Shown here in pieces: positions 1 to 64,000 of a stretch of DNA of 64,000 bases. Position numbers and translations under genes: made by a program. The stretch covers positions 2,418,001 to 2,482,000 of the forward strand of contig NZ_CP035495.1 in NCBI RefSeq assembly GCF_004135345.1. The letters run 5' to 3'. The notes beneath the pieces are model-generated. The model was given only the letters and a program-made list of their open reading frames with translations, did no database searches and had not been told where the DNA came from. The DNA comes from Xylanimonas allomyrinae (GTDB lineage: Bacteria; Actinomycetota; Actinomycetes; Actinomycetales; Cellulomonadaceae). Within the stretch, counting starts at the first letter, position 1. Every line of letters starts with the position of its first letter.

Positions 1-298
1 GGGCACCTCGGGCACGACGGCGAGCGGCACCGCGCGCGCCTTGCGCCGGTGGTTGGCGAGCACATAGCCGGCGGCGCGGTAGAGCCACGGAAGCTCGGCC
101 CCGCGCGGGACGTCGTCGCGGCGGCGCCACGCGGTGGCGAGCACCTCGGCGGCGAGGTCCTCGGCGGCGTCGGCGCGCGTGCCGCCGTCGGGCAGGCGCC
201 GCACGAAGTAGCGGTGCAGCGCCGCGGCGTGCTCTTCGAAGAGCACGTCGAACCACGCCGCGTCGTCGCGGCCGTCGGCCACGCGGGACCGGTCCATG
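1..298 (-). CDS. ECF-type RNA polymerase sigma factor, partial (runs off left edge)
   Basis: Only the first 99 codons are present, from an ATG at 298 reading leftwards off the window. The protein opens with a short acidic stretch and an FEEHAAALHRYFVRRL segment, followed by DAAEDLAAEVLATAWRR and WLYRAAGYVLANHRRK. This order matches sigma-70 region 2 (core binding and -10 recognition) of RpoE-like alternative sigma factors. Region 4 would lie outside the window, so the ECF group cannot be assigned. It is divergent from the DUF4012 gene, with a 115-bp shared upstream region. No anti-sigma gene is visible; it may lie to the left. Confidence 0.8.
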
Positions 299-413
299 CC
301 CCCACTGTGTCGCCGCCCGCGCGGTCCTTGCACGGTCGCGGCGCACGGTGTCGTTTCATCCGCTGTTCACCCCGTCGGGCAGCCGACCGGCCGCCGCACC
401 CGACCTAGCGTGA

Positions 414-2348
414 GTGTCCGTGTCGACGGAGCAGCCCCTGACGGTCCCCGGTCCCGTGCCGGCCGCGGCGAGCGCCGGCGTCCGCCCGGAACCCGGCCCG
501 GCGGCGCAGCGCCGCCGCACCCGTCGCCGCGCCCGCCGGGTGGTACTCCTCGTCGCCGCCGCCCTGGTCGTGGCGATCGCCGTCGCCGCCCTGCTGCTCG
601 CCCGCGACGCCCGGACCGCGCAGCGCGCCCTCGACGACGCCGCCGGGCGGGTCCCCCAGGTCGAGCGGGACCTCGCCGACGGCGGCGACCCGGCCGCGCT
701 CGAGGCCCAGCTCGCGGCGCTCCGGCGCGACACCGCAGTCGCCCGCGCGCACACGGACGGCCCGCTGTGGGCGATCGGCGCCCGCTTGCCCGTGGCGGGC
801 CCCAACATCGACGCCGTGGCGCGCATCGCTGCCGCGCTCGACGACGTCGCCCGTGACGTGGCTCCCGCGCTCGTCGAGGTGCGCGCCACCGTCGCCGGCA
901 TCCAGCGCACCGAGGACGGCGGGATCGACCTGGCCGCGCTCACGCGCGTCGCGCCCCGGCTGACCACCGCGCAGACCGCCATGGACGCCGCCACCGCGAG
1001 CCTCGGCCGGATCGACGGCCAGCGGCTGCTGCCCCGGCTCGCCGGTCCGCTCGACACCCTGCGCGCGCGGCTCGACGGCATCGGCTCGATGGTCACGACG
1101 GCCGGCCGCGCCGCCACGCTCGTGCCGCCGATGCTCGGTGCCGACGGGCCGCGCACGTACCTGGTGCTCGCGATGACGAACGCCGAGCTGCGCTCGGGCG
1201 GCGGCATCGTCGGTTCGGCCGTGCTGCTGCGTGCCGACGGCGGCCGCGTCGAGGTGATCACCCAGGTCGCGGCGACGGACGTGCCGACGTTCACGACGCC
1301 GGTCGAGGGTCTCGACCCCGAGACGACGGCGGTCTTCTCCGACCGGCCGGCCCGGTTCGTCCAGGACGTGACGATGACCCCGGAGTTCCCCACGACGGCG
1401 GCGCTCGCCGCACGCATGTGGGCCCAGACGCACGGTGAGCAGGTCGACGGCGTCGTCGCCACCGACCCCGTCGCCCTCGCCCGCCTCCTGGCGGCCACCG
1501 GACCGGTCGACGTGCCGCTTCCGGCGGCGAGCGCCGCGCGCCTGGGCATGCCGAGCGTCTCGGTGAGCGCCGACAACGCGGTCCAGCTCCTGGAGCACGA
1601 CGTGTACGTGTCGCTCGCGCTCGGCCCGCACGACGCGGACACCTTCTTCGGGTCGCTGGTCGCCGCGACGGCCGCGCGGCTGGAGTCGGCCGACGTCGGC
1701 GCGTCCGCGCTGGTGAAGGCGCTCGCCGCTGGAGCGGACGACCATCGCGTCCTGGTCTGGTCGGCGCGGGCCGACGAGCAGGCGCGGCTGGCCGGGACGG
1801 TGCTCGGGGGCACGTTCCTGTCCTCCCCGCGTGCGGCCGACGCCGTCGGGGTGTTCTTCGACGACGCGATCTCCGGGAAAATGAGCTGGTTCCTCGACTC
1901 GTCGGTCACGCTCGTGTCCTCGACCTGCACGGACGCCGGGCGGGTCGACACGGTCGACGTCACGCTGACGTCGACGGCCCCTGCGGACGCCGCCACCCTG
2001 CCGACGTACGTGGCGGGATGGCCCAACGGGATCGACCCGCAGGGCATCGTCCGCACCGTGGTGCGCCTGGCCGGGCCGGTCGGTGCGCCCACGCCACGGC
2101 TGCACCGCGACGGCGTCGTCCTCGGCATGGAGACGCACCCGCTGCGCGGCCGCTCGATCGCGTCGGGAACCATCACCCTCGCCCCCGGTGAGACCACGAC
2201 GCTGCGCGTCGAGTCGACCGCGTCGGCGGCCTCGAGCCGGGGCGAGGGGCCCCAGCCTGCGGGGACGCTGGATCTGTGGTCGACGCCGACGGCGCACGCG
2301 GGCGGTCTGCACGTCGTGCCCGTCCCGGTGTGCCCGGAGGCCCGATGA
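414..2348 (+). CDS. DUF4012 domain membrane-anchored protein
   Basis: About 644 residues. The N-terminus is Pro/Arg-rich and cytoplasmic, followed by a single membrane segment near residues 42-64 (VVLLVAAALVVAIAVAALLL), a coiled-coil-like region, and then the conserved DUF4012 core with LVLAMTNAELRSGGGIVGS near residue 245. DUF4012 proteins are often found with polysaccharide or cell-envelope genes; their biochemical role is unknown. The start is uncertain: GTG at 414 and GTG at 420 are in frame. A TAGCGT -10-like hexamer at 406-411 puts the expected transcript start at about 418-420, so a leaderless start at 420 is plausible. No Shine-Dalgarno sequence is seen. Confidence 0.85.
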   Translation: MSVSTEQPLTVPGPVPAAASAGVRPEPGPAAQRRRTRRRARRVVLLVAAALVVAIAVAALLLARDARTAQRALDDAAGRVPQVERDLADGGDPAALEAQLAALRRDTAVARAHTDGPLWAIGARLPVAGPNIDAVARIAAALDDVARDVAPALVEVRATVAGIQRTEDGGIDLAALTRVAPRLTTAQTAMDAATASLGRIDGQRLLPRLAGPLDTLRARLDGIGSMVTTAGRAATLVPPMLGADGPRTYLVLAMTNAELRSGGGIVGSAVLLRADGGRVEVITQVAATDVPTFTTPVEGLDPETTAVFSDRPARFVQDVTMTPEFPTTAALAARMWAQTHGEQVDGVVATDPVALARLLAATGPVDVPLPAASAARLGMPSVSVSADNAVQLLEHDVYVSLALGPHDADTFFGSLVAATAARLESADVGASALVKALAAGADDHRVLVWSARADEQARLAGTVLGGTFLSSPRAADAVGVFFDDAISGKMSWFLDSSVTLVSSTCTDAGRVDTVDVTLTSTAPADAATLPTYVAGWPNGIDPQGIVRTVVRLAGPVGAPTPRLHRDGVVLGMETHPLRGRSIASGTITLAPGETTTLRVESTASAASSRGEGPQPAGTLDLWSTPTAHAGGLHVVPVPVCPEAR

Positions 2349-2484
2349 GACCTGGCCGCGGCGTCCGGGTGAACCTGCGGATCCCGGCCGTTTCACCCCG
2401 GCAGGGTGATGCCCCCGATCGCCCGGTAGCCCTAGCGTGAACTTACGAGCGCTCCTCGGCACCACACTCGACAAGGGACCTGAC

Positions 2485-3189
2485 ATGACCGCTACGACGT
2501 GCAGCAACGCACAGTGGCTCCGCGCACGCGGACGGATCGGCGTCGCGGCTGCGGCCGCTCTCGGGGCCACGCTGATCCTCGCCGTGGGCGGTCCCGCATC
2601 GGCCGAACCGACGGCCGAGCCGACGCCCGATCCTGCGGCGACGGTGCTGTATCCCCCGGAGTTGATGTCCTCGCTCGCCCTGACCGTGCTCGATCCCATC
2701 TGTGACGGCGACGTCCCGTACCTGCGGTACGCGGTCGTGCCCACGGGCACCCCGAACACCACGGTGACGATCACGTGGCTGAACCCGAACGGCCCGGACG
2801 TCGTCCTGCCGAACCTGCCGCTCACGGGCCGGGTGAGGTGGCCCGGAGCCGAGGTCGACGCCCAGGGCAGGGCGGTCGACTGGCCGGGCTGGCGCCTCGA
2901 GGGCGACACCTGGGTCGAGGGTGACGAGTACGACTGGGTTCGTCCGTCGGTCGACGTGAAGTTCGTGGTCAACCCCGAGGCGACCACGACCGTGGCCTAC
3001 CCGCCCTCGTCGCCCAGCTGCAGCACGAACCCTCCGGGATCCACCCCGATGACGGCGCAAGCGGTCTCTCACAGGACCGCCGCGCTACCGCGCACGGGAA
3101 CCGAGGCCCTTCGGCTCGCCCTCGTGGCGGCCGGTCTCCTCGTGCTCGGCACGGCTGCCGTCGTGCTGACCAGGCGTCGCCGCGCCTGA
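2485..3189 (+). CDS. LPXTG-type sortase-anchored surface protein
   Basis: The ATG at 2485 has an AAGGG ribosome site 8 bases upstream, so it is preferred over an in-frame GTG at 2437. The 234-residue product has a signal peptide (RIGVAAAAALGATLILAVGG, cleavage after ASA), then a PTAEPTPDPAAT linker and an extracellular domain I do not recognise. The C-terminus is a full cell-wall sorting signal: LPRTG, a hydrophobic stretch (LRLALVAAGLLVLGTAAVVL) and a TRRRRA tail. Class E/F-like sortases in actinobacteria accept LPXTG/LAXTG. No sortase gene lies in the window. It follows the DUF4012 gene by 136 bp with its own -10-like TAGCGT at 2433-2438. Confidence 0.75.
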   Translation: MTATTCSNAQWLRARGRIGVAAAAALGATLILAVGGPASAEPTAEPTPDPAATVLYPPELMSSLALTVLDPICDGDVPYLRYAVVPTGTPNTTVTITWLNPNGPDVVLPNLPLTGRVRWPGAEVDAQGRAVDWPGWRLEGDTWVEGDEYDWVRPSVDVKFVVNPEATTTVAYPPSSPSCSTNPPGSTPMTAQAVSHRTAALPRTGTEALRLALVAAGLLVLGTAAVVLTRRRRA

Positions 3190-3210
3190 CGGACGCTTGC
3201 GCGACGGCGA

Positions 3211-3246
3211 CGACGGCCCTGGTGGTGCGGTCCACCGGGGCCGTCG
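3211..3246. terminator. Bidirectional hairpin terminator between convergent genes
   Basis: CGACGGCCC-TGGTGG pairs with CCACC-G-GGGCCGTCG across a 6-base loop. It sits between the stop of the LPRTG protein gene and the stop of dtd, where a shared terminator is expected. There is no long T-run, as is usual in high-GC actinobacteria. Confidence 0.7.
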
Positions 3247-3297
3247 GTCCCCCCTTTCCCGGGCGGCCCGGCGCACATCGGGCGCCCGCGCGGGCGC

Positions 3298-3723
<426 letters not shown>

Positions 3724-3727
3724 CCGG

Positions 3728-4738
3728 TCATGCCTCCAGGTCCTGCCGCAGTGGCACCCGCACCTCGCCCACCGGTCGGCCGTGGCCGAGGACGGGAACC
3801 GTCCCGAGGGTGGTCAGGGCGTGCGCGTCCGCTCCGGCGACGTCGAGCGCCCCGGCCGCGCGCAGCACCGCGGCCAGGATCACGGGTCCTGGCCGGAACG
3901 AGCCGTCGAGCACCTTGACCGCGAACGACACGCCGTCGGGCAGCGCTCCCGCGAACACCGCTTCGGCGCCGTCCTTGCACACCAGCCCCGGCACGGCCCG
4001 CATGGCCGCGGTGACCTCACGGCCGTCGCCCGCGACCATCTCGGGGCGCGCCACCATCGCGTCGGCCACCCGGCGCTCCGGCGTCCCCGCAGCGGCGAGG
4101 ACCAGCCGGCCGTAGGCGAGGGCGAGCCCGCGCAGCGACGTCGACCACAGCGGCGCGCCGCACCCGTCCACCGTGACGTGAGGCGGGCGCGGGTCGCGCG
4201 TCTCGTCCCGCGTCAGCTTCGCGACGGTGGCGGCGATCTCGGCCTGCAGGGGGTGCGCCGGGTCGAGGTAGCTCGCGGTGTCCCAGCCCGCGGCGACGCA
4301 CGTGGCGAGCATCGCGGCGTGCTTGCCCGAGCAGTCCTGGGTCAGCGATTCCGGGCCGCCGCCTGCGCGCTGCCAGTCGAGCGCCACGCGCGGGTCGAGC
4401 GGCAGCCCGGGAGTGTTCGCCAGCGCCTCGGGCCCGAGGCCCGCGGCGGCCAGCATTGCGCGCACGCCGTCCCGGTGCACCTGCTCGCCGCTGTGGCTGG
4501 CGGCCGCGAGGGCGAGCTGGCCGTCGTCGGCGGGTTCGAAGCCGCGTCGCAGCATCGCCACGGCCTGCACGGGCTTGAGCGTCGAGCGCGGGTAGATGTC
4601 GGCGTCGGGGTCGCCGACGGTGAGCAGCGGCGTGCCCGCGGGGTCGAGCACGACGAGGTGGCCCAGGTGGACGGACTCGACGAGGCCGCCGCGCACCACC
4701 TCCGCCAGGACGCCGGCGCCGCGCGCGAGGGTCACCAC
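3728..4738 (-). CDS. L-asparaginase (AnsA-like, PF06089 asparaginase II family)
   Basis: About 336 residues of the Rhizobium etli-type asparaginase family, which is unrelated to the E. coli enzymes and hydrolyses L-asparagine to aspartate and ammonia. Visible motifs are [14 protein letters not shown] near residue 50, [12 protein letters not shown] near residue 136 and [10 protein letters not shown] near residue 186. No signal peptide, so it is cytoplasmic. The GTG start at 4738 overlaps the end of the DUF2516 reading frame (GTGGTGA), which indicates translational coupling. Downstream dtd follows after 4 bp. Confidence 0.88.
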
Positions 4739-5063
4739 TGCGGGCCCTGCGGCTTCCGGGGGCCGCCCGTGCCGTAGGGCTTGATCGCCGGGCGCACGTC
4801 GTACCAGTAGATGAGCGCCGGGGCGAGCGCGATGAGGTTGAGGAACGTGCTGCTGGTGGCGTACATCGGGGAAGGCCCAGCAGCCCGATCACGGCCGCGA
4901 TGCCCAGGACGACGAGCCAGAAGCCGCGGGTGCGCTTGCCTTCGGCGGTGTAGGCGCGCGCCGGCCTGCGCGCGGCGTCGACGAGCGCGACGACCTGCAC
5001 CACGAACACGGCGACGGCGAGCACCGTCAGCACGAGCAGCTGCACCGATCCCAGGAGATTCAC
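4732..5063 (-). pseudogene. DUF2516 family membrane protein, single-base frameshift
   Basis: From the GTG at 5063 the frame reads MNLLGSVQLLVLTVLAVAVF, a first membrane segment, then VVALVDAARRPARAYTAEGK and a second segment ending GLLGLP. After that it goes out of frame. Adding one base to the C run (forward-strand GGGG at 4868-4871) restores PPMYATSSTFLNLIALAPAL and YWYDVRPAIKPYGTGGPRKP, a normal DUF2516 C-terminus ending at the TGA at 4732, which overlaps the asparaginase start. The repaired protein is about 110 residues, the normal family length. Function is unknown. The deletion is probably a homopolymer sequencing error. Confidence 0.8.
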
Positions 5064-5073
5064 AGCGCTGACC

Positions 5074-5499
5074 CTACGGGACGACGGTGAGCGCGTGGGC
5101 CCTCGCGGCCGAAGCGACGTGGTCGTCCCAGGCCGCGACGATCGTCTCGGGGTGCGCGACGGTGAGAGCGGACGCCACGTGCATCGCGTCGCCCGCGCGC
5201 AGCGGCAGCGTGCTGTCCGCGAGCAGCCCGGCCGCGGCCTGCGCGACCTGGTCGCACAGCTCGACGACGGCGAGCGACGGCCACAGCCGCTGCCAGGCGT
5301 CGACGGCGTCGGCGTGCGCGACGTCGTCGAGCAGCCCCGAGCGGTGACCGGCCGCGAGCGCGGCACGCACCTCGACGTCGGAGATGCGGCTGGTGACGGC
5401 GACGTCGGCGCGCGTGTAGAGCGCCGACGCGAGCGCCGACCCGCTCTCGCGCACGACGAGCTTGACCAGTGCTGACGCATCGAAGTAGACGACGGCCAC
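5074..5499 (-). CDS. PIN-domain ribonuclease toxin (VapC-like)
   Basis: 141 residues with a GTG start (MAVVYFDASALVKLVVRESG). The first PIN acidic residue is in YFDASALVKL. Further acidic positions lie in ISDVEVRAALAAG (near residue 45) and LPLRAGDAMHVASAL (near residue 105), the usual arrangement of the metal-binding pocket of VapC RNases. Known VapC toxins cleave tRNA or rRNA. A Phd/YefM-like antitoxin gene ends 34 bp upstream in the same orientation, the standard antitoxin-first order. Confidence 0.85.
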   Translation of the reverse strand: MAVVYFDASALVKLVVRESGSALASALYTRADVAVTSRISDVEVRAALAAGHRSGLLDDVAHADAVDAWQRLWPSLAVVELCDQVAQAAAGLLADSTLPLRAGDAMHVASALTVAHPETIVAAWDDHVASAARAHALTVVP

Positions 5500-5533
5500 G
5501 GCGCGGCCCCTTTCCCTGGTGTCGCGGCGCAGG

Positions 5534-5815
5534 TCAGCGCCGGATGCGGCGCACGAGGCCCGAGACCGCGGCCCGCGCGCCGGCCGCCCCCACGCTCGAC
5601 GGCAGCTCCGGCGGCACCTCGTGGGCGCCGCGCTGGAGCTGGGCCGGCGTCAGCAGGCCGTCGCGGACGAGCCCCTGCACCAGGTCGGCGGCGGCGATCC
5701 CGGTCAGCCGCGCGACCGGCACCCCGCGGTCGGTGATGATGATCTCGTCACCGGCGCGGGCCCGCTCGATCCAGGACTTGAGCTCGGCGCGCAGCGCGCT
5801 GACGGCGACCTCCAT
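5534..5815 (-). CDS. Phd/YefM-type antitoxin
   Basis: The 93-residue frame begins MEVAVSALRAELKSWIERAR and continues GDEIIITDRGVPVARLTGI, the characteristic Phd/YefM (also called VapB-like) DNA-binding N-terminal fold. The ATG at 5815 (CAT at 5813-5815) gives exactly this family start. The C-terminus is a basic, Pro-containing tail expected to wrap the toxin. It precedes the PIN toxin and would be expected to autoregulate the pair. An upstream extension of the same frame is Arg/Gly-rich and looks like antisense shadow. Confidence 0.85.
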   Translation of the reverse strand: MEVAVSALRAELKSWIERARAGDEIIITDRGVPVARLTGIAAADLVQGLVRDGLLTPAQLQRGAHEVPPELPSSVGAAGARAAVSGLVRRIRR

Positions 5816-5943
5816 GGGACGGGACGCTACCGCCACCGGTGGGCCGGGGCCAGGGACCACGGCCATCGGTCCGGGGCGTGGCCGACGTTCCCGCCCGCCG
5901 CGGCGCGCAACGACCCGCTCGAGGCCCGAGCGGTGGGCCCGGG

Positions 5944-7065
5944 TCACAGCTCGCCGAGCGCCTCCCTCGCCTCGCGCGGTCCGGCCCCCGCGGCCTCGAG
6001 CACGTCCACGACGGGCGAGCGCAGCAGCAGGACGAGCGCCTGCGTGCCCCAGTCCTGGGTGGTCGCGTGCGGGTCGAGGGACCCGGCGAGGTCGGTGAGC
6101 GTCGTGCGCGCCACCGCGGCGTCCTGCCCGGTCGTGACCGCCGAGGCGAGCAGCCGCACCCCGGCCGCGTACCTGTCCAGAAGGTCGGCCAGCGCGGCCC
6201 GGTCCGCCGCGGACGCGTTGCGCAGCTCGTAGGGTGCGCGCCGCACCAGGACGCGCACGGTGCGCATCGCCCGCTCGACCAGCACCGCCTGCGCCCCGAG
6301 CCGTTCGAGGTCGTCGCGGTGGACGCGGTTGACGCTCACCCGGGCCTGCTCGACCGCGTGCTGCGCGCGGTCGAGCCACTCCGACAGCGCGGGGTCGGCG
6401 GTGCGCGCCCGCACGAGCGCGGCGTGCAGCCCGTCCTCGTCCCCGGCCCGCACGGCACCTGCCGCGAGCTCGACGACGGAGGCCAGCGCCGTCGTCGCCA
6501 CGTTCCCGAGCGTTCGCACCCCGCGCCGCGGGTCGGCGGGGGTCAGCAGCGCCACGGCGAGCGCGACGGCGCCGCCCACGAGTGCGTCGCCGGCCCGGCC
6601 GAAGGGCCCTCCGGTCAGTGAGGGCAGCCCGACGACGACGATGGCCTGCGTCCCCGCCTGCGCCGCGAGCACGGCGCCCCGGTCGACGAACCGCGCGAGG
6701 ACGGCCGCGACGACGAGCACCGTGGACAGCTGCCACCAGCCCGAGCCGATGAGCTGCACCACGAGGTCGCCGACGCCGACGCCGACGGTCACGCCGAACG
6801 CGACCTCGGCGATCTTGCGCACGTCACGGTCGAGCGTGAACCCGAGGCACGCCCACGCGGCGATGGCCGCGAAGAAGGGCTGCGCGTGCCCGAGAAGCCA
6901 CCCGCTGAGCAGGTAGGCGGTGCCCGCCGCGGCGGCGGCCTGCACGATCGGCCAGAACGACGTGCGCACCCGCGAGACGCCCTGACGCGCCCGCGCCCGC
7001 AGCACGAGCCGCCGCACGACGCGGCCCGCGAGACGGCCCGAGGCGTCCTCGGCGCTCTGGCTCAT
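5944..7065 (-). CDS. FUSC/aromatic-acid-exporter-like integral membrane protein
   Basis: 373 residues. Several hydrophobic helices lie between residues 38 and 170 (FWPIVQAAAAAGTAYLLSGW, FFAAIAAWACLGFTLDR, VTVGVGVGDLVVQLIG and so on), followed by a soluble C-terminal half rich in Arg/Glu helices. The LDRDVRKIAEVAFGVTVGVG segment is typical of the FUSC_2 domain of actinobacterial ArAE-like proteins. Characterised ArAE relatives export aromatic acids; the substrate here is unknown. It is a single gene with 128 bp to the antitoxin downstream and 42 bp to ygfZ upstream. Confidence 0.8.
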   Translation of the reverse strand: MSQSAEDASGRLAGRVVRRLVLRARARQGVSRVRTSFWPIVQAAAAAGTAYLLSGWLLGHAQPFFAAIAAWACLGFTLDRDVRKIAEVAFGVTVGVGVGDLVVQLIGSGWWQLSTVLVVAAVLARFVDRGAVLAAQAGTQAIVVVGLPSLTGGPFGRAGDALVGGAVALAVALLTPADPRRGVRTLGNVATTALASVVELAAGAVRAGDEDGLHAALVRARTADPALSEWLDRAQHAVEQARVSVNRVHRDDLERLGAQAVLVERAMRTVRVLVRRAPYELRNASAADRAALADLLDRYAAGVRLLASAVTTGQDAAVARTTLTDLAGSLDPHATTQDWGTQALVLLLRSPVVDVLEAAGAGPREAREALGEL

Positions 7066-7107
7066 GGCGGTGCTCCCCTACGGCCTCGGTGCGACAGGAC
7101 GCATCGC

Positions 7108-8262
7108 TCACAGGGCTCCGAGGCCGCGGTGGCCGGGTGCGGACAGCCCCCGCGCGACGGGCCCGCGCGCGGCGGGCCGGTCGGCCGAGACACCCTCGCC
7201 CGGCACGACGACCTCCTGCGCTGCGGCGACCTCGACGCGCTCGCCGGAGATCTCGCCCACGACCAGCAGCTCGGCATCCTCGGGCACGCTGCGCCTGACG
7301 ACGGCCAGGCCCACGGGCCCGAGCTCGTGGTGCCGCGCGACCGAGGTCATCGTCCCGACGGCGCGTCCGCCCAGCATCACCTCGGCGCCCGGCTCGGGCA
7401 GCACGTGCCCCGAGCCGTCGAGGTGCAGGAACACCAGCCGCCGCGGGGGGCGGCCCAGGTTGTGGACCCGGGCGACCGTCTCCTGGCCGCGGTAGCACCC
7501 CTTGTGCAGGTGGACGGCGGTGCGCAGCCAGTCGAGCTCGTGCGGGATGGTGCGGTGGTCGACCTCACGCGCGAGCCGGGGCCGGTAGGCCTCGACCCGC
7601 AGCGCCTCGGCGGCCCAGGTGCCGGCCAGCCGCCACCCGGCGTCCTCGCGTGCGGCGACCTCGGCGGCGAGCGACGTGCGCGGCACCAGCACCAGCCGCC
7701 ACGGGCGTCCCGTCCCAGGGTGCTCGGCCTCGGCCGGCCCGTACCGCGTACCGCCCGCGGCGACGCGCGGCCACGTGTCCCACCACGTCACCGGCTCGCC
7801 CTCGCGTCCCTCGGCGGCGACCGGCTCGCCGATCGCGGCCCACTGCGCGCTCTCGTCCGCGACCTCGACGCGGCGCAGGAACCGCATCCGGTCGAGCCAT
7901 GCGGCCAGCGGGGCGGCGTCGTCGGTCTCGGTGACCAGCCACGTGGCCGCGCCGTCGTCGACGACGCCGGCGGCGTGCTCGACATGCCCCTGGGGACTGA
8001 GCACCAGCAGCTCGGTCGAGGTGCGTGGGGCGAGCGTCGCCACGTCCTGCGACGTGATGTCGTGCAGCCACGTCAGCCGGTCGGGGCCGGTCACGCGGAC
8101 GACGCCCAGGTGCGACTGGTCGACGATCGCGCCGGGTCCCGTCGTGGTCGCGCGCGCGAGCGCGCGCTGCTCGGCCACGGGGTCTCCGTAGTGCCAGGCG
8201 ACGCCGGCATCGGGGCCGGTCGCCGCCACGGCGCCGTGGCGGGCGAGCAGCGGGCTGTCCAT
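7108..8262 (-). CDS. ygfZ: YgfZ/GcvT-like folate-binding Fe-S cluster maintenance protein
   Basis: About 384 residues. The N-terminal GcvT-like folate-binding region (DQSHLGVVRVTGPDRLTWLH) leads to the defining YgfZ signature KGCYRGQETVARVHNLGRPP near residue 270, which contains the conserved cysteine. YgfZ helps maintain radical-SAM and other Fe-S enzymes in a tetrahydrofolate-dependent way. The ATG at 8262 overlaps the stop of the upstream FABP gene (TGATG), so the two are translationally coupled. This YgfZ-FABP pairing is common in actinobacteria. Confidence 0.9.
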   Translation of the reverse strand: MDSPLLARHGAVAATGPDAGVAWHYGDPVAEQRALARATTTGPGAIVDQSHLGVVRVTGPDRLTWLHDITSQDVATLAPRTSTELLVLSPQGHVEHAAGVVDDGAATWLVTETDDAAPLAAWLDRMRFLRRVEVADESAQWAAIGEPVAAEGREGEPVTWWDTWPRVAAGGTRYGPAEAEHPGTGRPWRLVLVPRTSLAAEVAAREDAGWRLAGTWAAEALRVEAYRPRLAREVDHRTIPHELDWLRTAVHLHKGCYRGQETVARVHNLGRPPRRLVFLHLDGSGHVLPEPGAEVMLGGRAVGTMTSVARHHELGPVGLAVVRRSVPEDAELLVVGEISGERVEVAAAQEVVVPGEGVSADRPAARGPVARGLSAPGHRGLGAL

Positions 8263-8852
8263 CAGGCGTCGAGCCGGGTGAGCTGGCCCGCGACGTACGA
8301 CTGGAGCGGGTTGCCGAACGCCGCGAGGTCCTCGCTCCAGAACAGCCGCCCGTGGACGGAGCCGTACAGCCGCCGCGACTCGCTCACGTCCGCGCCGGTG
8401 GGCGAGTGGATCATGCGCTGCGACGTCAGCTCGACGCGGCCGCGGCCGACCCAGCCGAAGTACGCCGTCAGGCGCCCCGCCGCGTCGGCGAGCATGACCT
8501 CGACGGGGTGCTGGTCGTCGGCGAGGCCGTCGACCGCCTTCGTGGAGACGCGCCAGTACCCCGTCTCCGCGGACCAGACCGTGGCCCCCGCGACCTGCGC
8601 GTCGGCGGGCAGCGCGAAGTCCGCGTCGGGGGCGCCCAGGTCGATCCGGTCGGGCACCTCGCCGTCGAGCACGCGCAGCGTCGACTCGTACCGCAGGTAC
8701 GGGCCGCCGTCGTGGTCGACGACGACGTCGGCCACGACGCGGCTGCGCGTCACGCCCGGATACTCCAGCACGCCCACCCCGCGCCACCTGCCCACGAGCC
8801 ACGCGAGCGGGTACACCTCGGGCGCGAGGCCCTCGGGGAAGGCGAAGGGCAT
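8262..8852 (-). CDS. FABP family / nitrobindin-like heme-binding beta-barrel protein
   Basis: 196 residues with the FABP/THAP4 (DUF1794) hallmark near the N-terminus: YPLAWLVGRWRGVGVLEYPG. Later family landmarks are RMIHSPTGADVSESRRLYGS and LFWSEDLAAFGNPLQSYVAG. Characterised nitrobindins bind ferric heme in a 10-stranded barrel and handle NO or peroxynitrite. The ATG at 8852 overlaps the stop of the small membrane protein gene by one base, and the stop overlaps the ygfZ start, giving a tight three-gene operon. Confidence 0.88.
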   Translation of the reverse strand: MPFAFPEGLAPEVYPLAWLVGRWRGVGVLEYPGVTRSRVVADVVVDHDGGPYLRYESTLRVLDGEVPDRIDLGAPDADFALPADAQVAGATVWSAETGYWRVSTKAVDGLADDQHPVEVMLADAAGRLTAYFGWVGRGRVELTSQRMIHSPTGADVSESRRLYGSVHGRLFWSEDLAAFGNPLQSYVAGQLTRLDA

Positions 8853-8962
8853 CAGCGCTGGCCCGCGAACAGCTTGTAGACGACGAAGCCGGCGAACCAC
8901 GCGATCGCGACCGCGGTGATGACCAGCAGAGTGATGAAGAATGCTTCGAGACCTGCGTACAT
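8852..8962 (-). CDS. 36-residue single-span membrane protein
   Basis: A small frame reads MYAGLEAFFITLLVITAVAI followed by AWFAGFVVYKLFAGQR. It is essentially one transmembrane helix with a short basic tail. Its stop shares a base with the FABP start codon, and a same-strand position at the head of the FABP-ygfZ operon supports it being real. I do not recognise the family. Its product could anchor or assist the heme-binding protein, but that is speculation from position only. Confidence 0.6.
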   Translation of the reverse strand: MYAGLEAFFITLLVITAVAIAWFAGFVVYKLFAGQR

Positions 8963-9005
8963 GGGGCCGATCCTAGCCGCGCCCGGCGCGCTTCGGGGCG
9001 TGATG

Positions 9006-9517
9006 TCAGGCAGCGGCGGTACCCGCGCGCAGGCGCCGTCCCAGCAGGTACAGCTCACATCCCAGGCACAGCCCGACGACGGCGTTGAGCGCCGCCGCCA
9101 CGAACGCGAGCGCGGCGGCCACGGGGACGGCCGCCCCGGCTCCCAGCAGCCCGAGGATCACGCCGACGCCGGTCACGACGAGTCCGACGAGCTGCGCGAA
9201 ACGCGGCGGGCGCGGGTCCTCGAGCTCTTCGGGGCGGCAAGCCGGGGCCGCACGACCGTGCGGAACACCCAGCCTTGCCAGGTGTGCTGAGCGCCACGCG
9301 CGGCGCCGACGGCGAAGCTGAGCGCGAGCACGGCCAGCAGCACGAGCGCCGCGCGGCGCGTCGGCTCCGCGACGCCCAGCAGCACGACGACGGCGAGCAG
9401 CACCGCCGTGATCCCGGCTGCGACGCGCGGGCCGCGGGGGTCGATCCCGGCCGGCCGGCCGGTGGAAGCGGGGGTGGGGGCGGGGGTGGGGGCGGGGGTG
9501 GGGGTGCTGCGAGACAT
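9006..9517 (-). pseudogene. DUF4395 membrane protein, single-base frameshift
   Basis: From the ATG at 9517 the frame gives a PTPAP-repeat N-terminus, then the DUF4395 start GIDPRGPRVAAGITAVLLAV and a second helix up to TVVRPRLAAP. Restoring one base in the C run (forward GGGG at 9231-9234) continues EELEDPRPPRFAQLVGLVVTG, more hydrophobic segments and the diagnostic C-terminal CLGCELYLLGRR, stopping at 9006. DUF4395 proteins have 4 membrane spans and a CxxC at the end, and are commonly paired with thioredoxin genes in actinobacteria, as here. Full length is expected after repair. Confidence 0.8.
9470..9503. repeat. G-rich tandem repeat inside the DUF4395 N-terminus
   Basis: The plus strand carries about six runs of five G separated by T or C (GGGGGTGGGGGC units). 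On the minus strand these encode Pro-Thr/Pro-Ala repeats. Runs of this kind can form G-quadruplexes and are prone to slippage; repeat number may vary between strains. Confidence 0.7.
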
Positions 9518-9610
9518 GAGGACTCCAGGAGGTCAGGCGGGAACGTGCCGGCGCGGCGCACGGGTGCGCCGGCGTGCGGACCGGGCGCGGGGCCGCGGGG
9601 GTCAGCGACA

Positions 9611-9666
9611 GGGGTTCACGTGCAGGGGTTCACGTGCAGTGGTTCACGTGCAGGGGTTCAACGACA
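9611..9666. repeat. Four tandem 14-bp repeats with CACGTG core
   Basis: Units GGGGTTCACGTGCA at 9611-9624 and 9625-9638 are identical. The unit at 9639-9652 differs by one base, and the unit at 9653-9666 diverges at its right end (GGGGTTCAACGACA). The last unit supplies the TGA stop of the thioredoxin gene. Each of the first three units contains the palindrome CACGTG. Confidence 0.85.
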
Positions 9667-10089
9667 GAGGGCCAGTGCCTCGCGGGCCTGGGACGGGCTC
9701 ATGGCGCCGCTCGCGCGGGCGAGCTCGACGCCGTCGGGGTCGAGCACGAGCACGGTGGGGGTCGTCAGCACGCGCAGCCGGGCGACGAGGTCGAGGTGCG
9801 CGTCGACGTCCAGCTCCTGGTGGGCGACGCCGTCCTCGGCCGACGCGAGCGCTCGCAGGACACGGGCGGTGGCGCGGCACGGGGCGCAGATCTCGGCGGA
9901 GAGCTGGAGGAACGTGGCGCGCGTGCCGAGGATCACGCCGCGCGCGGCCCACTCCGTGGCCGGGCTGGTGTCCCCTGCCGACGGCGCGGCGGCGCGCGCC
10001 ACACGCACCCGCCCCTGGCGGGCACGCCATACGGCGCCGATCACTGCCGTCACGGCCAGGAGCGCGACGAGCGCGAACGTCTGGGGCAC
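9658..10089 (-). CDS. Membrane-anchored thioredoxin-like protein (CAPC active site)
   Basis: 143 residues from a GTG at 10089. An N-terminal membrane anchor (PQTFALVALLAVTAVIGAVW) is followed by a thioredoxin fold with the redox motif CAPC near residue 68 and the cis-Pro loop TTPTVLVLDPDG near residue 110. It probably faces the cell exterior as a thiol-disulfide protein. The DUF4395 gene lies downstream on the same strand, the usual partner in actinobacteria; both have CxxC motifs, so an electron-relay pair is plausible but unproven. Confidence 0.82.
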   Translation of the reverse strand: MPQTFALVALLAVTAVIGAVWRARQGRVRVARAAAPSAGDTSPATEWAARGVILGTRATFLQLSAEICAPCRATARVLRALASAEDGVAHQELDVDAHLDLVARLRVLTTPTVLVLDPDGVELARASGAMSPSQAREALALCR

Positions 10090-10116
10090 GCCCGTTCCCT
10101 TCTGCCGACCTGCACG

Positions 10117-10146
10117 ATGACAATAGTTGAAAGCGGAATCTATAGA
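10117..10146 (+). promoter_or_regulatory. Candidate sigma-70 promoter for the YceI gene
   Basis: An AT-rich island in GC-rich DNA holds ATGACA (10117-10122) and TATAGA (10141-10146) separated by 18 bp. It lies in the 185-bp divergent region between the thioredoxin gene and yceI-like gene. Assigned by eye only. Confidence 0.4.
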
Positions 10147-10274
10147 GTGATCCCTGCTCGGCGATCAATGATCACCCCGCCGTCCGCGTGCACACCACCA
10201 TGATCCCGAATGCTGGACGGCAGGCGTCTCGGATCGCGTCGCGCGCCGCCACACCTGCCCCCGGAGGATCTGCG

Positions 10275-10949
10275 ATGACCGACCTGCCCCTGCGCACCTG
10301 GAACGATCTCGTCATCCCGGCGCCGGGTCCCTACCACCTGGACACCGAGCACATGCGGCTGGGCTTCAACGCGACCCACATGATGGTCAGCACCGTGCGC
10401 GGCGAGTTCACTCGCGCATCCGCACAGGTCTGGGTCGACGAGGACCCGCTCGAGTCCTGGGCGAGCGCGACGATCCAGTCGGCCTCGATCGACACCGACA
10501 ACGCCGAGCGCGACGGCCACCTGCGCTCGGGCGACTTCCTCGACGCCGACACGCACCCGACCATCGGCTTCCGCTCGACCGGTCTGACCTGGCAGACGCA
10601 GCCCGACCCGATCTTCTCCTGGGCGCGCCTCAAAGGGCACGCCCAGGGGCGCACCGCCGCCCCCGACGCCGCGACGCGCCCGCCGTCGCGGTTCCAGCTC
10701 CACGGCGACCTCACGATCCGGTCCACGACGCTTCCCGTCACGCTCGACGTCGAGTACGGCGGCGCCCGTCGCGACCTGTACGGGCGCGACATCTGGGGTT
10801 TCTCGGCCACCACCGCGATCGACCGCGAGGCCTACGGGCTGCTGTGGAACGTGGCGCTCGAGGCGGGTGGCGTCCTGGTCGCCAAGACGGTGCGGCTCGA
10901 ACTGGCGGGCGAGTTCATCCGCTCCGACGGCGTCACCGCGCGTCCGTAG
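10275..10949 (+). CDS. YceI family lipocalin-like protein
   Basis: 224 residues. The ATG at 10275 is set by a GGAGG site 6 bases upstream. The sequence follows the YceI pattern: PGPYHLDTEHMRLGFNATHM near residue 18 (the SxHSxVxFxVRHMM-like opening), ATIQSASIDTDNAERDGHLR near residue 67 and FLDADTHPTIGFRSTG near residue 92. YceI proteins form a barrel that binds isoprenoid-type ligands. There is no signal peptide here, unlike the E. coli protein. It is a single gene facing away from the thioredoxin gene. Confidence 0.88.
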   Translation: MTDLPLRTWNDLVIPAPGPYHLDTEHMRLGFNATHMMVSTVRGEFTRASAQVWVDEDPLESWASATIQSASIDTDNAERDGHLRSGDFLDADTHPTIGFRSTGLTWQTQPDPIFSWARLKGHAQGRTAAPDAATRPPSRFQLHGDLTIRSTTLPVTLDVEYGGARRDLYGRDIWGFSATTAIDREAYGLLWNVALEAGGVLVAKTVRLELAGEFIRSDGVTARP

Positions 10950-10967
10950 CGGCACAGGGCCCGGACC

Positions 10968-11711
10968 TCACCCCAGCAGCACGCGCCCGACGGCGAACAC
11001 CAGGATCCCGCCGACCGCCACCGGCACCACCGCCGCCGCGATCCCGGCCCAGCGCCCCGTCACCCCCGGCAGACGCTCGAACAAGATCCGCACCGCCCCG
11101 ACGCCCAGCCCGCCGACGAGCCCCGCGACCAGACCCGTCACCGGCTCCACGTCTGGAACGAGTGCACCGGCCCCCGCGCCCGCCACGGCGGCGACGGCGA
11201 CGGCGGACAACGCGCCGAGCCAGCCGCGTGCCGCGGGGAGCGCCGAGACCGCGGCAGCGGCAGCGACCGCCGTCGCCGCCGTGACGACCAGCGCGGTACC
11301 GCCCGTGGAGCGGGTCGTGGCGATCCACCCTGCCGCGGCGACGGCGACGAACGCGCCCGTCACGGTGCCGCTGAGCGACTCGACCAGGCGCGCACGACCG
11401 TCGCGCCGCAGCATCTCGGACAAGAAGGCCAGCACGAGCGACATCGCGACGACGAGCGGCAGGTGCCGCAGCACCGGCTCGCCCTGCGTGCGCCAGGCGA
11501 CAACCGCGGCACCGAGCCCTGCGGCGAGGACGACGATCCGCAGTCCGCCCGGCGCGGGCGCGGCCACGACGGCCGGCCATCCGATCACGAGGAGCACGAC
11601 CAGCGCCACGGCGACGCCGACGAGAGGCAGCACGCCGAAGGACGCGGCGGCGGCGACGACGGCGGCGAGGACGGCGGTCGTCACGGCACGGGTGCTCAGG
11701 GTCACGGTCAC
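10968..11711 (-). CDS. Ala/Val-rich multi-span membrane protein of unknown function
   Basis: About 247 residues with roughly eight hydrophobic stretches (for example TTAVLAAVVAAAASFGVLPL, LVGVAVALVVLLVIGWPAVV and GIAAAVVPVAVGGILVFAVG). Start candidates are GTG at 11711 and GTG at 11705; the first is used. No family motif stands out; similar predicted permease-like proteins sit upstream of glnR in related actinobacteria. It is divergent from glnR (180 bp between) and convergent with the YceI gene. Confidence 0.65.
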   Translation of the reverse strand: MTVTLSTRAVTTAVLAAVVAAAASFGVLPLVGVAVALVVLLVIGWPAVVAAPAPGGLRIVVLAAGLGAAVVAWRTQGEPVLRHLPLVVAMSLVLAFLSEMLRRDGRARLVESLSGTVTGAFVAVAAAGWIATTRSTGGTALVVTAATAVAAAAAVSALPAARGWLGALSAVAVAAVAGAGAGALVPDVEPVTGLVAGLVGGLGVGAVRILFERLPGVTGRWAGIAAAVVPVAVGGILVFAVGRVLLG

Positions 11712-11890
11712 GAGTATCCCGGACGGTCTCGCCGTGTGTGCTCTTCGGCTTCCCACGACACATGCCCGACACGTGGTCGATGCATACTGCGCCATCAGGC
11801 GGGTGTCGGGCCGGTGTGCGCAGGTGCGCCGGGAGGTAGTTTGTCGGCAGGCCGACACCCGATGGAAACGAAGGACCAGGAGGGACGCGC

Positions 11891-12706
11891 ATGGCAGAAC
11901 TGTTGATCCTCACGCCCGCGACGGGCGGGTCGGTCGACGTGCTGCCCGCGCTCGGTCTTCTCTCGCACCGGGTCCGCGTGCTGCCCATGGAGCCGTCGGC
12001 GCTCGTGGACGCGCCCGACTCCGACGTCGTGCTGCTCGACGCCCGCCGCGACCTCGTGGCCGCGCGCACGACGTGCCGCCTGCTGCACGCCACCGGGCTC
12101 GACCTGCCGCTCGTGCTCGTGCTCACCGAGGGCGGGCTCACCGTCGTCACGCACGAGTGGGGCGTGGACGACCTGCTGCTCGAGCACGCCTCCCCCGCCG
12201 AGGTCGAGGCACGGCTGCGCCTGGTGATCGAGCGCTCGGCGCGCGGCTCGGTCGACGACGGGCCGCAGGAGATCGCCGCCGGGGACCTGGCCATCGACGC
12301 GGGCGGCTACACGGCCCGGCTGCGTGGGCGGCCCATCGACCTCACGTACAAGGAGTTCGAGCTCCTCAAGTACCTCGTCCAGCACCCAGGCCGGGTGTTC
12401 ACCCGCGCCCAGCTCCTGCAAGAGGTCTGGGGCTACGACTACTACGGCGGCACCCGCACGGTCGACGTCCACGTGCGGCGTCTGCGCGCCAAGCTCGGGC
12501 CCGAGCACGAGCAGCTCATCGGCACCGTGCGCAACGTGGGCTACCGCTTCGACCCGCCGCCCAAGGAACGCTCCCCCCGCGACGAGCCCGCGGACGCGCC
12601 CCCGTCGGCCTCGGCCACCGCCCCGTCGCCGCGCCCGGACGGCGCGATCCCGAGCCCGGCCACCCCCGACGGCGACTCGCAGCCCACGACACCCCGGAGC
12701 CGATGA
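11891..12706 (+). CDS. glnR: GlnR-type winged-helix response regulator (nitrogen regulator)
   Basis: 271 residues. The receiver-like N-terminus [20 protein letters not shown] and [16 protein letters not shown] is characteristic of actinobacterial GlnR, an orphan OmpR-type regulator of nitrogen assimilation that works as a dimer without classical phosphorylation. The OmpR/PhoB winged helix spans about residues 125-217 with [20 protein letters not shown] and [19 protein letters not shown] Pro/Ser-rich tail of about 50 residues follows. The ATG at 11891 has an AGGAGG-like site just upstream. It overlaps the downstream hydrolase gene. Confidence 0.88.
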
Positions 12707-13641
12707 TGCCCGACGCCAGAGAGGTCGCCGACTACTCGTCCGCGCTCGTCGACGGGCCGTGGCGGCACGAGTTCGTGACCGCCAACGGGGCCCGGTTCCA
12801 CGTCGCGCTCGCCGGGCCGGGGCGCACCGCGTCGCCGTCGGCGCCGCTGGTCGTGCTGCTGCACGGGTTCGGCCAGTTCTGGTGGACCTGGCGAAACCAG
12901 ATCACCGCGCTCGCCGACGCCGGGTATTCCGTCGCCGCGATGGACCTGCGGGGCACCGCGGCGTCCGACAAGCCGCCGTCGGGCTACGACACGCCCACCC
13001 GCACGCGTGACGTCGCCGGCGTGGTGCGCTCGCTCGGGCACGACCGCGCGATCGTCGTCGGGCACGGGACGGGCGGCACGGTCGCCTGGTCGATGGCGGC
13101 GCTCCAGCCGGCCATGACGGCCGGGGTCGCCGCGCTGTCGAGCCCGCACCCGGCGCACCTGCACGTGCCGCTGGTGCAGCAGCTCACGCCGCGCGCGCTG
13201 CGGCTGCTCGCGCTCGCACAGATCCCGACGCTGCCCGAGCGGCGCCTGCGCGACGCGGACGTGCTGGAGCGGTTCTTCGCTCTGGGCGCGGGCCGGCCGC
13301 TCGACCCCGCCGCCGTCGAGCTCTACCGCACCGTGCTGCGCATCCCGTTCGCGGCCCACACGGCGGCCGAGGCCTTGCGCTGGTCCGTGCGCTCGGTGCC
13401 GCGGCTCGACGGGAGGCGCTTCACGGCCGCGGTGCGCCGCGTGCTCACGCTCCCGACGCTCCAGGTGCACGGCGAGCGCGACGGCATCGTGCGCCGCGAC
13501 CGGGCCGACGCCGACGCCGCGGCCTTCGCACGCGACTACCGCTTCGAGGTGCTCGAGGGCGCGGGCCACTTCCTCCAGGAAGAGGCGCCGGACGCCGTCA
13601 CCGAACTTCTCCTCGCCTGGCTCCCCGCTCCCACGCGCTAG
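12703..13641 (+). CDS. Alpha/beta hydrolase-fold protein with atypical nucleophile elbow
   Basis: 312 residues (ATGATG at 12703, overlapping the glnR stop). The fold is clear: [19 protein letters not shown] (oxyanion HG motif), [15 protein letters not shown], and late [14 protein letters not shown] with [14 protein letters not shown] for the acid and His. The elbow, however, reads [12 protein letters not shown], so the position normally occupied by Ser or Asp in GxSxG is Gly. Related actinobacterial genes in this context often have GHG, so the family may lack classical hydrolase chemistry. Coupling to glnR is positional; no nitrogen role is shown. Confidence 0.85.
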
Positions 13642-13674
13642 GACTCCCGAGCGTCGCCGGGCCGGGTGCGCGAC

Positions 13675-14403
13675 CTACCGGGGAGGCCCCTGCTTGACGA
13701 GCTTCGCCGCCGCGTCCGGGGTCGTCTCACCGATGCCGTAGGACGGGCACCACGACGCGACCGGGCACGCACCGCACGCCGGGCGCTTGGCGTGGCAGAT
13801 GCGGCGCCCGTGCCAGACGACGTGATGGCTGAGCATCGTCCAGTCCTTCTTCGGGATGAGCTCGGCGACCTCGAACTCGACCTTGACGGGGTCCTCCGCG
13901 CTCGTCCACCCGAACCGGCGGGCGAGCCGCCCGAAGTGCGTGTCCACGGTGATGCCGGGGATGCCGAACGCGTTGCCGAGCACGACGTTGGCCGTCTTGC
14001 GCCCGACGCCGGGCAACGTGACCAGGTCGTCGAGCCGGGGCGGCACCTCACCGCCGAACCGCTCGACGAGCGCCTGGCCGAGCCCGATCACCGCGCGCGT
14101 CTTGGCGCGGAAGAAGCCGAGCGGCTGGAGGATCTCCTCGAGCTGCGCAGGGTCGGCCCCCGCGTAGGCCGCGGCCGTCGGGTAGCGCGCGAACAGCGTC
14201 GGAGTCGTCGCGTTCACGCGAACGTCCGTCGTCTGCGCGCTCAGCACGGTCGCCACCAGCAGCTCCAGCGGGGACGTGAAGTCGAGCTCGGCACGAGCGT
14301 CGGGGTAGGTCGCGGCGAGCTCGCGGTCGATCCGGCGGGCGCGGCGTACGAGCGCCAGCCGGGACTCCCCGGTCGGGGTCGGGTGCGGCTGAGTCGTGGG
14401 CAC
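13675..14403 (-). CDS. nth: Endonuclease III (DNA glycosylase/AP lyase)
   Basis: About 242 residues from the GTG at 14403; a longer in-frame extension to 14517 would run into the crp promoter region and is not favoured. The helix-hairpin-helix [14 protein letters not shown] holds the catalytic Lys, [14 protein letters not shown] holds the catalytic Asp, and the Fe-S loop is [17 protein letters not shown] (C-x6-C-x2-C-x5-C). The enzyme removes oxidised pyrimidines in base-excision repair. It is divergent from crp, the usual actinobacterial neighbourhood. Confidence 0.92.
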
Positions 14404-14576
14404 CCAGGCAGCGTACCGAGCGGACGCGATACGTATCTTCGGTCGTCGAGCCACGCCCCGAACGCCATCCTGACCGGCGAAACGCGCAGTGTGAGGCAAA
14501 CTTGAGAACTGGAACACATTCTGGCCGAGGTCCGGAGCGGCCCGGACGCCCGGCCCCGAGTACGTGAGGATTCTCT

Positions 14577-15254
14577 GTGGACGACACCGTCGTGCTCTCC
14601 GCCCCGCTCTTCGCCGACATGGACGACGTCGAGTCGCGGGCCCTGCTCGAGACGATGATCCCTGTCGAGCTGTCCCGTGGGGACGTGCTCTTCCGCGAGG
14701 GCGAGCCAGGCGACCGGCTCTACGTGATCGCCCAGGGGAAGATCAAGCTGGGCCGCCGATCGAGCGACGGACGCGAGAACCTGCTGTCGGTGCTCGGCCC
14801 CGGCGAGATGTTCGGCGAGCTCTCCCTCTTCGATCCGGGCCCCCGCACGGCAACGGCGTCGTCGGTCTCCGACTCGGTCGTGTACGAGCTGCGCCACCAG
14901 GCCCTGGTCGCCTGGGTCGGCGAGCACCCCAACGTCGCCACCCACCTGCTCGGTGCGCTGGCCCGCCGCCTGCGCCGCACCAACGAGACCCTCGCCGACC
15001 TCGTCTTCTCCGACGTGCCCGGTCGCGTCGCCAAGGCCCTGCTCGACCTGTCGACACGCTTCGGCGAACCGTCCGACGACGGCGTGCGTGTCGCGCACGA
15101 CCTCACGCAGGAGGAGCTCGCACAGCTCGTCGGGGCGAGCCGCGAGACGGTCAACAAGGCGCTCGCCGACTTCGCGTCACGTGGCTGGGTGCGTCGCGAG
15201 GGCCGCGCCGTCGTCCTGCTGGACGTGGACCGCCTGGAGCGCCGCGCGCGCTGA
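14577..15254 (+). CDS. crp: Crp/Fnr-family transcriptional regulator (GlxR/Crp type)
   Basis: 225 residues with a GTG start at 14577, identical in architecture to actinobacterial GlxR/Crp. The cAMP-binding domain ([39 protein letters not shown], the phosphate-binding cassette) covers residues 15-130. The C-terminal helix-turn-helix includes [20 protein letters not shown]. It is a global regulator of carbon metabolism in corynebacteria and relatives. It stands alone, divergent from nth, with a 63-bp gap to the convergent ridA gene. Confidence 0.9.
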
Positions 15255-15317
15255 GGCGCCGGCGCGCACCGCGCGACGCCACCGAACGACGGCGCGCCGC
15301 GCGGGACGCCCACCAGA

Positions 15318-15803
15318 TCAGTCTCGGCGCTGGGTGCGCACCTCGACGAGGATCTCCACCTCGACCGGCGAGTCGAGCGGCAGGACCGCGACGCCGACGG
15401 CGCTGCGCGCATGCACCCCGGCGTCGCCGAAGATCTCGCCCAGCACGTTCGACGCGCCGTTGATCACGCCGGGCTGACCGGTGAAGCCCGGGTCGGACGC
15501 CACGAAGCCCACGACCTTGACCACGCGCACGACGTCGTCGAGCGACCCGAGCAGCGACCTCACCGCGGCCAGGGCGTTGAGCGCGCACAGGCGCGCGTAC
15601 CCGGCGGCGTCCTCGGGGCTCACGAGCCCCTCGCCGACGCCGACCTTGCCCGTGGCCTGCAGGGCACCGTCGACGAACGGAAGCTGCCCCGAGGTATGGA
15701 CGTAGTCACCGCTGCGCACGGCCGGGACGTACGCGGCGACCGGCGCCGCGACGTCGGGCAGCGTGATGCCCAGCTCGGCGAGCCGCGCCTCCACGCCGGC
15801 CAT
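15318..15803 (-). CDS. RidA family protein (enamine/imine deaminase-like)
   Basis: 161 residues with RidA landmarks: VRSGDYVHTSGQLPFVDG near residue 32, CALNALAAVRSLLGSLDDVV near residue 83 and a C-terminal VEVEILVEVRTQ. It belongs to the longer actinobacterial RidA subgroup. RidA hydrolyses reactive enamine intermediates from PLP enzymes, but the catalytic Arg of the canonical group is not evident, so the exact activity is uncertain. The ATG at 15803 shares its base with the stop of the DUF4177 gene, giving coupling. Confidence 0.82.
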   Translation of the reverse strand: MAGVEARLAELGITLPDVAAPVAAYVPAVRSGDYVHTSGQLPFVDGALQATGKVGVGEGLVSPEDAAGYARLCALNALAAVRSLLGSLDDVVRVVKVVGFVASDPGFTGQPGVINGASNVLGEIFGDAGVHARSAVGVAVLPLDSPVEVEILVEVRTQRRD

Positions 15804-15967
15804 CAGCGGTCGCCCGTCGGGCGCTTGAGATAGGCCACCAGGCCCACCCCGTCTGGTCCGGGTACCACCTGCACGAGCTCCCACCCGTCGGCGCCCCATT
15901 GGTCGAGGATCGCCTTGGTGTTGTGGATCAGCAGGGGGATCGTCGCGTACTCCCACGTCGTCGCCAT
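15803..15967 (-). CDS. DUF4177 domain small protein
   Basis: 54 residues beginning MATTWEYATIPLLIHNTKAI with the DUF4177 core QWGADGWELVQVV. These small proteins are conserved in actinobacteria but have no known function. The ATG at 15967 is well supported by the conserved start, and the stop overlaps the ridA start by one base. It is divergent from the PBP gene; the 108-bp spacer must hold both promoters. Confidence 0.8.
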   Translation of the reverse strand: MATTWEYATIPLLIHNTKAILDQWGADGWELVQVVPGPDGVGLVAYLKRPTGDR

Positions 15968-16075
15968 GCGCCAAAGATAGCCGCGCGAGGCCGCCGCGCC
16001 CTTTCCACAGGACCTGCACACAGATCCAGCGACGCTCCCGACCCCGTGACAGGCCCACCACGTACCCTGGCACCC

Positions 16076-18394
16076 ATGGCACGTCGAAGAGCGGTGACCC
16101 CGCATGAGCCGCGACGCATCACCCGCACCATCCCGGCCACGCAGCTCGTCGCCCTCCTCCTCGCGTTCGTCCTGGTGGCGGGGGCAGGCGGCATCATCGC
16201 GGCCGGGCTCGCCATCCCGGTGGCCGCAGGCGCGAGCTCGACGACGAACGCGTCGATCGCGATCTTCGACGAGGTGCCGGACGAGCTCAAGCCCGGACCG
16301 CTGTCCCAGGCGTCGACGGTGTTCGCCGCGAACGGCGAACCGCTCGCGACGTTCTACGCGCAGAACCGCGTCGTCGTCCCGCTCGACGAGGTGTCGGACG
16401 CGATGAAGCACGCCGTCGTCGCGATCGAGGACGAGCGCTTCTACGACCACGGCGGCGTCGATCCGCAGGGCATCGCGCGCGCGGCGGTCAACAACCTGAT
16501 GAAGCGCCCCAAGCAGGGTGCGTCGACGCTCACGCAGCAGTACGTGAAGAACGTGCTCATCGACCAGGCAGAGCAGTCGGGCGACGCGTTCGGCGTGTTC
16601 GAGGCGGCCGAGGACTCCAACGCCCGCAAGGTCAAGGAGATGAAATACGCCATCGCTCTCGAGAAGACGATGACGAAGGACCAGATCCTCGAGGGCTACC
16701 TCAACGTCGCGCAGTTCGGGAAGAACAGCATCTACGGCGTGGAGACGGCCGCTCGCTACTTCTTCAACAAGCCCGCCAAGGACCTGACGGTCGTCGAGGC
16801 CGCGACCATCGCCGGCATCACGAAGGCCCCGAGCACCTTCGACCCGACGGTCGACCCTCAGGAGGCGCAGAACCGCCGCCACGTCGTCCTGCACAAGATG
16901 TACACGCTGGGCTACATCTCCACGCTCGAGGAGTACCGCGCGGCCGACGCCACACCCATCGAGGACACGCTGCACATCACGCCCGTGCCGACCGGCTGCC
17001 AGGCCGCCGGAGGCGCAGCGTTCTTCTGCGCCTACGTGATCTCCGAGATCACGAACAACCCGGTGTTCGGCGAGACCAAGGACGACCGCAAGGCGCTCCT
17101 GTACCGCGGCGGCCTCTCGATCACGACGACGCTCGACCTGAGCAAGCAGTCCGCCGCCGAGCAGCAGGTCAGCGCGCACGTGCCGAACGGCAACACCGCA
17201 GGGCTCGAGTCCGCGGTCGTCTCGGTCGAACCCGGGACGGGCAAGATACTCGCGATGGCGCAGAACGTGCCGTTCGACGCGAGCAAACCGCCAAAGCCCG
17301 GCACGACGGCGGTCAACTACTCGGCCGACCCAGCGCACGGGGCGTCCAAGGGGTTCCAGCCCGGCTCGAACTTCAAGCCGTTCGTGCTCGCCGAGTGGCT
17401 CAAGTCCGGGCACACGCTCAACGACGTCGTCAGTGCGACCAAGACCAAGCGGCTCCAGAGCGCCTGGCACGCCTCGTGCCGTGGTCCGTTCAGCAGCCGC
17501 CCCAAGGACGCGTGGGGCCCGGCGAACTCCGAAGGCAACATCTCCGGCGACATCTCGGTGCTCAAGGCGACATACAACTCGGTCAACACCGCGTTCGCGA
17601 GCATGGGAACCCAGCTCGACCTGTGCTCGCTCGCCGACACCGCCTGGAGCATGGGGTTCCGCCCGACGACCAAGGAGGGCGGCGAGACCCTCCACAACCC
17701 GACCAGGGACGACATCTACATCACCCCGTCGATGCTGATCGGCACGCAGACGACGTCACCGCTGCAGCTCGCCGCAGCCTTCGGGACACTCGCCTCCAAC
17801 GGCACCTACTGCTCCCCGATCGCGATCACCGCAGTGACGACGCCCGACGGGGAGCAGCTTCCCGTGCCGTCGGCGGACTGCAACGCCAACGCGCTGCCCG
17901 CGAACGTCGCAGCCACCGTGGTGTCCGCGATGGAGAACGTGCTGACCCAGGGCACGGCCCGGGGCAACTCGCTCGCGGGCGGTCGCGCCGCGGCCGGCAA
18001 GACGGGCACCAACCAGTTCTCGGCTCAGACATGGTTCACCGGCTTCACGCCGCAGCTCGTGACCACGGTGTGGGTGGGCGAGGCGAGCGGCGAGGTCAGC
18101 CACCTCAACATCAACTTCAACGGGACCCGGATCGCGCCCCTGTACGGCAGCACGCTCGCCGCACCCCTGTGGAAGGACTACATGAACCAGGCGCTCGACG
18201 GCGCGCCCCTCGTCGACTTCCCGGCACCCGACCCGGCACTCGTCGGCTCGGCACCCAAGCCGTCCGCGCCGCCCACCCAGCCGACCGACGAGAACGGCGT
18301 CCCGGTCGGCCCCGACGGCGGCCAGCTCCCGGAGGTCACCATCCCGGCCGGGGACGACCACGGCAACGCCGGCGGCCACGGAGGCGGGCACTGA
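16076..18394 (+). CDS. Class A bifunctional penicillin-binding protein (transglycosylase/transpeptidase)
   Basis: 772 residues. A membrane anchor (TQLVALLLAFVLVAGAGGII, about residues 22-50) precedes the GT51 domain with VVAIEDERFYDHGGVDPQG and GASTLTQQYVKNVLI. The transpeptidase domain has the active-site SxxK as PGSNFKPFVLAEW, the SxN motif in the region after it, and AGKTGTNQF for KTG. It ends with a Pro-rich tail (KPSAPPTQPTDENGVPVGP) and a GGHGGGH end. It polymerises and crosslinks peptidoglycan outside the membrane. The stop overlaps the next gene, which begins at CTG. Confidence 0.92.
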   Translation: MARRRAVTPHEPRRITRTIPATQLVALLLAFVLVAGAGGIIAAGLAIPVAAGASSTTNASIAIFDEVPDELKPGPLSQASTVFAANGEPLATFYAQNRVVVPLDEVSDAMKHAVVAIEDERFYDHGGVDPQGIARAAVNNLMKRPKQGASTLTQQYVKNVLIDQAEQSGDAFGVFEAAEDSNARKVKEMKYAIALEKTMTKDQILEGYLNVAQFGKNSIYGVETAARYFFNKPAKDLTVVEAATIAGITKAPSTFDPTVDPQEAQNRRHVVLHKMYTLGYISTLEEYRAADATPIEDTLHITPVPTGCQAAGGAAFFCAYVISEITNNPVFGETKDDRKALLYRGGLSITTTLDLSKQSAAEQQVSAHVPNGNTAGLESAVVSVEPGTGKILAMAQNVPFDASKPPKPGTTAVNYSADPAHGASKGFQPGSNFKPFVLAEWLKSGHTLNDVVSATKTKRLQSAWHASCRGPFSSRPKDAWGPANSEGNISGDISVLKATYNSVNTAFASMGTQLDLCSLADTAWSMGFRPTTKEGGETLHNPTRDDIYITPSMLIGTQTTSPLQLAAAFGTLASNGTYCSPIAITAVTTPDGEQLPVPSADCNANALPANVAATVVSAMENVLTQGTARGNSLAGGRAAAGKTGTNQFSAQTWFTGFTPQLVTTVWVGEASGEVSHLNINFNGTRIAPLYGSTLAAPLWKDYMNQALDGAPLVDFPAPDPALVGSAPKPSAPPTQPTDENGVPVGPDGGQLPEVTIPAGDDHGNAGGHGGGH

Positions 18395-19380
18395 GCGCGC
18401 GGGCTGCACGGCGCACACTGGGCACCCTCGGCGGCCTTCTCGCCGTCGGCGCCACAGGAGTCGCGTACGCGTACGCCGAGACCAAGCTCTTCACCGTCCG
18501 CCATGTCGCCGTACCCGTCCTGCCGGCCGGGCAGGCCGACATCCGGGTGCTGCACATCAGCGACCTGCACGTCACGCCCACCCAGCGCCGCAAGCTCGCG
18601 TGGGTCCGCTCGCTGGCCGACCTGCGCCCCGACCTCGTCGTCGACACCGGCGACAACCTGGCCCACAGGGACGCCGTCGGGCCGCTGCTCGAAGCGCTCG
18701 AACCGCTCCTCGCCACGACACCAGGCGTCTACGTCATGGGCTCCAACGACTACTGGGCGCCGATGCTCAAGAACCCGGCCCACTACCTCCGGGCCGACCC
18801 GCGCGCACATCGAGCCACACCGACACCCCTGCCCTGGGAACGGCTCACCGCAGGCTTCGCGGCCGCCGGCTGGAAGGACCTCGACAACCGGCGCGACACC
18901 GTCGCACTGGCCGACGGCCGATCGCTGACGTTCGTCGGCACCGACGACCCCCACCTCGACCTCGACGAGATGCCGACACGCCCCGCCGACACCGGACTCA
19001 CCGGGGTGACCAGCGGCAGCGCCGCGACAGGGACCGACCAGGCCGCGGCGCTCCACGTCGGCGTCACCCACGCCCCCTACCGGCGCATCCTCGACGGATT
19101 CCGTGCCGACGGCGCCGAACTCATCCTCGCCGGACACACCCACGGCGGGCAGCTACGACTGCCCGGCTTCGGGGCCATCGTCACCAACTGCGACCTGGAC
19201 CGACGCCGAGCCTCGGGCCTGCACGGCTGGCCCGGCACCCGGCCCGACACCCCCGGCGGAGCCGGCTCGGTCTGGCTGCACGTCTCGGCCGGAGCGGGCA
19301 CGTCGCCCTACACGCCCGTGCGGTTCGCGTGCCGACCCGAAGCGACACTGCTCACGCTGACAGCCCGGTTTTCGTCCTGA
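18391..19380 (+). CDS. Metallophosphoesterase, membrane-anchored, apparent CTG start
   Basis: 329 residues. An N-terminal hydrophobic segment (TLGTLGGLLAVGATGVAYAY) is followed by calcineurin-like motifs: HISDLHVTP, DTGDN, GSND in place of GNHD, VTHAPYRR and AGHTHGGQ. No ATG, GTG or TTG is found at the expected beginning. CTG at 18391 overlaps the PBP stop (CTGA) and has a GGAGG at 18380-18384 with 6-base spacing, exactly where a start is expected. The next GTG would remove the anchor and damage the first metal motif. Substrate unknown; coupling to a PBP suggests an envelope role. Confidence 0.82.
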   Translation: MSARAARRTLGTLGGLLAVGATGVAYAYAETKLFTVRHVAVPVLPAGQADIRVLHISDLHVTPTQRRKLAWVRSLADLRPDLVVDTGDNLAHRDAVGPLLEALEPLLATTPGVYVMGSNDYWAPMLKNPAHYLRADPRAHRATPTPLPWERLTAGFAAAGWKDLDNRRDTVALADGRSLTFVGTDDPHLDLDEMPTRPADTGLTGVTSGSAATGTDQAAALHVGVTHAPYRRILDGFRADGAELILAGHTHGGQLRLPGFGAIVTNCDLDRRRASGLHGWPGTRPDTPGGAGSVWLHVSAGAGTSPYTPVRFACRPEATLLTLTARFSS

Positions 19381-19447
19381 GCCGATGCTCGGCTATGCTG
19401 GGCAGGCTTCACCGCGCGGGTCCCCCGCGGCCTGGTGAGCAGTCCCT

Positions 19448-19525
<78 letters not shown>

Positions 19526-19526
19526 C

Positions 19527-19574
19527 CGAAAGGCCCTCTGACCAGCGGAAACGCTGGATGCAGGGGGCCTTTCG
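19527..19574 (+). terminator. Nested hairpin terminator after tRNA-Pro
   Basis: An outer 14-bp stem (CGAAAGGCCCTCTG with CAGGGGGCCTTTCG, one G-T pair) encloses an inner perfect hairpin CCAGCG-GAAA-CGCTGG at 19542-19557. It ends the tRNA-Pro transcript just before the IS insertion. Confidence 0.75.
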
Positions 19575-20120
19575 CTTTGCCTCACGGGACCACGAGACGC
19601 GCTGGGGGGTTAGCGGCCAGAAAGTGTGTCCTCGCCGGGCGTGTCGCGGGTCAGTGCGAGCGTCCGGCCCAGCCTGTTCGGGCCCAGAGGCCTTCCTCGG
19701 CGGTGGCGCTGGTGCCGTAGCCTCCCGGGACGTGTTCGTCGTCGGGGATGACGACGGCGGTGGGTGGGGGCTTGTAGTGCTCGGGCCGGATCAGGGTGGC
19801 TGGTGGTGCTGGCCGGGTGGAGTGCAGGTAGAACCACCACTGGGCGGCGCGCCGGCGGTGGGCGTCGGTCATGCCGCGGTGGCGGCGGAGCAGGTCTTTG
19901 ACGGGGTGGTTGCACCCGCCCTCGATCCGGTTCGTCGTGGAGTGGATGGTGAGCCCGTCGAGGTCCTCGCGCAGGTGGGTGAACAGCACGCCCTGCCTCG
20001 AGAGGCGTTCCAGGAGCCGGTAGGCGTGGCGGGGTCGTTCGTGGGTCCACCTGTCGCGCGTCAGACTATGTGGCAGGGCCCGTTGGTTGCGGGCCTGACC
20101 TGTGAGGAGTCTGATCGTTC

Positions 20121-20438
20121 ATGGCAAGACCAGCGGCCGTTCCGGCTGAGGAGAAGACCAGGATCGTGTTGTCGGTCCTGGCCGGGGAGGTCACCGTCGC
20201 CGAGGCCGCCCGGCGGGCGAAGGTGTCCGAGCAGTCGGTCGGGAACTGGAAGCGGCAATTCCTCGAGGCTGGCAAGACCGGCCTGGCGGCGGGGAAGTCG
20301 GGCCCCTCGACGCGGGAGCAGCAGCTGGAGTCCGAGGTCGCCGAGTTGACGCAGGCCTTGGGCGAGGCGCACCTGGAGGTCCGGGTGTGGAAGAAGTCCG
20401 CGGAGGGCCGGCTGGGCCCTTCGAGGACCTCGAGGTGA
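20121..20438 (+). CDS. IS3-family OrfA (helix-turn-helix transposase subunit)
   Basis: 105 residues: MARPAAVPAEEKTRIVLSVL followed by AGEVTVAEAARRAKVSEQSV, an HTH_Tnp_1-type DNA-binding domain, and a leucine-patterned helix (REQQLESEVAELTQALGEAH) used for OrfA/OrfAB multimerisation. The frame overlaps orfB by 52 bases in the -1 direction. Programmed -1 frameshifting normally makes the OrfAB transposase, but I do not see a canonical A-rich slippery heptamer; GGAAGAAG at about 20389 is the only candidate. Confidence 0.85.
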   Translation: MARPAAVPAEEKTRIVLSVLAGEVTVAEAARRAKVSEQSVGNWKRQFLEAGKTGLAAGKSGPSTREQQLESEVAELTQALGEAHLEVRVWKKSAEGRLGPSRTSR

Positions 20439-21382
20439 TCCGTCTGGATGCGGGCATGCCGACCACGAGGTTCTGCTCTCTGATCGGCGTGCCCGAACGC
20501 ACGTGGCGGCGCTGGCAGGCCCGCGCCCGCACCGGAGCACCGACGAAGGGGCCGTGGCCGCGCCCGGCCCGCGAGAGTGTCGCCGAGGCTGCCCGTCGGC
20601 ACGCGCTCAAGCATCCCGCGTGGGGGCACCGCAAGATCTGGGCCATGTGCCGCTACGAGGGTCACACCGCATCGCAGGCGTCCGTGCTGCGGCTGCTGCG
20701 CGACGAGGGGCTGATCCTGCCCGCGGCCTACCAGCGTGAACACCGCCAGCTCGCCGCGCGTAGGAAGGCGGCGTTCGCGACCGAGCCGACGGGGCCGAAC
20801 CAGGTGTGGCAGCTGGACTTCTCCGAGTTCGAGACCACCACCGGCGGGACGTGGCGGATCGCCGGGTGCCGGGACTACTGGAGCAAGTACGAGCACCCCT
20901 GGCATGTGTCCCCGACCGCGAACCAGCACGACGCCATCGCCGCGATCGAGCTCGCGCTGACCGACTACGAGACGATGTTCGGCCGCCCGCTGATCGACGC
21001 CTGCGAGCGAGACGGCGACGGGAACGTCATCTCGGCGGTCACGGTCGTCACGGACAACGGCGGCCCGTTCCGCTCGTTCCGGTTCGAGCACTTCATCACC
21101 GCCCACCCCGAGCTGCGGCACGTGCGCACCCGCGTGCGCACGCCCGGGCAGAACGGGTCACGCGAACGCGGCTTCCAGTCATTGAAGTACGAGCGGCTCT
21201 TCCTCGAAGAGATCGACGACGTCCTGGCCCTCGTCGAGTACGCCGACGACTACCGCGACGACTACAACACCGTGCGCCCGCACGAGACGATCGCCTGGAA
21301 CCGGCCCCTGGAGGTGCACCTCGGCCTGGCCGACCCCACCATCCCCAACTTTGAGAACACCCAAATCCTGCCAGCCGCTTGA
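20387..21382 (+). CDS. IS3-family OrfB transposase (integrase core, DDE)
   Basis: 331 residues as an open frame; the functional part probably begins near VIRLDAGMPTTRFCSLIGVP after frameshifting from orfA. An HTH_21 region (HPAWGHRKIWAMCRYEGHTA) precedes the rve integrase core. The catalytic residues are visible as WQLDFSEFETT (first Asp), VVTDNGGPF (second Asp) and NGSRERGFQSLKYERL (Glu). It ends NFENTQILPAA just before the right inverted repeat. No stop or frameshift disrupts it. Confidence 0.88.
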   Translation: MEEVRGGPAGPFEDLEVIRLDAGMPTTRFCSLIGVPERTWRRWQARARTGAPTKGPWPRPARESVAEAARRHALKHPAWGHRKIWAMCRYEGHTASQASVLRLLRDEGLILPAAYQREHRQLAARRKAAFATEPTGPNQVWQLDFSEFETTTGGTWRIAGCRDYWSKYEHPWHVSPTANQHDAIAAIELALTDYETMFGRPLIDACERDGDGNVISAVTVVTDNGGPFRSFRFEHFITAHPELRHVRTRVRTPGQNGSRERGFQSLKYERLFLEEIDDVLALVEYADDYRDDYNTVRPHETIAWNRPLEVHLGLADPTIPNFENTQILPAA

Positions 21383-22252
21383 CGCGAGACACACCACCAG
21401 GTCGCGTTCGGTCGTGCGGAGGCGGGGCGGGTGCCGGTGTCCTTGAGGTAGGTCTTGGTGTTGATCAGGTCGGGGTAGACCTGGTGCCAGTCGTGCAGGC
21501 GTACCTGCCAGGCGGTGGCCTGGTCGCGGGTCGTGATCCTGGTCAGTGCCAGGCTGATGGCCCGCAGCGCCTTGCCGGCGTCGGTGCGGGGGCGGGTGGT
21601 CAGCTCGCGGCGTACGTTGCGTTGGACGTGCACCAGGCACCGCTGCACGAGGGTCTGGGGCCAGCAGGTCTTGAGCGCGGAGGCCAGCCCTGAGCCGCCG
21701 TCCGTGACCACGACACGTGGGGCCGGGATGCGTTCGAGCAGGGCGACCCAGGCGGCGCTCTTCTCCGTGTCGCACCACTGCCAGGCGATCACGTCGCCGG
21801 TGGTCCCGTCGATCGCCAGGAGCAGGCACCACCCGCCGGACAGGTAGGTTCCGTCGACCTGGACCTCGTCGTAGACCTCCCCGGTGATCGGGATGTGCGG
21901 GTCGATGTTCCAGCACCACGCGTGCTGACGGCGGAACGACCGCGCTGACGAGCCGACGTCGTGCTGGGTGTTGTTGCCGAGCAGCCAGGCGACGAAGCCG
22001 TCGAGCTGCGCAGCCCGAGTTCGATCGGGGCGCCGCTTCGTTGACGAGCCACCACATCCCGTGCACCGCCAGCGTGTGGTCCCAGCGCTCGTCGTGCCGT
22101 TGCGCTTCAGCCGTGCACCGCATGCCGAACACGTCCCTGGATGTCCAGCACCCGCTCGAGGCATGCCCCCAGAGGATTAACTACCTCCCAAATCGCCGGG
22201 CTGACCTCCCGAGACACCCCGATCGCGGACACACTTTCTGGCCGCTAACCCA

Positions 22253-22486
22253 CACAAGACGACACAAGACGACCCGAGCGGTGGATCAGGGCTGAGTCAG
22301 TGGTGGCGCGCACCGCTCACCGTTGACGGCGTCCGGTGCGCGGCGGCGAGGCACCGGATGATCGCACAAAAGGCCGAACTCTTCGAAGACGCAGAAGCCG
22401 AGACTGCCGCCGTCGACGCACCGAGCCCGGCGTTGCGGGCAATCGGCAAGCCTCCGGAGTTACGCGGGCCGCTTCGTCTAGCCTGA
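22253..22486 (+). pseudogene. Truncated reading frame next to the IS right end
   Basis: The frame is open from the IS1249-like right end (22251) to a TGA at 22486: it includes SGLSQWWRAPLTVDGVRCAA and MIAQKAELFEDAEAETAAV. The composition looks protein-like (balanced Glu/Ala/Gln, few Arg runs), unlike most shadow frames here, and the only ATG (22358) would give 42 residues. It may be the 3' end of a gene cut by the IS. I do not recognise it. The frame also starts with a direct repeat ACACAAGACG at 22252 and 22262. Confidence 0.3.
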
Positions 22487-22493
22487 GCACATA
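22479..22493 (+). promoter_or_regulatory. -10-like box immediately upstream of the HNH gene
   Basis: TAGCCT at 22479-22484 ends 8 bases before the ATG at 22493, so transcription would begin within a few bases of the start codon (near-leaderless mRNA). No convincing -35 is seen. Confidence 0.35.
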
Positions 22494-23902
22494 TGGCCTC
22501 GAGGAGCGACGGAACCGAGATCTCCCACGCCGACGCACTCGCCGCGTGGGGCAACGTGGCGTACGCGGAACTCAAGGCGATCGCGCGGACATACAACGAG
22601 GTCGTCAGCGATGCGCAGTTGAGCGAGGTCCTCCAGAAGGAGACCACCATCACCACCGACATGCCGAGGCAGAACTGGATCGGCAGTGTCCTGGAGATCG
22701 CTGCACAGAGGGCGGCCGACGAGGGTGAGCCACCCCTCACGTCGCTGTGCGTCCGCCCTGACGGAACAATCGGCCCCGGGTACGCGGGCGCACCGAAGTC
22801 CGCAATGGCGAGTGCGGCATCTGATATCGAGGTCCGTGCAGCCGAGGACCGCCTGCTCTGCTACAAGGAGTTCGCGACCGATCTGCCACCGAGTGGAGGA
22901 ACTCCGACGCTGACCCCACAAGTCGAGATCCAACGGCGCGATCAGACCGACGGCGCATGGTTGAGGCGCCTCATCGAGCGCGGCGTCCTCACAGTCGCAG
23001 ACCGCGTCCCGTTCCAGAACCACCTCGAAGTTGCCGCTCTCTTTGGACGCACCTACAGGAGCCACCAGAGCGCGATCATCCGGCTCGATGAGTTCACCGA
23101 GATCTGGTTCCCGAAGATGTACCAGAACGGTGACTGGGACAACTCCTTGTCATCGGACGGCAACGTGATCACGATGCGCCACGTCCCGGGCGGCAAGTAC
23201 GGGGCCGTCATGGAGACGAAGCCGATCCGACAGTACGTGATCACGTTCGGTCACATTGGGCCGTCGAGACCGCGCTACTACCGCTTCCTTGGCGTTTTCG
23301 AGGGCGCTCCACACCTGTCGGACAGCTCCAAGTGGGTCAACCAACGCGTCTCAGACACGGTGCTCTTCGACGGCGAGGGCGGGTTCTCCTTCGAGGCGAC
23401 GAGGACACGTCCCGTGCAGGACGATCAGACCGCCGAGGCGGCCGACCCCGATCCGCAGGTCATGGCCGCGGCACAGGAGCAACTCGACCAGGAGATCTTC
23501 GCTGTCGACGACCAACTCGGCACGGCCAAGTCGCGAGGCAGCTACCAGGCCGTCTTCGCGAAGCGCGTCAAGAACAACTACGGCTGGGAGTGCGCGGTCA
23601 CCGGCATTCGAACGAAAGCGTTCCTAGTGGCCTCGCACATTGTCCCGTGGAGCGAAGCCAAGGAGATCCGCCTCGACCCCTCCAACGGCATCTGCCTCTC
23701 AACCTTCGTTGACCGCGCCTTCGACGCGGGGTACCTGTCGATAACCCCCGAAGGCCGCACTGCCGTTCGCTGGGAGAAAGTCCAAGGGGACCCGATCCTC
23801 AAGTCCGAGCTCTCCAGGATCGACGGGGTCGAACTGAAAAGGCCAAGCAGCGATCCACCCGACCCAGCCAAACTCGCGAGACGCATCGAGCTCGGATACT
23901 GA
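22493..23902 (+). CDS. HNH endonuclease with additional N-terminal domains, possible restriction enzyme
   Basis: 469 residues. The C-terminal 90 residues form an HNH_2-type nuclease: CAVTGIRTKAFLVASHIVPW, then ICLSTFVDRAFDAGYLSI, giving a ββα-metal site with the SHIVPW His. The N-terminal 150 residues (ALAAWGNVAYAELKAIARTY, TTDMPRQNWIGSVLEIAAQ, AEDRLLCYKEF) resemble the N-terminal domain of other stand-alone HNH proteins of unknown role. The middle (IRQYVITFGHIGPSRPRYYR) may be a DNA-reader domain. A likely role is modification-dependent restriction, but no methylase is nearby. Codon use is less GC-biased than its neighbours, suggesting transfer. Confidence 0.75.
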   Translation: MASRSDGTEISHADALAAWGNVAYAELKAIARTYNEVVSDAQLSEVLQKETTITTDMPRQNWIGSVLEIAAQRAADEGEPPLTSLCVRPDGTIGPGYAGAPKSAMASAASDIEVRAAEDRLLCYKEFATDLPPSGGTPTLTPQVEIQRRDQTDGAWLRRLIERGVLTVADRVPFQNHLEVAALFGRTYRSHQSAIIRLDEFTEIWFPKMYQNGDWDNSLSSDGNVITMRHVPGGKYGAVMETKPIRQYVITFGHIGPSRPRYYRFLGVFEGAPHLSDSSKWVNQRVSDTVLFDGEGGFSFEATRTRPVQDDQTAEAADPDPQVMAAAQEQLDQEIFAVDDQLGTAKSRGSYQAVFAKRVKNNYGWECAVTGIRTKAFLVASHIVPWSEAKEIRLDPSNGICLSTFVDRAFDAGYLSITPEGRTAVRWEKVQGDPILKSELSRIDGVELKRPSSDPPDPAKLARRIELGY

Positions 23903-24117
23903 CCTCGCACGGAATCGGCCTGCGAGCGGGATTCGTCCTGTCAGCAGTGTCGCAGGACGCACATGCTGGTGTCGTGAGAAGGCCGGCCGATGCGTCTTCG
24001 CGGCCTACCGGTCGCCCGCCATGCAGCCGCGCGCACGGGGGTCGCATCGACGAGGAGGGCGTTCGAGGTGACGGACGGCGTCTTGGTGCGCCCCGGCGCG
24101 CTGCCGAGAAGGGCGGC

Positions 24118-24507
24118 CTACGCCGTCGAGTCCCTCACCGGGACGGAGTCCACGATCTGCTCGAAGGTCACGGCCTTGCCGTCCTCCAGACGCCACACGT
24201 GCGCCACTCGTGCGGTGAAGCTCTTCCCTGTCTTTCGGTGGGTGCCGGTGTACGTGCCGACCGCCACCTGCGCGTCGCCTGCGTCGAGCAAGGACTCCAG
24301 GGTGAAGGCGTAGCGGTCGAACTCGCGGGCGATCGCCTCGAACACGTGGGTGCGTACCTCGTCGGGGCCTTGGTAGGTCCCTGCGCTGGGGAGGCCCGCA
24401 GCCTCGGTCCAGAGCGTCGACTCGGTGAGCGGGGCGAGCATCCCCTCCAGGTCGCCGACGGCGGAGGCCGCGTAGTGGGCCGCGATGATCTCGTGGTGGG
24501 TAGGCAT
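24118..24507 (-). CDS. SnoaL-like / NTF2-fold protein
   Basis: 129 residues beginning MPTHHEIIAAHYAASAVGDL, with an AGGAGGA site 6 bases upstream of the ATG. The pattern of a 30-residue helical start, LTESTLWTEAAGLPSAGTYQ, then FDRYAFTLESLLDAGDAQVA and VAHVWRLEDGKAVTFEQIVD matches SnoaL-like polyketide cyclase/NTF2 folds. Such proteins bind small ligands and sometimes catalyse isomerisation or lyase steps. It lies 8 bp downstream of the MoaF-family gene, so the two are cotranscribed with the alcohol dehydrogenase. Confidence 0.8.
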   Translation of the reverse strand: MPTHHEIIAAHYAASAVGDLEGMLAPLTESTLWTEAAGLPSAGTYQGPDEVRTHVFEAIAREFDRYAFTLESLLDAGDAQVAVGTYTGTHRKTGKSFTARVAHVWRLEDGKAVTFEQIVDSVPVRDSTA

Positions 24508-24515
24508 GAGTCCTC

Positions 24516-25346
24516 CTAGACCGGTTGCACGTCGGGGTATCGCACGGAACCGAGGGGGAAGATGTGGCCGCCGGCCTTCCGGTGGTCGGCCCGGCCCTCG
24601 GCATTGATGCCGAGGAAGATGCCGGTGGTCCGCATCTCGTACCCGAGGTCGTGCAGCCACACGCTTGCCACCGGGATGACGAACTCGCGGAAGCAGAACA
24701 GGTACAGGCCGTCGGCGAACTTCCACAGCGTCGACAGGTCGACGTCGCCGTGCCCGCGTTGCTCGCCCTGCAGGCACTGCCACGCGTAGCGCTCGGAGCT
24801 GAGGTACACGTGCTCGTACAGGTGGTGGGGGCTGTACCGGTAGATGTTGCGCACGCCGACCAGGTCGCGTGTCGGCGCGGGCTTGGCGCCGGTCACGGCG
24901 ACGCCCGCGAGTTCCCCGGCGGCGAACGTCTGCCCCACCTGCGGCACTCCCTCGGTCTTCTCCGGGGCGATCACCGAGTGGACGAGCAGTGCGCGGCCCG
25001 AGGTCTGCGACCAGATGACGGTCAGCGCCTCGCCGTCGCGCGAGGTGAAGGGAAGGCTGCAGAACATCACGTCCGCGCGCACGCGCACGGCGTCGTACGG
25101 GTCGGACGTGCCGCCGTCGGCGCCCAGCAGCGCCGCTGAGGTCCAGCGCACGGTCTCGGCGCCCAGGAACTCCAGGCGCAGGTTCACGCCGTCGTCGAAC
25201 GTCGCCTCGACGGTGCTGCCCGTCAGGTCCGCGGCGGGCAGGCGATAGGTGTCGATGCCGGCTGCGAAGTCGTCGTAGGTCCTCCACCTGGACGGGTCGG
25301 CGGCGTCGACCCGCGCGCCGACCTCGATCTGCTGAGCGGTGGTCAT
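24516..25346 (-). CDS. moaF: MoaF family protein
   Basis: 276 residues with two lipocalin-like repeats. The N-terminal half includes RWRTYDDFAAGIDTYRLPAA and LEFLGAETVRWTS. The C-terminal half has RNIYRYSPHHLYEHVYLSSE, FADGLYLFCFREFVIPVASV and GIFLGINAEGRADHRKAGGH, matching the MoaF N- and C-terminal domains. Despite the name, MoaF belongs to the Klebsiella monoamine regulon rather than to molybdopterin synthesis, and its reaction is unknown. It sits in a catabolic cluster between zinc ADH and SnoaL-like genes. The ATG at 25346 is used. Confidence 0.82.
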   Translation of the reverse strand: MTTAQQIEVGARVDAADPSRWRTYDDFAAGIDTYRLPAADLTGSTVEATFDDGVNLRLEFLGAETVRWTSAALLGADGGTSDPYDAVRVRADVMFCSLPFTSRDGEALTVIWSQTSGRALLVHSVIAPEKTEGVPQVGQTFAAGELAGVAVTGAKPAPTRDLVGVRNIYRYSPHHLYEHVYLSSERYAWQCLQGEQRGHGDVDLSTLWKFADGLYLFCFREFVIPVASVWLHDLGYEMRTTGIFLGINAEGRADHRKAGGHIFPLGSVRYPDVQPV

Positions 25347-25378
25347 CGTGCTCCTCACGTCGTTCCGGATCGTCCTGG

Positions 25379-26497
25379 TCACGCCGCGGGCGGGACCAGG
25401 ACTGCCTTGGTCAGTCCCTCGGTGCGCGCACGGACCGCTGCGAACGCCTTCTCGACGTCGCTCAGCGGGTAGACGTGCGTGATCAGCGAGGCGAACGGGA
25501 ACCGCCCCTGGGCGAGCAGGCCGAGCGAGCGCTCGTAGCCGCCCACGGCCAGGAAGGACGGCAGGATGTCGATCTCGCGGGTCAGGAGCATGTCGTCCGA
25601 CGCGAGTGCCAGCACCGACCCGGAGCCGCAGGCTCCGGCGAGCACCACGCGCCCGCCCCGCCGCACCGCCTGCACGGCGGTGGCCTGGGCCTCGACGGCC
25701 CCCGCGGCCTCGATGACGACGTCGGGCCCGCCGCCGAACCGCGCGCGGAGGTTCGCGACGAGCGCGGCCCCCCGCTCGGTGACGGTGGCGGTCGCGCCGA
25801 ACGCGCGGGCCAGCGCCCGGCGCTCTTGCCGCCCGCCGACGACGACGATCTCCGCCGCCCCCGCGGCCGAGGCGGCGGCCGCGGCGAGCAGGCCGATGGG
25901 TCCGGGGCCGATGATCACCACACGGTCGCCCAGCCCGACGCGCCCGCGTTCCACGGCGCGGACCGCGACCGCGAGCGGCTCGGCGAGCACGGCGGTCTCC
26001 AGGTCGAGGCCGTCCGGCACGCGGTGGACCACGCCCGCGCGGGGCACGAGCAGGTGCGTGGCGTACCCGCCGGAGTACGGGGCGGCGGTGCGCGGGATGT
26101 TCACGCCCATCTGCCGTCCTGCTCCGGGGTGGAGCGCGTGGTCGTCGAGCTCGCACAGGTTGTGCCGCCCCTCGCGGCACCGGTCGCAGCGGCCGCACGG
26201 GACGAGCATCTCGACGGCGACCGGGTCGCCCGTGTTCAGCCCGCGGTCGTCCTCGGGGCCGACGGCGTCCACGACGCCCACGAACTCGTGCCCCGGCACC
26301 AACGGGAACGGGTCACCGATGTGCCCGTCGAGCAGGTGCAGGTCCGTCGCGCAGATCCCCACGCTGGAGATCCGCACCACCAGCTCGCCCCGCCCGGGTA
26401 CCGGGGCCGGTGTCCGCTCGAGCGTCACCTGCCCCCGGGCTGGAAACACCACCTGGAGAGCGCCTTCGTCTTCGCGCACCACGACTTCGCGCACCAT
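25379..26497 (-). CDS. Zinc-dependent alcohol/polyol dehydrogenase (MDR family)
   Basis: 372 residues with GAGGAG 5 bases upstream of the ATG. Catalytic zinc ligands lie in GICATDLHLLDG and GHEFVGVVDAVG; the structural zinc is held by CGRCDRCREGRHNLC. The Rossmann motif GPGPIGLLAAAAASAAGA binds NAD(P). The arrangement is closest to threonine/sorbitol/alcohol dehydrogenases that oxidise secondary or polyol alcohols. The neighbouring GMC oxidoreductase and ABC importer suggest stepwise oxidation of an imported alcohol-bearing compound; the substrate cannot be read from sequence. Confidence 0.88.
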   Translation of the reverse strand: MVREVVVREDEGALQVVFPARGQVTLERTPAPVPGRGELVVRISSVGICATDLHLLDGHIGDPFPLVPGHEFVGVVDAVGPEDDRGLNTGDPVAVEMLVPCGRCDRCREGRHNLCELDDHALHPGAGRQMGVNIPRTAAPYSGGYATHLLVPRAGVVHRVPDGLDLETAVLAEPLAVAVRAVERGRVGLGDRVVIIGPGPIGLLAAAAASAAGAAEIVVVGGRQERRALARAFGATATVTERGAALVANLRARFGGGPDVVIEAAGAVEAQATAVQAVRRGGRVVLAGACGSGSVLALASDDMLLTREIDILPSFLAVGGYERSLGLLAQGRFPFASLITHVYPLSDVEKAFAAVRARTEGLTKAVLVPPAA

Positions 26498-26638
26498 CGC
26501 GTCTCCTCAGCGTCTGCCGACACGTCGATCTTTGCCGGGGTGGGTCGGCTCGGGCTTGCGCCTGCGCGCGCTCACGTTGCGTCCGCGCGCAGTGCCTGAC
26601 CGCCCAGGACGCCCGCCGGACCGCCGGCCCGCGCGCGC

Positions 26639-27598
26639 TCAGCGCAGCCGGGCACGGAACTCCGACGGCGTCTCGCCGTAGGTCGCCTTGAAGGTGCGGG
26701 AGAAGTGTGCGGCGTCCGCGAACGACCACCGTGTGGCGATGCCGGCGACCGTCTCGCCCGCGAGCGCCGGGTCTGCCAGGTCGGTGCGGCACCGTTCCAG
26801 CCGCCGCGTGCGGATGTACGACGACACGGACACCTCGGTGTGCTTGAACAGCAGGTGCAGCGACCGCACGGAGATGTAGTGCGCGTCGGCGATGGTGGTC
26901 GGCGACAGGTCCGGGTCGCCCAGATGCGCCTCGATGTAGGCGAGCACGTTCTCCAGGCGCTCGGCCGGAAGGCCGGTGCGCTCCTCCCCGAGCTGGTCGC
27001 GCAGCAGGATCGTCACGAGGTCCACCGCGTTGCGTGCCAGCCGCCACCCGGTGGAGGCGGTGACGAGCTGGAGGCGGCCGGCGAGCTGTGCGAGCACCGA
27101 CCCGACCATCTCACCGAGGGTGTCGTCGCGGCCCAGTGCGGTGGCCGTGAGGCGAGCGACCCTGTCGTCGGCGAGGTCCACGAGCCGCTTGGGGAACATC
27201 GCCACGATGGTGCGCATGTGGTCGTCGAAGACGAGCGTGTAGGGCCGGGTCGTGTCGTACACGGCCACGTCGCCGGGCTTGAGCACGACGTCGTGCCCGT
27301 CCTGGCAGATGTAGCCGGTGCCCTCGAGCATGAGGCTCGCCTTGTAGGCGGGCTCGGTGGTGGTCTCGCCGAGGAGCTTGCGCGTGCGCTCGACGACGTG
27401 CGGCACGGCCGCGATCTCCACGAGGCTGAAGCCTCGCAGCGTTGCGGCGCGGACCGCGGCGCTGAAGTGGTGCGCACGCTGGCTCGACACCTTCAGCGGC
27501 ACGAACGAGCGGTCGACCGTCGCCTGGAAGTCGGCGAACGATCCGATCCGCTGGAGCGGTGCGACCGCCCCGGACGGGGGCGCGTACGTGAAGGACAT
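26639..27598 (-). CDS. AraC-family transcriptional activator
   Basis: 319 residues; ATG at 27598 with GGAGG upstream. The N-terminal AraC_binding_2 (cupin-like) region reads GYICQDGHDVVLKPGDVAVY and DTTRPYTLVFDD. The C-terminal pair of helix-turn-helices is clear: DLSPTTIADAHYISVRSLHL and VAGIATRWSFADAAHFSRTF followed by KATYGETPSEFRARL. It is divergent from the ABC importer genes over 226 bp and upstream of ADH-moaF-snoaL on its own strand, so it probably controls both arms of the cluster in response to the imported compound. Confidence 0.88.
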   Translation of the reverse strand: MSFTYAPPSGAVAPLQRIGSFADFQATVDRSFVPLKVSSQRAHHFSAAVRAATLRGFSLVEIAAVPHVVERTRKLLGETTTEPAYKASLMLEGTGYICQDGHDVVLKPGDVAVYDTTRPYTLVFDDHMRTIVAMFPKRLVDLADDRVARLTATALGRDDTLGEMVGSVLAQLAGRLQLVTASTGWRLARNAVDLVTILLRDQLGEERTGLPAERLENVLAYIEAHLGDPDLSPTTIADAHYISVRSLHLLFKHTEVSVSSYIRTRRLERCRTDLADPALAGETVAGIATRWSFADAAHFSRTFKATYGETPSEFRARLR

Positions 27599-27824
27599 CT
27601 CTCACCTCCGGAAGGACCCATCGACTCTGATGTGACCGAGGTCACAGCGATCCTAGCCGGAACCCGTCCGGGGCTGGCCCGCCCCTCGATCACCGCTCAC
27701 CGGCGTGCACGGAACGACAACCGTCGTTCGCGCCGGTGCAATCCAGCGGTCTGCCCGCTCCGGTTCCCTGGCGCTGGCAGGGCGTGCGTTCATGCCCGCC
27801 CACGGTACGAAGGAGTACTGACCG

Positions 27825-29128
27825 ATGAATCGCATCCTCAAGGCTGCGGCCCCGCTCGGCGCCGTGACGCTCATCCTCTCCGGCTGCGTCTCCGAGACCG
27901 GCTCCGGCAGCACCGGAGGCGCGCCGGCCGTCAAGGCCGGCGACATCGCGTGCGGCCTTGGCACCGGCGAGAAGGCCACGGGAGAGCCGATCAAGGTCGC
28001 GGCGGTCGCCACGGCGTCGGGCGGCGTGGACTTCTCGTCCTCCCCAAGTCCGCCAAGGCCTACTTCGACTGCGTCAACGACAACGGCGGCATCAACGGCC
28101 GGCCGATCCAGTTCGAGTTCGGCGACGACGCCCTCGACCCGACCAAGACGGCGCAGCTCGCGGCCGGCTACGCGGCCGACACCGACGTCGTCGCGCTGGT
28201 CGGCGACGCGACCTTCGTGGGCTGCGATGTGGCGAACGTCGAGTATGCCAAGGCCGGCCTCTACTCGATCACCGGGGTGGGCGTGCCCCAGGCCTGCTTC
28301 GAGTCCTCGAACATCGCCCCGGTGAACGCGGGCCCCCGCACGTCGGCGCTGCACGTGGTGCAGTACTTCGAGCGGCAGGGCCAGGCGGACACGTTCTTCG
28401 CCATCGGCCTCAACACCCGCGGCAATGGCGACTGGGTGGCCGACGGCATCGCGAAGTACGCGAAGGAGGCCGGCATCGACCTGGTCGGCAACGTGCTGTC
28501 CGACCCGGCCGAGTCCAACTTCCTGCCGCTGGTCAGCCAGGTGAAGCAGGCCGCCCCGGCGAGCCTCGTGATCGCAGACCCGGCGCCGATCACGGCGTCG
28601 ATCCTCGCGGCCGCAGAGCAGCAGGACGCCAAGGGCGACATCCCGTGGGCCTGCACGGCCTCGTGCTACGACGCCCAGTTCGGCACGCAGATCGGCGACT
28701 ACTGGGAGGGGTTCGTGGCCAACTCCGAGCTGGCGCTGGTCACGGCCGACGGGAAGGACTCGAACGCCTGGCGCGCCGGCATGGACCAGTACGCCGCCCC
28801 GGACGCGCCGCGCGACACGTTCAGCCAGGCCGGCTGGCTCGCGGCGAAGATCTTCGTCGACGCCCTGCTGCCGCTCGACGCGGACACCCTGGACCGCACG
28901 ACGGTGTCCGACGCGCTGCTCGGGGTCAAGGGCTACACCTCCGACCTGCTGTGCTCCCCCTGGTACTTCGGGGTGGCCGACGAGCACCACGCCAACCACG
29001 CCACGCGCATGGCGAAGATCGAGAACGGCCAGTACGTCGAGCTCGAGGGCTGCCAGGACGTCGCCGACCCCGACATGGCCGGCATCCTCGAGCGCGAGCA
29101 GTCCGAGGGCCTGCTCGTCGCCGGCTGA
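27825..29128 (+). pseudogene. Branched-chain-type ABC transporter substrate-binding lipoprotein, single-base frameshift
   Basis: The ATG at 27825 (AAGGAG upstream) starts a lipoprotein signal with lipobox LSGC. The frame is lost after GGVDFSSS. Adding one C to the run at 28042-28045 restores PKSAKAYFDCVNDNGGINGR followed by PIQFEFGDDALDPTKTAQLA, a Peripla_BP_6 (LivJ-like) fold with many aromatic ligand contacts, through to the TGA at 29128: 434 residues, normal length. It would deliver a small ligand to the LivHMGF complex 9 bp downstream. The lesion looks like a homopolymer error, since all downstream genes are intact. Confidence 0.82.
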
Positions 29129-29137
29129 GGCCGCCCG

Positions 29138-30010
29138 ATGAACCTGCTTCCCTTCGTCGTCGCCGGGCTCGTCATCGGGTCGGTGTACGCGCTGTCCGGC
29201 GTCGGGGTCCTGGTGCTCTACCGCACCACGGGCGTACTGAACTTCGCCCACGGTGCCCTCGGCGCCCTGGCGGCGATGCTGGCGTGGCAGACCATCGGGC
29301 TGCGGATGCAGCCCCCGGTCGCGATCGCCGTCGGCGTCGCGGCGGGGGCTGCGGTCGCCCTGCTGTTCGGGCTGGTCGCCGGGCCGTTCCTCGCCCGGAT
29401 CGACCCGCTGCGCAAGGCGATCGCGACCCTCGGCCTGGCCCTCGCCCTGCTGGGCGTGATGCTGTTCACCTGGAACGACAAGGCGCGCACGCTGCGGCTG
29501 GACACCAGCCGGATCTCGTTCGGGATCGCCGGCGCCCGGGTCAACCTCACGCAGATCATCTGCCTGGTGCTGGCGCTGCTCGTCGTGGTCGGCACGCTCA
29601 GCGCGCTGCGCTGGACCTCGGTCGGCACCTCGATGCGAGCCCTGGCCAGCGACCGTGAGCTCGCCGCCGTCGTGGGCACCAACGTGCGCCTGGTGGAGAA
29701 CCTGGCCTGGGCGATCTCCGGCGCCATCGCCGGAGTCTCCGGCGTCCTCCTGGCCGATCAGACCCGCCTGGAGCCCGCCTTCCTCACCTTCCTCATCATC
29801 CCGGAGCTTGCCGCCGTGGTCATCGGTCGGTTCACCTCGCTGTGGCTGACCCTCGCCGGCGGCCTCGCCATCGGGCTGGGGCAGTCGCTGGTCTCCGCCT
29901 ATCCGTCGGTCAGCGCGTTCAGCACGGCCGTGCCGTTCGTCGTCGCGACGCTCGTGATCCTGGCCGCCACCAGGCGCCGCCCCGTCACCGTGGCGGTGGT
30001 GCGCGCATGA
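29138..30010 (+). CDS. livH: Branched-chain amino acid-type ABC permease (LivH)
   Basis: 290 residues, hydrophobic throughout with about eight spans. The opening VVAGLVIGSVYALSGVGVLV and LYRTTGVLNFAHGALGALAA are the LivH signature, and ALASDRELAAVVGTNVRLVE is the EAA-like loop that contacts the ATPases. It sits 9 bp after the substrate-binding protein gene and overlaps livM by 4 bp (ATGA). The transported ligand need not be an amino acid; this class also carries amides, urea and aromatic acids. Confidence 0.9.
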   Translation: MNLLPFVVAGLVIGSVYALSGVGVLVLYRTTGVLNFAHGALGALAAMLAWQTIGLRMQPPVAIAVGVAAGAAVALLFGLVAGPFLARIDPLRKAIATLGLALALLGVMLFTWNDKARTLRLDTSRISFGIAGARVNLTQIICLVLALLVVVGTLSALRWTSVGTSMRALASDRELAAVVGTNVRLVENLAWAISGAIAGVSGVLLADQTRLEPAFLTFLIIPELAAVVIGRFTSLWLTLAGGLAIGLGQSLVSAYPSVSAFSTAVPFVVATLVILAATRRRPVTVAVVRA

Positions 30011-31107
30011 CCACCCTGACCCTCAAGCGGCCCGACGTGCGCGGCGCCCTCGTCGGGCTCGTCGTCGGCCTCGTCGTGGTAGCCGTCCTGCCTGCCGTCC
30101 CCGGCATCGGCAGCGGGCTCTCGCTGCGCACGCTCACCGTCAGTGCCATCTACTCCCTCGCTGCGGCCGGGGTCGGCGTGCTGTACGGGCGCCTCGGGCT
30201 CGTCTCGATCATGCAGGTGGGCCTGGTCGCCGTGGGCGGCTGGGTGAACCTGCGGATCTACCACGCCACCCACCTGCCGTTCGAGGTGGTCATGCTCCTC
30301 GCGGCACTGGTCACCGCGGTCATCGGCACGCTCGTGGGCCTGCCCGCGCTGCGCCTGTCCGGCCTCAGCCTGGCGATCGCGACGCTCATGGTGGCCGGGG
30401 CGCTCGAGGTGCTGGTCACCTACGCCGGCTTCCCCAACGGCGGCGACGGCTACCTCGGCCGCGTCTCGGGCGGCACGCTCGCAGTGATCATGCCGCGGCC
30501 CGGCCTCGGCGAGTCCGACGCCGCGTTCTTCCGGTACGTCGGCGTGGTCGTCGTCATCGTCTTCGCCGTGCTGCGCTGGCTGCTCATGGTGCGGCCCGGC
30601 CGCACCTGGGCGGCGATCCGGCAGGGCGAGGCGGGCGCCGTGTCGCTCGGCATCAACACCGTCGCGCACCGCCTCTTCGCCCTGGCCGTGACCAGCTTCG
30701 TCACCGGCATCGCGGGCGCCCTGCTCGCGGCGACGTCGGGCATCCTCGACCCCGCCTCGTTCAAGGCCCAGCAGTCGGTGCTGCTGTTCGCCACGGTGCT
30801 CATCGGCGGCACGTTCTCGCTGTTCGGCGCGGTGATCGGTGGCCTGTTCTTCTACGCCGTGCCTCAGCTGCTCAACGCCGCGGGCCTCAACGGCAACCTC
30901 GTCTTCGTCGTGCTCGGCCTGGGGCTGGTGCAGGCCATCACCACGGCGCAGGCCGGGATCGCCGGCCAGCTCGGCGGGCTCTGGCGCCGGCTGTCCCGGC
31001 CACGGCGGCCGCGAGCCGACGACGCCCCGCCCGCCGGCCCGACGTCGGCGCCGACGTCGCGGGACCCCGCCGCCCCCGACTCGAGCGGCACGGAGGTGAC
31101 CGCATGA
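30007..31107 (+). CDS. livM: Branched-chain amino acid-type ABC permease (LivM)
   Basis: 366 residues. Membrane spans begin near residue 14 (LVGLVVGLVVVAVLPAVPGI), with SAIYSLAAAGVGVLYGRLGL and the conserved coupling region RTWAAIRQGEAGAVSLGIN. It ends in a Pro/Ala-rich cytoplasmic tail of about 40 residues (PPAGPTSAPTSRDPAAPDSS) that is longer than usual. The start overlaps the livH stop and its stop overlaps the livG start, both by 4 bp. Confidence 0.9.
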   Translation: MTTLTLKRPDVRGALVGLVVGLVVVAVLPAVPGIGSGLSLRTLTVSAIYSLAAAGVGVLYGRLGLVSIMQVGLVAVGGWVNLRIYHATHLPFEVVMLLAALVTAVIGTLVGLPALRLSGLSLAIATLMVAGALEVLVTYAGFPNGGDGYLGRVSGGTLAVIMPRPGLGESDAAFFRYVGVVVVIVFAVLRWLLMVRPGRTWAAIRQGEAGAVSLGINTVAHRLFALAVTSFVTGIAGALLAATSGILDPASFKAQQSVLLFATVLIGGTFSLFGAVIGGLFFYAVPQLLNAAGLNGNLVFVVLGLGLVQAITTAQAGIAGQLGGLWRRLSRPRRPRADDAPPAGPTSAPTSRDPAAPDSSGTEVTA

Positions 31108-31814
31108 CCCTCACGCTGTCCGGGATCACGGTGCGCTACGGCGGCGTCACCCCGCTCGACGACGTCTCCATGACCTTCGAGTCCGGCGTCTGCGGGATCA
31201 TCGGCCCCAACGGTGCGGGCAAGACCACCACGTTCAACGTGCTGTCGGGGTTTGCCCTGCCCGCGGCGGGCACCGTGGACCTCGACGGCGACGACCTGCT
31301 CGCGGTCGCCCCGCACCGCCGCGCCCGCTGGGGGCTGCGTCGCTCGTTCCAGCAGGTTCAGGTGGTGCGCACCCTCACCGCCCGCGAGAACGTGCTGCTC
31401 GCCGCCGAGCACTCCGGGGCCGGGGCCACCGACGTCGACCGCGCCCTGGACTACGTAGGGCTGACGCGGGTGCACCGCCACGGCTCCGAGCTGACCCAGT
31501 TCGAGCGCCGGCTTGTGGACCTCGCCACCTGCGTGGTCGGCTCGCCGCGCCTGGTGCTGCTGGACGAGCCCGCCGCCGGGCTCGACCCGGGCGAGTCGGA
31601 CCAGCTGCTCGGACTCATCACCCAGATCCCCGCGCAGGTGGGCGCGCTGGTGCTGCTCGTCGACCACGACATGGACCTGGTGCGCGCCGCGTGCGCCAAC
31701 GTCGTCGTGCTCGACTTCGGCAAGCGCATCGCTGCGGGACCCACCCTCGAGGTGCTCGCCTCGCCCCCGGTGCGCAAGGCGTACCTGGGCATCGACGAGG
31801 AGGTGTCCGCGTGA
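31104..31814 (+). CDS. livG: ABC transporter ATP-binding protein (LivG)
   Basis: 236 residues. Walker A is GPNGAGKTTTFNV near residue 35. Walker B is RLVLLDEPAAGLDPGES near residue 150, followed by LLVDHDMDLVR with the switch His. The signature region is atypical: ELTQFERRLVDLATCVVGSP replaces the usual LSYGQQR block, so the LSGGQ-type motif is weak. That is notable in an otherwise complete cassette. It is coupled by 4-bp overlaps to livM and livF. Confidence 0.88.
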   Translation: MTLTLSGITVRYGGVTPLDDVSMTFESGVCGIIGPNGAGKTTTFNVLSGFALPAAGTVDLDGDDLLAVAPHRRARWGLRRSFQQVQVVRTLTARENVLLAAEHSGAGATDVDRALDYVGLTRVHRHGSELTQFERRLVDLATCVVGSPRLVLLDEPAAGLDPGESDQLLGLITQIPAQVGALVLLVDHDMDLVRAACANVVVLDFGKRIAAGPTLEVLASPPVRKAYLGIDEEVSA

Positions 31815-32524
31815 CCACCCTGGAGCTCCACGGGCTGCGCGTCCGCCGCGGCGGACGCGACGTCGTCCACGGGATCGACCTGACGGTCAACGAGGGCGAG
31901 GTGACCGCACTGCTCGGGGCGAACGGCGCGGGCAAGTCCTCGACCGTCCTCGGCGTCGCAGGCCTCGAACGGGACACTGCAGGGTCGGTGACCGTGGACG
32001 GCACCCCGATCCGCGGCCTGGCCCCCAATCGCGTGCGGCGTGCCGGGGTGGCCACCATGCAGGAAGGGCACCGGGTGTTCGGGGACATCTCGGTGGCCGA
32101 CAACCTGCGCATCGCCGCGCTGCTCCTGCCCTCACCGGCCCGCAGCGGGGCGGTGGAGGAGGTGCTCGCGCTCTTCCCCGAGCTCGAGACCCTGGCCGAC
32201 AGGCCGGCCGGGTCCCTGTCCGGAGGGCAGCAGCAGATGCTCGCCCTCGCCACGGCCCTCGCCGCGCGGCCGCGATTCCTGGTGATCGACGAGATGTCGC
32301 TCGGCCTCGCTCCCCTCGTCGTCGCCCGGCTGGTGCCCGCGCTGCGGCAGGTGGCCGAGAGCGGCGTCGGCGTGCTGCTCATCGAACAGTTCACCCAGGT
32401 CGCGCTCGAGCTGGCCACCCGCGTGACCGTGCTCGCCCAGGGGCTCGTGACGCTCGAGGCCCCGGCGTCCGAGCTGCGGGCACACCCCGAACGGCTCACC
32501 GCCGCGTACCGACTGACGGCATGA
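31811..32524 (+). CDS. livF: ABC transporter ATP-binding protein (LivF)
   Basis: 237 residues from GTG at 31811, overlapping the livG stop. Walker A is GANGAGKSSTVLG, the signature is SLSGGQQQMLALATALAARP, Walker B is RFLVIDEMSLGLAPL, and LLIEQFTQVALELA carries the H-loop position as Gln, typical of LivF-like ATPases. It completes the importer SBP-LivH-LivM-LivG-LivF. The GMC oxidoreductase starts 20 bp later and is probably in the same transcript. Confidence 0.9.
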   Translation: MTTLELHGLRVRRGGRDVVHGIDLTVNEGEVTALLGANGAGKSSTVLGVAGLERDTAGSVTVDGTPIRGLAPNRVRRAGVATMQEGHRVFGDISVADNLRIAALLLPSPARSGAVEEVLALFPELETLADRPAGSLSGGQQQMLALATALAARPRFLVIDEMSLGLAPLVVARLVPALRQVAESGVGVLLIEQFTQVALELATRVTVLAQGLVTLEAPASELRAHPERLTAAYRLTA

Positions 32525-32544
32525 CCTATCGAGAGGAGACGGCG

Positions 32545-34041
32545 ATGACCGAGTACGACGTTCTCGTGGTGGGAGCAGGGACGGCAGGAAGCATCGTGGG
32601 ACGCCGCCTGGCGGATGCCGGACGCACCGTCGCGATTCTCGAGGCCGGCGGGACCAACCGCGACGACGCGGTCCAGGACGTCAGCCGCCTGCTCCAGCTG
32701 TGGCACACCGAGAAGGACTGGGACTACTTCACGGTGCCGCAGCAGCACGCCGCCGGGCGCCGCCTCCACCTTCCGCGCGGCAAGGTGCTGGGCGGCTCGC
32801 ACTCCCTCAACGCGGCGATCTGGGTGCGGTGCGCCCCGCAGGACTTCGACGGCTGGGCCGCAGAGGGGTGCACCGGCTGGTCCTGGGCCGACGTCGAACC
32901 TGTGTACCGGCGCATCGAGGACTGGCACGGCGACGCCGACCCGGCCCGCGGCACCGACGGCCCGCTGCCGGTGGCCCCCAACGAGCCGCTGCACCCGGTG
33001 CAGCAGTCGATCCTCAAGGCCGCCGGACAGGCGGGCCTGCCGGTGAACGCCGACTACAACGTGGGCCCGCTCGACGGCATCGCCGTCCAGCAGGTCACCG
33101 TGGCCGGCGGCGAGCGCATCACGACGTGGGACGCCTACGCCGCACCCGCCGTCGCCGAGGGACGGCTCACCCTGCTCACCGGCGCCCTCGTCCACCGTGT
33201 GCTGTTCGACGGCGCTCGCGCCACGGGCGTCGAGCTGGCCGACGGCCAGGTGCTCACCGCGGGCACGGTGGTGCTCTCGGCCGGGGCAGAGGGCAGCGCC
33301 GAGATCCTGCTGCGGTCCGGCGTCGGGCCCGCCGAGCACCTGACCGACGTCGGCATCGACGTCGTGGCCGACCTGCCCGTGGGCGAGAACCTGCACGACC
33401 ACTGGCTCGTGCCGGTGATCTTCTCGACCGGGCGCGAGGTCGAGCCCCCGGCCCCGCAGCGCAGCGTGACACAGACGCACTGGTTCTGGCGCTCCTCCCC
33501 CGACCTCGACGTGCCGGACACGCAACCGATCACCTTCTCCGTGCCGATGCTCGAGCCCGACATGGAGCCGATCCCGTGGGGCTTCACGCTCGCGGCAGGC
33601 GTGGTCGCCACCAAGTCGCGCGGCACCGTGCGCCTCGCCTCCGCCGACCCCGCGGACGGGCTGCTCATCGACCCGCAGGTGCTCTCCGACGAGCGTGACG
33701 TCGCCGCGCTGCTCGCCTCGGTGAAACAGTGCCTCGAGGTCGCCGCCCAGCCCGCGCTGGCCGAGGACTGGAAGGCCCGGCCGCACTACCCGTCGGCCGG
33801 GCTGAGCGACGAGGACCTCGTCGCGTACGTCCGCCAGCGCGTCATCACCTACCACCACCAGGTGGGCACCTGCCGCATGGGAACCGACGAGCGGGCCGTC
33901 GTCGACCCGACCCTGCGCGTGCGGGGGCTCGACGGGCTCGTGGTCGCAGACGCCTCCATCATGCCCACCGTGACGACCGGCAACACCAACGCGCCCGCAG
34001 CGGTCATCGGAGAGAAGGCGGCCGACTTCCTGATCTCGTGA
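32545..34041 (+). CDS. GMC family FAD-dependent oxidoreductase
   Basis: 498 residues. The ATG at 32545 follows GAGAGGAGA by 6 bases and is preferred over an ATG at 32521. The FAD-binding motif is [20 protein letters not shown], the GMC signature block is [20 protein letters not shown], and the C-terminal active-site region contains [20 protein letters not shown] (catalytic His) and [20 protein letters not shown] (Asn). The family oxidises primary or secondary alcohols such as choline, glucose or aryl alcohols. Fusion to an importer operon suggests it acts on the imported substrate. Confidence 0.88.
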
Positions 34042-34208
34042 TCCGTCGTCTCGGCTCATCCCCGGGGCCGCGGGCGGCCTCCGGGTGGCGCTGCCGCGAC
34101 CGGCCGACCTGTACGGCGATCGACTCTGGCGCGCTCTGGCGGACTTCGCGCGTTGTCAACCTGTCTGGAGTCGTTGGAGTTCGCTCCGGTCGCGCGCGCT
34201 GCGCGCGC

Positions 34209-34748
34209 CTACGGTTCTACCCCACCGTGCGCCCTGGGCCTGCGTCCGGAACGGTGCGCGAGCACGACGGTCCGAAGGCCATAGCCGAGCAGCGCGATGC
34301 CTGCGACCGTCGTGGCATGCGGCGCCCATTCCGCTCCTGTCAGGCGCCCCACCCAGGGCACCGAGTACAGGACCTTCCCCATGACCTGGTCGGCGACGAT
34401 CGGCTCGTCGGGCGCACTGTTGGCGTCGCCCTGGGTGGTGAGGCCGTGCACGCCGTCGCGCCCGAGCGTGAGCCCCGTGACGCGGTGCGTGACGAGCGTC
34501 GGGTCCGCGGAGACCGGCTGGAACGTGACGACGTCGCCGATCTGGAGCCGGTCGGCGGGAGTCGGCCGGACGACGACGAGGTCGCCTGGCGCGAGCGCGG
34601 GTTCCATCGACCCGGAGAGCACGGTGAGCGGGACGGCACCGAGCACCCGGGGGATCCCGCTGACCAGCGCGACCAGGACGGTGAGGCCGAGCAGCAGCAC
34701 TGTGAGCAGGGCCGTCGTGATCGAGCGCGCTCTTCGGGCGCCGCTCAC
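34209..34748 (-). CDS. sipW: SipW-type signal peptidase I
   Basis: About 179 residues from GTG at 34748. The N-terminal span TTALLTVLLLGLTVLVALVS precedes the catalytic Ser motif VLSGSMEPALAPGDLVVVRP. The second block QIGDVVTFQPVSADPTLVTH has His rather than Lys as general base (LVTHRVTGL), the hallmark of the SipW/archaeal S26B class. THRV and GDANSAPDEPI follow. SipW peptidases process dedicated substrates such as TasA. The adjacent TasA-like gene is the obvious candidate substrate. The start overlaps the upstream gene stop by 4 bp. Confidence 0.88.
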   Translation of the reverse strand: MSGARRARSITTALLTVLLLGLTVLVALVSGIPRVLGAVPLTVLSGSMEPALAPGDLVVVRPTPADRLQIGDVVTFQPVSADPTLVTHRVTGLTLGRDGVHGLTTQGDANSAPDEPIVADQVMGKVLYSVPWVGRLTGAEWAPHATTVAGIALLGYGLRTVVLAHRSGRRPRAHGGVEP

Positions 34749-35323
34749 GGGGCACCCTGCCCGGTGGGTTCGTGAGCGCCGGGCGTCGTGGCGCTGCGGG
34801 GTGTGTCGACGAGGGTGGTCTCGTGCGACGCGCTGGCGAGGTGTCGGCCGCGAGTGAAGAAGTCGACGAACTCGTAGGCGTCGGCCGCGAGCGTGACCGT
34901 CGCGAGCAGCGACGCTCTGACCCGCAGGGTGACTGTGAAGTCGGTGATCCGGGACGTGTCGTAGAAGAGGTGGAGGCCGTGCCCCGAGACGTCCGGTTGC
35001 CCCGAGATTCCCGTGACCGTCCAGTGGCTCTCCGGTGCGTCCTGCGGGGTCCAGGCGAGCTGGATCCATGCGACGCTCCACGGGCCGTGCGCGGTGACGG
35101 TGAAGTCGATGGTGCACCAGCCGCCGTCGCACTCGTGAGTGCTCGGGACGATGGCGACGGTGGTCTTGGCCGGCCAGTCGCCGACGCCGATCGTTGCGCC
35201 GTGGATCGTCGCGGCGGCGCGCCAGGAGGCCGTGGTGGCGGCGGGAACGCATGCCAGCAGGATCACCGCCAGGGCGGCGACGGCGACGCCTGCGGCTCGC
35301 GCCGGGTCCTTGAGCCGGTTCAC
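34745..35323 (-). CDS. Secreted or membrane-anchored protein of the SipW locus, unknown function
   Basis: About 192 residues from a GTG at 35323 (MNRLKDPARAAGVAVAALAV). A signal segment ends near LLACVPAATTASWRAAA, with the TASW context typical of SipW-dependent leader ends. The remainder is a beta-rich domain (VAWIQLAWTPQDAPESHWTV, TDFTVTLRVRASLLATVTLA). I do not recognise it beyond similarity in layout to alternate-signal-peptide proteins. It overlaps sipW by 4 bp and lies 86 bp after the TasA-like gene, with a strong hairpin between. Confidence 0.65.
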   Translation of the reverse strand: MNRLKDPARAAGVAVAALAVILLACVPAATTASWRAAATIHGATIGVGDWPAKTTVAIVPSTHECDGGWCTIDFTVTAHGPWSVAWIQLAWTPQDAPESHWTVTGISGQPDVSGHGLHLFYDTSRITDFTVTLRVRASLLATVTLAADAYEFVDFFTRGRHLASASHETTLVDTPRSATTPGAHEPTGQGAP

Positions 35324-35347
35324 ATCGTGTCCTGTGCGGTGCCCGGC

Positions 35348-35391
35348 GTCGTGGGCCACCCCGGTTCCGGGGGACCGGGGTGGCCCACGAC
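35348..35391 (-). terminator. Perfect 17-bp inverted repeat, attenuating hairpin
   Basis: GTCGTGGGCCACCCCGG at 35348-35364 pairs perfectly with its complement at 35375-35391 over a 10-base loop. It sits between the TasA-like gene and the rest of its operon, so it probably terminates most transcripts after the TasA-like gene and lets a fraction continue to sipW. Confidence 0.75.
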
Positions 35392-35409
35392 GCGCTCGCC
35401 CGTTCGGGC

Positions 35410-35952
35410 CTACGCCCTCTGCGTGAGGGTGACCGTGATGTCGTCGAGGACGGCAGCCGTCGGCTCGCCGACGTTCCTCGTCACTGTCACGGTGAGGGTG
35501 CCGGTCCCGTCGTGTTCGACGGTCTCCGTGTATTCGGCGTCGCCCTCGGCGCGTGTGCCGGACTCGGACTGCGCGCCGTCCCATGCCCACGACGCCTCGA
35601 CGGTCAGGCTGGCGGGATCGACGTCACCGTTCACCGTCACGGCACCGACCTCAAGGTCTGCGGTGAGCCCGACGACACCCGCAGAGATCGTTGCCGTGCC
35701 GACGGCCGTCGCGCCTTCGGGCAGCGTGAATGATGCGGGAGCGCCGGAGGCGGCGATGGGCTCGGGCGCCTCGAGCGTGTCGCTCGAGAACCTCCACTCG
35801 AACCCGTCGACGGCCAGCGAGATGGTGCCCGCCGTGATGCGAGCCCCCTGGATCGTGTCGGTGGCCTTCCAGACCGCGAACGTGCCCCCGGTGCTGAGGA
35901 GCAGGACGCCCCCGAGCGCGGCGGCGATCCAGCCTTTGGTCTTGTTGTTCAT
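35410..35952 (-). CDS. TasA/camelysin-like protein with SipW-type signal peptide
   Basis: 180 residues: MNNKTKGWIAAALGGVLLLS followed by TGGTFAVWKATDTIQGARIT, the alternate signal peptide (SipW_N / camelysin type) in which the TFA-W motif ends the leader and the ITAGTISLAV start of the mature chain is conserved. The rest is a beta-sandwich rich in Thr/Val/Asp. In Bacillus, TasA forms biofilm fibres; actinobacterial relatives are unstudied. The ATG at 35952 is well supported. The gene heads a three-gene minus-strand operon ending in sipW. Confidence 0.82.
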   Translation of the reverse strand: MNNKTKGWIAAALGGVLLLSTGGTFAVWKATDTIQGARITAGTISLAVDGFEWRFSSDTLEAPEPIAASGAPASFTLPEGATAVGTATISAGVVGLTADLEVGAVTVNGDVDPASLTVEASWAWDGAQSESGTRAEGDAEYTETVEHDGTGTLTVTVTRNVGEPTAAVLDDITVTLTQRA

Positions 35953-36397
35953 GACGTGGTTCCTCTCGCACGTGTGCTGCACGCGGTGCGCAGCGGGTGC
36001 GGACACCTCGCCATGAGGGGGCCGCACGCACAGGACTTGGCGGGGCCTTCCCGCGGACCGCGAGCGCTCGGGCGCACCCCGTCCCACACCTGTGAAGAGC
36101 GACGAGCACGCGCTGTTTGTGGCATACAGCCGTCATGTCGCGTTTCATACGGTAGAAACCGATCAGTACCTTGGCGTCGTTTTGGCGTCGATGGTGCCGA
36201 TTTCTGGCACTTCGCCCGGCCGCGGCCGGGTCCGCCCGCACATCCGGCCCGAGTTCCGGCGCCGGAAGCCGGCCCCGCCGCGCACGCCCCGACGCCGGGG
36301 ACGCCGTGCGCCGCCGCAGGCAGGGCCTCGCGCTCTGCCCCGGAACCCGGCAGGATCGTGGGCGAGGTCCCGTGTCCCCGCGCTGCCGGAGGTTCCC
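35953..36397. other. 445-bp divergent intergenic region
   Basis: No convincing gene. The centre (about 36110-36210) is unusually AT-rich for the window and contains a direct repeat TTGGCGTCG at 36174 and again 11 bases later, so promoters for the TasA-like operon and for the flavoprotein probably lie here. The part from 36210 to 36380 is extremely GC-rich with no clear signals. Confidence 0.5.
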
Positions 36398-37642
36398 GTG
36401 CCGAAAGACCCGATCGTCGTCGTCGGTGGAGGGCTCGCCGCCGCGCGGGCAGTCTCGACGCTCCGGGAGGAGGGTTACGACGGCGACCTCGTCGTCGTGA
36501 CGAGCGAACCGCACCGCCCCTACGAGCGCCCGCCGCTGTCCAAGGACTACCTGCGCGCCGACGCCGAGCGCGAGTCGCTCTTCCCGCTCGGCGAGGACTG
36601 GTACCGCACCCACGACGTCGAGGTGCGCACGTACGCGACCGCCGTCGGGCTCACTCTGGACGGTCACCGGCTCACGCTCGCCGACGGCGCCGTGCTGCCG
36701 TTCGGGCGCCTGCTGCTCGCCACGGGCTCGACCCCGCGCCCGCTCCCCGTTCCCGGCCACGACCTGCGCGGCGTCCACCTGCTGCGCACGCTCGACGACG
36801 CCGACCGGCTCTCGGGTGCGCTCCTGGCCGCGCGCGACGGCGGCGGCGAGGTCGCCGTCGTCGGTGACGGGTGGATCGGGCTGGAGGTCGCCGCGTCGGC
36901 GCGGCAGCTCGGGCTCGACGTGACGGTCATCGGCCGGGGCACGCACCCGCTGGGCCGGGTGCTCGGCCCGGAGATGGGTGAGGTGTACGCCCAGCTCCAC
37001 ACCCGGCACGGGGTACGCCTGCTCCGGCGCGCGTCGGTCGTCGGCTTCACGGGCGCCGAGGGCCGGGTGACGGGTGTCGACCTGGCCGACGGCACGCACG
37101 TCGCCGCGTCGGTGGTGGTCGTGGGCGTCGGCGCGTCCCCCAACGTGGGCCTCGCGGCGGGCGCCGGCCTGACGCTGCGACCGGCCGCGGAGGGCGGCGG
37201 CGTCGTCGTCGACGGGACGTTGCGCACCGCGCACCCTGACGTGTGGGCGGCCGGGGACGTCGCGTCGATCCCGTCGGCGACGTACGGGCGTGCGCTGCGC
37301 GTCGAGCACTGGGCGCGCGCGAACGACTCCGGGCCGCACGCGGCGCGCGCGATGCTGGGCGCGACGGACGCCTACGACGTCCTGCCGTACTTCTACTCCG
37401 ACCAGTACGACCTGGGGATGGAGTACACGGGGTTCGTCGACGGCCCGGGCGGCTACGACGAGGTGGTGGTGAGCGGTGCGCCCGAGGACGGCGAGGGGTT
37501 CGCGTTCTGGCTGCGCGCAGGCCGCGTGCAGGCCGGCATGGGCGTGAACGTCTGGGACCGCATGCCCGAGGTGGAGTCGCTGATCCGCTCGGCGACCCCA
37601 CCTGCGCGCACCGCCCTGGAATCGTTCACGCAGCCGGGCTAG
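36398..37642 (+). CDS. FAD-dependent ferredoxin reductase-type oxidoreductase
   Basis: 414 residues from GTG at 36398, with GGAGG 5 bases upstream. The FAD motif is IVVVGGGLAAARAVSTLREE, the NAD(P)H motif is VAVVGDGWIGLEVAASARQL, and GVGASPNVGLAAGAG and WAAGDVASIPS complete a two-dinucleotide fold. The C-terminal reductase_C domain (EHWARANDSGPHAARAMLG, PYFYSDQYDLGMEYTG) is that of Rieske/ferredoxin reductases and putidaredoxin reductases. Its electron partner is not in the window. It ends convergently, overlapping the aroF stop. Confidence 0.88.
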   Translation: MPKDPIVVVGGGLAAARAVSTLREEGYDGDLVVVTSEPHRPYERPPLSKDYLRADAERESLFPLGEDWYRTHDVEVRTYATAVGLTLDGHRLTLADGAVLPFGRLLLATGSTPRPLPVPGHDLRGVHLLRTLDDADRLSGALLAARDGGGEVAVVGDGWIGLEVAASARQLGLDVTVIGRGTHPLGRVLGPEMGEVYAQLHTRHGVRLLRRASVVGFTGAEGRVTGVDLADGTHVAASVVVVGVGASPNVGLAAGAGLTLRPAAEGGGVVVDGTLRTAHPDVWAAGDVASIPSATYGRALRVEHWARANDSGPHAARAMLGATDAYDVLPYFYSDQYDLGMEYTGFVDGPGGYDEVVVSGAPEDGEGFAFWLRAGRVQAGMGVNVWDRMPEVESLIRSATPPARTALESFTQPG

Positions 37643-38796
37643 GCCTCGCGCCGCGCACGCGCCGCGGCGGCCAGCTCGCGCAGCAGGCCCTCCGTCGTGG
37701 GCCAGTCGATGCACTTGTCGGTGACGGACTGCCCGTACACCAGCGTGTCCAGCGGCCCGGGGTTCTGGGCGCCCGCGACCAGGAAGCTCTCCATCATCAG
37801 GCCGGTGATCCCGCGCTCGCCCTCGGCGAGCCGGGCCGCGATCTCGCGCACGACGGCGGCCTGCCGCACGTGGTCCTTGCCCGAGTTGCCGTGCGACGCG
37901 TCGACGACGACGCCGGCCTCGACGGCACCCCCGAGGCCCGAGCGGGAGGCGACCGCGAGCGCCGCCGCGACGTCCTCGCGCGAGTAGTTGGGTCCGCCGC
38001 GACCGCCGCGCAGGATGACGTGGCAGTCGGGGTTCCCTGCGGTCTCGACGGCGGCGGCGCGGCCCTCGGAGTCGGCGCCGAAGAAGGTGTGCTCGCTCGC
38101 CGCGGTGATGCAGCCGTCGACGGCGATCTGGACGTCGCCGTCGGTGGCGTTCTTGAACCCGACGGGCATCGACAGCCCGGACGCGAGCTGGCGGTGGACC
38201 TGCGACTCGGCGTTGCGGGCACCGATGGCACCCCAGGTCACGGCGTCGGCGATGTACTGCGGGCTGGTGGGTTCGAGGAACTCGGTGGCGGCGGGCACGC
38301 CGGCGTCGAGCACGCCCAGCAGCACCTCGCGGGCCAGGCGCAGGCCTTCGCGCACGTCGTGCGAGCCGTCGAGGTGGGGGTCGTTGATGAGGCCCTTCCA
38401 CCCGACGGTGGTGCGCGGCTTCTCGAAGTAGACACGCATGACGACGACGAGGTCGTCGGCCAGCTCGTGGGCCAGGGGGGCCAGGCGGGACGCGTAGTCG
38501 AGTGCGGCGGCGGGGTCGTGGACCGAGCACGGCCCGACGATGACCAGCAGCCGGTCGTCCTCGCCGCGCAGGACGTCGCGCACCTCGCGGCGCGACGTCG
38601 TCACGAGGTCGCTGCGCTCGGTGCCGAGCGGCTGTGTGACGCGCACGGCGCGCGGCGCGGGCAGCGCGTCGAGTGCGCGGATGCGAAGGTCGGAGGTCTC
38701 GGCCAACAGCTCAGCCTTCCGTTCGTATGCCGGGCGGTCGGTCACGCCCGCGGCGTCGGCAAGGCTATCGCTGGTGGCGGTGTTGCTCACGGTCAT
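37639..38796 (-). CDS. aroF: 3-deoxy-7-phosphoheptulonate (DAHP) synthase, class I
   Basis: 385 residues; ATG at 38796. It condenses phosphoenolpyruvate and erythrose 4-phosphate, the first step of aromatic amino acid synthesis. The type I (AroFGH) motifs are LLVIVGPCSVHDPAAALDYA, MRVYFEKPRTTVGWKGLIND, GARNAESQVHRQLASGLSMP, VGFKNATDGD and VVDASHGNSGKDH. The upstream 250 bp hold a promoter, an aromatic-codon leader peptide and a hairpin, indicating attenuation by aromatic aminoacyl-tRNA supply. The 3' end overlaps the flavoprotein gene stop on the other strand. Confidence 0.93.
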   Translation of the reverse strand: MTVSNTATSDSLADAAGVTDRPAYERKAELLAETSDLRIRALDALPAPRAVRVTQPLGTERSDLVTTSRREVRDVLRGEDDRLLVIVGPCSVHDPAAALDYASRLAPLAHELADDLVVVMRVYFEKPRTTVGWKGLINDPHLDGSHDVREGLRLAREVLLGVLDAGVPAATEFLEPTSPQYIADAVTWGAIGARNAESQVHRQLASGLSMPVGFKNATDGDVQIAVDGCITAASEHTFFGADSEGRAAAVETAGNPDCHVILRGGRGGPNYSREDVAAALAVASRSGLGGAVEAGVVVDASHGNSGKDHVRQAAVVREIAARLAEGERGITGLMMESFLVAGAQNPGPLDTLVYGQSVTDKCIDWPTTEGLLRELAAAARARREA

Positions 38797-38914
38797 GGGA
38801 TGGCTCCTGGGTTCCGGGTCGAGCGGGACGCCTGCGATGAGGTCGTGACCGGTCGGCTCTCCCGCTGGCCCGGGTGGTGCCCGAGCGGCGACCGGAGCGC
38901 CTCGTCTCACGACG

Positions 38915-38944
38915 AAGGCCCTCGACGTCGGACGTCGAAGGCCT
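38915..38944 (-). terminator. Candidate attenuator hairpin upstream of aroF
   Basis: Read on the minus strand, AGGCCTTCGACGTC pairs with GACGTCGAGGGCCT (14 positions, one G-T; the innermost pairs open to make the loop). It lies 28 bases after the stop of the leader peptide and about 118 bases before the aroF start, the position expected for an attenuator. No U-run follows, as usual in this genome. Confidence 0.6.
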
Positions 38945-38971
38945 GTGCTGGCTCCGGTGGAAGGTCGTTGG

Positions 38972-39037
38972 TCAGGCGCGAACCCGCCACGCTCCACACG
39001 GAGCCGGCGTAAAGCGCCAATACCAGCGGTTGTTCAC
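38972..39037 (-). CDS. Aromatic-rich leader peptide of aroF (attenuation control)
   Basis: A 21-residue frame from GTG at 39037 to TGA at 38972 begins MNNRWYWRF and contains three Trp (one near the end), one Tyr and one Phe. The run Trp-Tyr-Trp-Arg-Phe is exactly what a ribosome-stalling leader for a DAHP synthase should contain. It lies directly in front of the hairpin and aroF. A promoter placed 7 bases upstream implies the leader is translated from a leaderless transcript. Leader peptides with aromatic codons are known for actinobacterial trp genes. Confidence 0.7.
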   Translation of the reverse strand: MNNRWYWRFTPAPCGAWRVRA

Positions 39038-39044
39038 GGGTCGT

Positions 39045-39073
39045 AACGTACCCGCGGGCACGGTCGGGACCAA
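39045..39073 (-). promoter_or_regulatory. Candidate sigma-70 promoter of the aroF leader transcript
   Basis: On the minus strand TTGGTC (39068-39073) and TACGTT (39045-39050) are spaced by exactly 17 bp. The predicted start falls at or within a base or two of the leader GTG at 39037. Confidence 0.6.
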
Positions 39074-39093
39074 ACCCGTGTCCACGATGTGGC

Positions 39094-39648
39094 TCACGCG
39101 CTGAAGACGGCGGCGCCGCTGCCCGCCTCGAACGCGTCCAGCAGGGCGAGCCGAGCGCGCGTCGACGGCTGGAGGTCGTCGGGCAGCGAGCCGGGCGCGA
39201 ACCAGCCGACGGCGAGGTTCTCGTCGTCGCCCACGCGTGCCGCCGCGGCGGACTCGGGCGAGACGGGCCGGGCCCGGAACAGCAGGTCCAGGTAGACCGA
39301 CCGGTCGCCGTTGGCGTAGACCGTCTCGGGCGTCGTCGACACCGCGGCGAGCGCGTCGACGACGACGTCGACGCCCGTCTCCTCGGCGACCTCACGCACC
39401 GCTGCGACGGCCGGCTCCTCGCCCGGGTCGACGATGCCGCTGATCAGAGCCCACAGCCCGGAGTCGGCGCGGCGCGCCAGCAGGAGCAGCCCGGCGTCGT
39501 CACGCACGACCACGGTCACACCGGGCAGCCACAGCAGGTCGGTGCCGATGCGTTCACGGAGACCGGCGACGTACGGGGGATGGGCATGGAACGAGGGTAG
39601 GCGCTCGCGGGGCGGCGCGCGGCGGGCGGCGCGCGCGAGGATCCGCAC
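39094..39648 (-). CDS. NUDIX hydrolase
   Basis: About 184 residues; GTG at 39648 is the first start, and no better-supported internal start is evident, so the N-terminus is uncertain. The NUDIX box is intact: GIVDPGEEPAVAAVREVAEE followed by TGV. The preceding strand VTVVVRDDAGLLLLARRADS and the region LDLLFRARPVSPES match ADP-ribose/dNTP-type pyrophosphohydrolases. These hydrolyse nucleoside diphosphates linked to another moiety; the substrate cannot be set. It lies between the aroF promoter and tRNA-Lys. Confidence 0.82.
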   Translation of the reverse strand: MRILARAARRAPPRERLPSFHAHPPYVAGLRERIGTDLLWLPGVTVVVRDDAGLLLLARRADSGLWALISGIVDPGEEPAVAAVREVAEETGVDVVVDALAAVSTTPETVYANGDRSVYLDLLFRARPVSPESAAAARVGDDENLAVGWFAPGSLPDDLQPSTRARLALLDAFEAGSGAAVFSA

Positions 39649-39701
39649 CGCCGAACGCCCACGACGCCGCGGATCCGGCCGTGTGCCGTAGGCTCGTCCA
39701 C

Positions 39702-39778
39702 GCCTCGGTAGCTCAGTTGGTCAGAGCAGCGGACTTTTAATCCGCGGGTCCAGGGTTCGAGCCCCTGCCGGGGCACCA
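39702..39778 (+). tRNA. tRNA-Lys (TTT), carrying the attL core
   Basis: Acceptor GCCTCGG/CCGGGGC, anticodon stem GCGGA/TCCGC with loop CTTTTAA and anticodon TTT, T arm GGGTTCGAGCCCC. The 3' ACCA is encoded. Bases from the anticodon loop to CAC are duplicated 8.2 kb downstream, so the 3' half of this gene was supplied by the integrated element and remains functional. Confidence 0.95.
39739..39776. other. attL core (38 bp within tRNA-Lys)
   Basis: Identical over 38 bases to 47939-47976. It runs from the anticodon loop through the T arm to the first C of CCA, the usual target of tyrosine integrases. Confidence 0.93.
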
Positions 39779-39780
39779 GT

Positions 39781-39809
39781 AGGCCCGGAATCTCCGCGAT
39801 TCCGGGCCT
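39781..39809 (+). terminator. Hairpin terminator after tRNA-Lys
   Basis: AGGCCCGGAATC and GATTCCGGGCCT pair over a 5-base loop, followed by TTAGTCTTT. It is inside the element and stops tRNA transcription from entering it. Confidence 0.75.
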
Positions 39810-39819
39810 TAGTCTTTCC

Positions 39820-39854
39820 GCTCCACGTCCACGACCCAGCGGAAACCCAACGCT
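39820..39854. repeat. Candidate integrase arm-site repeats, left end
   Basis: A 19-bp segment at 39820-39838 matches 47788-47806 with one mismatch. Two 9-mers, CCCAGCGGA (39835-39843) and CCCAACGCT (39846-39854), also recur at the right end but in reverse order (47814-47822 and 47803-47811). They lie between the att core and int. Confidence 0.6.
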
Positions 39855-39859
39855 TTCCG

Positions 39860-40999
39860 TCAGGCACCGAACGCTTCCAGCAGCCTGGAGTGGTCCGTAG
39901 CAGCCTCGGGACGGGCCACGTAGTGCTTCGCCGTGACGGCGGTGTTCGAGTGCGTGAGCTGCTCCCCGGCGGCGGCCAGACCAGCCTTGCGCGCCACCTC
40001 CGTGCCCACGGTCTTCCTGAACGTCTTGGGCGTGACCCACGACCACTGTGGGTTGCGCGCCCGGAACGCCCGCCACTGCTTCTCGACAGTGGAGACCTCC
40101 CGGAGTCCGTCAGCGGCCGAGGGGAACACCAGCCCCAGCGGCCCGGCAGGCACCGTGACGAGGTGCTTCTCGAGCACCTCGACGCACCACACGGGCACCC
40201 ACAATGCAGTGGTCTTCTTCCCCTTGGTGGTGTCCTGCCGGAACAGCCCTTCCTTCGGGTCGCGCACCACGGTGCCGGTCAGGTGCACGACGCCGGCCAC
40301 GAGGTCGACCTCCGCCCAGCGCAGCGCCAGCGCTTCACCGATCCGGCACCCGGTGGCGAGCATCACGTCGACCAGCTCGGGCAGGTGCACGGAGACGGCC
40401 GAGGCGTCCTCGCGTAGGCATGTTCGCAGTTCGACGACCTCACGCACCGAGAGTGCTCGCACCTCCGTGGACTCCGCCGCCGCGACCGTCTCGACCTCGC
40501 GCATCGGGTTCACGTCGAGCGCTCCCTCACGGACGGCGACCGAGAACATCCCTTGCAGGCAGGTACGGGCCAGGCGCGCGTTCCCCTGGCCGCCGTCGGC
40601 CGCGTAACGCTTCACCCAGGCGTCCAGGCGGGCCGTCGTGCACTCCCGCAGCAGCAGCCCGCCCAACCCGGGCACGATCGCCTTCTCGGTCACCCAGCGG
40701 TAGCGGTACCTCGTGTTCACCGCGAGGCCGCTGCCGTCCACCTTGGTGCGCAGCCAGAAGTCAGCCAGCTTCTCCACGCGCGTGGCCGAGGTGATGGTGT
40801 CCCCGGCCGCCTTCGCCCGGTCCTTCAATGCCTTCACGAGCGTGCGCTCCGCCGCCGCGCCGGACTTCCCCCACGCCTCGACCTGTCGCGTGCGGCCGTC
40901 GATGTCACGGAACCTGACCCTCGCGACGTGGCGGCCAGCCTCGATCTCCGTGCGCTTGATCCGGCCCCAGGTGCCGACCTCAAGCGGGGGTCTAGGCAT
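39860..40999 (-). CDS. int: Tyrosine recombinase/integrase
   Basis: 379 residues; ATG at 40999 (a TTG one codon upstream is less likely), overlapping the XRE stop by 8 bp. An N-terminal AP2-like arm-binding region (RFRDIDGRTRQVEAWGKSG) and SAM-like core-binding domain precede the catalytic domain. Visible catalytic residues are the Arg in ATGCRIGEALALRW, the Arg in PKTFRKTVGTEVARKAG (with Lys at the usual first His), the His of LTHSNTAVTAKHY and the Tyr in KHYVARP. It integrates the element at tRNA-Lys. Confidence 0.92.
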   Translation of the reverse strand: MPRPPLEVGTWGRIKRTEIEAGRHVARVRFRDIDGRTRQVEAWGKSGAAAERTLVKALKDRAKAAGDTITSATRVEKLADFWLRTKVDGSGLAVNTRYRYRWVTEKAIVPGLGGLLLRECTTARLDAWVKRYAADGGQGNARLARTCLQGMFSVAVREGALDVNPMREVETVAAAESTEVRALSVREVVELRTCLREDASAVSVHLPELVDVMLATGCRIGEALALRWAEVDLVAGVVHLTGTVVRDPKEGLFRQDTTKGKKTTALWVPVWCVEVLEKHLVTVPAGPLGLVFPSAADGLREVSTVEKQWRAFRARNPQWSWVTPKTFRKTVGTEVARKAGLAAAGEQLTHSNTAVTAKHYVARPEAATDHSRLLEAFGA

Positions 41000-41606
41000 C
41001 AACGTCCCCTGCCGGGACTACTCCGCGCGCGCGCATCTTCTCTCGGTGCTCGCGGAGGGCATCGCGGGCCGCGGCGACACGGGCCCGAAGCCGATCGACG
41101 TCATCCTGGGTGGCCGCGGGACCGGAGGACGGAAGCCCAGCCGCTGCGCGCTCGACGGTGTCGACGGCCTGGGCGCGCTGCGCCATCCAGCCGACCACGT
41201 CGCGTGCGAGCCGTCCTTCCTCCCGTACGAGGTCGAGGTCGTCTGTGTTGCTCGGTAGCTCCTCGGTCAGGCCGTTCAGGCCGACGAACCATTCAAGGGC
41301 ATCGAAAGGGAGTTGTTCGATCGTCGGCAGAACCTCGATGGCCGTCGCTCCCTCACGGATCGGGTAGAGCAGGCGCACGGGCGGCACGCCGAGGGCGGCC
41401 GCGAGGACCGCCACTTCCTGCACCGTGACGTTTGGGCGTTGCCCGTTCTCCATGTTCGCGATCGTGCTGCGAGGGATGGGAAACCCCAGCACCGCACACC
41501 TGTCTGCGAGCTTCTGCACCGACCCGAAACCCGCTGGCTCGCGGAGCATCCGAACCTGCGCACCGACTGTCGCGGTCCACTTCGGACCCCAGCTCTCCTG
41601 ACTCAT
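40992..41606 (-). CDS. XRE-family helix-turn-helix repressor
   Basis: 204 residues from ATG at 41606. The helix-turn-helix is VQKLADRCAVLGFPIPRSTI followed by ANMENGQRPNVTVQEVAVLA. The rest is a Glu/Arg-rich helical region (VDRLRARVAAARDALREHRE) likely for dimerisation. Position between int and a divergent excisionase-like gene is that of an immunity or control repressor. A 9-bp palindrome in the intergenic region is a candidate operator. Its stop overlaps the int start, so the repressor and integrase are cotranscribed. Confidence 0.85.
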   Translation of the reverse strand: MSQESWGPKWTATVGAQVRMLREPAGFGSVQKLADRCAVLGFPIPRSTIANMENGQRPNVTVQEVAVLAAALGVPPVRLLYPIREGATAIEVLPTIEQLPFDALEWFVGLNGLTEELPSNTDDLDLVREEGRLARDVVGWMAQRAQAVDTVERAAAGLPSSGPAATQDDVDRLRARVAAARDALREHREKMRARGVVPAGDVDA

Positions 41607-41628
41607 GCAGGTCAATCTAGCGTGTCAG

Positions 41629-41692
41629 TTGCCCCGAGGTCATCGTTGTGGGTAGTGTGACTTCCACAAGTCAGTGCGAGCCACGCACTGAC
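41629..41692 (+). promoter_or_regulatory. Rightward promoter and palindromic operator of the element
   Basis: TTGCCC (41629-41634) and TAGTGT (41653-41658) are 18 bp apart, aimed at the excisionase-like gene. Just after the predicted start is the perfect palindrome GTCAGTGCG-N5-CGCACTGAC (41670-41692), with partial matches (TGTCAGT at 41623, TGACACG at 41694) nearby. This is a likely binding site for the XRE repressor. Confidence 0.55.
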
Positions 41693-41716
41693 CTGACACG
41701 ATCAATGGAGGCAACC

Positions 41717-41916
41717 GTGGCGGAGTCGACGCTCCCGGCCCTACTGACACCGGCCGACCTGGTGCGACTTGGTGTCTTCCCGAGCGTGAACACGCTCTAC
41801 AAGCGGCGCACCGAGGGGAAGCCCACCCCCGAGCAACGCGGATCGGCAAGCACCTGCGCTTCACCGAGCAGGCCGTCGCTGACTTCATCGCCGAGCAGAC
41901 CGAACCGGCGGCCTGA
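41717..41916 (+). pseudogene. Excisionase-like helix-turn-helix protein, single-base frameshift
   Basis: GTG at 41717 follows GGAGG by 5 bases. The frame reads MAESTLPALLTPADLVRLGV and SVNTLYKRRTEGKPTP, then is lost. Adding one base to the C run at 41826-41830 continues RATRIGKHLRFTEQAVADFI and AEQTEPAA, stopping at 41916. The repaired protein is 66 residues, a typical MerR/Xis-type DNA-binding domain found in actinobacterial integrative elements. It would direct excision together with int. Homopolymer error is the likely cause. Confidence 0.75.
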
Positions 41917-41994
41917 CCCCAGACACAAGCGCACCCCGCGCCGATCTGCGGTCGGACGGGGTGCACGGACCCAACTGAGTAGGAGTTGAGAGCC

Positions 41995-42420
41995 TTGTCC
42001 CAGGATAGCAAGCACCACCCACACGACCCGATCGCCCGCGAGCTGCGCGACCTGCTCGACTACGAGGCCGCCGTCGAGGACGCGCTCAAGGTCGCCAACT
42101 GGCGCCCGGAGCCGATCGAGCGCCCGACGCTCACGAGCGCCGAGGTCTACGGCATCATCCGTGGCCGCCTGGTGGCGCACCTGATCGTCAAGACGCCCGA
42201 CGGACACGTGACCACGCGGCCGTACCGGAACCTCGGTGCCGCCCAGCGGGCCGAGGACCGCGCCCACCACCGCGGCTGCGCGGCGACCATCGTCATGGTG
42301 CGCCAGGACGTCGCCCCGCTCGTCGGCGGCGGCGTCTCCCACGGTGGCCGGCACGAGGTCTACCTCGACGAGCACGGCCAGTACCGCTCGAACCTGCGGG
42401 CCGAGGGCGGTGCGGCATGA
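41995..42420 (+). CDS. Element protein of unknown function
   Basis: About 141 residues. TTG at 41995 is favoured by AGGAG 9 bases upstream; a TTG at 41986 is possible. The sequence is mixed helix/strand (DPIARELRDLLDYEAAVEDA, SAEVYGIIRGRLVAHLIVKT, HRGCAATIVMVRQDVAPLVG) without signal peptide or membrane segment. I do not recognise it. It is the first of several genes coupled by 4-bp overlaps (its ATGA overlaps the next start). Confidence 0.65.
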   Translation: MSQDSKHHPHDPIARELRDLLDYEAAVEDALKVANWRPEPIERPTLTSAEVYGIIRGRLVAHLIVKTPDGHVTTRPYRNLGAAQRAEDRAHHRGCAATIVMVRQDVAPLVGGGVSHGGRHEVYLDEHGQYRSNLRAEGGAA

Positions 42421-42944
42421 GCGCGCTGACCTTCGCCGTGGGCGACCGCGTCGTCTCGACGTCGCCCTACAGCGTCGGCCGGATCGGCACGGTGCGCGGC
42501 ATTGAGGTCCACCCTGCCCGGTTCGATGACGACGGCGCGCTGTCCCTGCCGAAGCGCACGGTCGTCAGCGTCACGATGGACAGCGGCGACCACCTGGCGT
42601 TCGTCGCCGACGGTGACCAGGCCTTGCAGCTCATCGCGCTGGACCCGCTTCCCGCGCCGCTGTGCCCGCCGTGGTGCGACCGCACGCACGGGGGGTTCGA
42701 CGCCACGACGTCGCACGGCGACATCGCCGTGGAGCACGCGGCGCGGCGCGGCGACGCGACGGTTGGCGCGATGGAGTTCCTCGAACCGAACGGGGCGCGC
42801 GAGATGACCACGCTCGCGTTCGACGGCCTGAACTCGTCGGACGACTTCGTGGCATCTACCCCGGCAGAACTCGCCGCCGACCTGCGCGGGTACATCGCTG
42901 ACCTGACTGCCCTCGTGAACGTGCTCGACGGCGGTGCGTCGTGA
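42417..42944 (+). CDS. DUF6907-like element protein with CPPWC motif
   Basis: 175 residues. The N-terminal third has a KOW/SH3-like look (VGDRVVSTSPYSVGRIGTVR). A central CPPWCDRTHGGFD followed by HGDIAVEHAARRGDAT resembles the Cys-Pro-x-Trp-Cys/His cluster of DUF6907 proteins found in actinobacterial phages and integrative elements. The rest predicts helix (ELAADLRGYIADLTALVNVL). Function is unknown; metal binding through Cys/His is likely. It overlaps both neighbours by 4 bp. Confidence 0.65.
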   Translation: MSALTFAVGDRVVSTSPYSVGRIGTVRGIEVHPARFDDDGALSLPKRTVVSVTMDSGDHLAFVADGDQALQLIALDPLPAPLCPPWCDRTHGGFDATTSHGDIAVEHAARRGDATVGAMEFLEPNGAREMTTLAFDGLNSSDDFVASTPAELAADLRGYIADLTALVNVLDGGAS

Positions 42945-43087
42945 TCCTCGACGGCGACCGCGTGCAGCTCGACGCCGATGGGCGTCAGGGCGTTGTCCTG
43001 TGGCGGTACGTGACCTTGATCGTCCGTCTCGACGACGGCGCCACGGTCACGGTCTCCCAGACCGACGTGACGGAAGCCCCGTGCTGA
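42941..43087 (+). CDS. Small element protein (48 residues)
   Basis: GTG at 42941 overlaps the previous stop (GTGA). The frame reads MILDGDRVQLDADGRQGVVL, then WRYVTLIVRLDDGATVTVSQ, a compact all-beta protein resembling a KOW/SH3-like domain also suggested at the start of the previous gene. It ends at 43087, overlapping the prim-pol start by 7 bp. Coupling on both sides supports it being real. Function unknown. Confidence 0.6.
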   Translation: MILDGDRVQLDADGRQGVVLWRYVTLIVRLDDGATVTVSQTDVTEAPC

Positions 43088-43830
43088 ACTCCGCTCTCGA
43101 CCTGGCAGCCCAGGGCTGGGCCGTGCTCCCGTGCCGCGAGGCCGGGAGCACGGCCAAGGCCCCGTACCTACGCCACGGGTTCCACGAGGCGTCCCGCGAC
43201 CCTGGCGTGATCCGGGCGTGGTGGGAGCGCTGGCCGCACGCGATGATCGGCGCCCCGGTGCCCGAGACGCTGCTCGTGCTCGACGTCGACCCGCGCAACG
43301 GCGGGTCGCGCACCGAGCTGGAGGACGTGCTCGGCCCGCTGCCCCACACGCTCACGGTCACCTCGGGCCGTGGCGACGGCGGGCAGCACCTGTACTTCCT
43401 GCGCCCGGTCGGGCAGGTGGTCTCTGCCCGCCTGCCCGCCGGGATCGACCTCAAGGTGTCCGGGTACTGCATCGTGCCGCCGTCCCTGCACCCGGCCACC
43501 GGGCGCCCGTACGTGTGGAACGACGCCCTGCCCGTGGCGCTGCCGGCGCGCGCGCTGGCCGCCCTACGCCCGGCGCCCCGGCCTCGACCACGGCCGTCAC
43601 GGCCGGGGTCGGCGGACCGCTTCGCCGGGCTGGTGCGGGCGGTCGGGTCGGCCAGTGTCGGCGGGCGTAACGCAGCACTGTTCTGGGCCGCGTGCCGCGC
43701 GGTCGACGAGGACGCCCCGGAACAGGTCTTCGACGACCTCGCCGCGGCGGCCCTGTCGGCCGGGCTGACCGAGCGCGAGGCCCACCGCACGATCGACTCC
43801 GCCCGGCGGAGGAAGGAGCTGGCATCTTGA
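43081..43830 (+). CDS. Bifunctional DNA primase/polymerase (prim-pol domain)
   Basis: 249 residues from GTG at 43081. The N-terminus LDLAAQGWAVLPCREAGSTA, the catalytic acidic pair in LLVLDVDPRNGG and the region TVTSGRGDGGQHLYFLRPVG match AEP-type prim-pols of mobile elements (PF09250). The C-terminal part (VGGRNAALFWAACRAVDEDA) is a helical PriCT-like region. It probably primes and replicates the excised element together with the DUF3631 ATPase that follows with a 4-bp overlap. Confidence 0.88.
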   Translation: MLNSALDLAAQGWAVLPCREAGSTAKAPYLRHGFHEASRDPGVIRAWWERWPHAMIGAPVPETLLVLDVDPRNGGSRTELEDVLGPLPHTLTVTSGRGDGGQHLYFLRPVGQVVSARLPAGIDLKVSGYCIVPPSLHPATGRPYVWNDALPVALPARALAALRPAPRPRPRPSRPGSADRFAGLVRAVGSASVGGRNAALFWAACRAVDEDAPEQVFDDLAAAALSAGLTEREAHRTIDSARRRKELAS

Positions 43831-45022
43831 GCCAGAGCAAGCGCCCGAGCGTGCCCGGGTTCGCGACCCTCACCCCGGCCCGGGTTCCCGCGGTCCCCGC
43901 ACCCGTGAGGCTCGACGGCGACGCCCTGCTTGAGCGCGTGTTCGACGTCATCGCCCGGTACACCGTGCAGCCGTCCGCGCACGCTTACGTCGCGCTCGCG
44001 CTGTACGCGGCGTACACCCACGCCGCCGGCGTCTTCGACTACGCGCCGCGCCTGCTGCTGACCAGCGCCGAGAAACGCTCGGGCAAGACCCGCACGATGG
44101 AGGTCGTCGGGAACCTGTGCCACGCCCCGCTGTTCGCCGCCAACGCCACGGTCGCCGCCCTGTTCCGGTCCCTGGACACCCCGCGCACCGTCCTGTTCGA
44201 CGAGGCCGACACGATCTTCGGCACCAAGATCAAGGCCGAGCAGAACGAAGACCTGCGCGGGCTGATCAACGCCGGGTTCCAGCGCGGCACCCCCGTCCTG
44301 CGCACCGTCGGCCCGAACCACACCCCACCGAGTTCCACACCTTCGCCCCCGTGGTCATGGCCGCGATCGGACGCCTGCCCGACACGATCACCGACCGCGC
44401 CGTGAACATCCGCCTGCGCCGCCGCAAGCCGTCCGAGACCGTGCACCCGTTCCGCCAGTCCCGAGACATGCCCGACCTGCACGCGCTGCGCGACGACCTG
44501 GCCGCATGGGTCGGCGAGCACGCCGACAAGCTGCGCGACGCGCACCCCGACACCCCGCTCGAGGACCGCGCCGCCGACCTGTGGGAACCCCTGCTCGCCG
44601 TCGCCGACCTCGCGGGCGGAGGCTGGCCCACCCTGGCACGCCAAGCCGCCGTCGCGCTGTCCCACGAGGCCGCCAAGGCCGACTCCGACCACTCCGACGG
44701 ACACGAGCTGCTGGTCGACTGCCGCGACCTGTTCCACGCCCTGCTGCGAGCAGACTTCGTGCCCACCGAGACGCTGCTCGCCGCGCTCAAGGCGATCCCC
44801 GACTCCCGCTGGGCCGAGGACGGGCTCACCGGCCGACGCCTCGCCGCGATGCTCAAGCCCTACGCGATCGAACCTGTCCGCGACCCGTCCGGCACCAAGC
44901 GCGGATACAAGCGCGTGCGCTTCGACGACGCCTTCGACCGCTACCTCTCCGACCCCGTCGCCCCCACCGCACCCGACCTTCCGTCAGAACCGTCAGACGT
45001 GTCAGAACCCCAGCAACCCTAG
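43827..45022 (+). pseudogene. DUF3631 ATPase/helicase-like protein, single-base frameshift
   Basis: TTG at 43827 (TTGA overlap, GGAAGGAG upstream) opens a frame with a Walker A-like LLTSAEKRSGKTRTMEVV and Walker B RTVLFDEADTIFG. It is lost after TVGPNHTP. Adding one base to the C run at 44323-44326 continues TEFHTFAPVVMAAIGRLPDT, RAVNIRLRRRKPSE and a helical DUF3631 C-terminus ending at 45022 (about 398 residues). The pair prim-pol/DUF3631 is typical of actinobacterial satellites. A homopolymer error is the likely cause. Confidence 0.82.
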
Positions 45023-45176
45023 GGAAAACGGCCTGACGCTTCCCTGACGCTTCCGACACGACCCGTCAAACCGTCAGCGAACCGTCAGACCTCAAACCGT
45101 TGAAAACACAGCACTTCTGACGCATCTGACGCTTCTGACACAACCCACGACGCAACACCGAAACGGAGACCCCGAG
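45023..45176. repeat. Iterated TGACGC/GTCAG sequences in the element
   Basis: At least eight copies of TGACG(C/A) or CCGTCAG occur in about 150 bp (for example CTGACGCTTCC, CCGTCAAACCGTCAGCGAAC, TGACGCATCTGACGCTTCTG). Iterons next to replication genes are typical replication-initiator or origin sites; no function can be shown from sequence alone. Confidence 0.55.
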
Positions 45177-45536
45177 ATGACCACCGAGAACCTGCCCGAA
45201 CAACTGCTCGTGACCGACACCGCCGGACTCCCGATCGCGTTCGTCGACGTCGACACCGTCCAGAGCCAGGCCATCCGGCTCGCCTACGACATGGCCGAGG
45301 CATGCCACGACCCCGACGCCCTCGACGACGTCGCCGCCCGGCACCTGACCGAGGCCGGGACCGACGCCTTCGGGTACGTCGCCGCCGCCGCGCTGCGCAT
45401 GCTCGCCCGCCACGTCCTCGACCCCGTCCTCGACGTGACCGACGCCCTGCACGACCACGGCCGCGGACCCCTCCAACACGACCTGCGCGCCGGGCTCGCC
45501 GACGCCGCCCGCAACGCCCGGCAGGATCTCTCGTGA
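45177..45536 (+). CDS. Element protein of unknown function
   Basis: 119 residues, acidic. ATG at 45177 with GGAGA upstream. The sequence has a beta-strand start (LLVTDTAGLPIAFVDVDTVQ) and a helical C-terminal two-thirds (AIRLAYDMAEACHDPDALDD, LRMLARHVLDPVLDVTDALH). No signal peptide or membrane segment. I do not recognise it. The 154 bp before it contain repeated GTCAG/CTGAC sequences (TGACGCTTCTGACAC-type), possibly further repressor or replication sites. Overlaps the next gene by 4 bp. Confidence 0.6.
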   Translation: MTTENLPEQLLVTDTAGLPIAFVDVDTVQSQAIRLAYDMAEACHDPDALDDVAARHLTEAGTDAFGYVAAAALRMLARHVLDPVLDVTDALHDHGRGPLQHDLRAGLADAARNARQDLS

Positions 45537-45745
45537 GCCGCGACGGCCTGCTCGACGACGCTCTTGCGCTGGTGCGAGCAGCCGGGTCTGACAGGGAGGG
45601 GTTCGCCGCCCTGGTGAACGGGACCGACTGCGTCGAGCACCACGGGCTGATCGTCCGGCTGTGCCAGATGGTGCGTATCTCCGCGCGCGACGATCTGGAG
45701 TACCTGGCCGAGTACGTCGAAGCGATGCAGGAGCGCGGCCTGTGA
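45533..45745 (+). CDS. Small helical element protein
   Basis: 70 residues from GTG at 45533 (GTGA overlap): MSRDGLLDDALALVRAAGSD, then HHGLIVRLCQMVRISARDDL. Entirely helical and acidic by eye. Coupled on both sides by 4-bp overlaps, which supports expression. Family unknown. Confidence 0.55.
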   Translation: MSRDGLLDDALALVRAAGSDREGFAALVNGTDCVEHHGLIVRLCQMVRISARDDLEYLAEYVEAMQERGL

Positions 45746-45930
45746 ACACCTGGGGTTGGTGGCGGCTGCGAACCCAACCGGACGACACCGGAGAGCTCAA
45801 CGACCCGGACGAGACGCGCACGGAGCGCCTGACGACTCGCCGGGACATTACCGGAGAGACCGAAGCCGTTTGGGCGACGCCGGCCGCTGCGGGTCAGTGG
45901 GACGCCCGCACGTGGAGAGAGCGCCCGTGA
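45742..45930 (+). CDS. Small Trp-rich element protein
   Basis: 62 residues from GTG at 45742, overlapping the previous stop by 4 bp. MNTWGWWRLRTQPDDTGELN and WATPAAAGQWDARTWRERP give six Trp in 62 residues, unusual. No membrane segment or signal. Family unknown; the overlap with the preceding gene is the main support. Confidence 0.5.
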   Translation: MNTWGWWRLRTQPDDTGELNDPDETRTERLTTRRDITGETEAVWATPAAAGQWDARTWRERP

Positions 45931-46244
45931 CAGGCGTCTTGTCGGTCTTGTCCGGTAGAATGCAGGCAGCGGTGAGCGACAAGTTCCCGGCCAAGAACGA
46001 GGAGCCCGACGGGCCAAGTTCGAGGAGCCGGATCGAGGATCGCGCAACGACAGGAGCCGGGTCCGCCTGGTCCCGAATCGCAGGAACGAACGGCCAGCGG
46101 TCATACCGTGCGCCACCAACGGTGTTGGTGCACTGGGTCACCCCGTCCGTCGCTACGTCCGCGACAACCCTCACCCGCAGGCACGCGGCGACGCGCCCCC
46201 TTCCGGCGCCACGCCAGCGCGTGCCATTCGCAAGGAGAACCACC
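45931..46244. other. 314-bp region before the capsid gene, no confident gene
   Basis: A TAGAAT -10-like hexamer at 45956-45961 lies at the left side, without a good -35. The capsid reading frame is open back through this stretch (including KFPAKNEEPDG), so an N-terminal extension cannot be ruled out, but the ribosome site at 46233 favours GTG 46245. No RNA structure was recognised. Confidence 0.4.
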
Positions 46245-47423
46245 GTGAAGATCAACACCAAGGCCGGACGAGACGCCGCGCTGAAGACAGCACAACGGAT
46301 CGTCGACGGCGCCAAGGCCGCGAACCGCGACCTGACAGAGACCGAGACCGCCACGATCGAGCAGACCGTCGCGGACGTGAAGGCGTTCGACGAGCACGAG
46401 GTCAGTGCCGAGCAGCAGGAGCGATACCGGAAGGGAGCAGAGCTGCTGGCGTACTTCGCCAACGACGACCGCCCACCGGGCGAGAAGTCCGGCGCGCACC
46501 TGTCGCTCAAGCGCCTCGCAGACGACCTGACGGCAGGCATGGCGGGCTACTCCGGCAGGGTCAGTCCGGGGATCAAAGGCCTGGTGCCCGCCGGAGAGAC
46601 CGTCATCCCGATCCCGCTGGTGAACACGACGCCCATCCCCGGGGCGGCAAGCCTGGAGACCCCGCCCCGCCTGGTCGACGTCCTGCCCGTCGAGGTGCGG
46701 CAGGCGCCGGTCTACTCGGTCCTGAAGCAGACCGTCGTGCCGAGTGCCGGCGCTGCGAGCGTGGTCGCTCCCGGCGACGTGAAGCCGACCAAGAAGCTCG
46801 GGGTCGAGCGCGTCGACTCCCGGTTGCGCGTGCTCGCCGTGCTCTCTGAACCTCAGGACAAGTACCTCCTGGAGGACGCCCAGAACCTGCGCACCTGGGT
46901 TGGTTCCGAACTCGCCGAGGAGATCCAGTCAGCCCTTGAGGCTGAGGTGCTGACCGGCGACGGCACCGGCGAACACTTCACCGGGCTGGCGAACACCTCG
47001 GGCGTGCAGACCCAGGCGTTCGTGCGCGATCCTCTCGTGACGGTGCAGTACGGCCTGTCGAAGCTCGCGAACCTCGGTATCGCACCCTCGTTCGTCGCGC
47101 TGTCCGCTGCGGACTGGCTCGCCATCCAGACCACCCGCAACGCCTCGGGCACGTTCGACGTCGGCGGCCCCATCGACAGCACGAACCAGACCGCGTGGGG
47201 CACCCGCGTCGTCGTCGTCCCTGGCCTGGCCGAGGGCGTTGGGTACGTCGTGGGAGCCGAGTCCTTGACGCTGTCCACCGACAACCATGGGGTGCGGGCC
47301 GAGTGGGGAAACCCTGGCGACACCTTCACGCGGAACCAGGTCGTCGCCCGCGTCGAGGGACGGTTCAACCTCGACGTCATGCGACCGCACGGCATCGTCA
47401 AACTCTCGCTCGCCGAGAGCTGA
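46245..47423 (+). CDS. HK97-fold phage major capsid protein
   Basis: 392 residues from GTG at 46245 (AAGGAG 7 bases upstream). The N-terminal 100 residues are a helical, charged scaffold-like delta domain (RDAALKTAQRIVDGAKAANR, ETETATIEQTVADVKAFDEH). The HK97 core follows: VIPIPLVNTTPIPGAASLET, LSEPQDKYLLEDAQNLRTWV, ELAEEIQSALEAEVLTGDGT, FVALSAADWLAIQTTRNASG, WGTRVVVVPGLAEGVGYVVG and FTRNQVVARVEGRFNLDVMR. A shell could form, but the protease, portal and terminase needed for a normal phage head are not in the element. Confidence 0.88.
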   Translation: MKINTKAGRDAALKTAQRIVDGAKAANRDLTETETATIEQTVADVKAFDEHEVSAEQQERYRKGAELLAYFANDDRPPGEKSGAHLSLKRLADDLTAGMAGYSGRVSPGIKGLVPAGETVIPIPLVNTTPIPGAASLETPPRLVDVLPVEVRQAPVYSVLKQTVVPSAGAASVVAPGDVKPTKKLGVERVDSRLRVLAVLSEPQDKYLLEDAQNLRTWVGSELAEEIQSALEAEVLTGDGTGEHFTGLANTSGVQTQAFVRDPLVTVQYGLSKLANLGIAPSFVALSAADWLAIQTTRNASGTFDVGGPIDSTNQTAWGTRVVVVPGLAEGVGYVVGAESLTLSTDNHGVRAEWGNPGDTFTRNQVVARVEGRFNLDVMRPHGIVKLSLAES

Positions 47424-47564
47424 CCCCGAACCGGCGTCAACCACGCCTGCCCTCACGCCTGAGCGGACCAGGCATGATCTGCCCGAGGGACCGGGAACGG
47501 ATGGTCGGACAGCACCGTCGGTAAGCGCTCCGCCGCCGACAGCCAAGACCTGACCAGCGCCACC

Positions 47565-47601
47565 AGGCCCGGCCGCAGCGAACCAACGCGCGGCCGGGCC
47601 T
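47565..47601 (+). terminator. Terminator after the capsid gene
   Basis: AGGCCCGGCCGC (47565-47576) pairs perfectly with GCGGCCGGGCCT (47590-47601) over a 13-base loop. Confidence 0.75.
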
Positions 47602-47787
47602 CGCTGTCGCCCGAGGGGGTTCGGATCGCCAGACCTCGCCTCGTCGGCCGGGTCCGCCGGCAGTGGTCCGTCTCTCTCCGAGGTTGCCGAAGGGGGGTCG
47701 CGCGCGCGAGGCAGACGACCCTAGATCGCCCCTACCAGAGCGATCTTGCTGCCCGTCCTGCGGCCCGTGTGAAGCAATGAAACGCCC

Positions 47788-47822
47788 GCTCCATGTCCAC
47801 GACCCAACGCTTACCCAGCGGA
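47788..47822. repeat. Candidate integrase arm-site repeats, right end
   Basis: 47788-47806 matches 39820-39838 with one mismatch. CCCAACGCT (47803-47811) and CCCAGCGGA (47814-47822) repeat the left-end 9-mers in swapped order. They lie 116 bp inside attR. Confidence 0.6.
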
Positions 47823-47938
47823 TTCAACGGCGAACGACGGTTGACGACGGTTTCCGACAGAGCGCCAAAACACCGCCTGACCTGGCCCGGAGCAGCGCCG
47901 GGAACCCAACGGGTATGCGACGATATCGACTGTCCCCG

Positions 47939-47976
47939 AATCCGCGGGTCCAGGGTTCGAGCCCCTGCCGGGGCAC
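47939..47976. other. attR core (38 bp, displaced tRNA-Lys 3' end)
   Basis: Identical to 39739-39776. After GGGGCAC the sequence continues TCATG rather than CA, so the original chromosomal tRNA gene lacked an encoded CCA. No 5' half is present, so this is not a second tRNA gene. Confidence 0.92.
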
Positions 47977-47994
47977 TCATGCTCTCCCCGCGCC

Positions 47995-48576
47995 CTAGGT
48001 GCGGTGCAGCCACCCGGTCAGGCGTGCCGTGACCCACGGCAGCACCCAGAACGACATGATCGGGGTCAGCACCAGCGTCGAGACGAGCACGCGCACGGGC
48101 AGCGGCCAGCCGCCCGACGCCGGGACGGCCGACCCGAGCAGCCAGGTGAACATGAGGTTGACGGGGAAGAACCCGAGCCAGATCACGACGGCCTGCTTCC
48201 ATCGCGGTGGCGGAGGCAGCAGCGGCGGGCCGGCGTTCTCGTCCTGGCGTGAGGGTGCGTCGAACCAGCCCTCGATGCCGGTGCGTCGTTCGACGCGCCG
48301 TTCCTCGACGAGTCCGGCGCCGCGGGCGAGCCAGGCCGCGCGTTCGCCGGACGCCTCCCAGGCGGCGAGCCGTTCGGCGTCGGCGAAGCGGTACAGCATG
48401 TACCAGTCGCGTGATCCTTCGGCCCCGCGCAGCCAGCCCGAGCCGAGGAACCCGTCCCACCGGTTGGCGAGGTTGACTCCTTCCTGGACCCACACGGTGA
48501 CGGCGGGCACGCGGTCGGGGCTGACGACGCGGTGGATCGACACGGTGACGGGCTGCGGGCGGTCCGGCGTGCTCAT
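47995..48576 (-). CDS. ABM-domain (antibiotic biosynthesis monooxygenase-like) membrane protein
   Basis: 193 residues from ATG at 48576. The N-terminal dimeric alpha/beta-barrel half (VTVSIHRVVSPDRVPAVTVW, WDGFLGSGWLRGAEGSRDWY, YRFADAERLAAWEASGERAA) resembles ABM domains. Two membrane spans follow (AVVIWLGFFPVNLMFTWLLG and VLVSTLVLTPIMSFWVLPWV). This fused form is common in bacteria and its reaction is unknown. Before element insertion it would have directly followed tRNA-Lys. Confidence 0.82.
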   Translation of the reverse strand: MSTPDRPQPVTVSIHRVVSPDRVPAVTVWVQEGVNLANRWDGFLGSGWLRGAEGSRDWYMLYRFADAERLAAWEASGERAAWLARGAGLVEERRVERRTGIEGWFDAPSRQDENAGPPLLPPPPRWKQAVVIWLGFFPVNLMFTWLLGSAVPASGGWPLPVRVLVSTLVLTPIMSFWVLPWVTARLTGWLHRT

Positions 48577-48662
48577 GGCGGCAGTCAACACCGCCACGGT
48601 CCGGCCGCCCAGCGTGCGGCTCGCGCGCTGCGCGTCCCGCGTCGCGGTGTGAGGATGTTCCG

Positions 48663-49451
48663 GTGGCTCCCGCCGTGACTCCCCCACACGTCTCCCCGCG
48701 CGTCTCCCCGCCTGTCCCGCTGGTCGTCGCGCACCGTGGCAACAGCACCGTCGCGCCGCAGAACACGCTCGCGGCCTTCGAGGCGGCGTGGCGCGCGGAC
48801 GCGGCGATGATCGAGTGCGACATCCAGGTCGCGGCCGACGGCGGCATCGTCGTCATCCACGACGACTCGGTGGACGCGACGACGGACGGGCGCGGCGACG
48901 TCGGCGCGCTGTCGCTCACGGACCTGCGCGCGCTCGACGCGGGCGCGTGGTTCGCGCCGCCGTTCGCCGGCCAGCGCATCCCGACGCTCGGCGAGCTGCT
49001 CACGTTCCTGGACGACCGCCCGGGCACGGACCTGCTGCTCGAGCTCAAGGGGGTGTGGTCGGTCGAGGACGCCGCGCGCGTCGCCTCGGCGGTCGACGCC
49101 GCACGCCTGGGCCCGCGCACGATCGTGCAGTCGTTCTGGCCCGAGACCGTCGCCGCGCTGCGTGACGCCGCCGGGCATCTGCGGCGCGGCTGGCTCATCG
49201 AGCGTCGGCACGAACCGCTCACGGAGATCTGCGCCCAGCTCGGTGTCATGACGTGCAACCCGTCGGTGGAGCTCGTCCTGGAGGACGACGGCCTGGTGCC
49301 GCTGCTGCACGAGGCCGGCGTGCAGGTGATGGTCTGGACGGCCGACGACGTCGCGCAGTGGGAGGCGCTGACCGCGGCCGGGGTCGATGCGATCATCACC
49401 GACCGCCCGGACCGCCTCGCGGGGTGGCTCGCGGGCCGGTTCCCTGCCTGA
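48663..49451 (+). CDS. Glycerophosphodiester phosphodiesterase (GDPD)
   Basis: 262 residues from GTG at 48663. GDPD motifs are present: LVVAHRGNSTVAPQNTLAAF (HRG with Asn-Thr), AAMIECDIQVAADGGIVVIH with the metal-binding ExD and the second catalytic His in VIHDDSVDATTDG, LLLELKGVWS and VMVWTADDVAQWEALTAAGV plus IITDRPD. It hydrolyses glycerophosphodiesters to glycerol 3-phosphate and an alcohol. The N-terminal 20 residues are Pro-rich with no signal, so it is likely cytoplasmic. Single gene, divergent from the ABM gene. Confidence 0.9.
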   Translation: MAPAVTPPHVSPRVSPPVPLVVAHRGNSTVAPQNTLAAFEAAWRADAAMIECDIQVAADGGIVVIHDDSVDATTDGRGDVGALSLTDLRALDAGAWFAPPFAGQRIPTLGELLTFLDDRPGTDLLLELKGVWSVEDAARVASAVDAARLGPRTIVQSFWPETVAALRDAAGHLRRGWLIERRHEPLTEICAQLGVMTCNPSVELVLEDDGLVPLLHEAGVQVMVWTADDVAQWEALTAAGVDAIITDRPDRLAGWLAGRFPA

Positions 49452-49651
49452 CCCGGCGCCCCGCCACCCCTCGCGCAGCCTCCCGGTGTGACGCCACGGC
49501 GCCACCCGCACGATCAGCGTGCGCCACCCGCGTGTTGCTCGCGGCCACTCATGCACGCCTTCCGCTCTCCCCTAGGCGGCCTCAGGACTCCCCTCGGTGA
49601 CGGTTCCCGGTGGTTTGGTCAGACCACCCACGCCACCACCGAGGAGCATCC

Positions 49652-50844
49652 GTGCCGCAGCCCCACCCGACCCGCGCCGCCCTGCACCGGGCGCCGAGAC
49701 GTCGTCGCCGGCCCCGCACCCGCGTCGTCGCGTCCGGCCTCGCGACCGCCGCGGTCGCCGCGCTCACGTTCACGACGGCCGTCCCGGCCTCCACCTCGAC
49801 GGCGAAGGCCACGGTCCGTGCCACGGACCCCACCGGCGCGACGGGCCCGGCAGCCGTCACCGTCCCGGGCCCGGCCGCCACGCCGGAGTCCACCGCGGTC
49901 ACGGTCACTGCCGCCGACCCGGCGGCCGCGCAGGAGGTCGAGGCTGCCGTCGCGCAGGCGTCCGGCGCGCTCGTCAAAGCCGAGCACGTCGCCGCCGAGG
50001 GCGCGGACGCGCCCGCCGAGAACGTCGAGGAGATCACGCAGACCACCGCCGTCGTGCGCGAGCTCGTGCGCCGGGCGGCCACGGCCACCACAGGCCAGGC
50101 CGACGCCGCCACCGCGGACGCCGCGGACGCAAGCAACACCGAGGCCGCACTCGCGCCCGTCGACACCACCGCGGCCGGCGGCGCGTCGAGCGAGTCCGTC
50201 CACGCGGCCGCCGACGCCGCCTTGACGGCGGCGGCCGAGTCGGCCGGCGTCGACCTTGAGGCCTCGCGCGCCGTCGCGGCTGCCCTCGCGCAGCAGACGG
50301 CGACGCTCACGGGCCTCATCGAGGCGGTGTCGGCGACCGCCGTCAGCGTCACCCCGGCACCGCCGACCGCCGCGCAGATCGCGGCTCAGAAGGCCGCCGA
50401 GGCGGCCGCCGACGCCACGCACCTCGCGCAGCTCGCCGCCGCGACGGCCGGCTTCGCGAACGGGCAGATCCCGCGCGACCTGCTGCGCGAGATCCCCTGG
50501 ACGTCCGGGCAGATGCTGCGCGCCGACGCGGCGATCCAGCTCGAACGCCTCAACGCGGCGTTCGCGGCGCGCTTCGGCACGAACCTCGTCGTCGTCGACG
50601 CGTACCGCTCGTACGCCGCCCAGGTCGCGACCAAGCGGGCGCGCGGGTTCTGGGCGGCCGTCCCCGGATCCTCGAACCACGGCTGGGGGTGGCCGTCGAC
50701 CTGGGCGGCAACGTCGCCGGGTTCGGCAGCGACGGCTACCGCTGGCTGGCCGCGAACGCCGGCGCCTTCGGGTGGGAGAACCCGGACTGGGCCCGCCCGG
50801 GCGGCTCGAAGCCGGAGCCGTGGCACTGGGAGTACACCCGCTGA
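49652..50844 (+). pseudogene. Secreted VanY-family D-Ala-D-Ala carboxypeptidase, single-base frameshift
   Basis: GTG at 49652 follows GAGGAG by 5 bases. A signal peptide (RVVASGLATAAVAALTFTTA) is followed by a long Ala/Thr-rich helical region (AAQEVEAAVAQASGALVKAE) and the VanY core: QLERLNAAFAARFGTNLVVV, DAYRSYAAQVATKRA and SSNHGWG. Adding one G to the run at 50685-50689 continues VAVDLGGNVAGFGSDGYRWL and ends GSKPEPWHWEYTR at 50844, supplying the SxHxxGxAxD and WHWEY zinc motifs. About 397 residues after repair. It would trim peptidoglycan stem peptides; homopolymer error is likely. Confidence 0.82.
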
Positions 50845-50872
50845 CGGCCACGCCCCGGCTGCGAGCGCGGCG

Positions 50873-51856
50873 TCAGCCGCCGATCCGCCGCGGCCCGGCC
50901 TGCCAGGCCTCCCACGCGGACGCGATGATCTCGGGCAGCCCCGCCTCGGCCCTCCAGCCGAGCGTGCTCTCGATCAGGTCGGGCGAGCCGACCAGCGCGG
51001 CGGGGTCGCCCGCGCGGCGCGGCTCGACGTCGGCCGTGACGTCCAGCCCGGACACCCGGCCGATCTCGTCGATGACCTCGCGCACGCTCGACCCGATGCC
51101 GGTGCCGACGTTGAACGCGTCGTGCGGGCGCACGTCGGACGTGAGGTAGTCGAGGGCCGCCAGGTGCGCCCTGGCGAGGTCCAGCACGTGGATGTAGTCG
51201 CGGATGCACGTGCCGTCGGGCGTCGGGTAGTCGGTGCCGAAGATCTTGGGCCGCTCACCACGCTCAAGGCGGTCGAGCACCATCGGCACGAGGTTGAGGA
51301 TCGCCGGGTCACCGAGCTCGGGCCATCCGGCGCCCGCGACGTTGAAGTAGCGCAGCGCCACGAACCGCAGCCCCCACGCGACACCGGCCGCGCGCCCGAG
51401 CCACTCGCCGACGACCTTGGTCTCGCCGTAGGGGTTGATGGCGTGCCCGGAGAGCTTCTCGGCCACGCGATCGACCTCGGGCTGCCCGTAGGTCGCGGCC
51501 GAGGAGGAGAACACGAGCCGGTCCACGCGGGCGTTCTCCATGGCCGTGATCAGGTTGGCCATGCCGCCGACGTTCTGCTGGTAGTACCAGGCGGGCCGGG
51601 CGACCGACTCCCCGACCTGCTTGCGCGCCGCGAAGTGCACGACGGCGTCGACCTTGTGCTCGATCATCGTCCGGGTGAGCACGTCGACGGCGTCGCACGC
51701 CGCCAGGTCGAGCTTCACGAGGGTGGTCTGGCCGATGCGGGAGGCCGCGCCCGTGGTCAGGTCGTCGACGACGACGACGTCCTCTCCGCGCTGCTGGAGG
51801 AGCCGCACGACGTGGGCGCCGATGTAGCCGGCGCCGCCGGTGACAAGAGTGGTCAT
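50873..51856 (-). CDS. galE: UDP-glucose 4-epimerase
   Basis: 327 residues; ATG at 51856. An extended SDR: TLVTGGAGYIGAHVVRLLQQ binds NAD, VDAVVHFAARKQVGESV, LVFSSSAATYGQP (catalytic Ser/Thr) and NPYGETKVVGEWLGR (YxxxK). The C-terminal sugar-binding region includes DYPTPDGTCIRDYIHVLDLA. It interconverts UDP-glucose and UDP-galactose for Leloir metabolism or envelope glycans. A single gene, convergent with the VanY-like gene. Confidence 0.92.
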   Translation of the reverse strand: MTTLVTGGAGYIGAHVVRLLQQRGEDVVVVDDLTTGAASRIGQTTLVKLDLAACDAVDVLTRTMIEHKVDAVVHFAARKQVGESVARPAWYYQQNVGGMANLITAMENARVDRLVFSSSAATYGQPEVDRVAEKLSGHAINPYGETKVVGEWLGRAAGVAWGLRFVALRYFNVAGAGWPELGDPAILNLVPMVLDRLERGERPKIFGTDYPTPDGTCIRDYIHVLDLARAHLAALDYLTSDVRPHDAFNVGTGIGSSVREVIDEIGRVSGLDVTADVEPRRAGDPAALVGSPDLIESTLGWRAEAGLPEIIASAWEAWQAGPRRIGG

Positions 51857-51894
51857 GGGCGCCAGCCTAGGGGCACCCGCCGAACCTCCCGCCG

Positions 51895-52440
51895 TCATCG
51901 GACGCCGAGCGCCATGAGAGCGACGGACCCTGCCCCGGCCAGTACCTCGACGCGGGTCAGGGCCGCGGTCCCGCGCTCCCCCTGACGGCGCCCGGCCGCC
52001 ACGAGCACGCTCGCGACGACGACCGCCGCCGAACCCGCGAGCGCGAGCGTGAGGACCGGGTCACCGCCGTGGCCCGGGTGTCCTGCGTGCCCCAGGTGGC
52101 CCAGGTGCCCGGATCCGGCGGCGTCTGCGTGGCCGAGGTCCATGGCGGCCGTGAGCACGCCCATCGCCAGCAGGCACGCGACGTGCAGCCGGTGCAGGGG
52201 GCGGCAGGCGTCGTCCGTGTCGCGGCCGGCGAGCGCCGCGGCCACCCCCGCGCCGAGCAGCACGCCAGCCCAGACGAGCGCGGGCAGACCTCCGGGGGCG
52301 ATCGCGACGTCGGCCATCGCGGCCACCATGAGCAGCCCGGTGACGACGGCGGTCGTGCGCCCGCTCCCGGCGGGGCGGCGTGCGGCGCAGGCCACCGTCA
52401 CGCCCGCCGGGAGCAGTGCTGCCACGTGGAGCCAGTGCAT
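51895..52440 (-). CDS. DUF5134-like membrane protein with His-rich loop
   Basis: 181 residues from ATG at 52440, which follows the restored amine oxidase stop by one base. About five membrane spans (WLHVAALLPAGVTVACAARR, AVVTGLLMVAAMADVAIAPG, ALVWAGVLLGAGVAAALAGR, HVACLLAMGVLTAAMDLGHA and VLTLALAGSAAVVVASVLVA). The loop after span 4 has seven His spaced by Gly/Ala/Leu (GHLGHLGHAGHPGHGG), a probable copper or zinc ligand cluster. DUF5134 proteins have unknown function; the position beside a copper amine oxidase suggests metal handling. Confidence 0.75.
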   Translation of the reverse strand: MHWLHVAALLPAGVTVACAARRPAGSGRTTAVVTGLLMVAAMADVAIAPGGLPALVWAGVLLGAGVAAALAGRDTDDACRPLHRLHVACLLAMGVLTAAMDLGHADAAGSGHLGHLGHAGHPGHGGDPVLTLALAGSAAVVVASVLVAAGRRQGERGTAALTRVEVLAGAGSVALMALGVR

Positions 52441-52441
52441 G

Positions 52442-54450
52442 TCAGCCGTGGTGCGGGCAGGGGCCGTCGCCGTGCGCGCCGCCGCAGCACTGCCCCGCCG
52501 GGCGCAGTGGGACGACGCGGATGCGGGGACGTCGAGCGCGGGGTTGCGGTCGAAGAACCCGCAAGGCTTGAGCGTGAACTTCGCGTAGTCGACGGGCATG
52601 ACGGGCCAGTCCTCGGGGCGGGGGAAGTGCGTGAGTCCGAACGTGTGCCATACGACGACGTCGGTGCCCTCGAGTGAGCGGTCGGCCGCCTGGAAGGCCG
52701 GCAGGCCGGCCCCGCCGGAGTGCTGGTTGACGTGCGTGCCGGCGGCGTAGCGCTCGTCGTCGGCGAACTGCGTGACCCACACGTGCTTGGTGGCGAACGC
52801 GGCGCGCTGCGCGATGGACGAGCCGGACGCGGCCATGAGCGTGGGGGTCTCCTGGGCGTAGAGCGCGTACGCCGTCGGGCGGCCGAGGCGGTTGGTGCGC
52901 TCGGTCGAGCTGATGTGCCACGTGCGGCCCACGGCGCCGTCGGCGACGCGGGCGGCCTGGGACTCCGACGTGAGGCGGGTGCGGCGGCTGGTGAACGCGT
53001 TGCCCCACGGGTTGGCGTCGCTGACGGGCAGGCGCACCGCGTCGACCTCGTCGACGGCGTTGGCCGTGCCGTCGACGTCGAGGTCGAGCCGGGCCGAGAA
53101 CAGGTGCTGGTGGTAGGGCGCGCCCAGACCGGGGGCCACCTCGGAGGCGAAGCCGTAGGGCTGCCCGTCCGCCCCGTCGCCGGGGTAGGCCGAGGAGAAG
53201 AGGAACCCGGTGAGCTTGGCCTCGCACTCGATGGTGCCGTCGAGGTACAGGTACCAGTAGAAGCCGTAGTCGTAGTTGCCGACGGTGGTGAAGAACGAGA
53301 TGACCATGCGCCGCTGGCGGCGGGTCTCGTTGACGCCCGTGAAGATGTCGGAGTGCTTCCACAGCACGCCGTAGTCCTCCTCGTGCATGCAGATGCCGTT
53401 CTTGACCACGCGCGGGTTGCCCGACTCGTCGGCGAGCGTGACGTCCAGGTAGTGGATCTCGCCCAGGCAGTCGCAGCCCAGCTCGAGCGAGTTCACGTAC
53501 CGCCCGAACAGGTACTCGCCGGTGTCGAAGTAGTTCTGCCAGAACCGCGTGGGCGACGGGTCGGCATACGGCACGACCATCTCGGAGATCGAGGCGCGGT
53601 AGACCACCGAGCGCTGCTCGTCGCCGTCGGCGATCGACATGCGGTGCAGCACCAGGCCCTCGCGCGCGTCGAAGGCCACGCGCAGGCGCCAGCCCTCCCA
53701 CGTGACCTCGCCGTCGTCGGACACCTGGAACGAGGCGCCCTGCGGCTGGGTGATCTCGATGGGCTTGAGCGTGCCGTGCGCCGTCCCGGTGATCCCCGCG
53801 AGCGACGGGTCGGTGTAGTTGCCGTGCTCGGCCGGCACGGGCATCGTCGCGTGGTCGATGACGCGCGTGACCTCGCGGCGCGTGAGGTCGACGTAGGCGA
53901 CCAGGCCGTCGACGGGGTGCGCCCACGGGTGGTCGGCGGCGTGGTCCATGCGGAACCCGAAGACGCGGGCCATGCGCCGGCCGGCCTCGCCCTCGAAGCC
54001 GAACTCCCCGGCCGACAGCGGCACGGTCACGACCTGCTCGGGGGTCAGGTCACGCTTGGCCAGCGCCGCGACCCACGCGGGCGAGGCGGCGACGATCTCG
54101 GGGATCAGCTCGAACTCCGTGTCGAGGATGGGCAGCTGGCCCACCCGCGCGGTGTCGAGCTGCTCGACCGAGACGAGGTCGCCGCCGGTGACGTCCGCGA
54201 CGACGTCGTGCTGGACCCCGGTGGCGAGCTCGAGGAGCTGGACGCGCACCTGCCGGGCAGGCAGCGCGCCGGTGCCTGACTCCCAGGCGAGCACGGCGGC
54301 CTTGGGCGCCTCGAGCAGCCCGACGTAGACGAACTTGGTGGTCTCGCGCACCAGGCCGGCGTCGGCGACGATCGCGGCCGCAGCCGTGATCTCGTCGGCG
54401 CGCAGCGTGGCGAGCGGGTGGGTGGTGGTCGTGGAGAGCGTGGCGGTCAT
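52442..54450 (-). pseudogene. Copper amine oxidase (primary-amine oxidase), frameshift near the C-terminus
   Basis: ATG at 54450. Two N2/N3-type domains are followed by the catalytic beta-sandwich with YVDLTRREVTRVID near the base region, the TPQ precursor in VGNYDYGFYWYLYLDG, the copper HxH in PYHQHLFSARLDLDVDG and a third His in HFPRPEDWPVMPVDYAKF. The frame runs on without a stop past HCA. Adding one base in the G or C run at about 52493-52502 gives a Cys/His-rich end (QCCGGAHGDGPCPHHG) and a TGA at 52442, one base before the next gene start. About 669 residues. It oxidises primary amines to aldehydes, ammonia and H2O2. Confidence 0.85.
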
Positions 54451-54464
54451 CGTGATCGTTCCTT

Positions 54465-55952
54465 TCAGCCGATGGCCTCGGTGATGCGGGCATAGGACTC
54501 GGGGCGCCGGCGGCGCAGGATCGCGGCCTGCACCCAGCCGACGAGGGGGAAGAGCGCGACCAGGCCGAGCAGCACGGCGCTGACGGCTCCGAAGCGCTGG
54601 GCGCCTGCGGCGTCGACGTCGCCGACCAGCAGCGGGAAGTTCGCGACGATCGCGACGGCTGCGGCGGCCAGGCCCAGCAGGCCGAGCGTCGGCGCGACCA
54701 GGGTGTTCCACCGCCGGGAGTCCACGCGGGTGCGCCGGAACCAGACGATGACGGCCAGCGACGTGACGGCCATGAGGATCGCGATGGCGAGCGTGGCCAC
54801 CCCCGCGAACCACGTGAACACCTGGAGCACGGGGTCCAGCCCGAGCAGCGCGAACACGCCGACGAGCACCGCCGCCGTCGCCGTCTGCACGAACGACGAC
54901 GTGTGCGGCGACAGGTGCCGCGGGTGCACGGACCCCACGGCCGCGGGCAGCAGACCCGCGTTCGACATCGTGTGCTGGTAGCGCGTGATGACGTTGTGGA
55001 AGCTCAGCACGCAGGCGAACATGCTGGTCACGAGCAGCACCTGGACGATGACCTCGCCTGCGGTGCCGAGGTACGTGGCCGTGGTCGCCACGATCATGCC
55101 GCCCGGGTCGGCGGCGACGACGTCGAGCACGTGGCTCGGGCCCCACGCCATGACCAGGCCCCACGACGCCAGCGTGTAGAAGACGGCGATGCCGATGACG
55201 GCCGCGTAGGTGGCGCGCGGGATGGTGCGCTCGGGGTCCCGGGCCTCGTCGCGGAAGATCGCCGTCGCCTCGAAGCCGATGAACGCCGCGATGGCGAACA
55301 TGAGCCCGATCGCCGGCGAGCCCGACAGCACCGTGGACGGCTCGAACGGCGCCGCCGACAGGCCCTCGGCGCCGCCCGTCAGCAGCACTCCGGCGACGAC
55401 GGCCAGCACGATCCCGACCTCGCCCACCAGCAGCGCGCCCAGCACCTTGGACGACAGGTCGATGTGCCGGTACCCGAGCACCCCGACGACGGCGACCACG
55501 CCCAGCGCCCACAGCCACCACGGCAGCACGGGCAGGCCGAGGCTCGCGAACGTCCCCGAGAGGATGAACCCGACGTACCCGTACACCGACACCTGGATCG
55601 TCGTGTAGGTGAGCAGCGCCAGGTAGGCGGCGGCCAGGCCGGAGCGCCGCCCGAGCCCGTACCCGACGAACGAGAAGAACGCTCCCGGCCGCGGGACGAC
55701 GCGCGTCATCGCGGCCAGCCCGACCGAGAACAGCAGCAGGATCACCCCGGAGACGGCGTACAGCGCCGGGAACCCGACGCCGTTGCCGAGCAGGATCCCG
55801 AGCGGCGCCGCCCCGCCGACGACGGTGAGCGGGGCCGCGGCCGCGACGACCATGAAGACGATGGCGACCGGGCCGAGCCTGCCGGTCAGCGCGCGCGGCG
55901 GCGCGGCCTGACCCGCCGGGCCCGGCGCGGTGGTGGGGACGAGGGCGGACAT
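54465..55952 (-). CDS. APC superfamily amino acid/amine permease
   Basis: 495 residues with about 12 membrane spans. The first spans (PVAIVFMVVAAAAPLTVVGG) and the loop GFEATAIFRDEARDPERTIP (consensus amine transporter signature) identify an APC-type permease of the ethanolamine/amino acid group. It ends 14 bp before the amine oxidase start, so the two form one operon: import followed by oxidation. There is a 204-bp gap to the divergent second permease gene. Confidence 0.88.
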   Translation of the reverse strand: MSALVPTTAPGPAGQAAPPRALTGRLGPVAIVFMVVAAAAPLTVVGGAAPLGILLGNGVGFPALYAVSGVILLLFSVGLAAMTRVVPRPGAFFSFVGYGLGRRSGLAAAYLALLTYTTIQVSVYGYVGFILSGTFASLGLPVLPWWLWALGVVAVVGVLGYRHIDLSSKVLGALLVGEVGIVLAVVAGVLLTGGAEGLSAAPFEPSTVLSGSPAIGLMFAIAAFIGFEATAIFRDEARDPERTIPRATYAAVIGIAVFYTLASWGLVMAWGPSHVLDVVAADPGGMIVATTATYLGTAGEVIVQVLLVTSMFACVLSFHNVITRYQHTMSNAGLLPAAVGSVHPRHLSPHTSSFVQTATAAVLVGVFALLGLDPVLQVFTWFAGVATLAIAILMAVTSLAVIVWFRRTRVDSRRWNTLVAPTLGLLGLAAAAVAIVANFPLLVGDVDAAGAQRFGAVSAVLLGLVALFPLVGWVQAAILRRRRPESYARITEAIG

Positions 55953-56156
55953 CTGACCTCCCGGTGGAGCGCTCGTGACGAGCGACGGTTCGTGGCGGCA
56001 CCAGCGTCCGTGGCGGCGGTTGCCCCGCCGTCTCGGCCCCGTAACGGTTGGCGCAGCGCGTGTGAGACCGCGGCCGCCTGCCCGTCTCGTTCGAGGTCAC
56101 ACCCCCGAAACACAGGCCGCGGCGCCCCGCAACAGCCGGTCGGTACGGTCACGCGC

Positions 56157-57608
56157 GTGAGCTCCCGCCCCGTCGTCGCCGTCCGGTCGCCCGTCCACGG
56201 GCTGGCGCGGCGGTCGCTGCCCGTGATCGACGTGATCGCCCAGCCGTTGTCCGCCGTCGCGCCGTCCGCGGCCGCGACGACGCTGCCGCTGCTGGTCGCG
56301 GCGGCGTCCGGTGCCGGCGCGGTGCTCGTGGCGGTCGCCGTGGCGCTCGTGCTCGCCGTGGCGGTGGCGGCGTGCGTCAACCAGTTCACGCGGCGGATCG
56401 CCGCGACGGGGTCGCTCTACACGTTCGTGGTGCGCGGGCTGGGTCCGCGCGCCGGGGTCGTGACGGGCGTGGCCATGCTGCTCGGCTACGGGTTCGTCGC
56501 GTCGTTCGCGCTCGCCGGCGCGGGCTGGTCGGCCCAGCGCCTGGCCGCGCGCGCATGGCCGGGCCTGGCGACCGGCGACGCGCCCGCCCTCGTCGCGGTC
56601 GTGGCCCTGGGCGCGGCCGTGTGGTGGGTGCTGCGGCGCGGGATCCGGAGGTCGGCCCGCGTCACGCTCGTGGTCGAGGTCGTCTCGATGACCCTCATCG
56701 GGGTGCTCGTGGTCGCGCTGCTCGCCGCGGCAGGGCCGGGCGCGGTCGCGCGGGCGGCCACCCCGCAGACCACGGTCCCCGACGTCGTCGTCGGCACGGT
56801 GGTCGCGCTGACGGCGTTCGTCGGGTTCGAGAGCGCGGCCACCCTCGGCGCGGAGGCGCGCCGGCCGTTCCGCACCGTGCCGCGCGCGATCCTGTGGACG
56901 GCCGCCGGCACGGGCGCGCTCTACCTCGCGGCGGCCTGGGCGCAGCTCGTGGGCTACGCACGCGCCGGGACCAGCCTCGCCGACGGCGTGTCGCCCGTCG
57001 ACGAGCTCACGACGGCGTTCGGCGTCGCCTGGGCGGGTCCGGTGCTCGACGCGGCCGTCGTCGCGTCGTTCGTCGCGTGCGCGATGGCGTCGACCACCGC
57101 GCTGGTGCGCGTGCTGTTCACCATGGGACGCGAGGGCCTGGCTCCCCGCGGGCTCGGGCGCGTCCACCCCGGGCTCGGCACGCCGACGCCGGCCCTGCGG
57201 GTCACGCTGCCGCTGCTGACCGCCGTGCCCGTCGTCGCCGTCCTCGCCGGGGCGCGGCTGTGGGAGGTCATGCAGGCGCTGCTGGTGGTCGCGGCGGGCG
57301 GGTACGTCGCCGCGTACGCGCTGGTGTGCGCGGCCGTTCCGCCCTTCCTGCGGCGCGTCGGTGAGCGCACGCGCGGACCGGTCGTGCTCGCGCTCGCCAC
57401 CGCCGTCGTGCTCTCGGGGGCGCTCGCCGGGATGCTGCTGCTCGCGCACGGCACGCCACGCCGGGCCGGCGCGTGGGCGTTCGCGATCCTGCTCGGCGCC
57501 GGGGCGGTCGCCGGGCTCGCGCGCCTGCGACGGCGTCCGCCGCTGCGCTCACGGCTCGGGGTCTACGACGAGCCCGTCGCCGCGGACCTGCTCGGCGAGG
57601 CGGCCTGA
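56157..57608 (+). CDS. APC superfamily permease (second, divergent)
   Basis: 483 residues; GTG at 56157. About 12 spans, with APC features LYTFVVRGLGPRAGVVTGVA and LTAFVGFESAATLGAEARRP (the FExxAxL/GxEAxxP loop). The N-terminus begins RSLPVIDVIAQPLSAVAPSA. A different subtype from the first permease at about 54.5-56.0 kb, so the locus may import two related amines or amino acids. Its stop shares a base with the start of the IclR-like regulator gene (TGATG). Confidence 0.85.
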   Translation: MSSRPVVAVRSPVHGLARRSLPVIDVIAQPLSAVAPSAAATTLPLLVAAASGAGAVLVAVAVALVLAVAVAACVNQFTRRIAATGSLYTFVVRGLGPRAGVVTGVAMLLGYGFVASFALAGAGWSAQRLAARAWPGLATGDAPALVAVVALGAAVWWVLRRGIRRSARVTLVVEVVSMTLIGVLVVALLAAAGPGAVARAATPQTTVPDVVVGTVVALTAFVGFESAATLGAEARRPFRTVPRAILWTAAGTGALYLAAAWAQLVGYARAGTSLADGVSPVDELTTAFGVAWAGPVLDAAVVASFVACAMASTTALVRVLFTMGREGLAPRGLGRVHPGLGTPTPALRVTLPLLTAVPVVAVLAGARLWEVMQALLVVAAGGYVAAYALVCAAVPPFLRRVGERTRGPVVLALATAVVLSGALAGMLLLAHGTPRRAGAWAFAILLGAGAVAGLARLRRRPPLRSRLGVYDEPVAADLLGEAA

Positions 57609-58291
57609 TGGGCCGTCCGGTCTTCGCCAGCCCCGACGCCGCGGCCCGGCTGCTCGGCGCGCCCGCCGCCCCGGGCGACGACGTGGGCGGCCGTCAGCCA
57701 CGCGCGGTGCGTCACGCGCTCCAGGTGCTCGCGTGCGTCGCCGCCGCGGGTGCGGGCGTGACCGCGCAGGAGATCTCGGCAGCGCTGGGCCTCTCGCGCG
57801 CGACGACCTACCGGCTCGTGCAGATCCTCGTGGAGGACGAGTACCTGGTCCGCCTGCCCGACCTGCGCGGGTTCGCGCTCGGGCACCGGGTCGCGGCCCT
57901 GGCCCCGCGCCCGACGCCGCCCCGCCCGCCCCGGGCGGCGCGCGACGTGCTCGCCCGCGTGCGCGCCGAGACGCGCGGGGGCGTGCACCTGGTGCGGCTG
58001 GACGCCCCGGTGCCCGTCGTCGTCGACGAGGACCCCGACTTCCCGCTCGTCGCGGGACCGGGGGCCCGTGAGCTGCTCGACGCCGCGTGCGACTGCCTCG
58101 CGTCAGGTGCCGGGAGCGTGCTGCGCTCGGCGGGTGCCTGGTCCGCCGCCGGGGCCGTGACCACCGACGACGACGGGCGGGCGGTCGCCGCGCTCGTGGT
58201 CCTGGTCCCGTCCGACCGGCTGCCCGACCCGGAGGGGACGGCCGCGCGGCTCGGCGCCGCGGCTCGGCGGCTGGGCCCGCTGCTGGCCTGA
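57608..58291 (+). CDS. IclR-like helix-turn-helix regulator
   Basis: 227 residues; ATG at 57608 overlaps the permease stop by one base. An N-terminal winged helix (RAVRHALQVLACVAAAGAGV and QEISAALGLSRATTYRLVQI) is typical of IclR, followed by LVEDEYLVRLPDLRGFALGH. The C-terminal effector domain is short and diverged (GVHLVRLDAPVPVVVDEDPD). It probably controls the permeases and amine oxidase. The intact single-domain HTH is clear; effector unknown. Confidence 0.78.
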   Translation: MGRPVFASPDAAARLLGAPAAPGDDVGGRQPRAVRHALQVLACVAAAGAGVTAQEISAALGLSRATTYRLVQILVEDEYLVRLPDLRGFALGHRVAALAPRPTPPRPPRAARDVLARVRAETRGGVHLVRLDAPVPVVVDEDPDFPLVAGPGARELLDAACDCLASGAGSVLRSAGAWSAAGAVTTDDDGRAVAALVVLVPSDRLPDPEGTAARLGAAARRLGPLLA

Positions 58292-58301
58292 GCGGGCGGC
58301 G

Positions 58302-58652
58302 TCAGTCCCAGCCCAGCTCGTGCAGCCGGTCGTCGTCGATGCCGAAGTGGTGCGCGATCTCGTGGACGACGGTGACAGCGACCTCCTCGACGACGTCGTC
58401 GCGCGAGTCGCAGATCGCGAGCGTGGGGTTGCGGAAGATCGTGATGCGGTCGGGCAGCGACCCGGCGGCCCACGACAGGCCGCGTTCGGTGAGCGGGACC
58501 CCCTCGTACAGCCCGAGCAGCTCGGGATCGTCGCGCGGGGCGTCGTCCTCGACCAGCACGACGACGTTGTCCATCATCGCCGTCAGCTCAGGGGGAACGA
58601 TGTCGAGGGCGTCGGACACGGCATCCTCGAAGTCGGCACGGGAGAAGTCCAT
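58302..58652 (-). CDS. Metallopeptidase family protein (HExxH, minimal)
   Basis: 116 residues; ATG at 58652 (a GTG one codon earlier is possible). The C-terminal EEVAVTVVHEIAHHFGIDDD gives the zinc motif HEIAHH, and the upstream FRNPTLAICDSRDDVV matches the DUF1025-like metallopeptidase family found widely in actinobacteria. No signal peptide. Substrate unknown. Convergent with the IclR-like gene. Confidence 0.85.
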   Translation of the reverse strand: MDFSRADFEDAVSDALDIVPPELTAMMDNVVVLVEDDAPRDDPELLGLYEGVPLTERGLSWAAGSLPDRITIFRNPTLAICDSRDDVVEEVAVTVVHEIAHHFGIDDDRLHELGWD

Positions 58653-58691
58653 CACGCGACCATCTTCGCCCAGGTAAGATCGTCCCGTCCT

Positions 58692-58763
58692 GCCCCATCG
58701 TCTAGCGGCCCAGGACCCCGCCCTTTCACGGCGGTAGCACGGGTTCGAATCCCGTTGGGGGTA
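58692..58763 (+). tRNA. tRNA-Glu (TTC), one base short in the acceptor stem
   Basis: Anticodon arm CCGCC-CTTTCAC-GGCGG has anticodon TTC, and the T arm is GGGTTCGAATCCC. The 5' acceptor strand reads GCCCCA where the 3' strand (TGGGGGT) requires GCCCCCA. The gene is 72 nt instead of 73. CCA is not encoded. This matches the single-C losses seen in the frameshifted genes and is probably a sequence error, since a broken tRNA-Glu would be harmful. Confidence 0.88.
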
Positions 58764-58867
58764 CTGAGGAAGTGCATCACAGCAGGTCAGCGGCCGATTT
58801 CGGGTTTGCGGCGCTGGTGGGGTACGCTTCTACCCGGCCCGAGAGCGACATGATCGCCAAGGGTCGA

Positions 58868-58941
58868 GGCCCTGTAGCGCAGTTGGTTAGCGCGCCGCCC
58901 TGTCACGGCGGAGGTCGCGGGTTCAAGTCCCGTCAGGGTCG
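58868..58941 (+). tRNA. tRNA-Asp (GTC)
   Basis: GGCCCTG pairs with CAGGGTC, anticodon loop CTGTCAC gives GTC, and the discriminator is G as expected for Asp. T arm GGGTTCAAGTCCC. No encoded CCA. Confidence 0.94.
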
Positions 58942-58988
58942 CGCATGTCACGCCCGGTGTCGGCAACGACCCGGGCGTTCGTGTCCAA

Positions 58989-59061
58989 GGCTCTGTAGCT
59001 CAGTTGGTAGAGCGCACGACTGAAAATCGTGAGGTCAGGGGATCGACGCCCCTCGGAGCCA
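58989..59061 (+). tRNA. tRNA-Phe (GAA)
   Basis: GGCTCTG pairs with CGGAGCC, the anticodon arm CACGA-CTGAAAA-TCGTG gives GAA, and the T arm is GGGGATCGACGCCCC. No encoded CCA. Confidence 0.94.
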
Positions 59062-59065
59062 CCTC

Positions 59066-59095
59066 AAGCCCCCGGATCCCCGATCCGGGGGCTTT
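59066..59095 (+). terminator. Terminator after the tRNA cluster
   Basis: AAGCCCCCGGATC and GATCCGGGGGCTT form a 13-bp stem over a 3-base loop, followed by TTTTC. Ends the tRNA-Glu/Asp/Phe transcript. Confidence 0.85.
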
Positions 59096-59161
59096 TCACG
59101 TCGTCGATCTGAATCCGACGTTGGAATTGCCGCGACCAGCGGAAACGGGTTGAGTGTGAGC

Positions 59162-59578
59162 ATGAGTGACCCGGACGACTCCCCTACCCTCGGACGGCTC
59201 GTCGAGCAGCTCTCCGAGCAGACCAGCCGGCTCGTCCGCGCAGAGGTCGCACTGGCGAAGGCCGAGCTGGCCACGAAGGCCAAGGCCTCCGGCATCGGCA
59301 TCGGCCTGTTCGCCGCGGCCGGCGTCATCGTGCTCTACGCGATCGGGGTGCTCATCTGGTCGGCCGTGCTCGGCCTGGGCGAGGCCTGGCCGTTGTGGCT
59401 GTCCGCCCTCGTCATCGGCGTCGTCATGCTGCTCCTGGCCGGTGGCCTCGTCATGGGCGGCGTCAATCTGCTCCAGCGGGCGTCGACCCGGCCCGAGTCG
59501 ATCGACCGCGTGAAGCGCGACATCGCGACCGTGCGCAGCAGCCTCGCCTCCACGACCACGAAGGAGGACCTGTCGTGA
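59162..59578 (+). CDS. Phage holin-X/DUF1469-like membrane protein
   Basis: 138 residues (ATG 59162; an in-frame GTG at 59150 is possible). An N-terminal amphipathic helix (GRLVEQLSEQTSRLVRAEVA, LAKAELATKAKASGIGIGLF) precedes two membrane spans (FAAAGVIVLYAIGVLIWSAV and LWLSALVIGVVMLLLAGGLV). This is the actinobacterial holin-X superfamily pattern, usually chromosomal and not lytic. It overlaps the DUF3618 gene by 4 bp (GTGA), a frequent pairing. Confidence 0.82.
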   Translation: MSDPDDSPTLGRLVEQLSEQTSRLVRAEVALAKAELATKAKASGIGIGLFAAAGVIVLYAIGVLIWSAVLGLGEAWPLWLSALVIGVVMLLLAGGLVMGGVNLLQRASTRPESIDRVKRDIATVRSSLASTTTKEDLS

Positions 59579-59945
59579 CCGCCGAAGAGCAGCTCCCCCG
59601 CCCCGCCGTCGGCTCGCCCGCCGGCACCGGCGCAGCCCCGCCGGCAAGCACCCCCATGACAAGGGCCCCAGCCCGCTCGAGCTCCAGGCCGAGGTCGAAC
59701 GCACGCGCGCCGAGCTCGGCGCGACGATCGACGCGCTCACCACACGCCTGTCACCCGGCTACCAGGCGAACCGGGTCAAGGAGTCGACACGCACCGCCGC
59801 CGCGGACGCCGCCGCGTTCCTCACGGGGGGCGGTCTGCCCGCCGACGACGCGAAGCGTGCCCGCAACGTCAAGGTGCTGTTCGTCGCCGCAGCCGCGCTC
59901 GCCGTCGTCGTGACGATCACGGTGACCCGGCGGGTGCGGCGCTGA
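59575..59945 (+). pseudogene. DUF3618 membrane protein, single-base frameshift
   Basis: GTG at 59575 overlaps the upstream stop. The frame reads MTAEEQLPRPAVGSPAGTGA then is lost. Adding one C to the run at 59636-59639 continues PAGKHPHDKGPSPLELQAEV, ERTRAELGATIDALTTRLSP and GYQANRVKES, the diagnostic DUF3618 motif, then a C-terminal span (VLFVAAAALAVVVTITVTRR) and a TGA at 59945. About 123 residues after repair. Works with the holin-X protein at the membrane; role unknown. Homopolymer error likely. Confidence 0.8.
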
Positions 59946-60005
59946 TCCGCCACACCCGGCCGAACCCGCGACGCGTCACCGGGTCCCCGACCCGCCGCTT
60001 CCGTG

Positions 60006-60215
60006 CTAGTCCGCGGGATGCTCAACGTTCTCCGACGCCGCGCCGAGCAGCGCACGCACCTCGGCCTCGCGGTAGCGCCTGTGCCCGCCGAGCGTGCGGA
60101 TCGACGAGAGCTTGCCCGCCTTGGCCCAGCGCGTCACCGTCTTGGGGTCGACCCGGAACAGGCTCGCCACCTCCGCCGGTGTGAGCAGGACCTCAGACTC
60201 TCCGTGGAGCGACAT
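60006..60215 (-). CDS. bldC: BldC-family MerR-like transcription factor
   Basis: 69 residues with a GGGGAGG site upstream of the ATG. The single helix-turn-helix LLTPAEVASLFRVDPKTVTR followed by WAKAGKLSSIRTLGGHRRYR is near-identical in pattern to BldC, a developmental regulator that binds DNA head-to-tail on direct repeats in Streptomyces. Non-sporulating actinobacteria retain it with unknown targets. Divergent from the DUF3073 gene. Confidence 0.9.
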   Translation of the reverse strand: MSLHGESEVLLTPAEVASLFRVDPKTVTRWAKAGKLSSIRTLGGHRRYREAEVRALLGAASENVEHPAD

Positions 60216-60515
60216 CCTGTACCTCCCCTGTCACAGCAACTGTGCCGGCCGGGCCCCGGCGGAGCTCGGTGTGACGTCCACGACCAGCACTCATTCATTG
60301 TGGCCCCGTGGCCGATTTGTGCGACTTGGCGCGTGGATGAAATGGGCGGAACCCGTCACCGCGGGGTGCTCCTCGCCCCACCCGGGCCAGAAAACGATCG
60401 CGGAGTGGAGGGAATGCCTGGCGCTCATGTACCGTTGGTCTCTGAACAGACACGCACTTGATCCGGGGCCGCACGTCTGGAGACGTCGCCGCCCCGCTCC
60501 ACGTTGAGGGGAGCC
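60216..60515. other. 300-bp divergent intergenic region (bldC / DUF3073)
   Basis: No gene is supported. The middle (about 60290-60350) is relatively AT-rich (TCATTCATTGTGG, GATTTGTGCGACTTGG) and should contain the two promoters. I saw no strong repeat or hairpin. Confidence 0.5.
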
Positions 60516-60716
60516 ATGGGCCGCGGCCGTCAGAAGGCAAAGCAGACCAAGGTTGCTCGCGAGCTGAAGTATTTCAGCCCCGCGACGAACTACCACGCGC
60601 TGGAGCAGGAGTTGCGAGGCAGCGGACACACCGACGTCGCCACCGAGGATCGGTACTCCGCGCACGACGAGGACTACGACAACACGTACTCCGCGTGGAA
60701 CGACGACGAGCGCTGA
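60516..60716 (+). CDS. DUF3073 small acidic protein
   Basis: 66 residues with GGGGAG 4 bases before the ATG: MGRGRQKAKQTKVARELKYF, then SPATNYHALEQELRGSGHTD and DEDYDNTYSAWNDDE. This is the conserved actinobacterial DUF3073 family, basic at the start and very acidic at the end. Typically it is encoded next to purM, as here. Function unknown. Confidence 0.88.
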   Translation: MGRGRQKAKQTKVARELKYFSPATNYHALEQELRGSGHTDVATEDRYSAHDEDYDNTYSAWNDDER

Positions 60717-60741
60717 CCGAGCGCCTCACTGCACGTGCGAA

Positions 60742-60771
60742 GGGCCCGGACGGCTGATGCCGTCCGGGCCC
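60742..60771. terminator. Bidirectional terminator between DUF3073 and purM
   Basis: GGGCCCGGACGG (60742-60753) pairs perfectly with CCGTCCGGGCCC (60760-60771) over a 6-base loop, between two convergent genes. Confidence 0.85.
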
Positions 60772-60819
60772 TCGTGCATCGGCCCTCATGCATGACAGGG
60801 CCGTACCGGCCCGGCTCCC

Positions 60820-61929
60820 TCAGAAGCGGTAGTCGCCCACGAGGCGCACGGCGCCGCCGTCGACGCCCTTCGTGCCCGCGACCAGATCCTCCCGCGTCGC
60901 GGACGCGTCGAGCGGCGCGACCGTCCCGAGCTCCCAGGCGGGAACACCCAGTGCCGCCAGACGCGCCAGGGCCGCGTCGACACCCTCGGCCCCGACCACG
61001 GCGACCATCCCCACACCCAGGTTGAGCGTGCCTTCGATGTCGCCCGTGGGCACCTGGCCCAGCGCGCGCACCAGGCCGAACACCGGGGGCACCTGCCAGC
61101 TCGCACGGTCGACGGTCGCGACGAGACCCGCCGGCAGCACGCGGGCCAGGTTGGCGGCCAGGCCGCCACCCGTGACATGCGTGAAGGCGTGCACCTGCGC
61201 GGCGTCGTCGGCCGCGAGAGCCAGCACGTCCGAGGCGTAGACGCGCGTGGGCTCGAGCAGCTCCTCGCCGAGCGTGCGGCCCAGCTCGTCGACCTGCCGG
61301 TCCAGCTCCCAGCCCGCGTGCCGCACGACGGCGCGCACCAGCGAGTAGCCGTTGGAGTGCAGGCCGCTCGAGGCCATCGCGATCAGCACGTCGCCCGCGC
61401 GCACGCGGTCCGGGCCGAGCACGCGGTCGGCCTCGACGATGCCGGTCGCCGCGCCCGCGACGTCGTACTCGTCCGGGGCGAGCAGGCCGGGGTGCTCGGC
61501 GGTCTCGCCGCCGACCAGCGCCGTCCCCGCGACCTCGCACGCCTGCGCGATGCCGCGCACGATGTCCGCGATGCGCTCGGGGACCACCTTGCCGGTGGCG
61601 ATGTAGTCCGTCATGAACAGCGGCTTGGCGCCCACCACGACGATGTCGTCGACCACCATCCCGACCAGGTCGAAGCCGATGGTGTCGTGCTTGTCGAGCG
61701 CCTGAGCGATGGCCACCTTGGTGCCGACGCCGTCGGTCGACGTCGCCAGCAGCGGCGCGCGGTACTCCTTGAACGCCGCAAGGTCGTACAGGCCGGCGAA
61801 GCCGCCCACTCCCCCGAGCACCGCCGGGCCGTGCGTGCGGCGCACGGCGTCCTTCATCAGCTCGACGGCCTTGTCGCCCGCCTCGGTGTCGACGCCGGCG
61901 GCGGCGTACGTCAGGCCTTCGTTGCTCAA
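60820..61929 (-). CDS. purM: Phosphoribosylformylglycinamidine cyclo-ligase
   Basis: 369 residues with a TTG start at 61929, supported by AGGGAG 6 bases upstream and by the family N-terminus LTYAAAGVDTEAGDKAVELM. It makes aminoimidazole ribonucleotide in purine synthesis. Motifs seen: LLATSTDGVGTKVAIAQALD, DIVVVGAKPLFMTDYIATGK, TALVGGETAEHPG, GDVLIAMASSGLHSNGYSLV and AFTHVTGGGLAANLARVLP. It follows purF by 20 bp in one operon, the usual actinobacterial order. Confidence 0.95.
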   Translation of the reverse strand: MSNEGLTYAAAGVDTEAGDKAVELMKDAVRRTHGPAVLGGVGGFAGLYDLAAFKEYRAPLLATSTDGVGTKVAIAQALDKHDTIGFDLVGMVVDDIVVVGAKPLFMTDYIATGKVVPERIADIVRGIAQACEVAGTALVGGETAEHPGLLAPDEYDVAGAATGIVEADRVLGPDRVRAGDVLIAMASSGLHSNGYSLVRAVVRHAGWELDRQVDELGRTLGEELLEPTRVYASDVLALAADDAAQVHAFTHVTGGGLAANLARVLPAGLVATVDRASWQVPPVFGLVRALGQVPTGDIEGTLNLGVGMVAVVGAEGVDAALARLAALGVPAWELGTVAPLDASATREDLVAGTKGVDGGAVRLVGDYRF

Positions 61930-61949
61930 TGCTGCTCCCTGGTGGTGCG

Positions 61950-63497
61950 TCACGGGTGGGCAAGGGCGCCGGCGCCGCCCAGGGCGACCGACAGCGTGTG
62001 CAGGCCGTCCTCGGGCGCGCCGAGCGGCAGCTCGTCCTGCTCGAGCAGGTGCTTGCCGAGCTGGTCCTCGGGCGGCAGCTCGATCGGGTACTTGCCCGTG
62101 AAGCACGCGGCGCACAGCTGCGAGGCGGGCTGCTGCGTCGCGGCGATCATGCCGTCGAGCGAGATGTACCCCAGCGAGTCGGCGCCGAGCGACTGGCCGA
62201 TCTCGTCGACCGCCAGGCCGTTGGCGATGAGCTCGGCGCGCGAGGCGAAGTCGATGCCGTAGAAGCACGGCCACGTGACGGGCGGCGAGGAGATGCGCAC
62301 GTGCACCTCGGCCGCGCCCGCCTCGCGCAGCATCCGCACCAGGGCGCGCTGGGTGTTGCCGCGCACGATCGAGTCGTCGACGACGACGAGCCGCTTGCCG
62401 CGGATGACCTCGCGCAGCGGGTTGAGCTTGAGGCGGATGCCGAGCTGGCGCAGCGTGTCCGACGGCTGGATGAACGTGCGGCCCACGTACGCGTTCTTGG
62501 TCAGGCCCTGCCCGAACGGGATGCCCGACTCCTGCGCGTACCCGACGGCGGCCGGTGTGCCCGACTCGGGCGTCGGGATGACGAGGTCGGCCTCGACGGG
62601 GTGCTCCTTGGCGAGCGCCCGGCCCATCTCGACGCGCGCGGAGTGCACGGAGCGACCGTTGATGACGGTGTCGGGGCGGGCCAGGTACACGTACTCGAAG
62701 ACGCACCCGGCACGCTGCGGCTCGGCGAACTTGCGCGACCGCAGGCCGTCCCCGTCGATCATGATGAGCTCGCCCGGCTCGACCTCGCGCACGTACGACG
62801 CGCCGACGATGTCGAGGGCCGGCGTCTCGGACGCCACGACCCAGCCGCGTTCGAGGCGGCCCAGCACGAGCGGGCGCACCCCCTGCGGGTCGCGCGCGGC
62901 GTACAGGGTGCGCTCGTCCATGAAGACGAGCGAGAACGCCCCGCGCAGACGCGGCAGCACCTCGAGCGCCGTCGCCTCCAGGGTGTGGTCGGGGTCCCCG
63001 GCCAGCAGCGCGGTGACGAGCGCCGTGTCGGTGGTGTTGCCGCGGGCGAGCTCGCCCCGGCGCTGCGCGCCGTAGCGCTCGGCGACCAGGTTGACGAGCT
63101 CGGCCGAGTTCGTGAGGTTGCCGTTGTGGCCCAGGGCCACGGTGCCCGACGCCGTCGCGCCGAGCGTCGGCTGTGCGTTCTCCCACGTGACCCCGCCCGT
63201 GGTCGAGTAGCGGCAGTGGCCGACGGCGATGTGGCCGCGCAGCGCGTCGAGCGCCGTCTCGTCGAAGACCTGGGACACGAGGCCCATGTCCTTGTAGACG
63301 AGGATCTGCTCTCCGTTCGAGGTGGCGATGCCGGCAGACTCCTGGCCGCGGTGCTGGAGCGCGTACAGCCCGAAGTAGGCGAGCTTCGCGACCTCCTCAC
63401 CGGGAGCCCAGACCCCGAAGACGCCGCACGCGTCTTGAGGGCCCTTCTCGCCGGGCATCAGGTCATGGTTGAGGCGACCGTCAGGGCGCAAAGGCAT
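61950..63497 (-). CDS. purF: Amidophosphoribosyltransferase
   Basis: 515 residues; ATG at 63497. It catalyses the first committed step of purine synthesis (PRPP + glutamine to phosphoribosylamine). The N-terminal class II glutaminase follows a propeptide ending just before the catalytic Cys: GPQDACGVFGVW, then LQHRGQESAGIATSNG. The PRPP-binding loop of the C-terminal domain is RLVVVDDSIVRGNTQRALV, and the Fe-S-type cysteines (GCVFEYVYLARPD, AHVRIS...CFYGIDFASR, LCAACFTGKYP) match the Bacillus class. Likely feedback-inhibited by AMP/GMP. Confidence 0.95.
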   Translation of the reverse strand: MPLRPDGRLNHDLMPGEKGPQDACGVFGVWAPGEEVAKLAYFGLYALQHRGQESAGIATSNGEQILVYKDMGLVSQVFDETALDALRGHIAVGHCRYSTTGGVTWENAQPTLGATASGTVALGHNGNLTNSAELVNLVAERYGAQRRGELARGNTTDTALVTALLAGDPDHTLEATALEVLPRLRGAFSLVFMDERTLYAARDPQGVRPLVLGRLERGWVVASETPALDIVGASYVREVEPGELIMIDGDGLRSRKFAEPQRAGCVFEYVYLARPDTVINGRSVHSARVEMGRALAKEHPVEADLVIPTPESGTPAAVGYAQESGIPFGQGLTKNAYVGRTFIQPSDTLRQLGIRLKLNPLREVIRGKRLVVVDDSIVRGNTQRALVRMLREAGAAEVHVRISSPPVTWPCFYGIDFASRAELIANGLAVDEIGQSLGADSLGYISLDGMIAATQQPASQLCAACFTGKYPIELPPEDQLGKHLLEQDELPLGAPEDGLHTLSVALGGAGALAHP

Positions 63498-63507
63498 GCC
63501 TCAAGTA

Positions 63508-63924
63508 TCACACGGAGCGATTGGCGTCACGGCGCCGCACGCTGCGGCGGTCGACGACGCTCGCGACCAGGCCCGCGAGCAGGGTCGTCAGCGCCGTCGT
63601 GCCCAGGACGGTCACCGTCAGCCACACACCGGGCTTGCCGAGCTCCTGGTCGCGGCCCGGCTCGAACGTGGACAGCAGGTAGAGCCCGAAGGCGAGGCCC
63701 AGCACGAGGCCCGCGACGACGCCGACCACGAAGAAGCCCTTGTACCGGGGGGCCCGGCGGACGGTGGCCGGATCGACGAGCGCCCGCACGTCGACGTCGG
63801 CGGGCACGGTGTCGGGCACGGTGTCGGGCACGGTGTCGGGCACAGCCGCGGGCTCGGGTGCAGGCTCAGCCGCGGGTTCGGACTCGGGCGCGGGGGCGTG
63901 GTCTGGCTCGGGCGCGGTGCTCAC
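63508..63924 (-). CDS. Small integral membrane protein with VPDT repeats
   Basis: 138 residues from GTG at 63924. An acidic/Pro-rich start (PEPDHAPAPESEPAAEPAPE) contains three VPDT repeats (a 12-bp unit, GTGTCGGGCACG on the plus strand at about 63808-63843). Two membrane spans follow (FFVVGVVAGLVLGLAFGLYL and GVWLTVTVLGTTALTTLLAG) with a basic tail (DRRSVRRRDANRSV). It lies 10 bp upstream of purF and may be cotranscribed. Function unknown; it is a common actinobacterial neighbour of purF. Confidence 0.75.
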   Translation of the reverse strand: MSTAPEPDHAPAPESEPAAEPAPEPAAVPDTVPDTVPDTVPADVDVRALVDPATVRRAPRYKGFFVVGVVAGLVLGLAFGLYLLSTFEPGRDQELGKPGVWLTVTVLGTTALTTLLAGLVASVVDRRSVRRRDANRSV

Positions 63925-64000
63925 CCGGCCAGGGTAGCCGCGTGCCCCCACACGCCCGCACACGCCGGAGGCCGGGCCCTCCCCTCGCGGGGACGGCCCG

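Follow-up and report, generated by a model that had tools for sequence, protein, structure and literature searches.

SaPIbov5 encodes a single capsid homologue, Ccm, which is 24% identical to the helper protein, occupies the pentamers of the shell, shrinks the heads and cannot form shells alone (PMC8569155). Capsid-like proteins are also encoded by PmCI172 and EcCICFT073 (PMC6893505), and regions of Mycobacterium that combine an integrase with a capsid gene have already been called candidate PICIs (PMC10654092). Satellites with just one capsid homologue already have precedents in Ccm and in these mycobacterial regions, and the claim of the sequence-only reading that known capsid satellites carry more head genes is wrong, since SaPIbov5 has only Ccm (PMC8569155). 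On the side of replication, repA, the prim-pol gene repB and an iteron beside repA are sufficient in pWTY27 (PMC3583192).

The locus analysed here is an element of 8238 bp (39739-47976) integrated in the chromosome of Xylanimonas allomyrinae, within a window of 64 kb, a term used here for the whole stretch of DNA that was analysed; its G+C content is 70.2%, compared with 72.7% for the entire window. The tyrosine integrase and the XRE repressor lie on the minus strand, and all remaining genes are on the plus strand, in the order Xis-like gene, three small genes, primase-polymerase (prim-pol), DUF3631 ATPase, iteron-like array, three small genes and capsid gene (Table 1). The 38-bp tRNA-Lys repeats, the integrase, the XRE gene, the Xis-like gene, the prim-pol, the DUF3631 gene and the lone capsid gene, all proposed earlier from the letters alone, were confirmed. 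In two congeners this tRNA-Lys has other inserts, bracketed by att copies and with the right flank conserved, which makes the site a hotspot.

Table 1. Features of the Xylanimonas element and its integration site (positions in the window).
Feature	Position	Strand	Basis or remark
tRNA-Lys(TTT)	39702..39778	+	integration site, gene left intact; ARAGORN and Rfam tRNA
attL, 38-bp repeat	39739..39776	+	identical to attR; inside tRNA-Lys(TTT)
Tyrosine integrase	39860..41002	-	PF00589, E 4e-12; phrog_1
XRE/HTH repressor	40992..41615	-	divergent from the rest of the element; HTH_31, 1e-7; phage repressor PHROGs
Xis-like small HTH protein	41704..41917	+	two-frame reading; resembles Xis-like protein of L175; no Pfam match
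Three small genes, 141/175/48 aa	41995..43087	+	gene calls; no Pfam match
Primase-polymerase	43081..43830	+	PF09250 (Prim-Pol), E 8.5e-33
ATPase with DUF3631 domain	43830..45022	+	PF12307, E 1.3e-55; 1-nt frameshift near 44319-44327
Iteron-like array GTCAG/CTGAC	44985..45176		overlaps 3' end of ATPase gene
Two small genes, 119 and 70 aa	45177..45745	+	gene calls; no family match (Pfam, PHROGs, cassette HMMs)
orfF, 62 aa	45742..45930	+	conserved beside capsid gene in three nearest relatives
Leader between orfF and capsid gene	45931..46244	+	holds shared motifs
Structured RNA element, 41 nt	45989..46029	+	cmsearch 60.9 bits, E 3.6e-16
HK97-fold major capsid protein, 392 aa	46245..47423	+	GTG start behind AAGGAG; PF05065 (Phage_capsid), E 1.5e-18
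attR, 38-bp repeat	47939..47976	+	identical to attL

The gene content places the element close to the PICIs: it is small and has an integrase, a divergent regulator, a replication gene and att sites, and no gene for terminase, portal, protease, connector, tail or lysis was recognised in it by Pfam, PHROGs or HMMs of the phage head cassette, so that the absence of terminase, portal, protease, tail and lysis genes noted from the sequence alone is borne out. Its sole recognisable head gene encodes one HK97-fold homologue with a predicted delta domain, as in SaPIbov5, a cos-type SaPI and PICI, which is likewise a small integrated satellite whose capsid homologue has low identity to known phage capsids (PMC8569155); the two differ in phylum and genes, and the action of Ccm on helper pentamers has been demonstrated, whereas the Xylanimonas capsid is known from its sequence. 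The Mycobacterium candidate PICIs, including phiRv1 and phiRv2 (PMC10654092, PMC3986857), resemble it in size (about 9-12 kb), in combining an integrase, a replication gene and a capsid gene, in lying in tRNA genes in many cases and in having been called from their genes without proof of mobilisation, but some of them carry terminase, protease or scaffold genes in addition, whereas the Xylanimonas element has the capsid gene only. The cfPICIs (PMC11389934) likewise have a capsid gene of their own, but they make their capsids from a larger set of head genes, namely terminase, portal, protease, capsid and connector, and of these only the capsid gene is present here.

In its replication genes the element is closer to plasmids, since the pairing of prim-pol and DUF3631 is a replication pair of Streptomyces plasmids. 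pWTY27 also has a prim-pol replication gene beside an iteron, an integrase-type recombinase and a lone capsid gene (phc) of the same clade (PMC3583192), and the iteron-like array is placed as the iteron of pWTY27 is, next to repA (PMC3583192). This array, which the sequence-only reading had noticed before the last operon, holds nine GTCAG/CTGAC motifs in 192 nt, compared with a mean of 0.5 per 192 nt, a density equalled nowhere else in the window. Unlike pWTY27, which is a free plasmid, conjugative and equipped with tra and spd genes, the element contains neither the FtsK/TraB-type DNA translocase domain of actinomycete ICEs and conjugative plasmids nor any recognisable transfer gene (Pfam, PHROGs). 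A further element, at 9063-12171 of locus L175, shares the integrase (5e-79), an XRE-like gene and the prim-pol with the Xylanimonas element and has no capsid gene; judging from this gene content, the modules are exchangeable between elements.

The assignment of the capsid protein to the HK97 gp5 family is concordant among Pfam, PHROGs and the PDB profile search. The AlphaFold model (mean pLDDT 75.5) predicts a confident helical N-terminal hairpin, resembling a delta domain, followed by disorder at about residues 79-137 and then by the HK97 core; with this model, Foldseek retrieved the HK97, D3 and phiXacJX1 heads as top matches, and a cf-PICI capsid was also among the matches. Identity to the nearest sequenced phages is 25-28%, and in general the satellite-type capsid proteins are 25-36% identical to phage capsids. 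No close relative of the Xylanimonas capsid, or of a protease-capsid fusion protein from a related element (L161), was found in IMG/VR viral contigs, and a second PF05065 match in the host genome (L002) is weak and below the cut-off. Across six pairs, dN/dS of the capsid gene was 0.35-0.51 by a simple method and with fairly high dS, pointing to purifying selection.

The distribution of the lone-capsid design was assessed with profiles for terminase, portal, protease, connector and tail built from the 75 viral contigs that hold the nearest phage capsid relatives, and searched against six-frame translations around satellite-type capsids, so that absence refers to these profiles within 10-21 kb. 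In the IMG/VR phages with similar capsid genes the full cassette is usual, protease and portal being also present in 67-68 of the 75. Conversely, the capsid is the sole cassette match in the Xylanimonas element and in at least 12 other loci (L011, L012, L018, L113, L114, L116-L119 and L162-L164), on chromosomes and two plasmids; in L014 and L171 the capsid gene is again the only head-cassette match. A small-terminase match accompanies the capsid in L121, L165, L166 and L174, head protease and capsid are fused in one gene in the satellite-type elements L160 (9149-10918, minus strand) and L161 (8645-10363, plus strand), which represent two genomes of one family (f21), and several low-scoring capsid loci are complete prophages. 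Integrases of the relatives are of the tyrosine or serine type, and their replication genes vary (AAA_25 helicase-primase proteins, prim-pol plus AAA, or replication initiators). The search for the same gene order suggested by the sequence-only reading recovered the lone-capsid design in unrelated actinobacteria, with integrases and replication modules that differ. Seven relatives of 8-12 kb, some with insertion sequences, are bracketed by att repeats corresponding to the 3' part of a tRNA gene: Gly (L117), Pro (L119), Val (L160 and L162), Arg (L161 and L164) and Gln (L163). Counting prophages, capsid relatives were found in 8 of the 222 family genomes, in 14 of 396 at the level of the order and in 17 of 394 at that of the class.

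When 100 capsid proteins were placed in a tree, 19 whose loci have no match to a large terminase or portal split off from the sampled phage capsids with an SH-aLRT of 99; one of them, L014, had been labelled as phage, yet its locus has no other head gene. Outside this group, the capsids of L171 and L174 are placed on long branches, and the lone-capsid state may therefore have arisen more than once. Truncated capsid remnants were found in other genomes (L013, 132 aa; L120, 182 aa). Several loci have particular settings. The Rhodococcus plasmid NZ_CP096036.1 (L113, 13.6 kb) is a dimer in which two 6.8-kb integrase-capsid units are joined head to tail, with one capsid copy frameshifted, which indicates that integrase-capsid elements exist as circles; the lone phage capsid gene of L114 (10642-12102) is located on a conjugative Streptomyces plasmid, pWTY27 itself (NC_013667.2). 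In three genomes, serine-integrase elements with a lone capsid (L116, L118 and L014) are situated inside or adjacent to the same tad-like pilus gene region, the element of L011 follows a shortened comM-like gene, and in L012, at 12378-14133, a related element has its integrase next to the RNase P RNA gene.

Most lone-capsid loci have a leader of about 150-500 nt upstream of the capsid gene, and the Xylanimonas leader includes a structured RNA element made up of two copies of GGCCAAGnnCGAGGAGCC; the cmsearch model that detects it was built without this sequence and included L171. Only the tRNA reached the gathering score when the element was searched with Rfam 15, and no family matched the leader RNA. 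The tandem pattern of GGCCAAGnnCGAGGAGCC was found in one of 297 genomes of the class, namely Xylanimonas itself, and in 60 IMG/VR contigs, in almost all cases close to where the head protease gene has its 3' end, and it ends 61-122 nt upstream of the capsid start in 47 of the 50 contigs with a callable start; when all synonymous codons were allowed at the common spacing, 62 contigs matched, 55 of them among those with the exact nucleotides. The element is also present at the protease end in the cultured Arthrobacter phages JanetJ, Aoka and EvenBluerMoon, and structured RNA-like elements with strong covariation occur at actinobacteriophage protease/capsid junctions (L306-L365; L399:1597-1650; L400:1597-1650). 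In 35 sequences the two repeat copies pair with 95.6% standard pairs versus 84.2% in shuffles, with 36 double changes versus 10.2 and 14 further pair types versus 7.7, and slid controls collapse. Changes in repeat spacing preserve the hairpin, including a triloop form common to the Xylanimonas leader and the phage contig L321; the occurrence of this form in L321 led to the rejection of assembly error as the origin of the 23-nt repeat period. The RNA has the shape of tiered stems with repeated CAA/GAGGA internal loops, and weaker versions, resting on position and folding, were found in L011, L012, L116 and L018. Most of the weaker genome-wide matches fall within coding sequence, in repetitive Ala-Lys-x-Glu-Glu codons like those of apparent ribosomal protein tails, and scores below about 47 bits were accordingly trusted only with a supporting position. 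The motif ACGGCCAGCGGTCA at 46090-46103 recurs in two further capsid leaders, those of L011 and L116, and in a mismatched form in that of L018; the leader motifs R2 and R3 are common to only four or five loci, and the R2 14-mer is at chance level for high-GC DNA among the matches listed in viral contigs. Retention of the RNA element in satellites that lack the protease reading frame points to a use of the nucleic acid as such, and a control of capsid expression by the leader RNA would be a guess.

Two genes of the element are out of frame as sequenced. The DUF3631 gene consists of two frames that meet at the C-run 44319-44327; Nonomuraea and Streptomyces homologues align uninterrupted to most of the length of the joined halves (42-46% identity), indicating that the break is specific to the Xylanimonas sequence, and the Xis-like gene is likewise shifted near 41840. 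Not all genes of the tightly coupled set of six proposed earlier are consequently open in this sequence. In comparison with the congeners G213 and G220, two or three apparent indels were also seen in the chromosomal genes flanking the element, the single-base shifts lying close to 9231 and 50687, with a possible third at about 4735-5054, making assembly or sequencing error possible for the element as well; decay of this copy and assembly error are inseparable here, and either may explain the shifts in the Xis-like and DUF3631 genes.

Taken together, the element is probably a PICI-like phage satellite whose own capsid protein joins the head assembly of a helper, and its best reading is that of a conserved satellite lineage rather than of random decay. 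The basis is its anatomy, the att sites, the absence of other recognisable head genes, the recurrent architecture, the purifying selection and the HK97 fold with a delta-like domain; moreover, the lone capsid recurs with tyrosine or serine integrases and differing replication genes, similar capsid genes in phages lie mostly within a full head cassette, a circular form is seen in the Rhodococcus dimer, and Ccm alone redirects the assembly of SaPIbov5 (PMC8569155). Induction, helper dependence and incorporation into particles would follow a scheme that we infer: the integrase would insert the element in tRNA-Lys and the XRE repressor would hold it silent; a helper phage or the SOS response would relieve repression and lead to excision; the iteron-like array would serve as the start point from which prim-pol and the DUF3631 ATPase replicate the circular form; and the capsid protein, translated downstream of a leader RNA of phage type, would combine with the portal, protease and terminase of the helper into heads with satellite DNA. 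Such remodelling or hijacking of a helper head, as proposed earlier from the gene content, is plausible, and the protein may fill only some positions of the shell, as Ccm does, or the whole of it. Against the satellite reading, no resident helper is visible, with no TerL (phrog_2) or portal (PF04860) match in the host genome, near relatives were not found in IMG/VR, two genes are frameshifted as sequenced, and pWTY27, with a related capsid gene, transfers by conjugation (PMC3583192) and need not use particles. Portal genes are present in three of the five congeners searched, and the helper of this strain would come from outside or be of a different make-up.

A capsid protein that builds the entire satellite shell, so that only portal, protease, terminase and tail come from the helper, is rather unlikely, even though the protein is full-length with a predicted delta-like domain and HK97 core, the protease-capsid fusion in two relatives suggests a shell matured as a unit, and these proteins are distant from phage capsids; the head genes other than capsid that define cfPICIs are all missing, and Ccm, which has been studied most closely among such single-capsid proteins of satellites, is unable to assemble shells by itself (PMC8569155). 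The presence of a capsid gene on the conjugative pWTY27 and the plasmid-type replication pair would also fit an integrating plasmid-like element whose capsid protein acts against phages, by a dominant-negative block of assembly, and not for its own transfer; this is improbable given that no transfer gene was recognised in the Xylanimonas element and that the usual integrase-capsid element lacks such genes. A decaying prophage that retained integrase, replication and capsid genes by chance could account for the two frameshifts and for the truncated remnants elsewhere. Nevertheless, the relatives are not random remnants without a common gene set: the same selective set recurs in many genera with intact att repeats, the capsid gene is under purifying selection, and the flanking chromosomal genes also show apparent indels, all of which makes decay highly improbable. 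The recurrence in other genera and att sites agrees with the selection that the sequence-only reading had suspected.

It is tentatively possible, though somewhat doubtful, that an actinobacterial satellite lineage has reduced its virus part to a capsid gene and a cis-acting leader RNA, building or reshaping particles from these alone, with the leader as a regulatory or assembly RNA undescribed in the open-licence literature. This leader is a candidate for a new cis-acting RNA of phage head genes, for which Arthrobacter globiformis B-2979 provides an isolated phage host. Across several actinobacterial families, mobile elements can retain a single capsid gene as their sole virion gene, so that it becomes possible to test whether one protein suffices to commandeer a phage head, and the idea derived from Ccm would be extended from staphylococci to the actinobacteria, a phylum to which the unexplained mycobacterial elements also belong.
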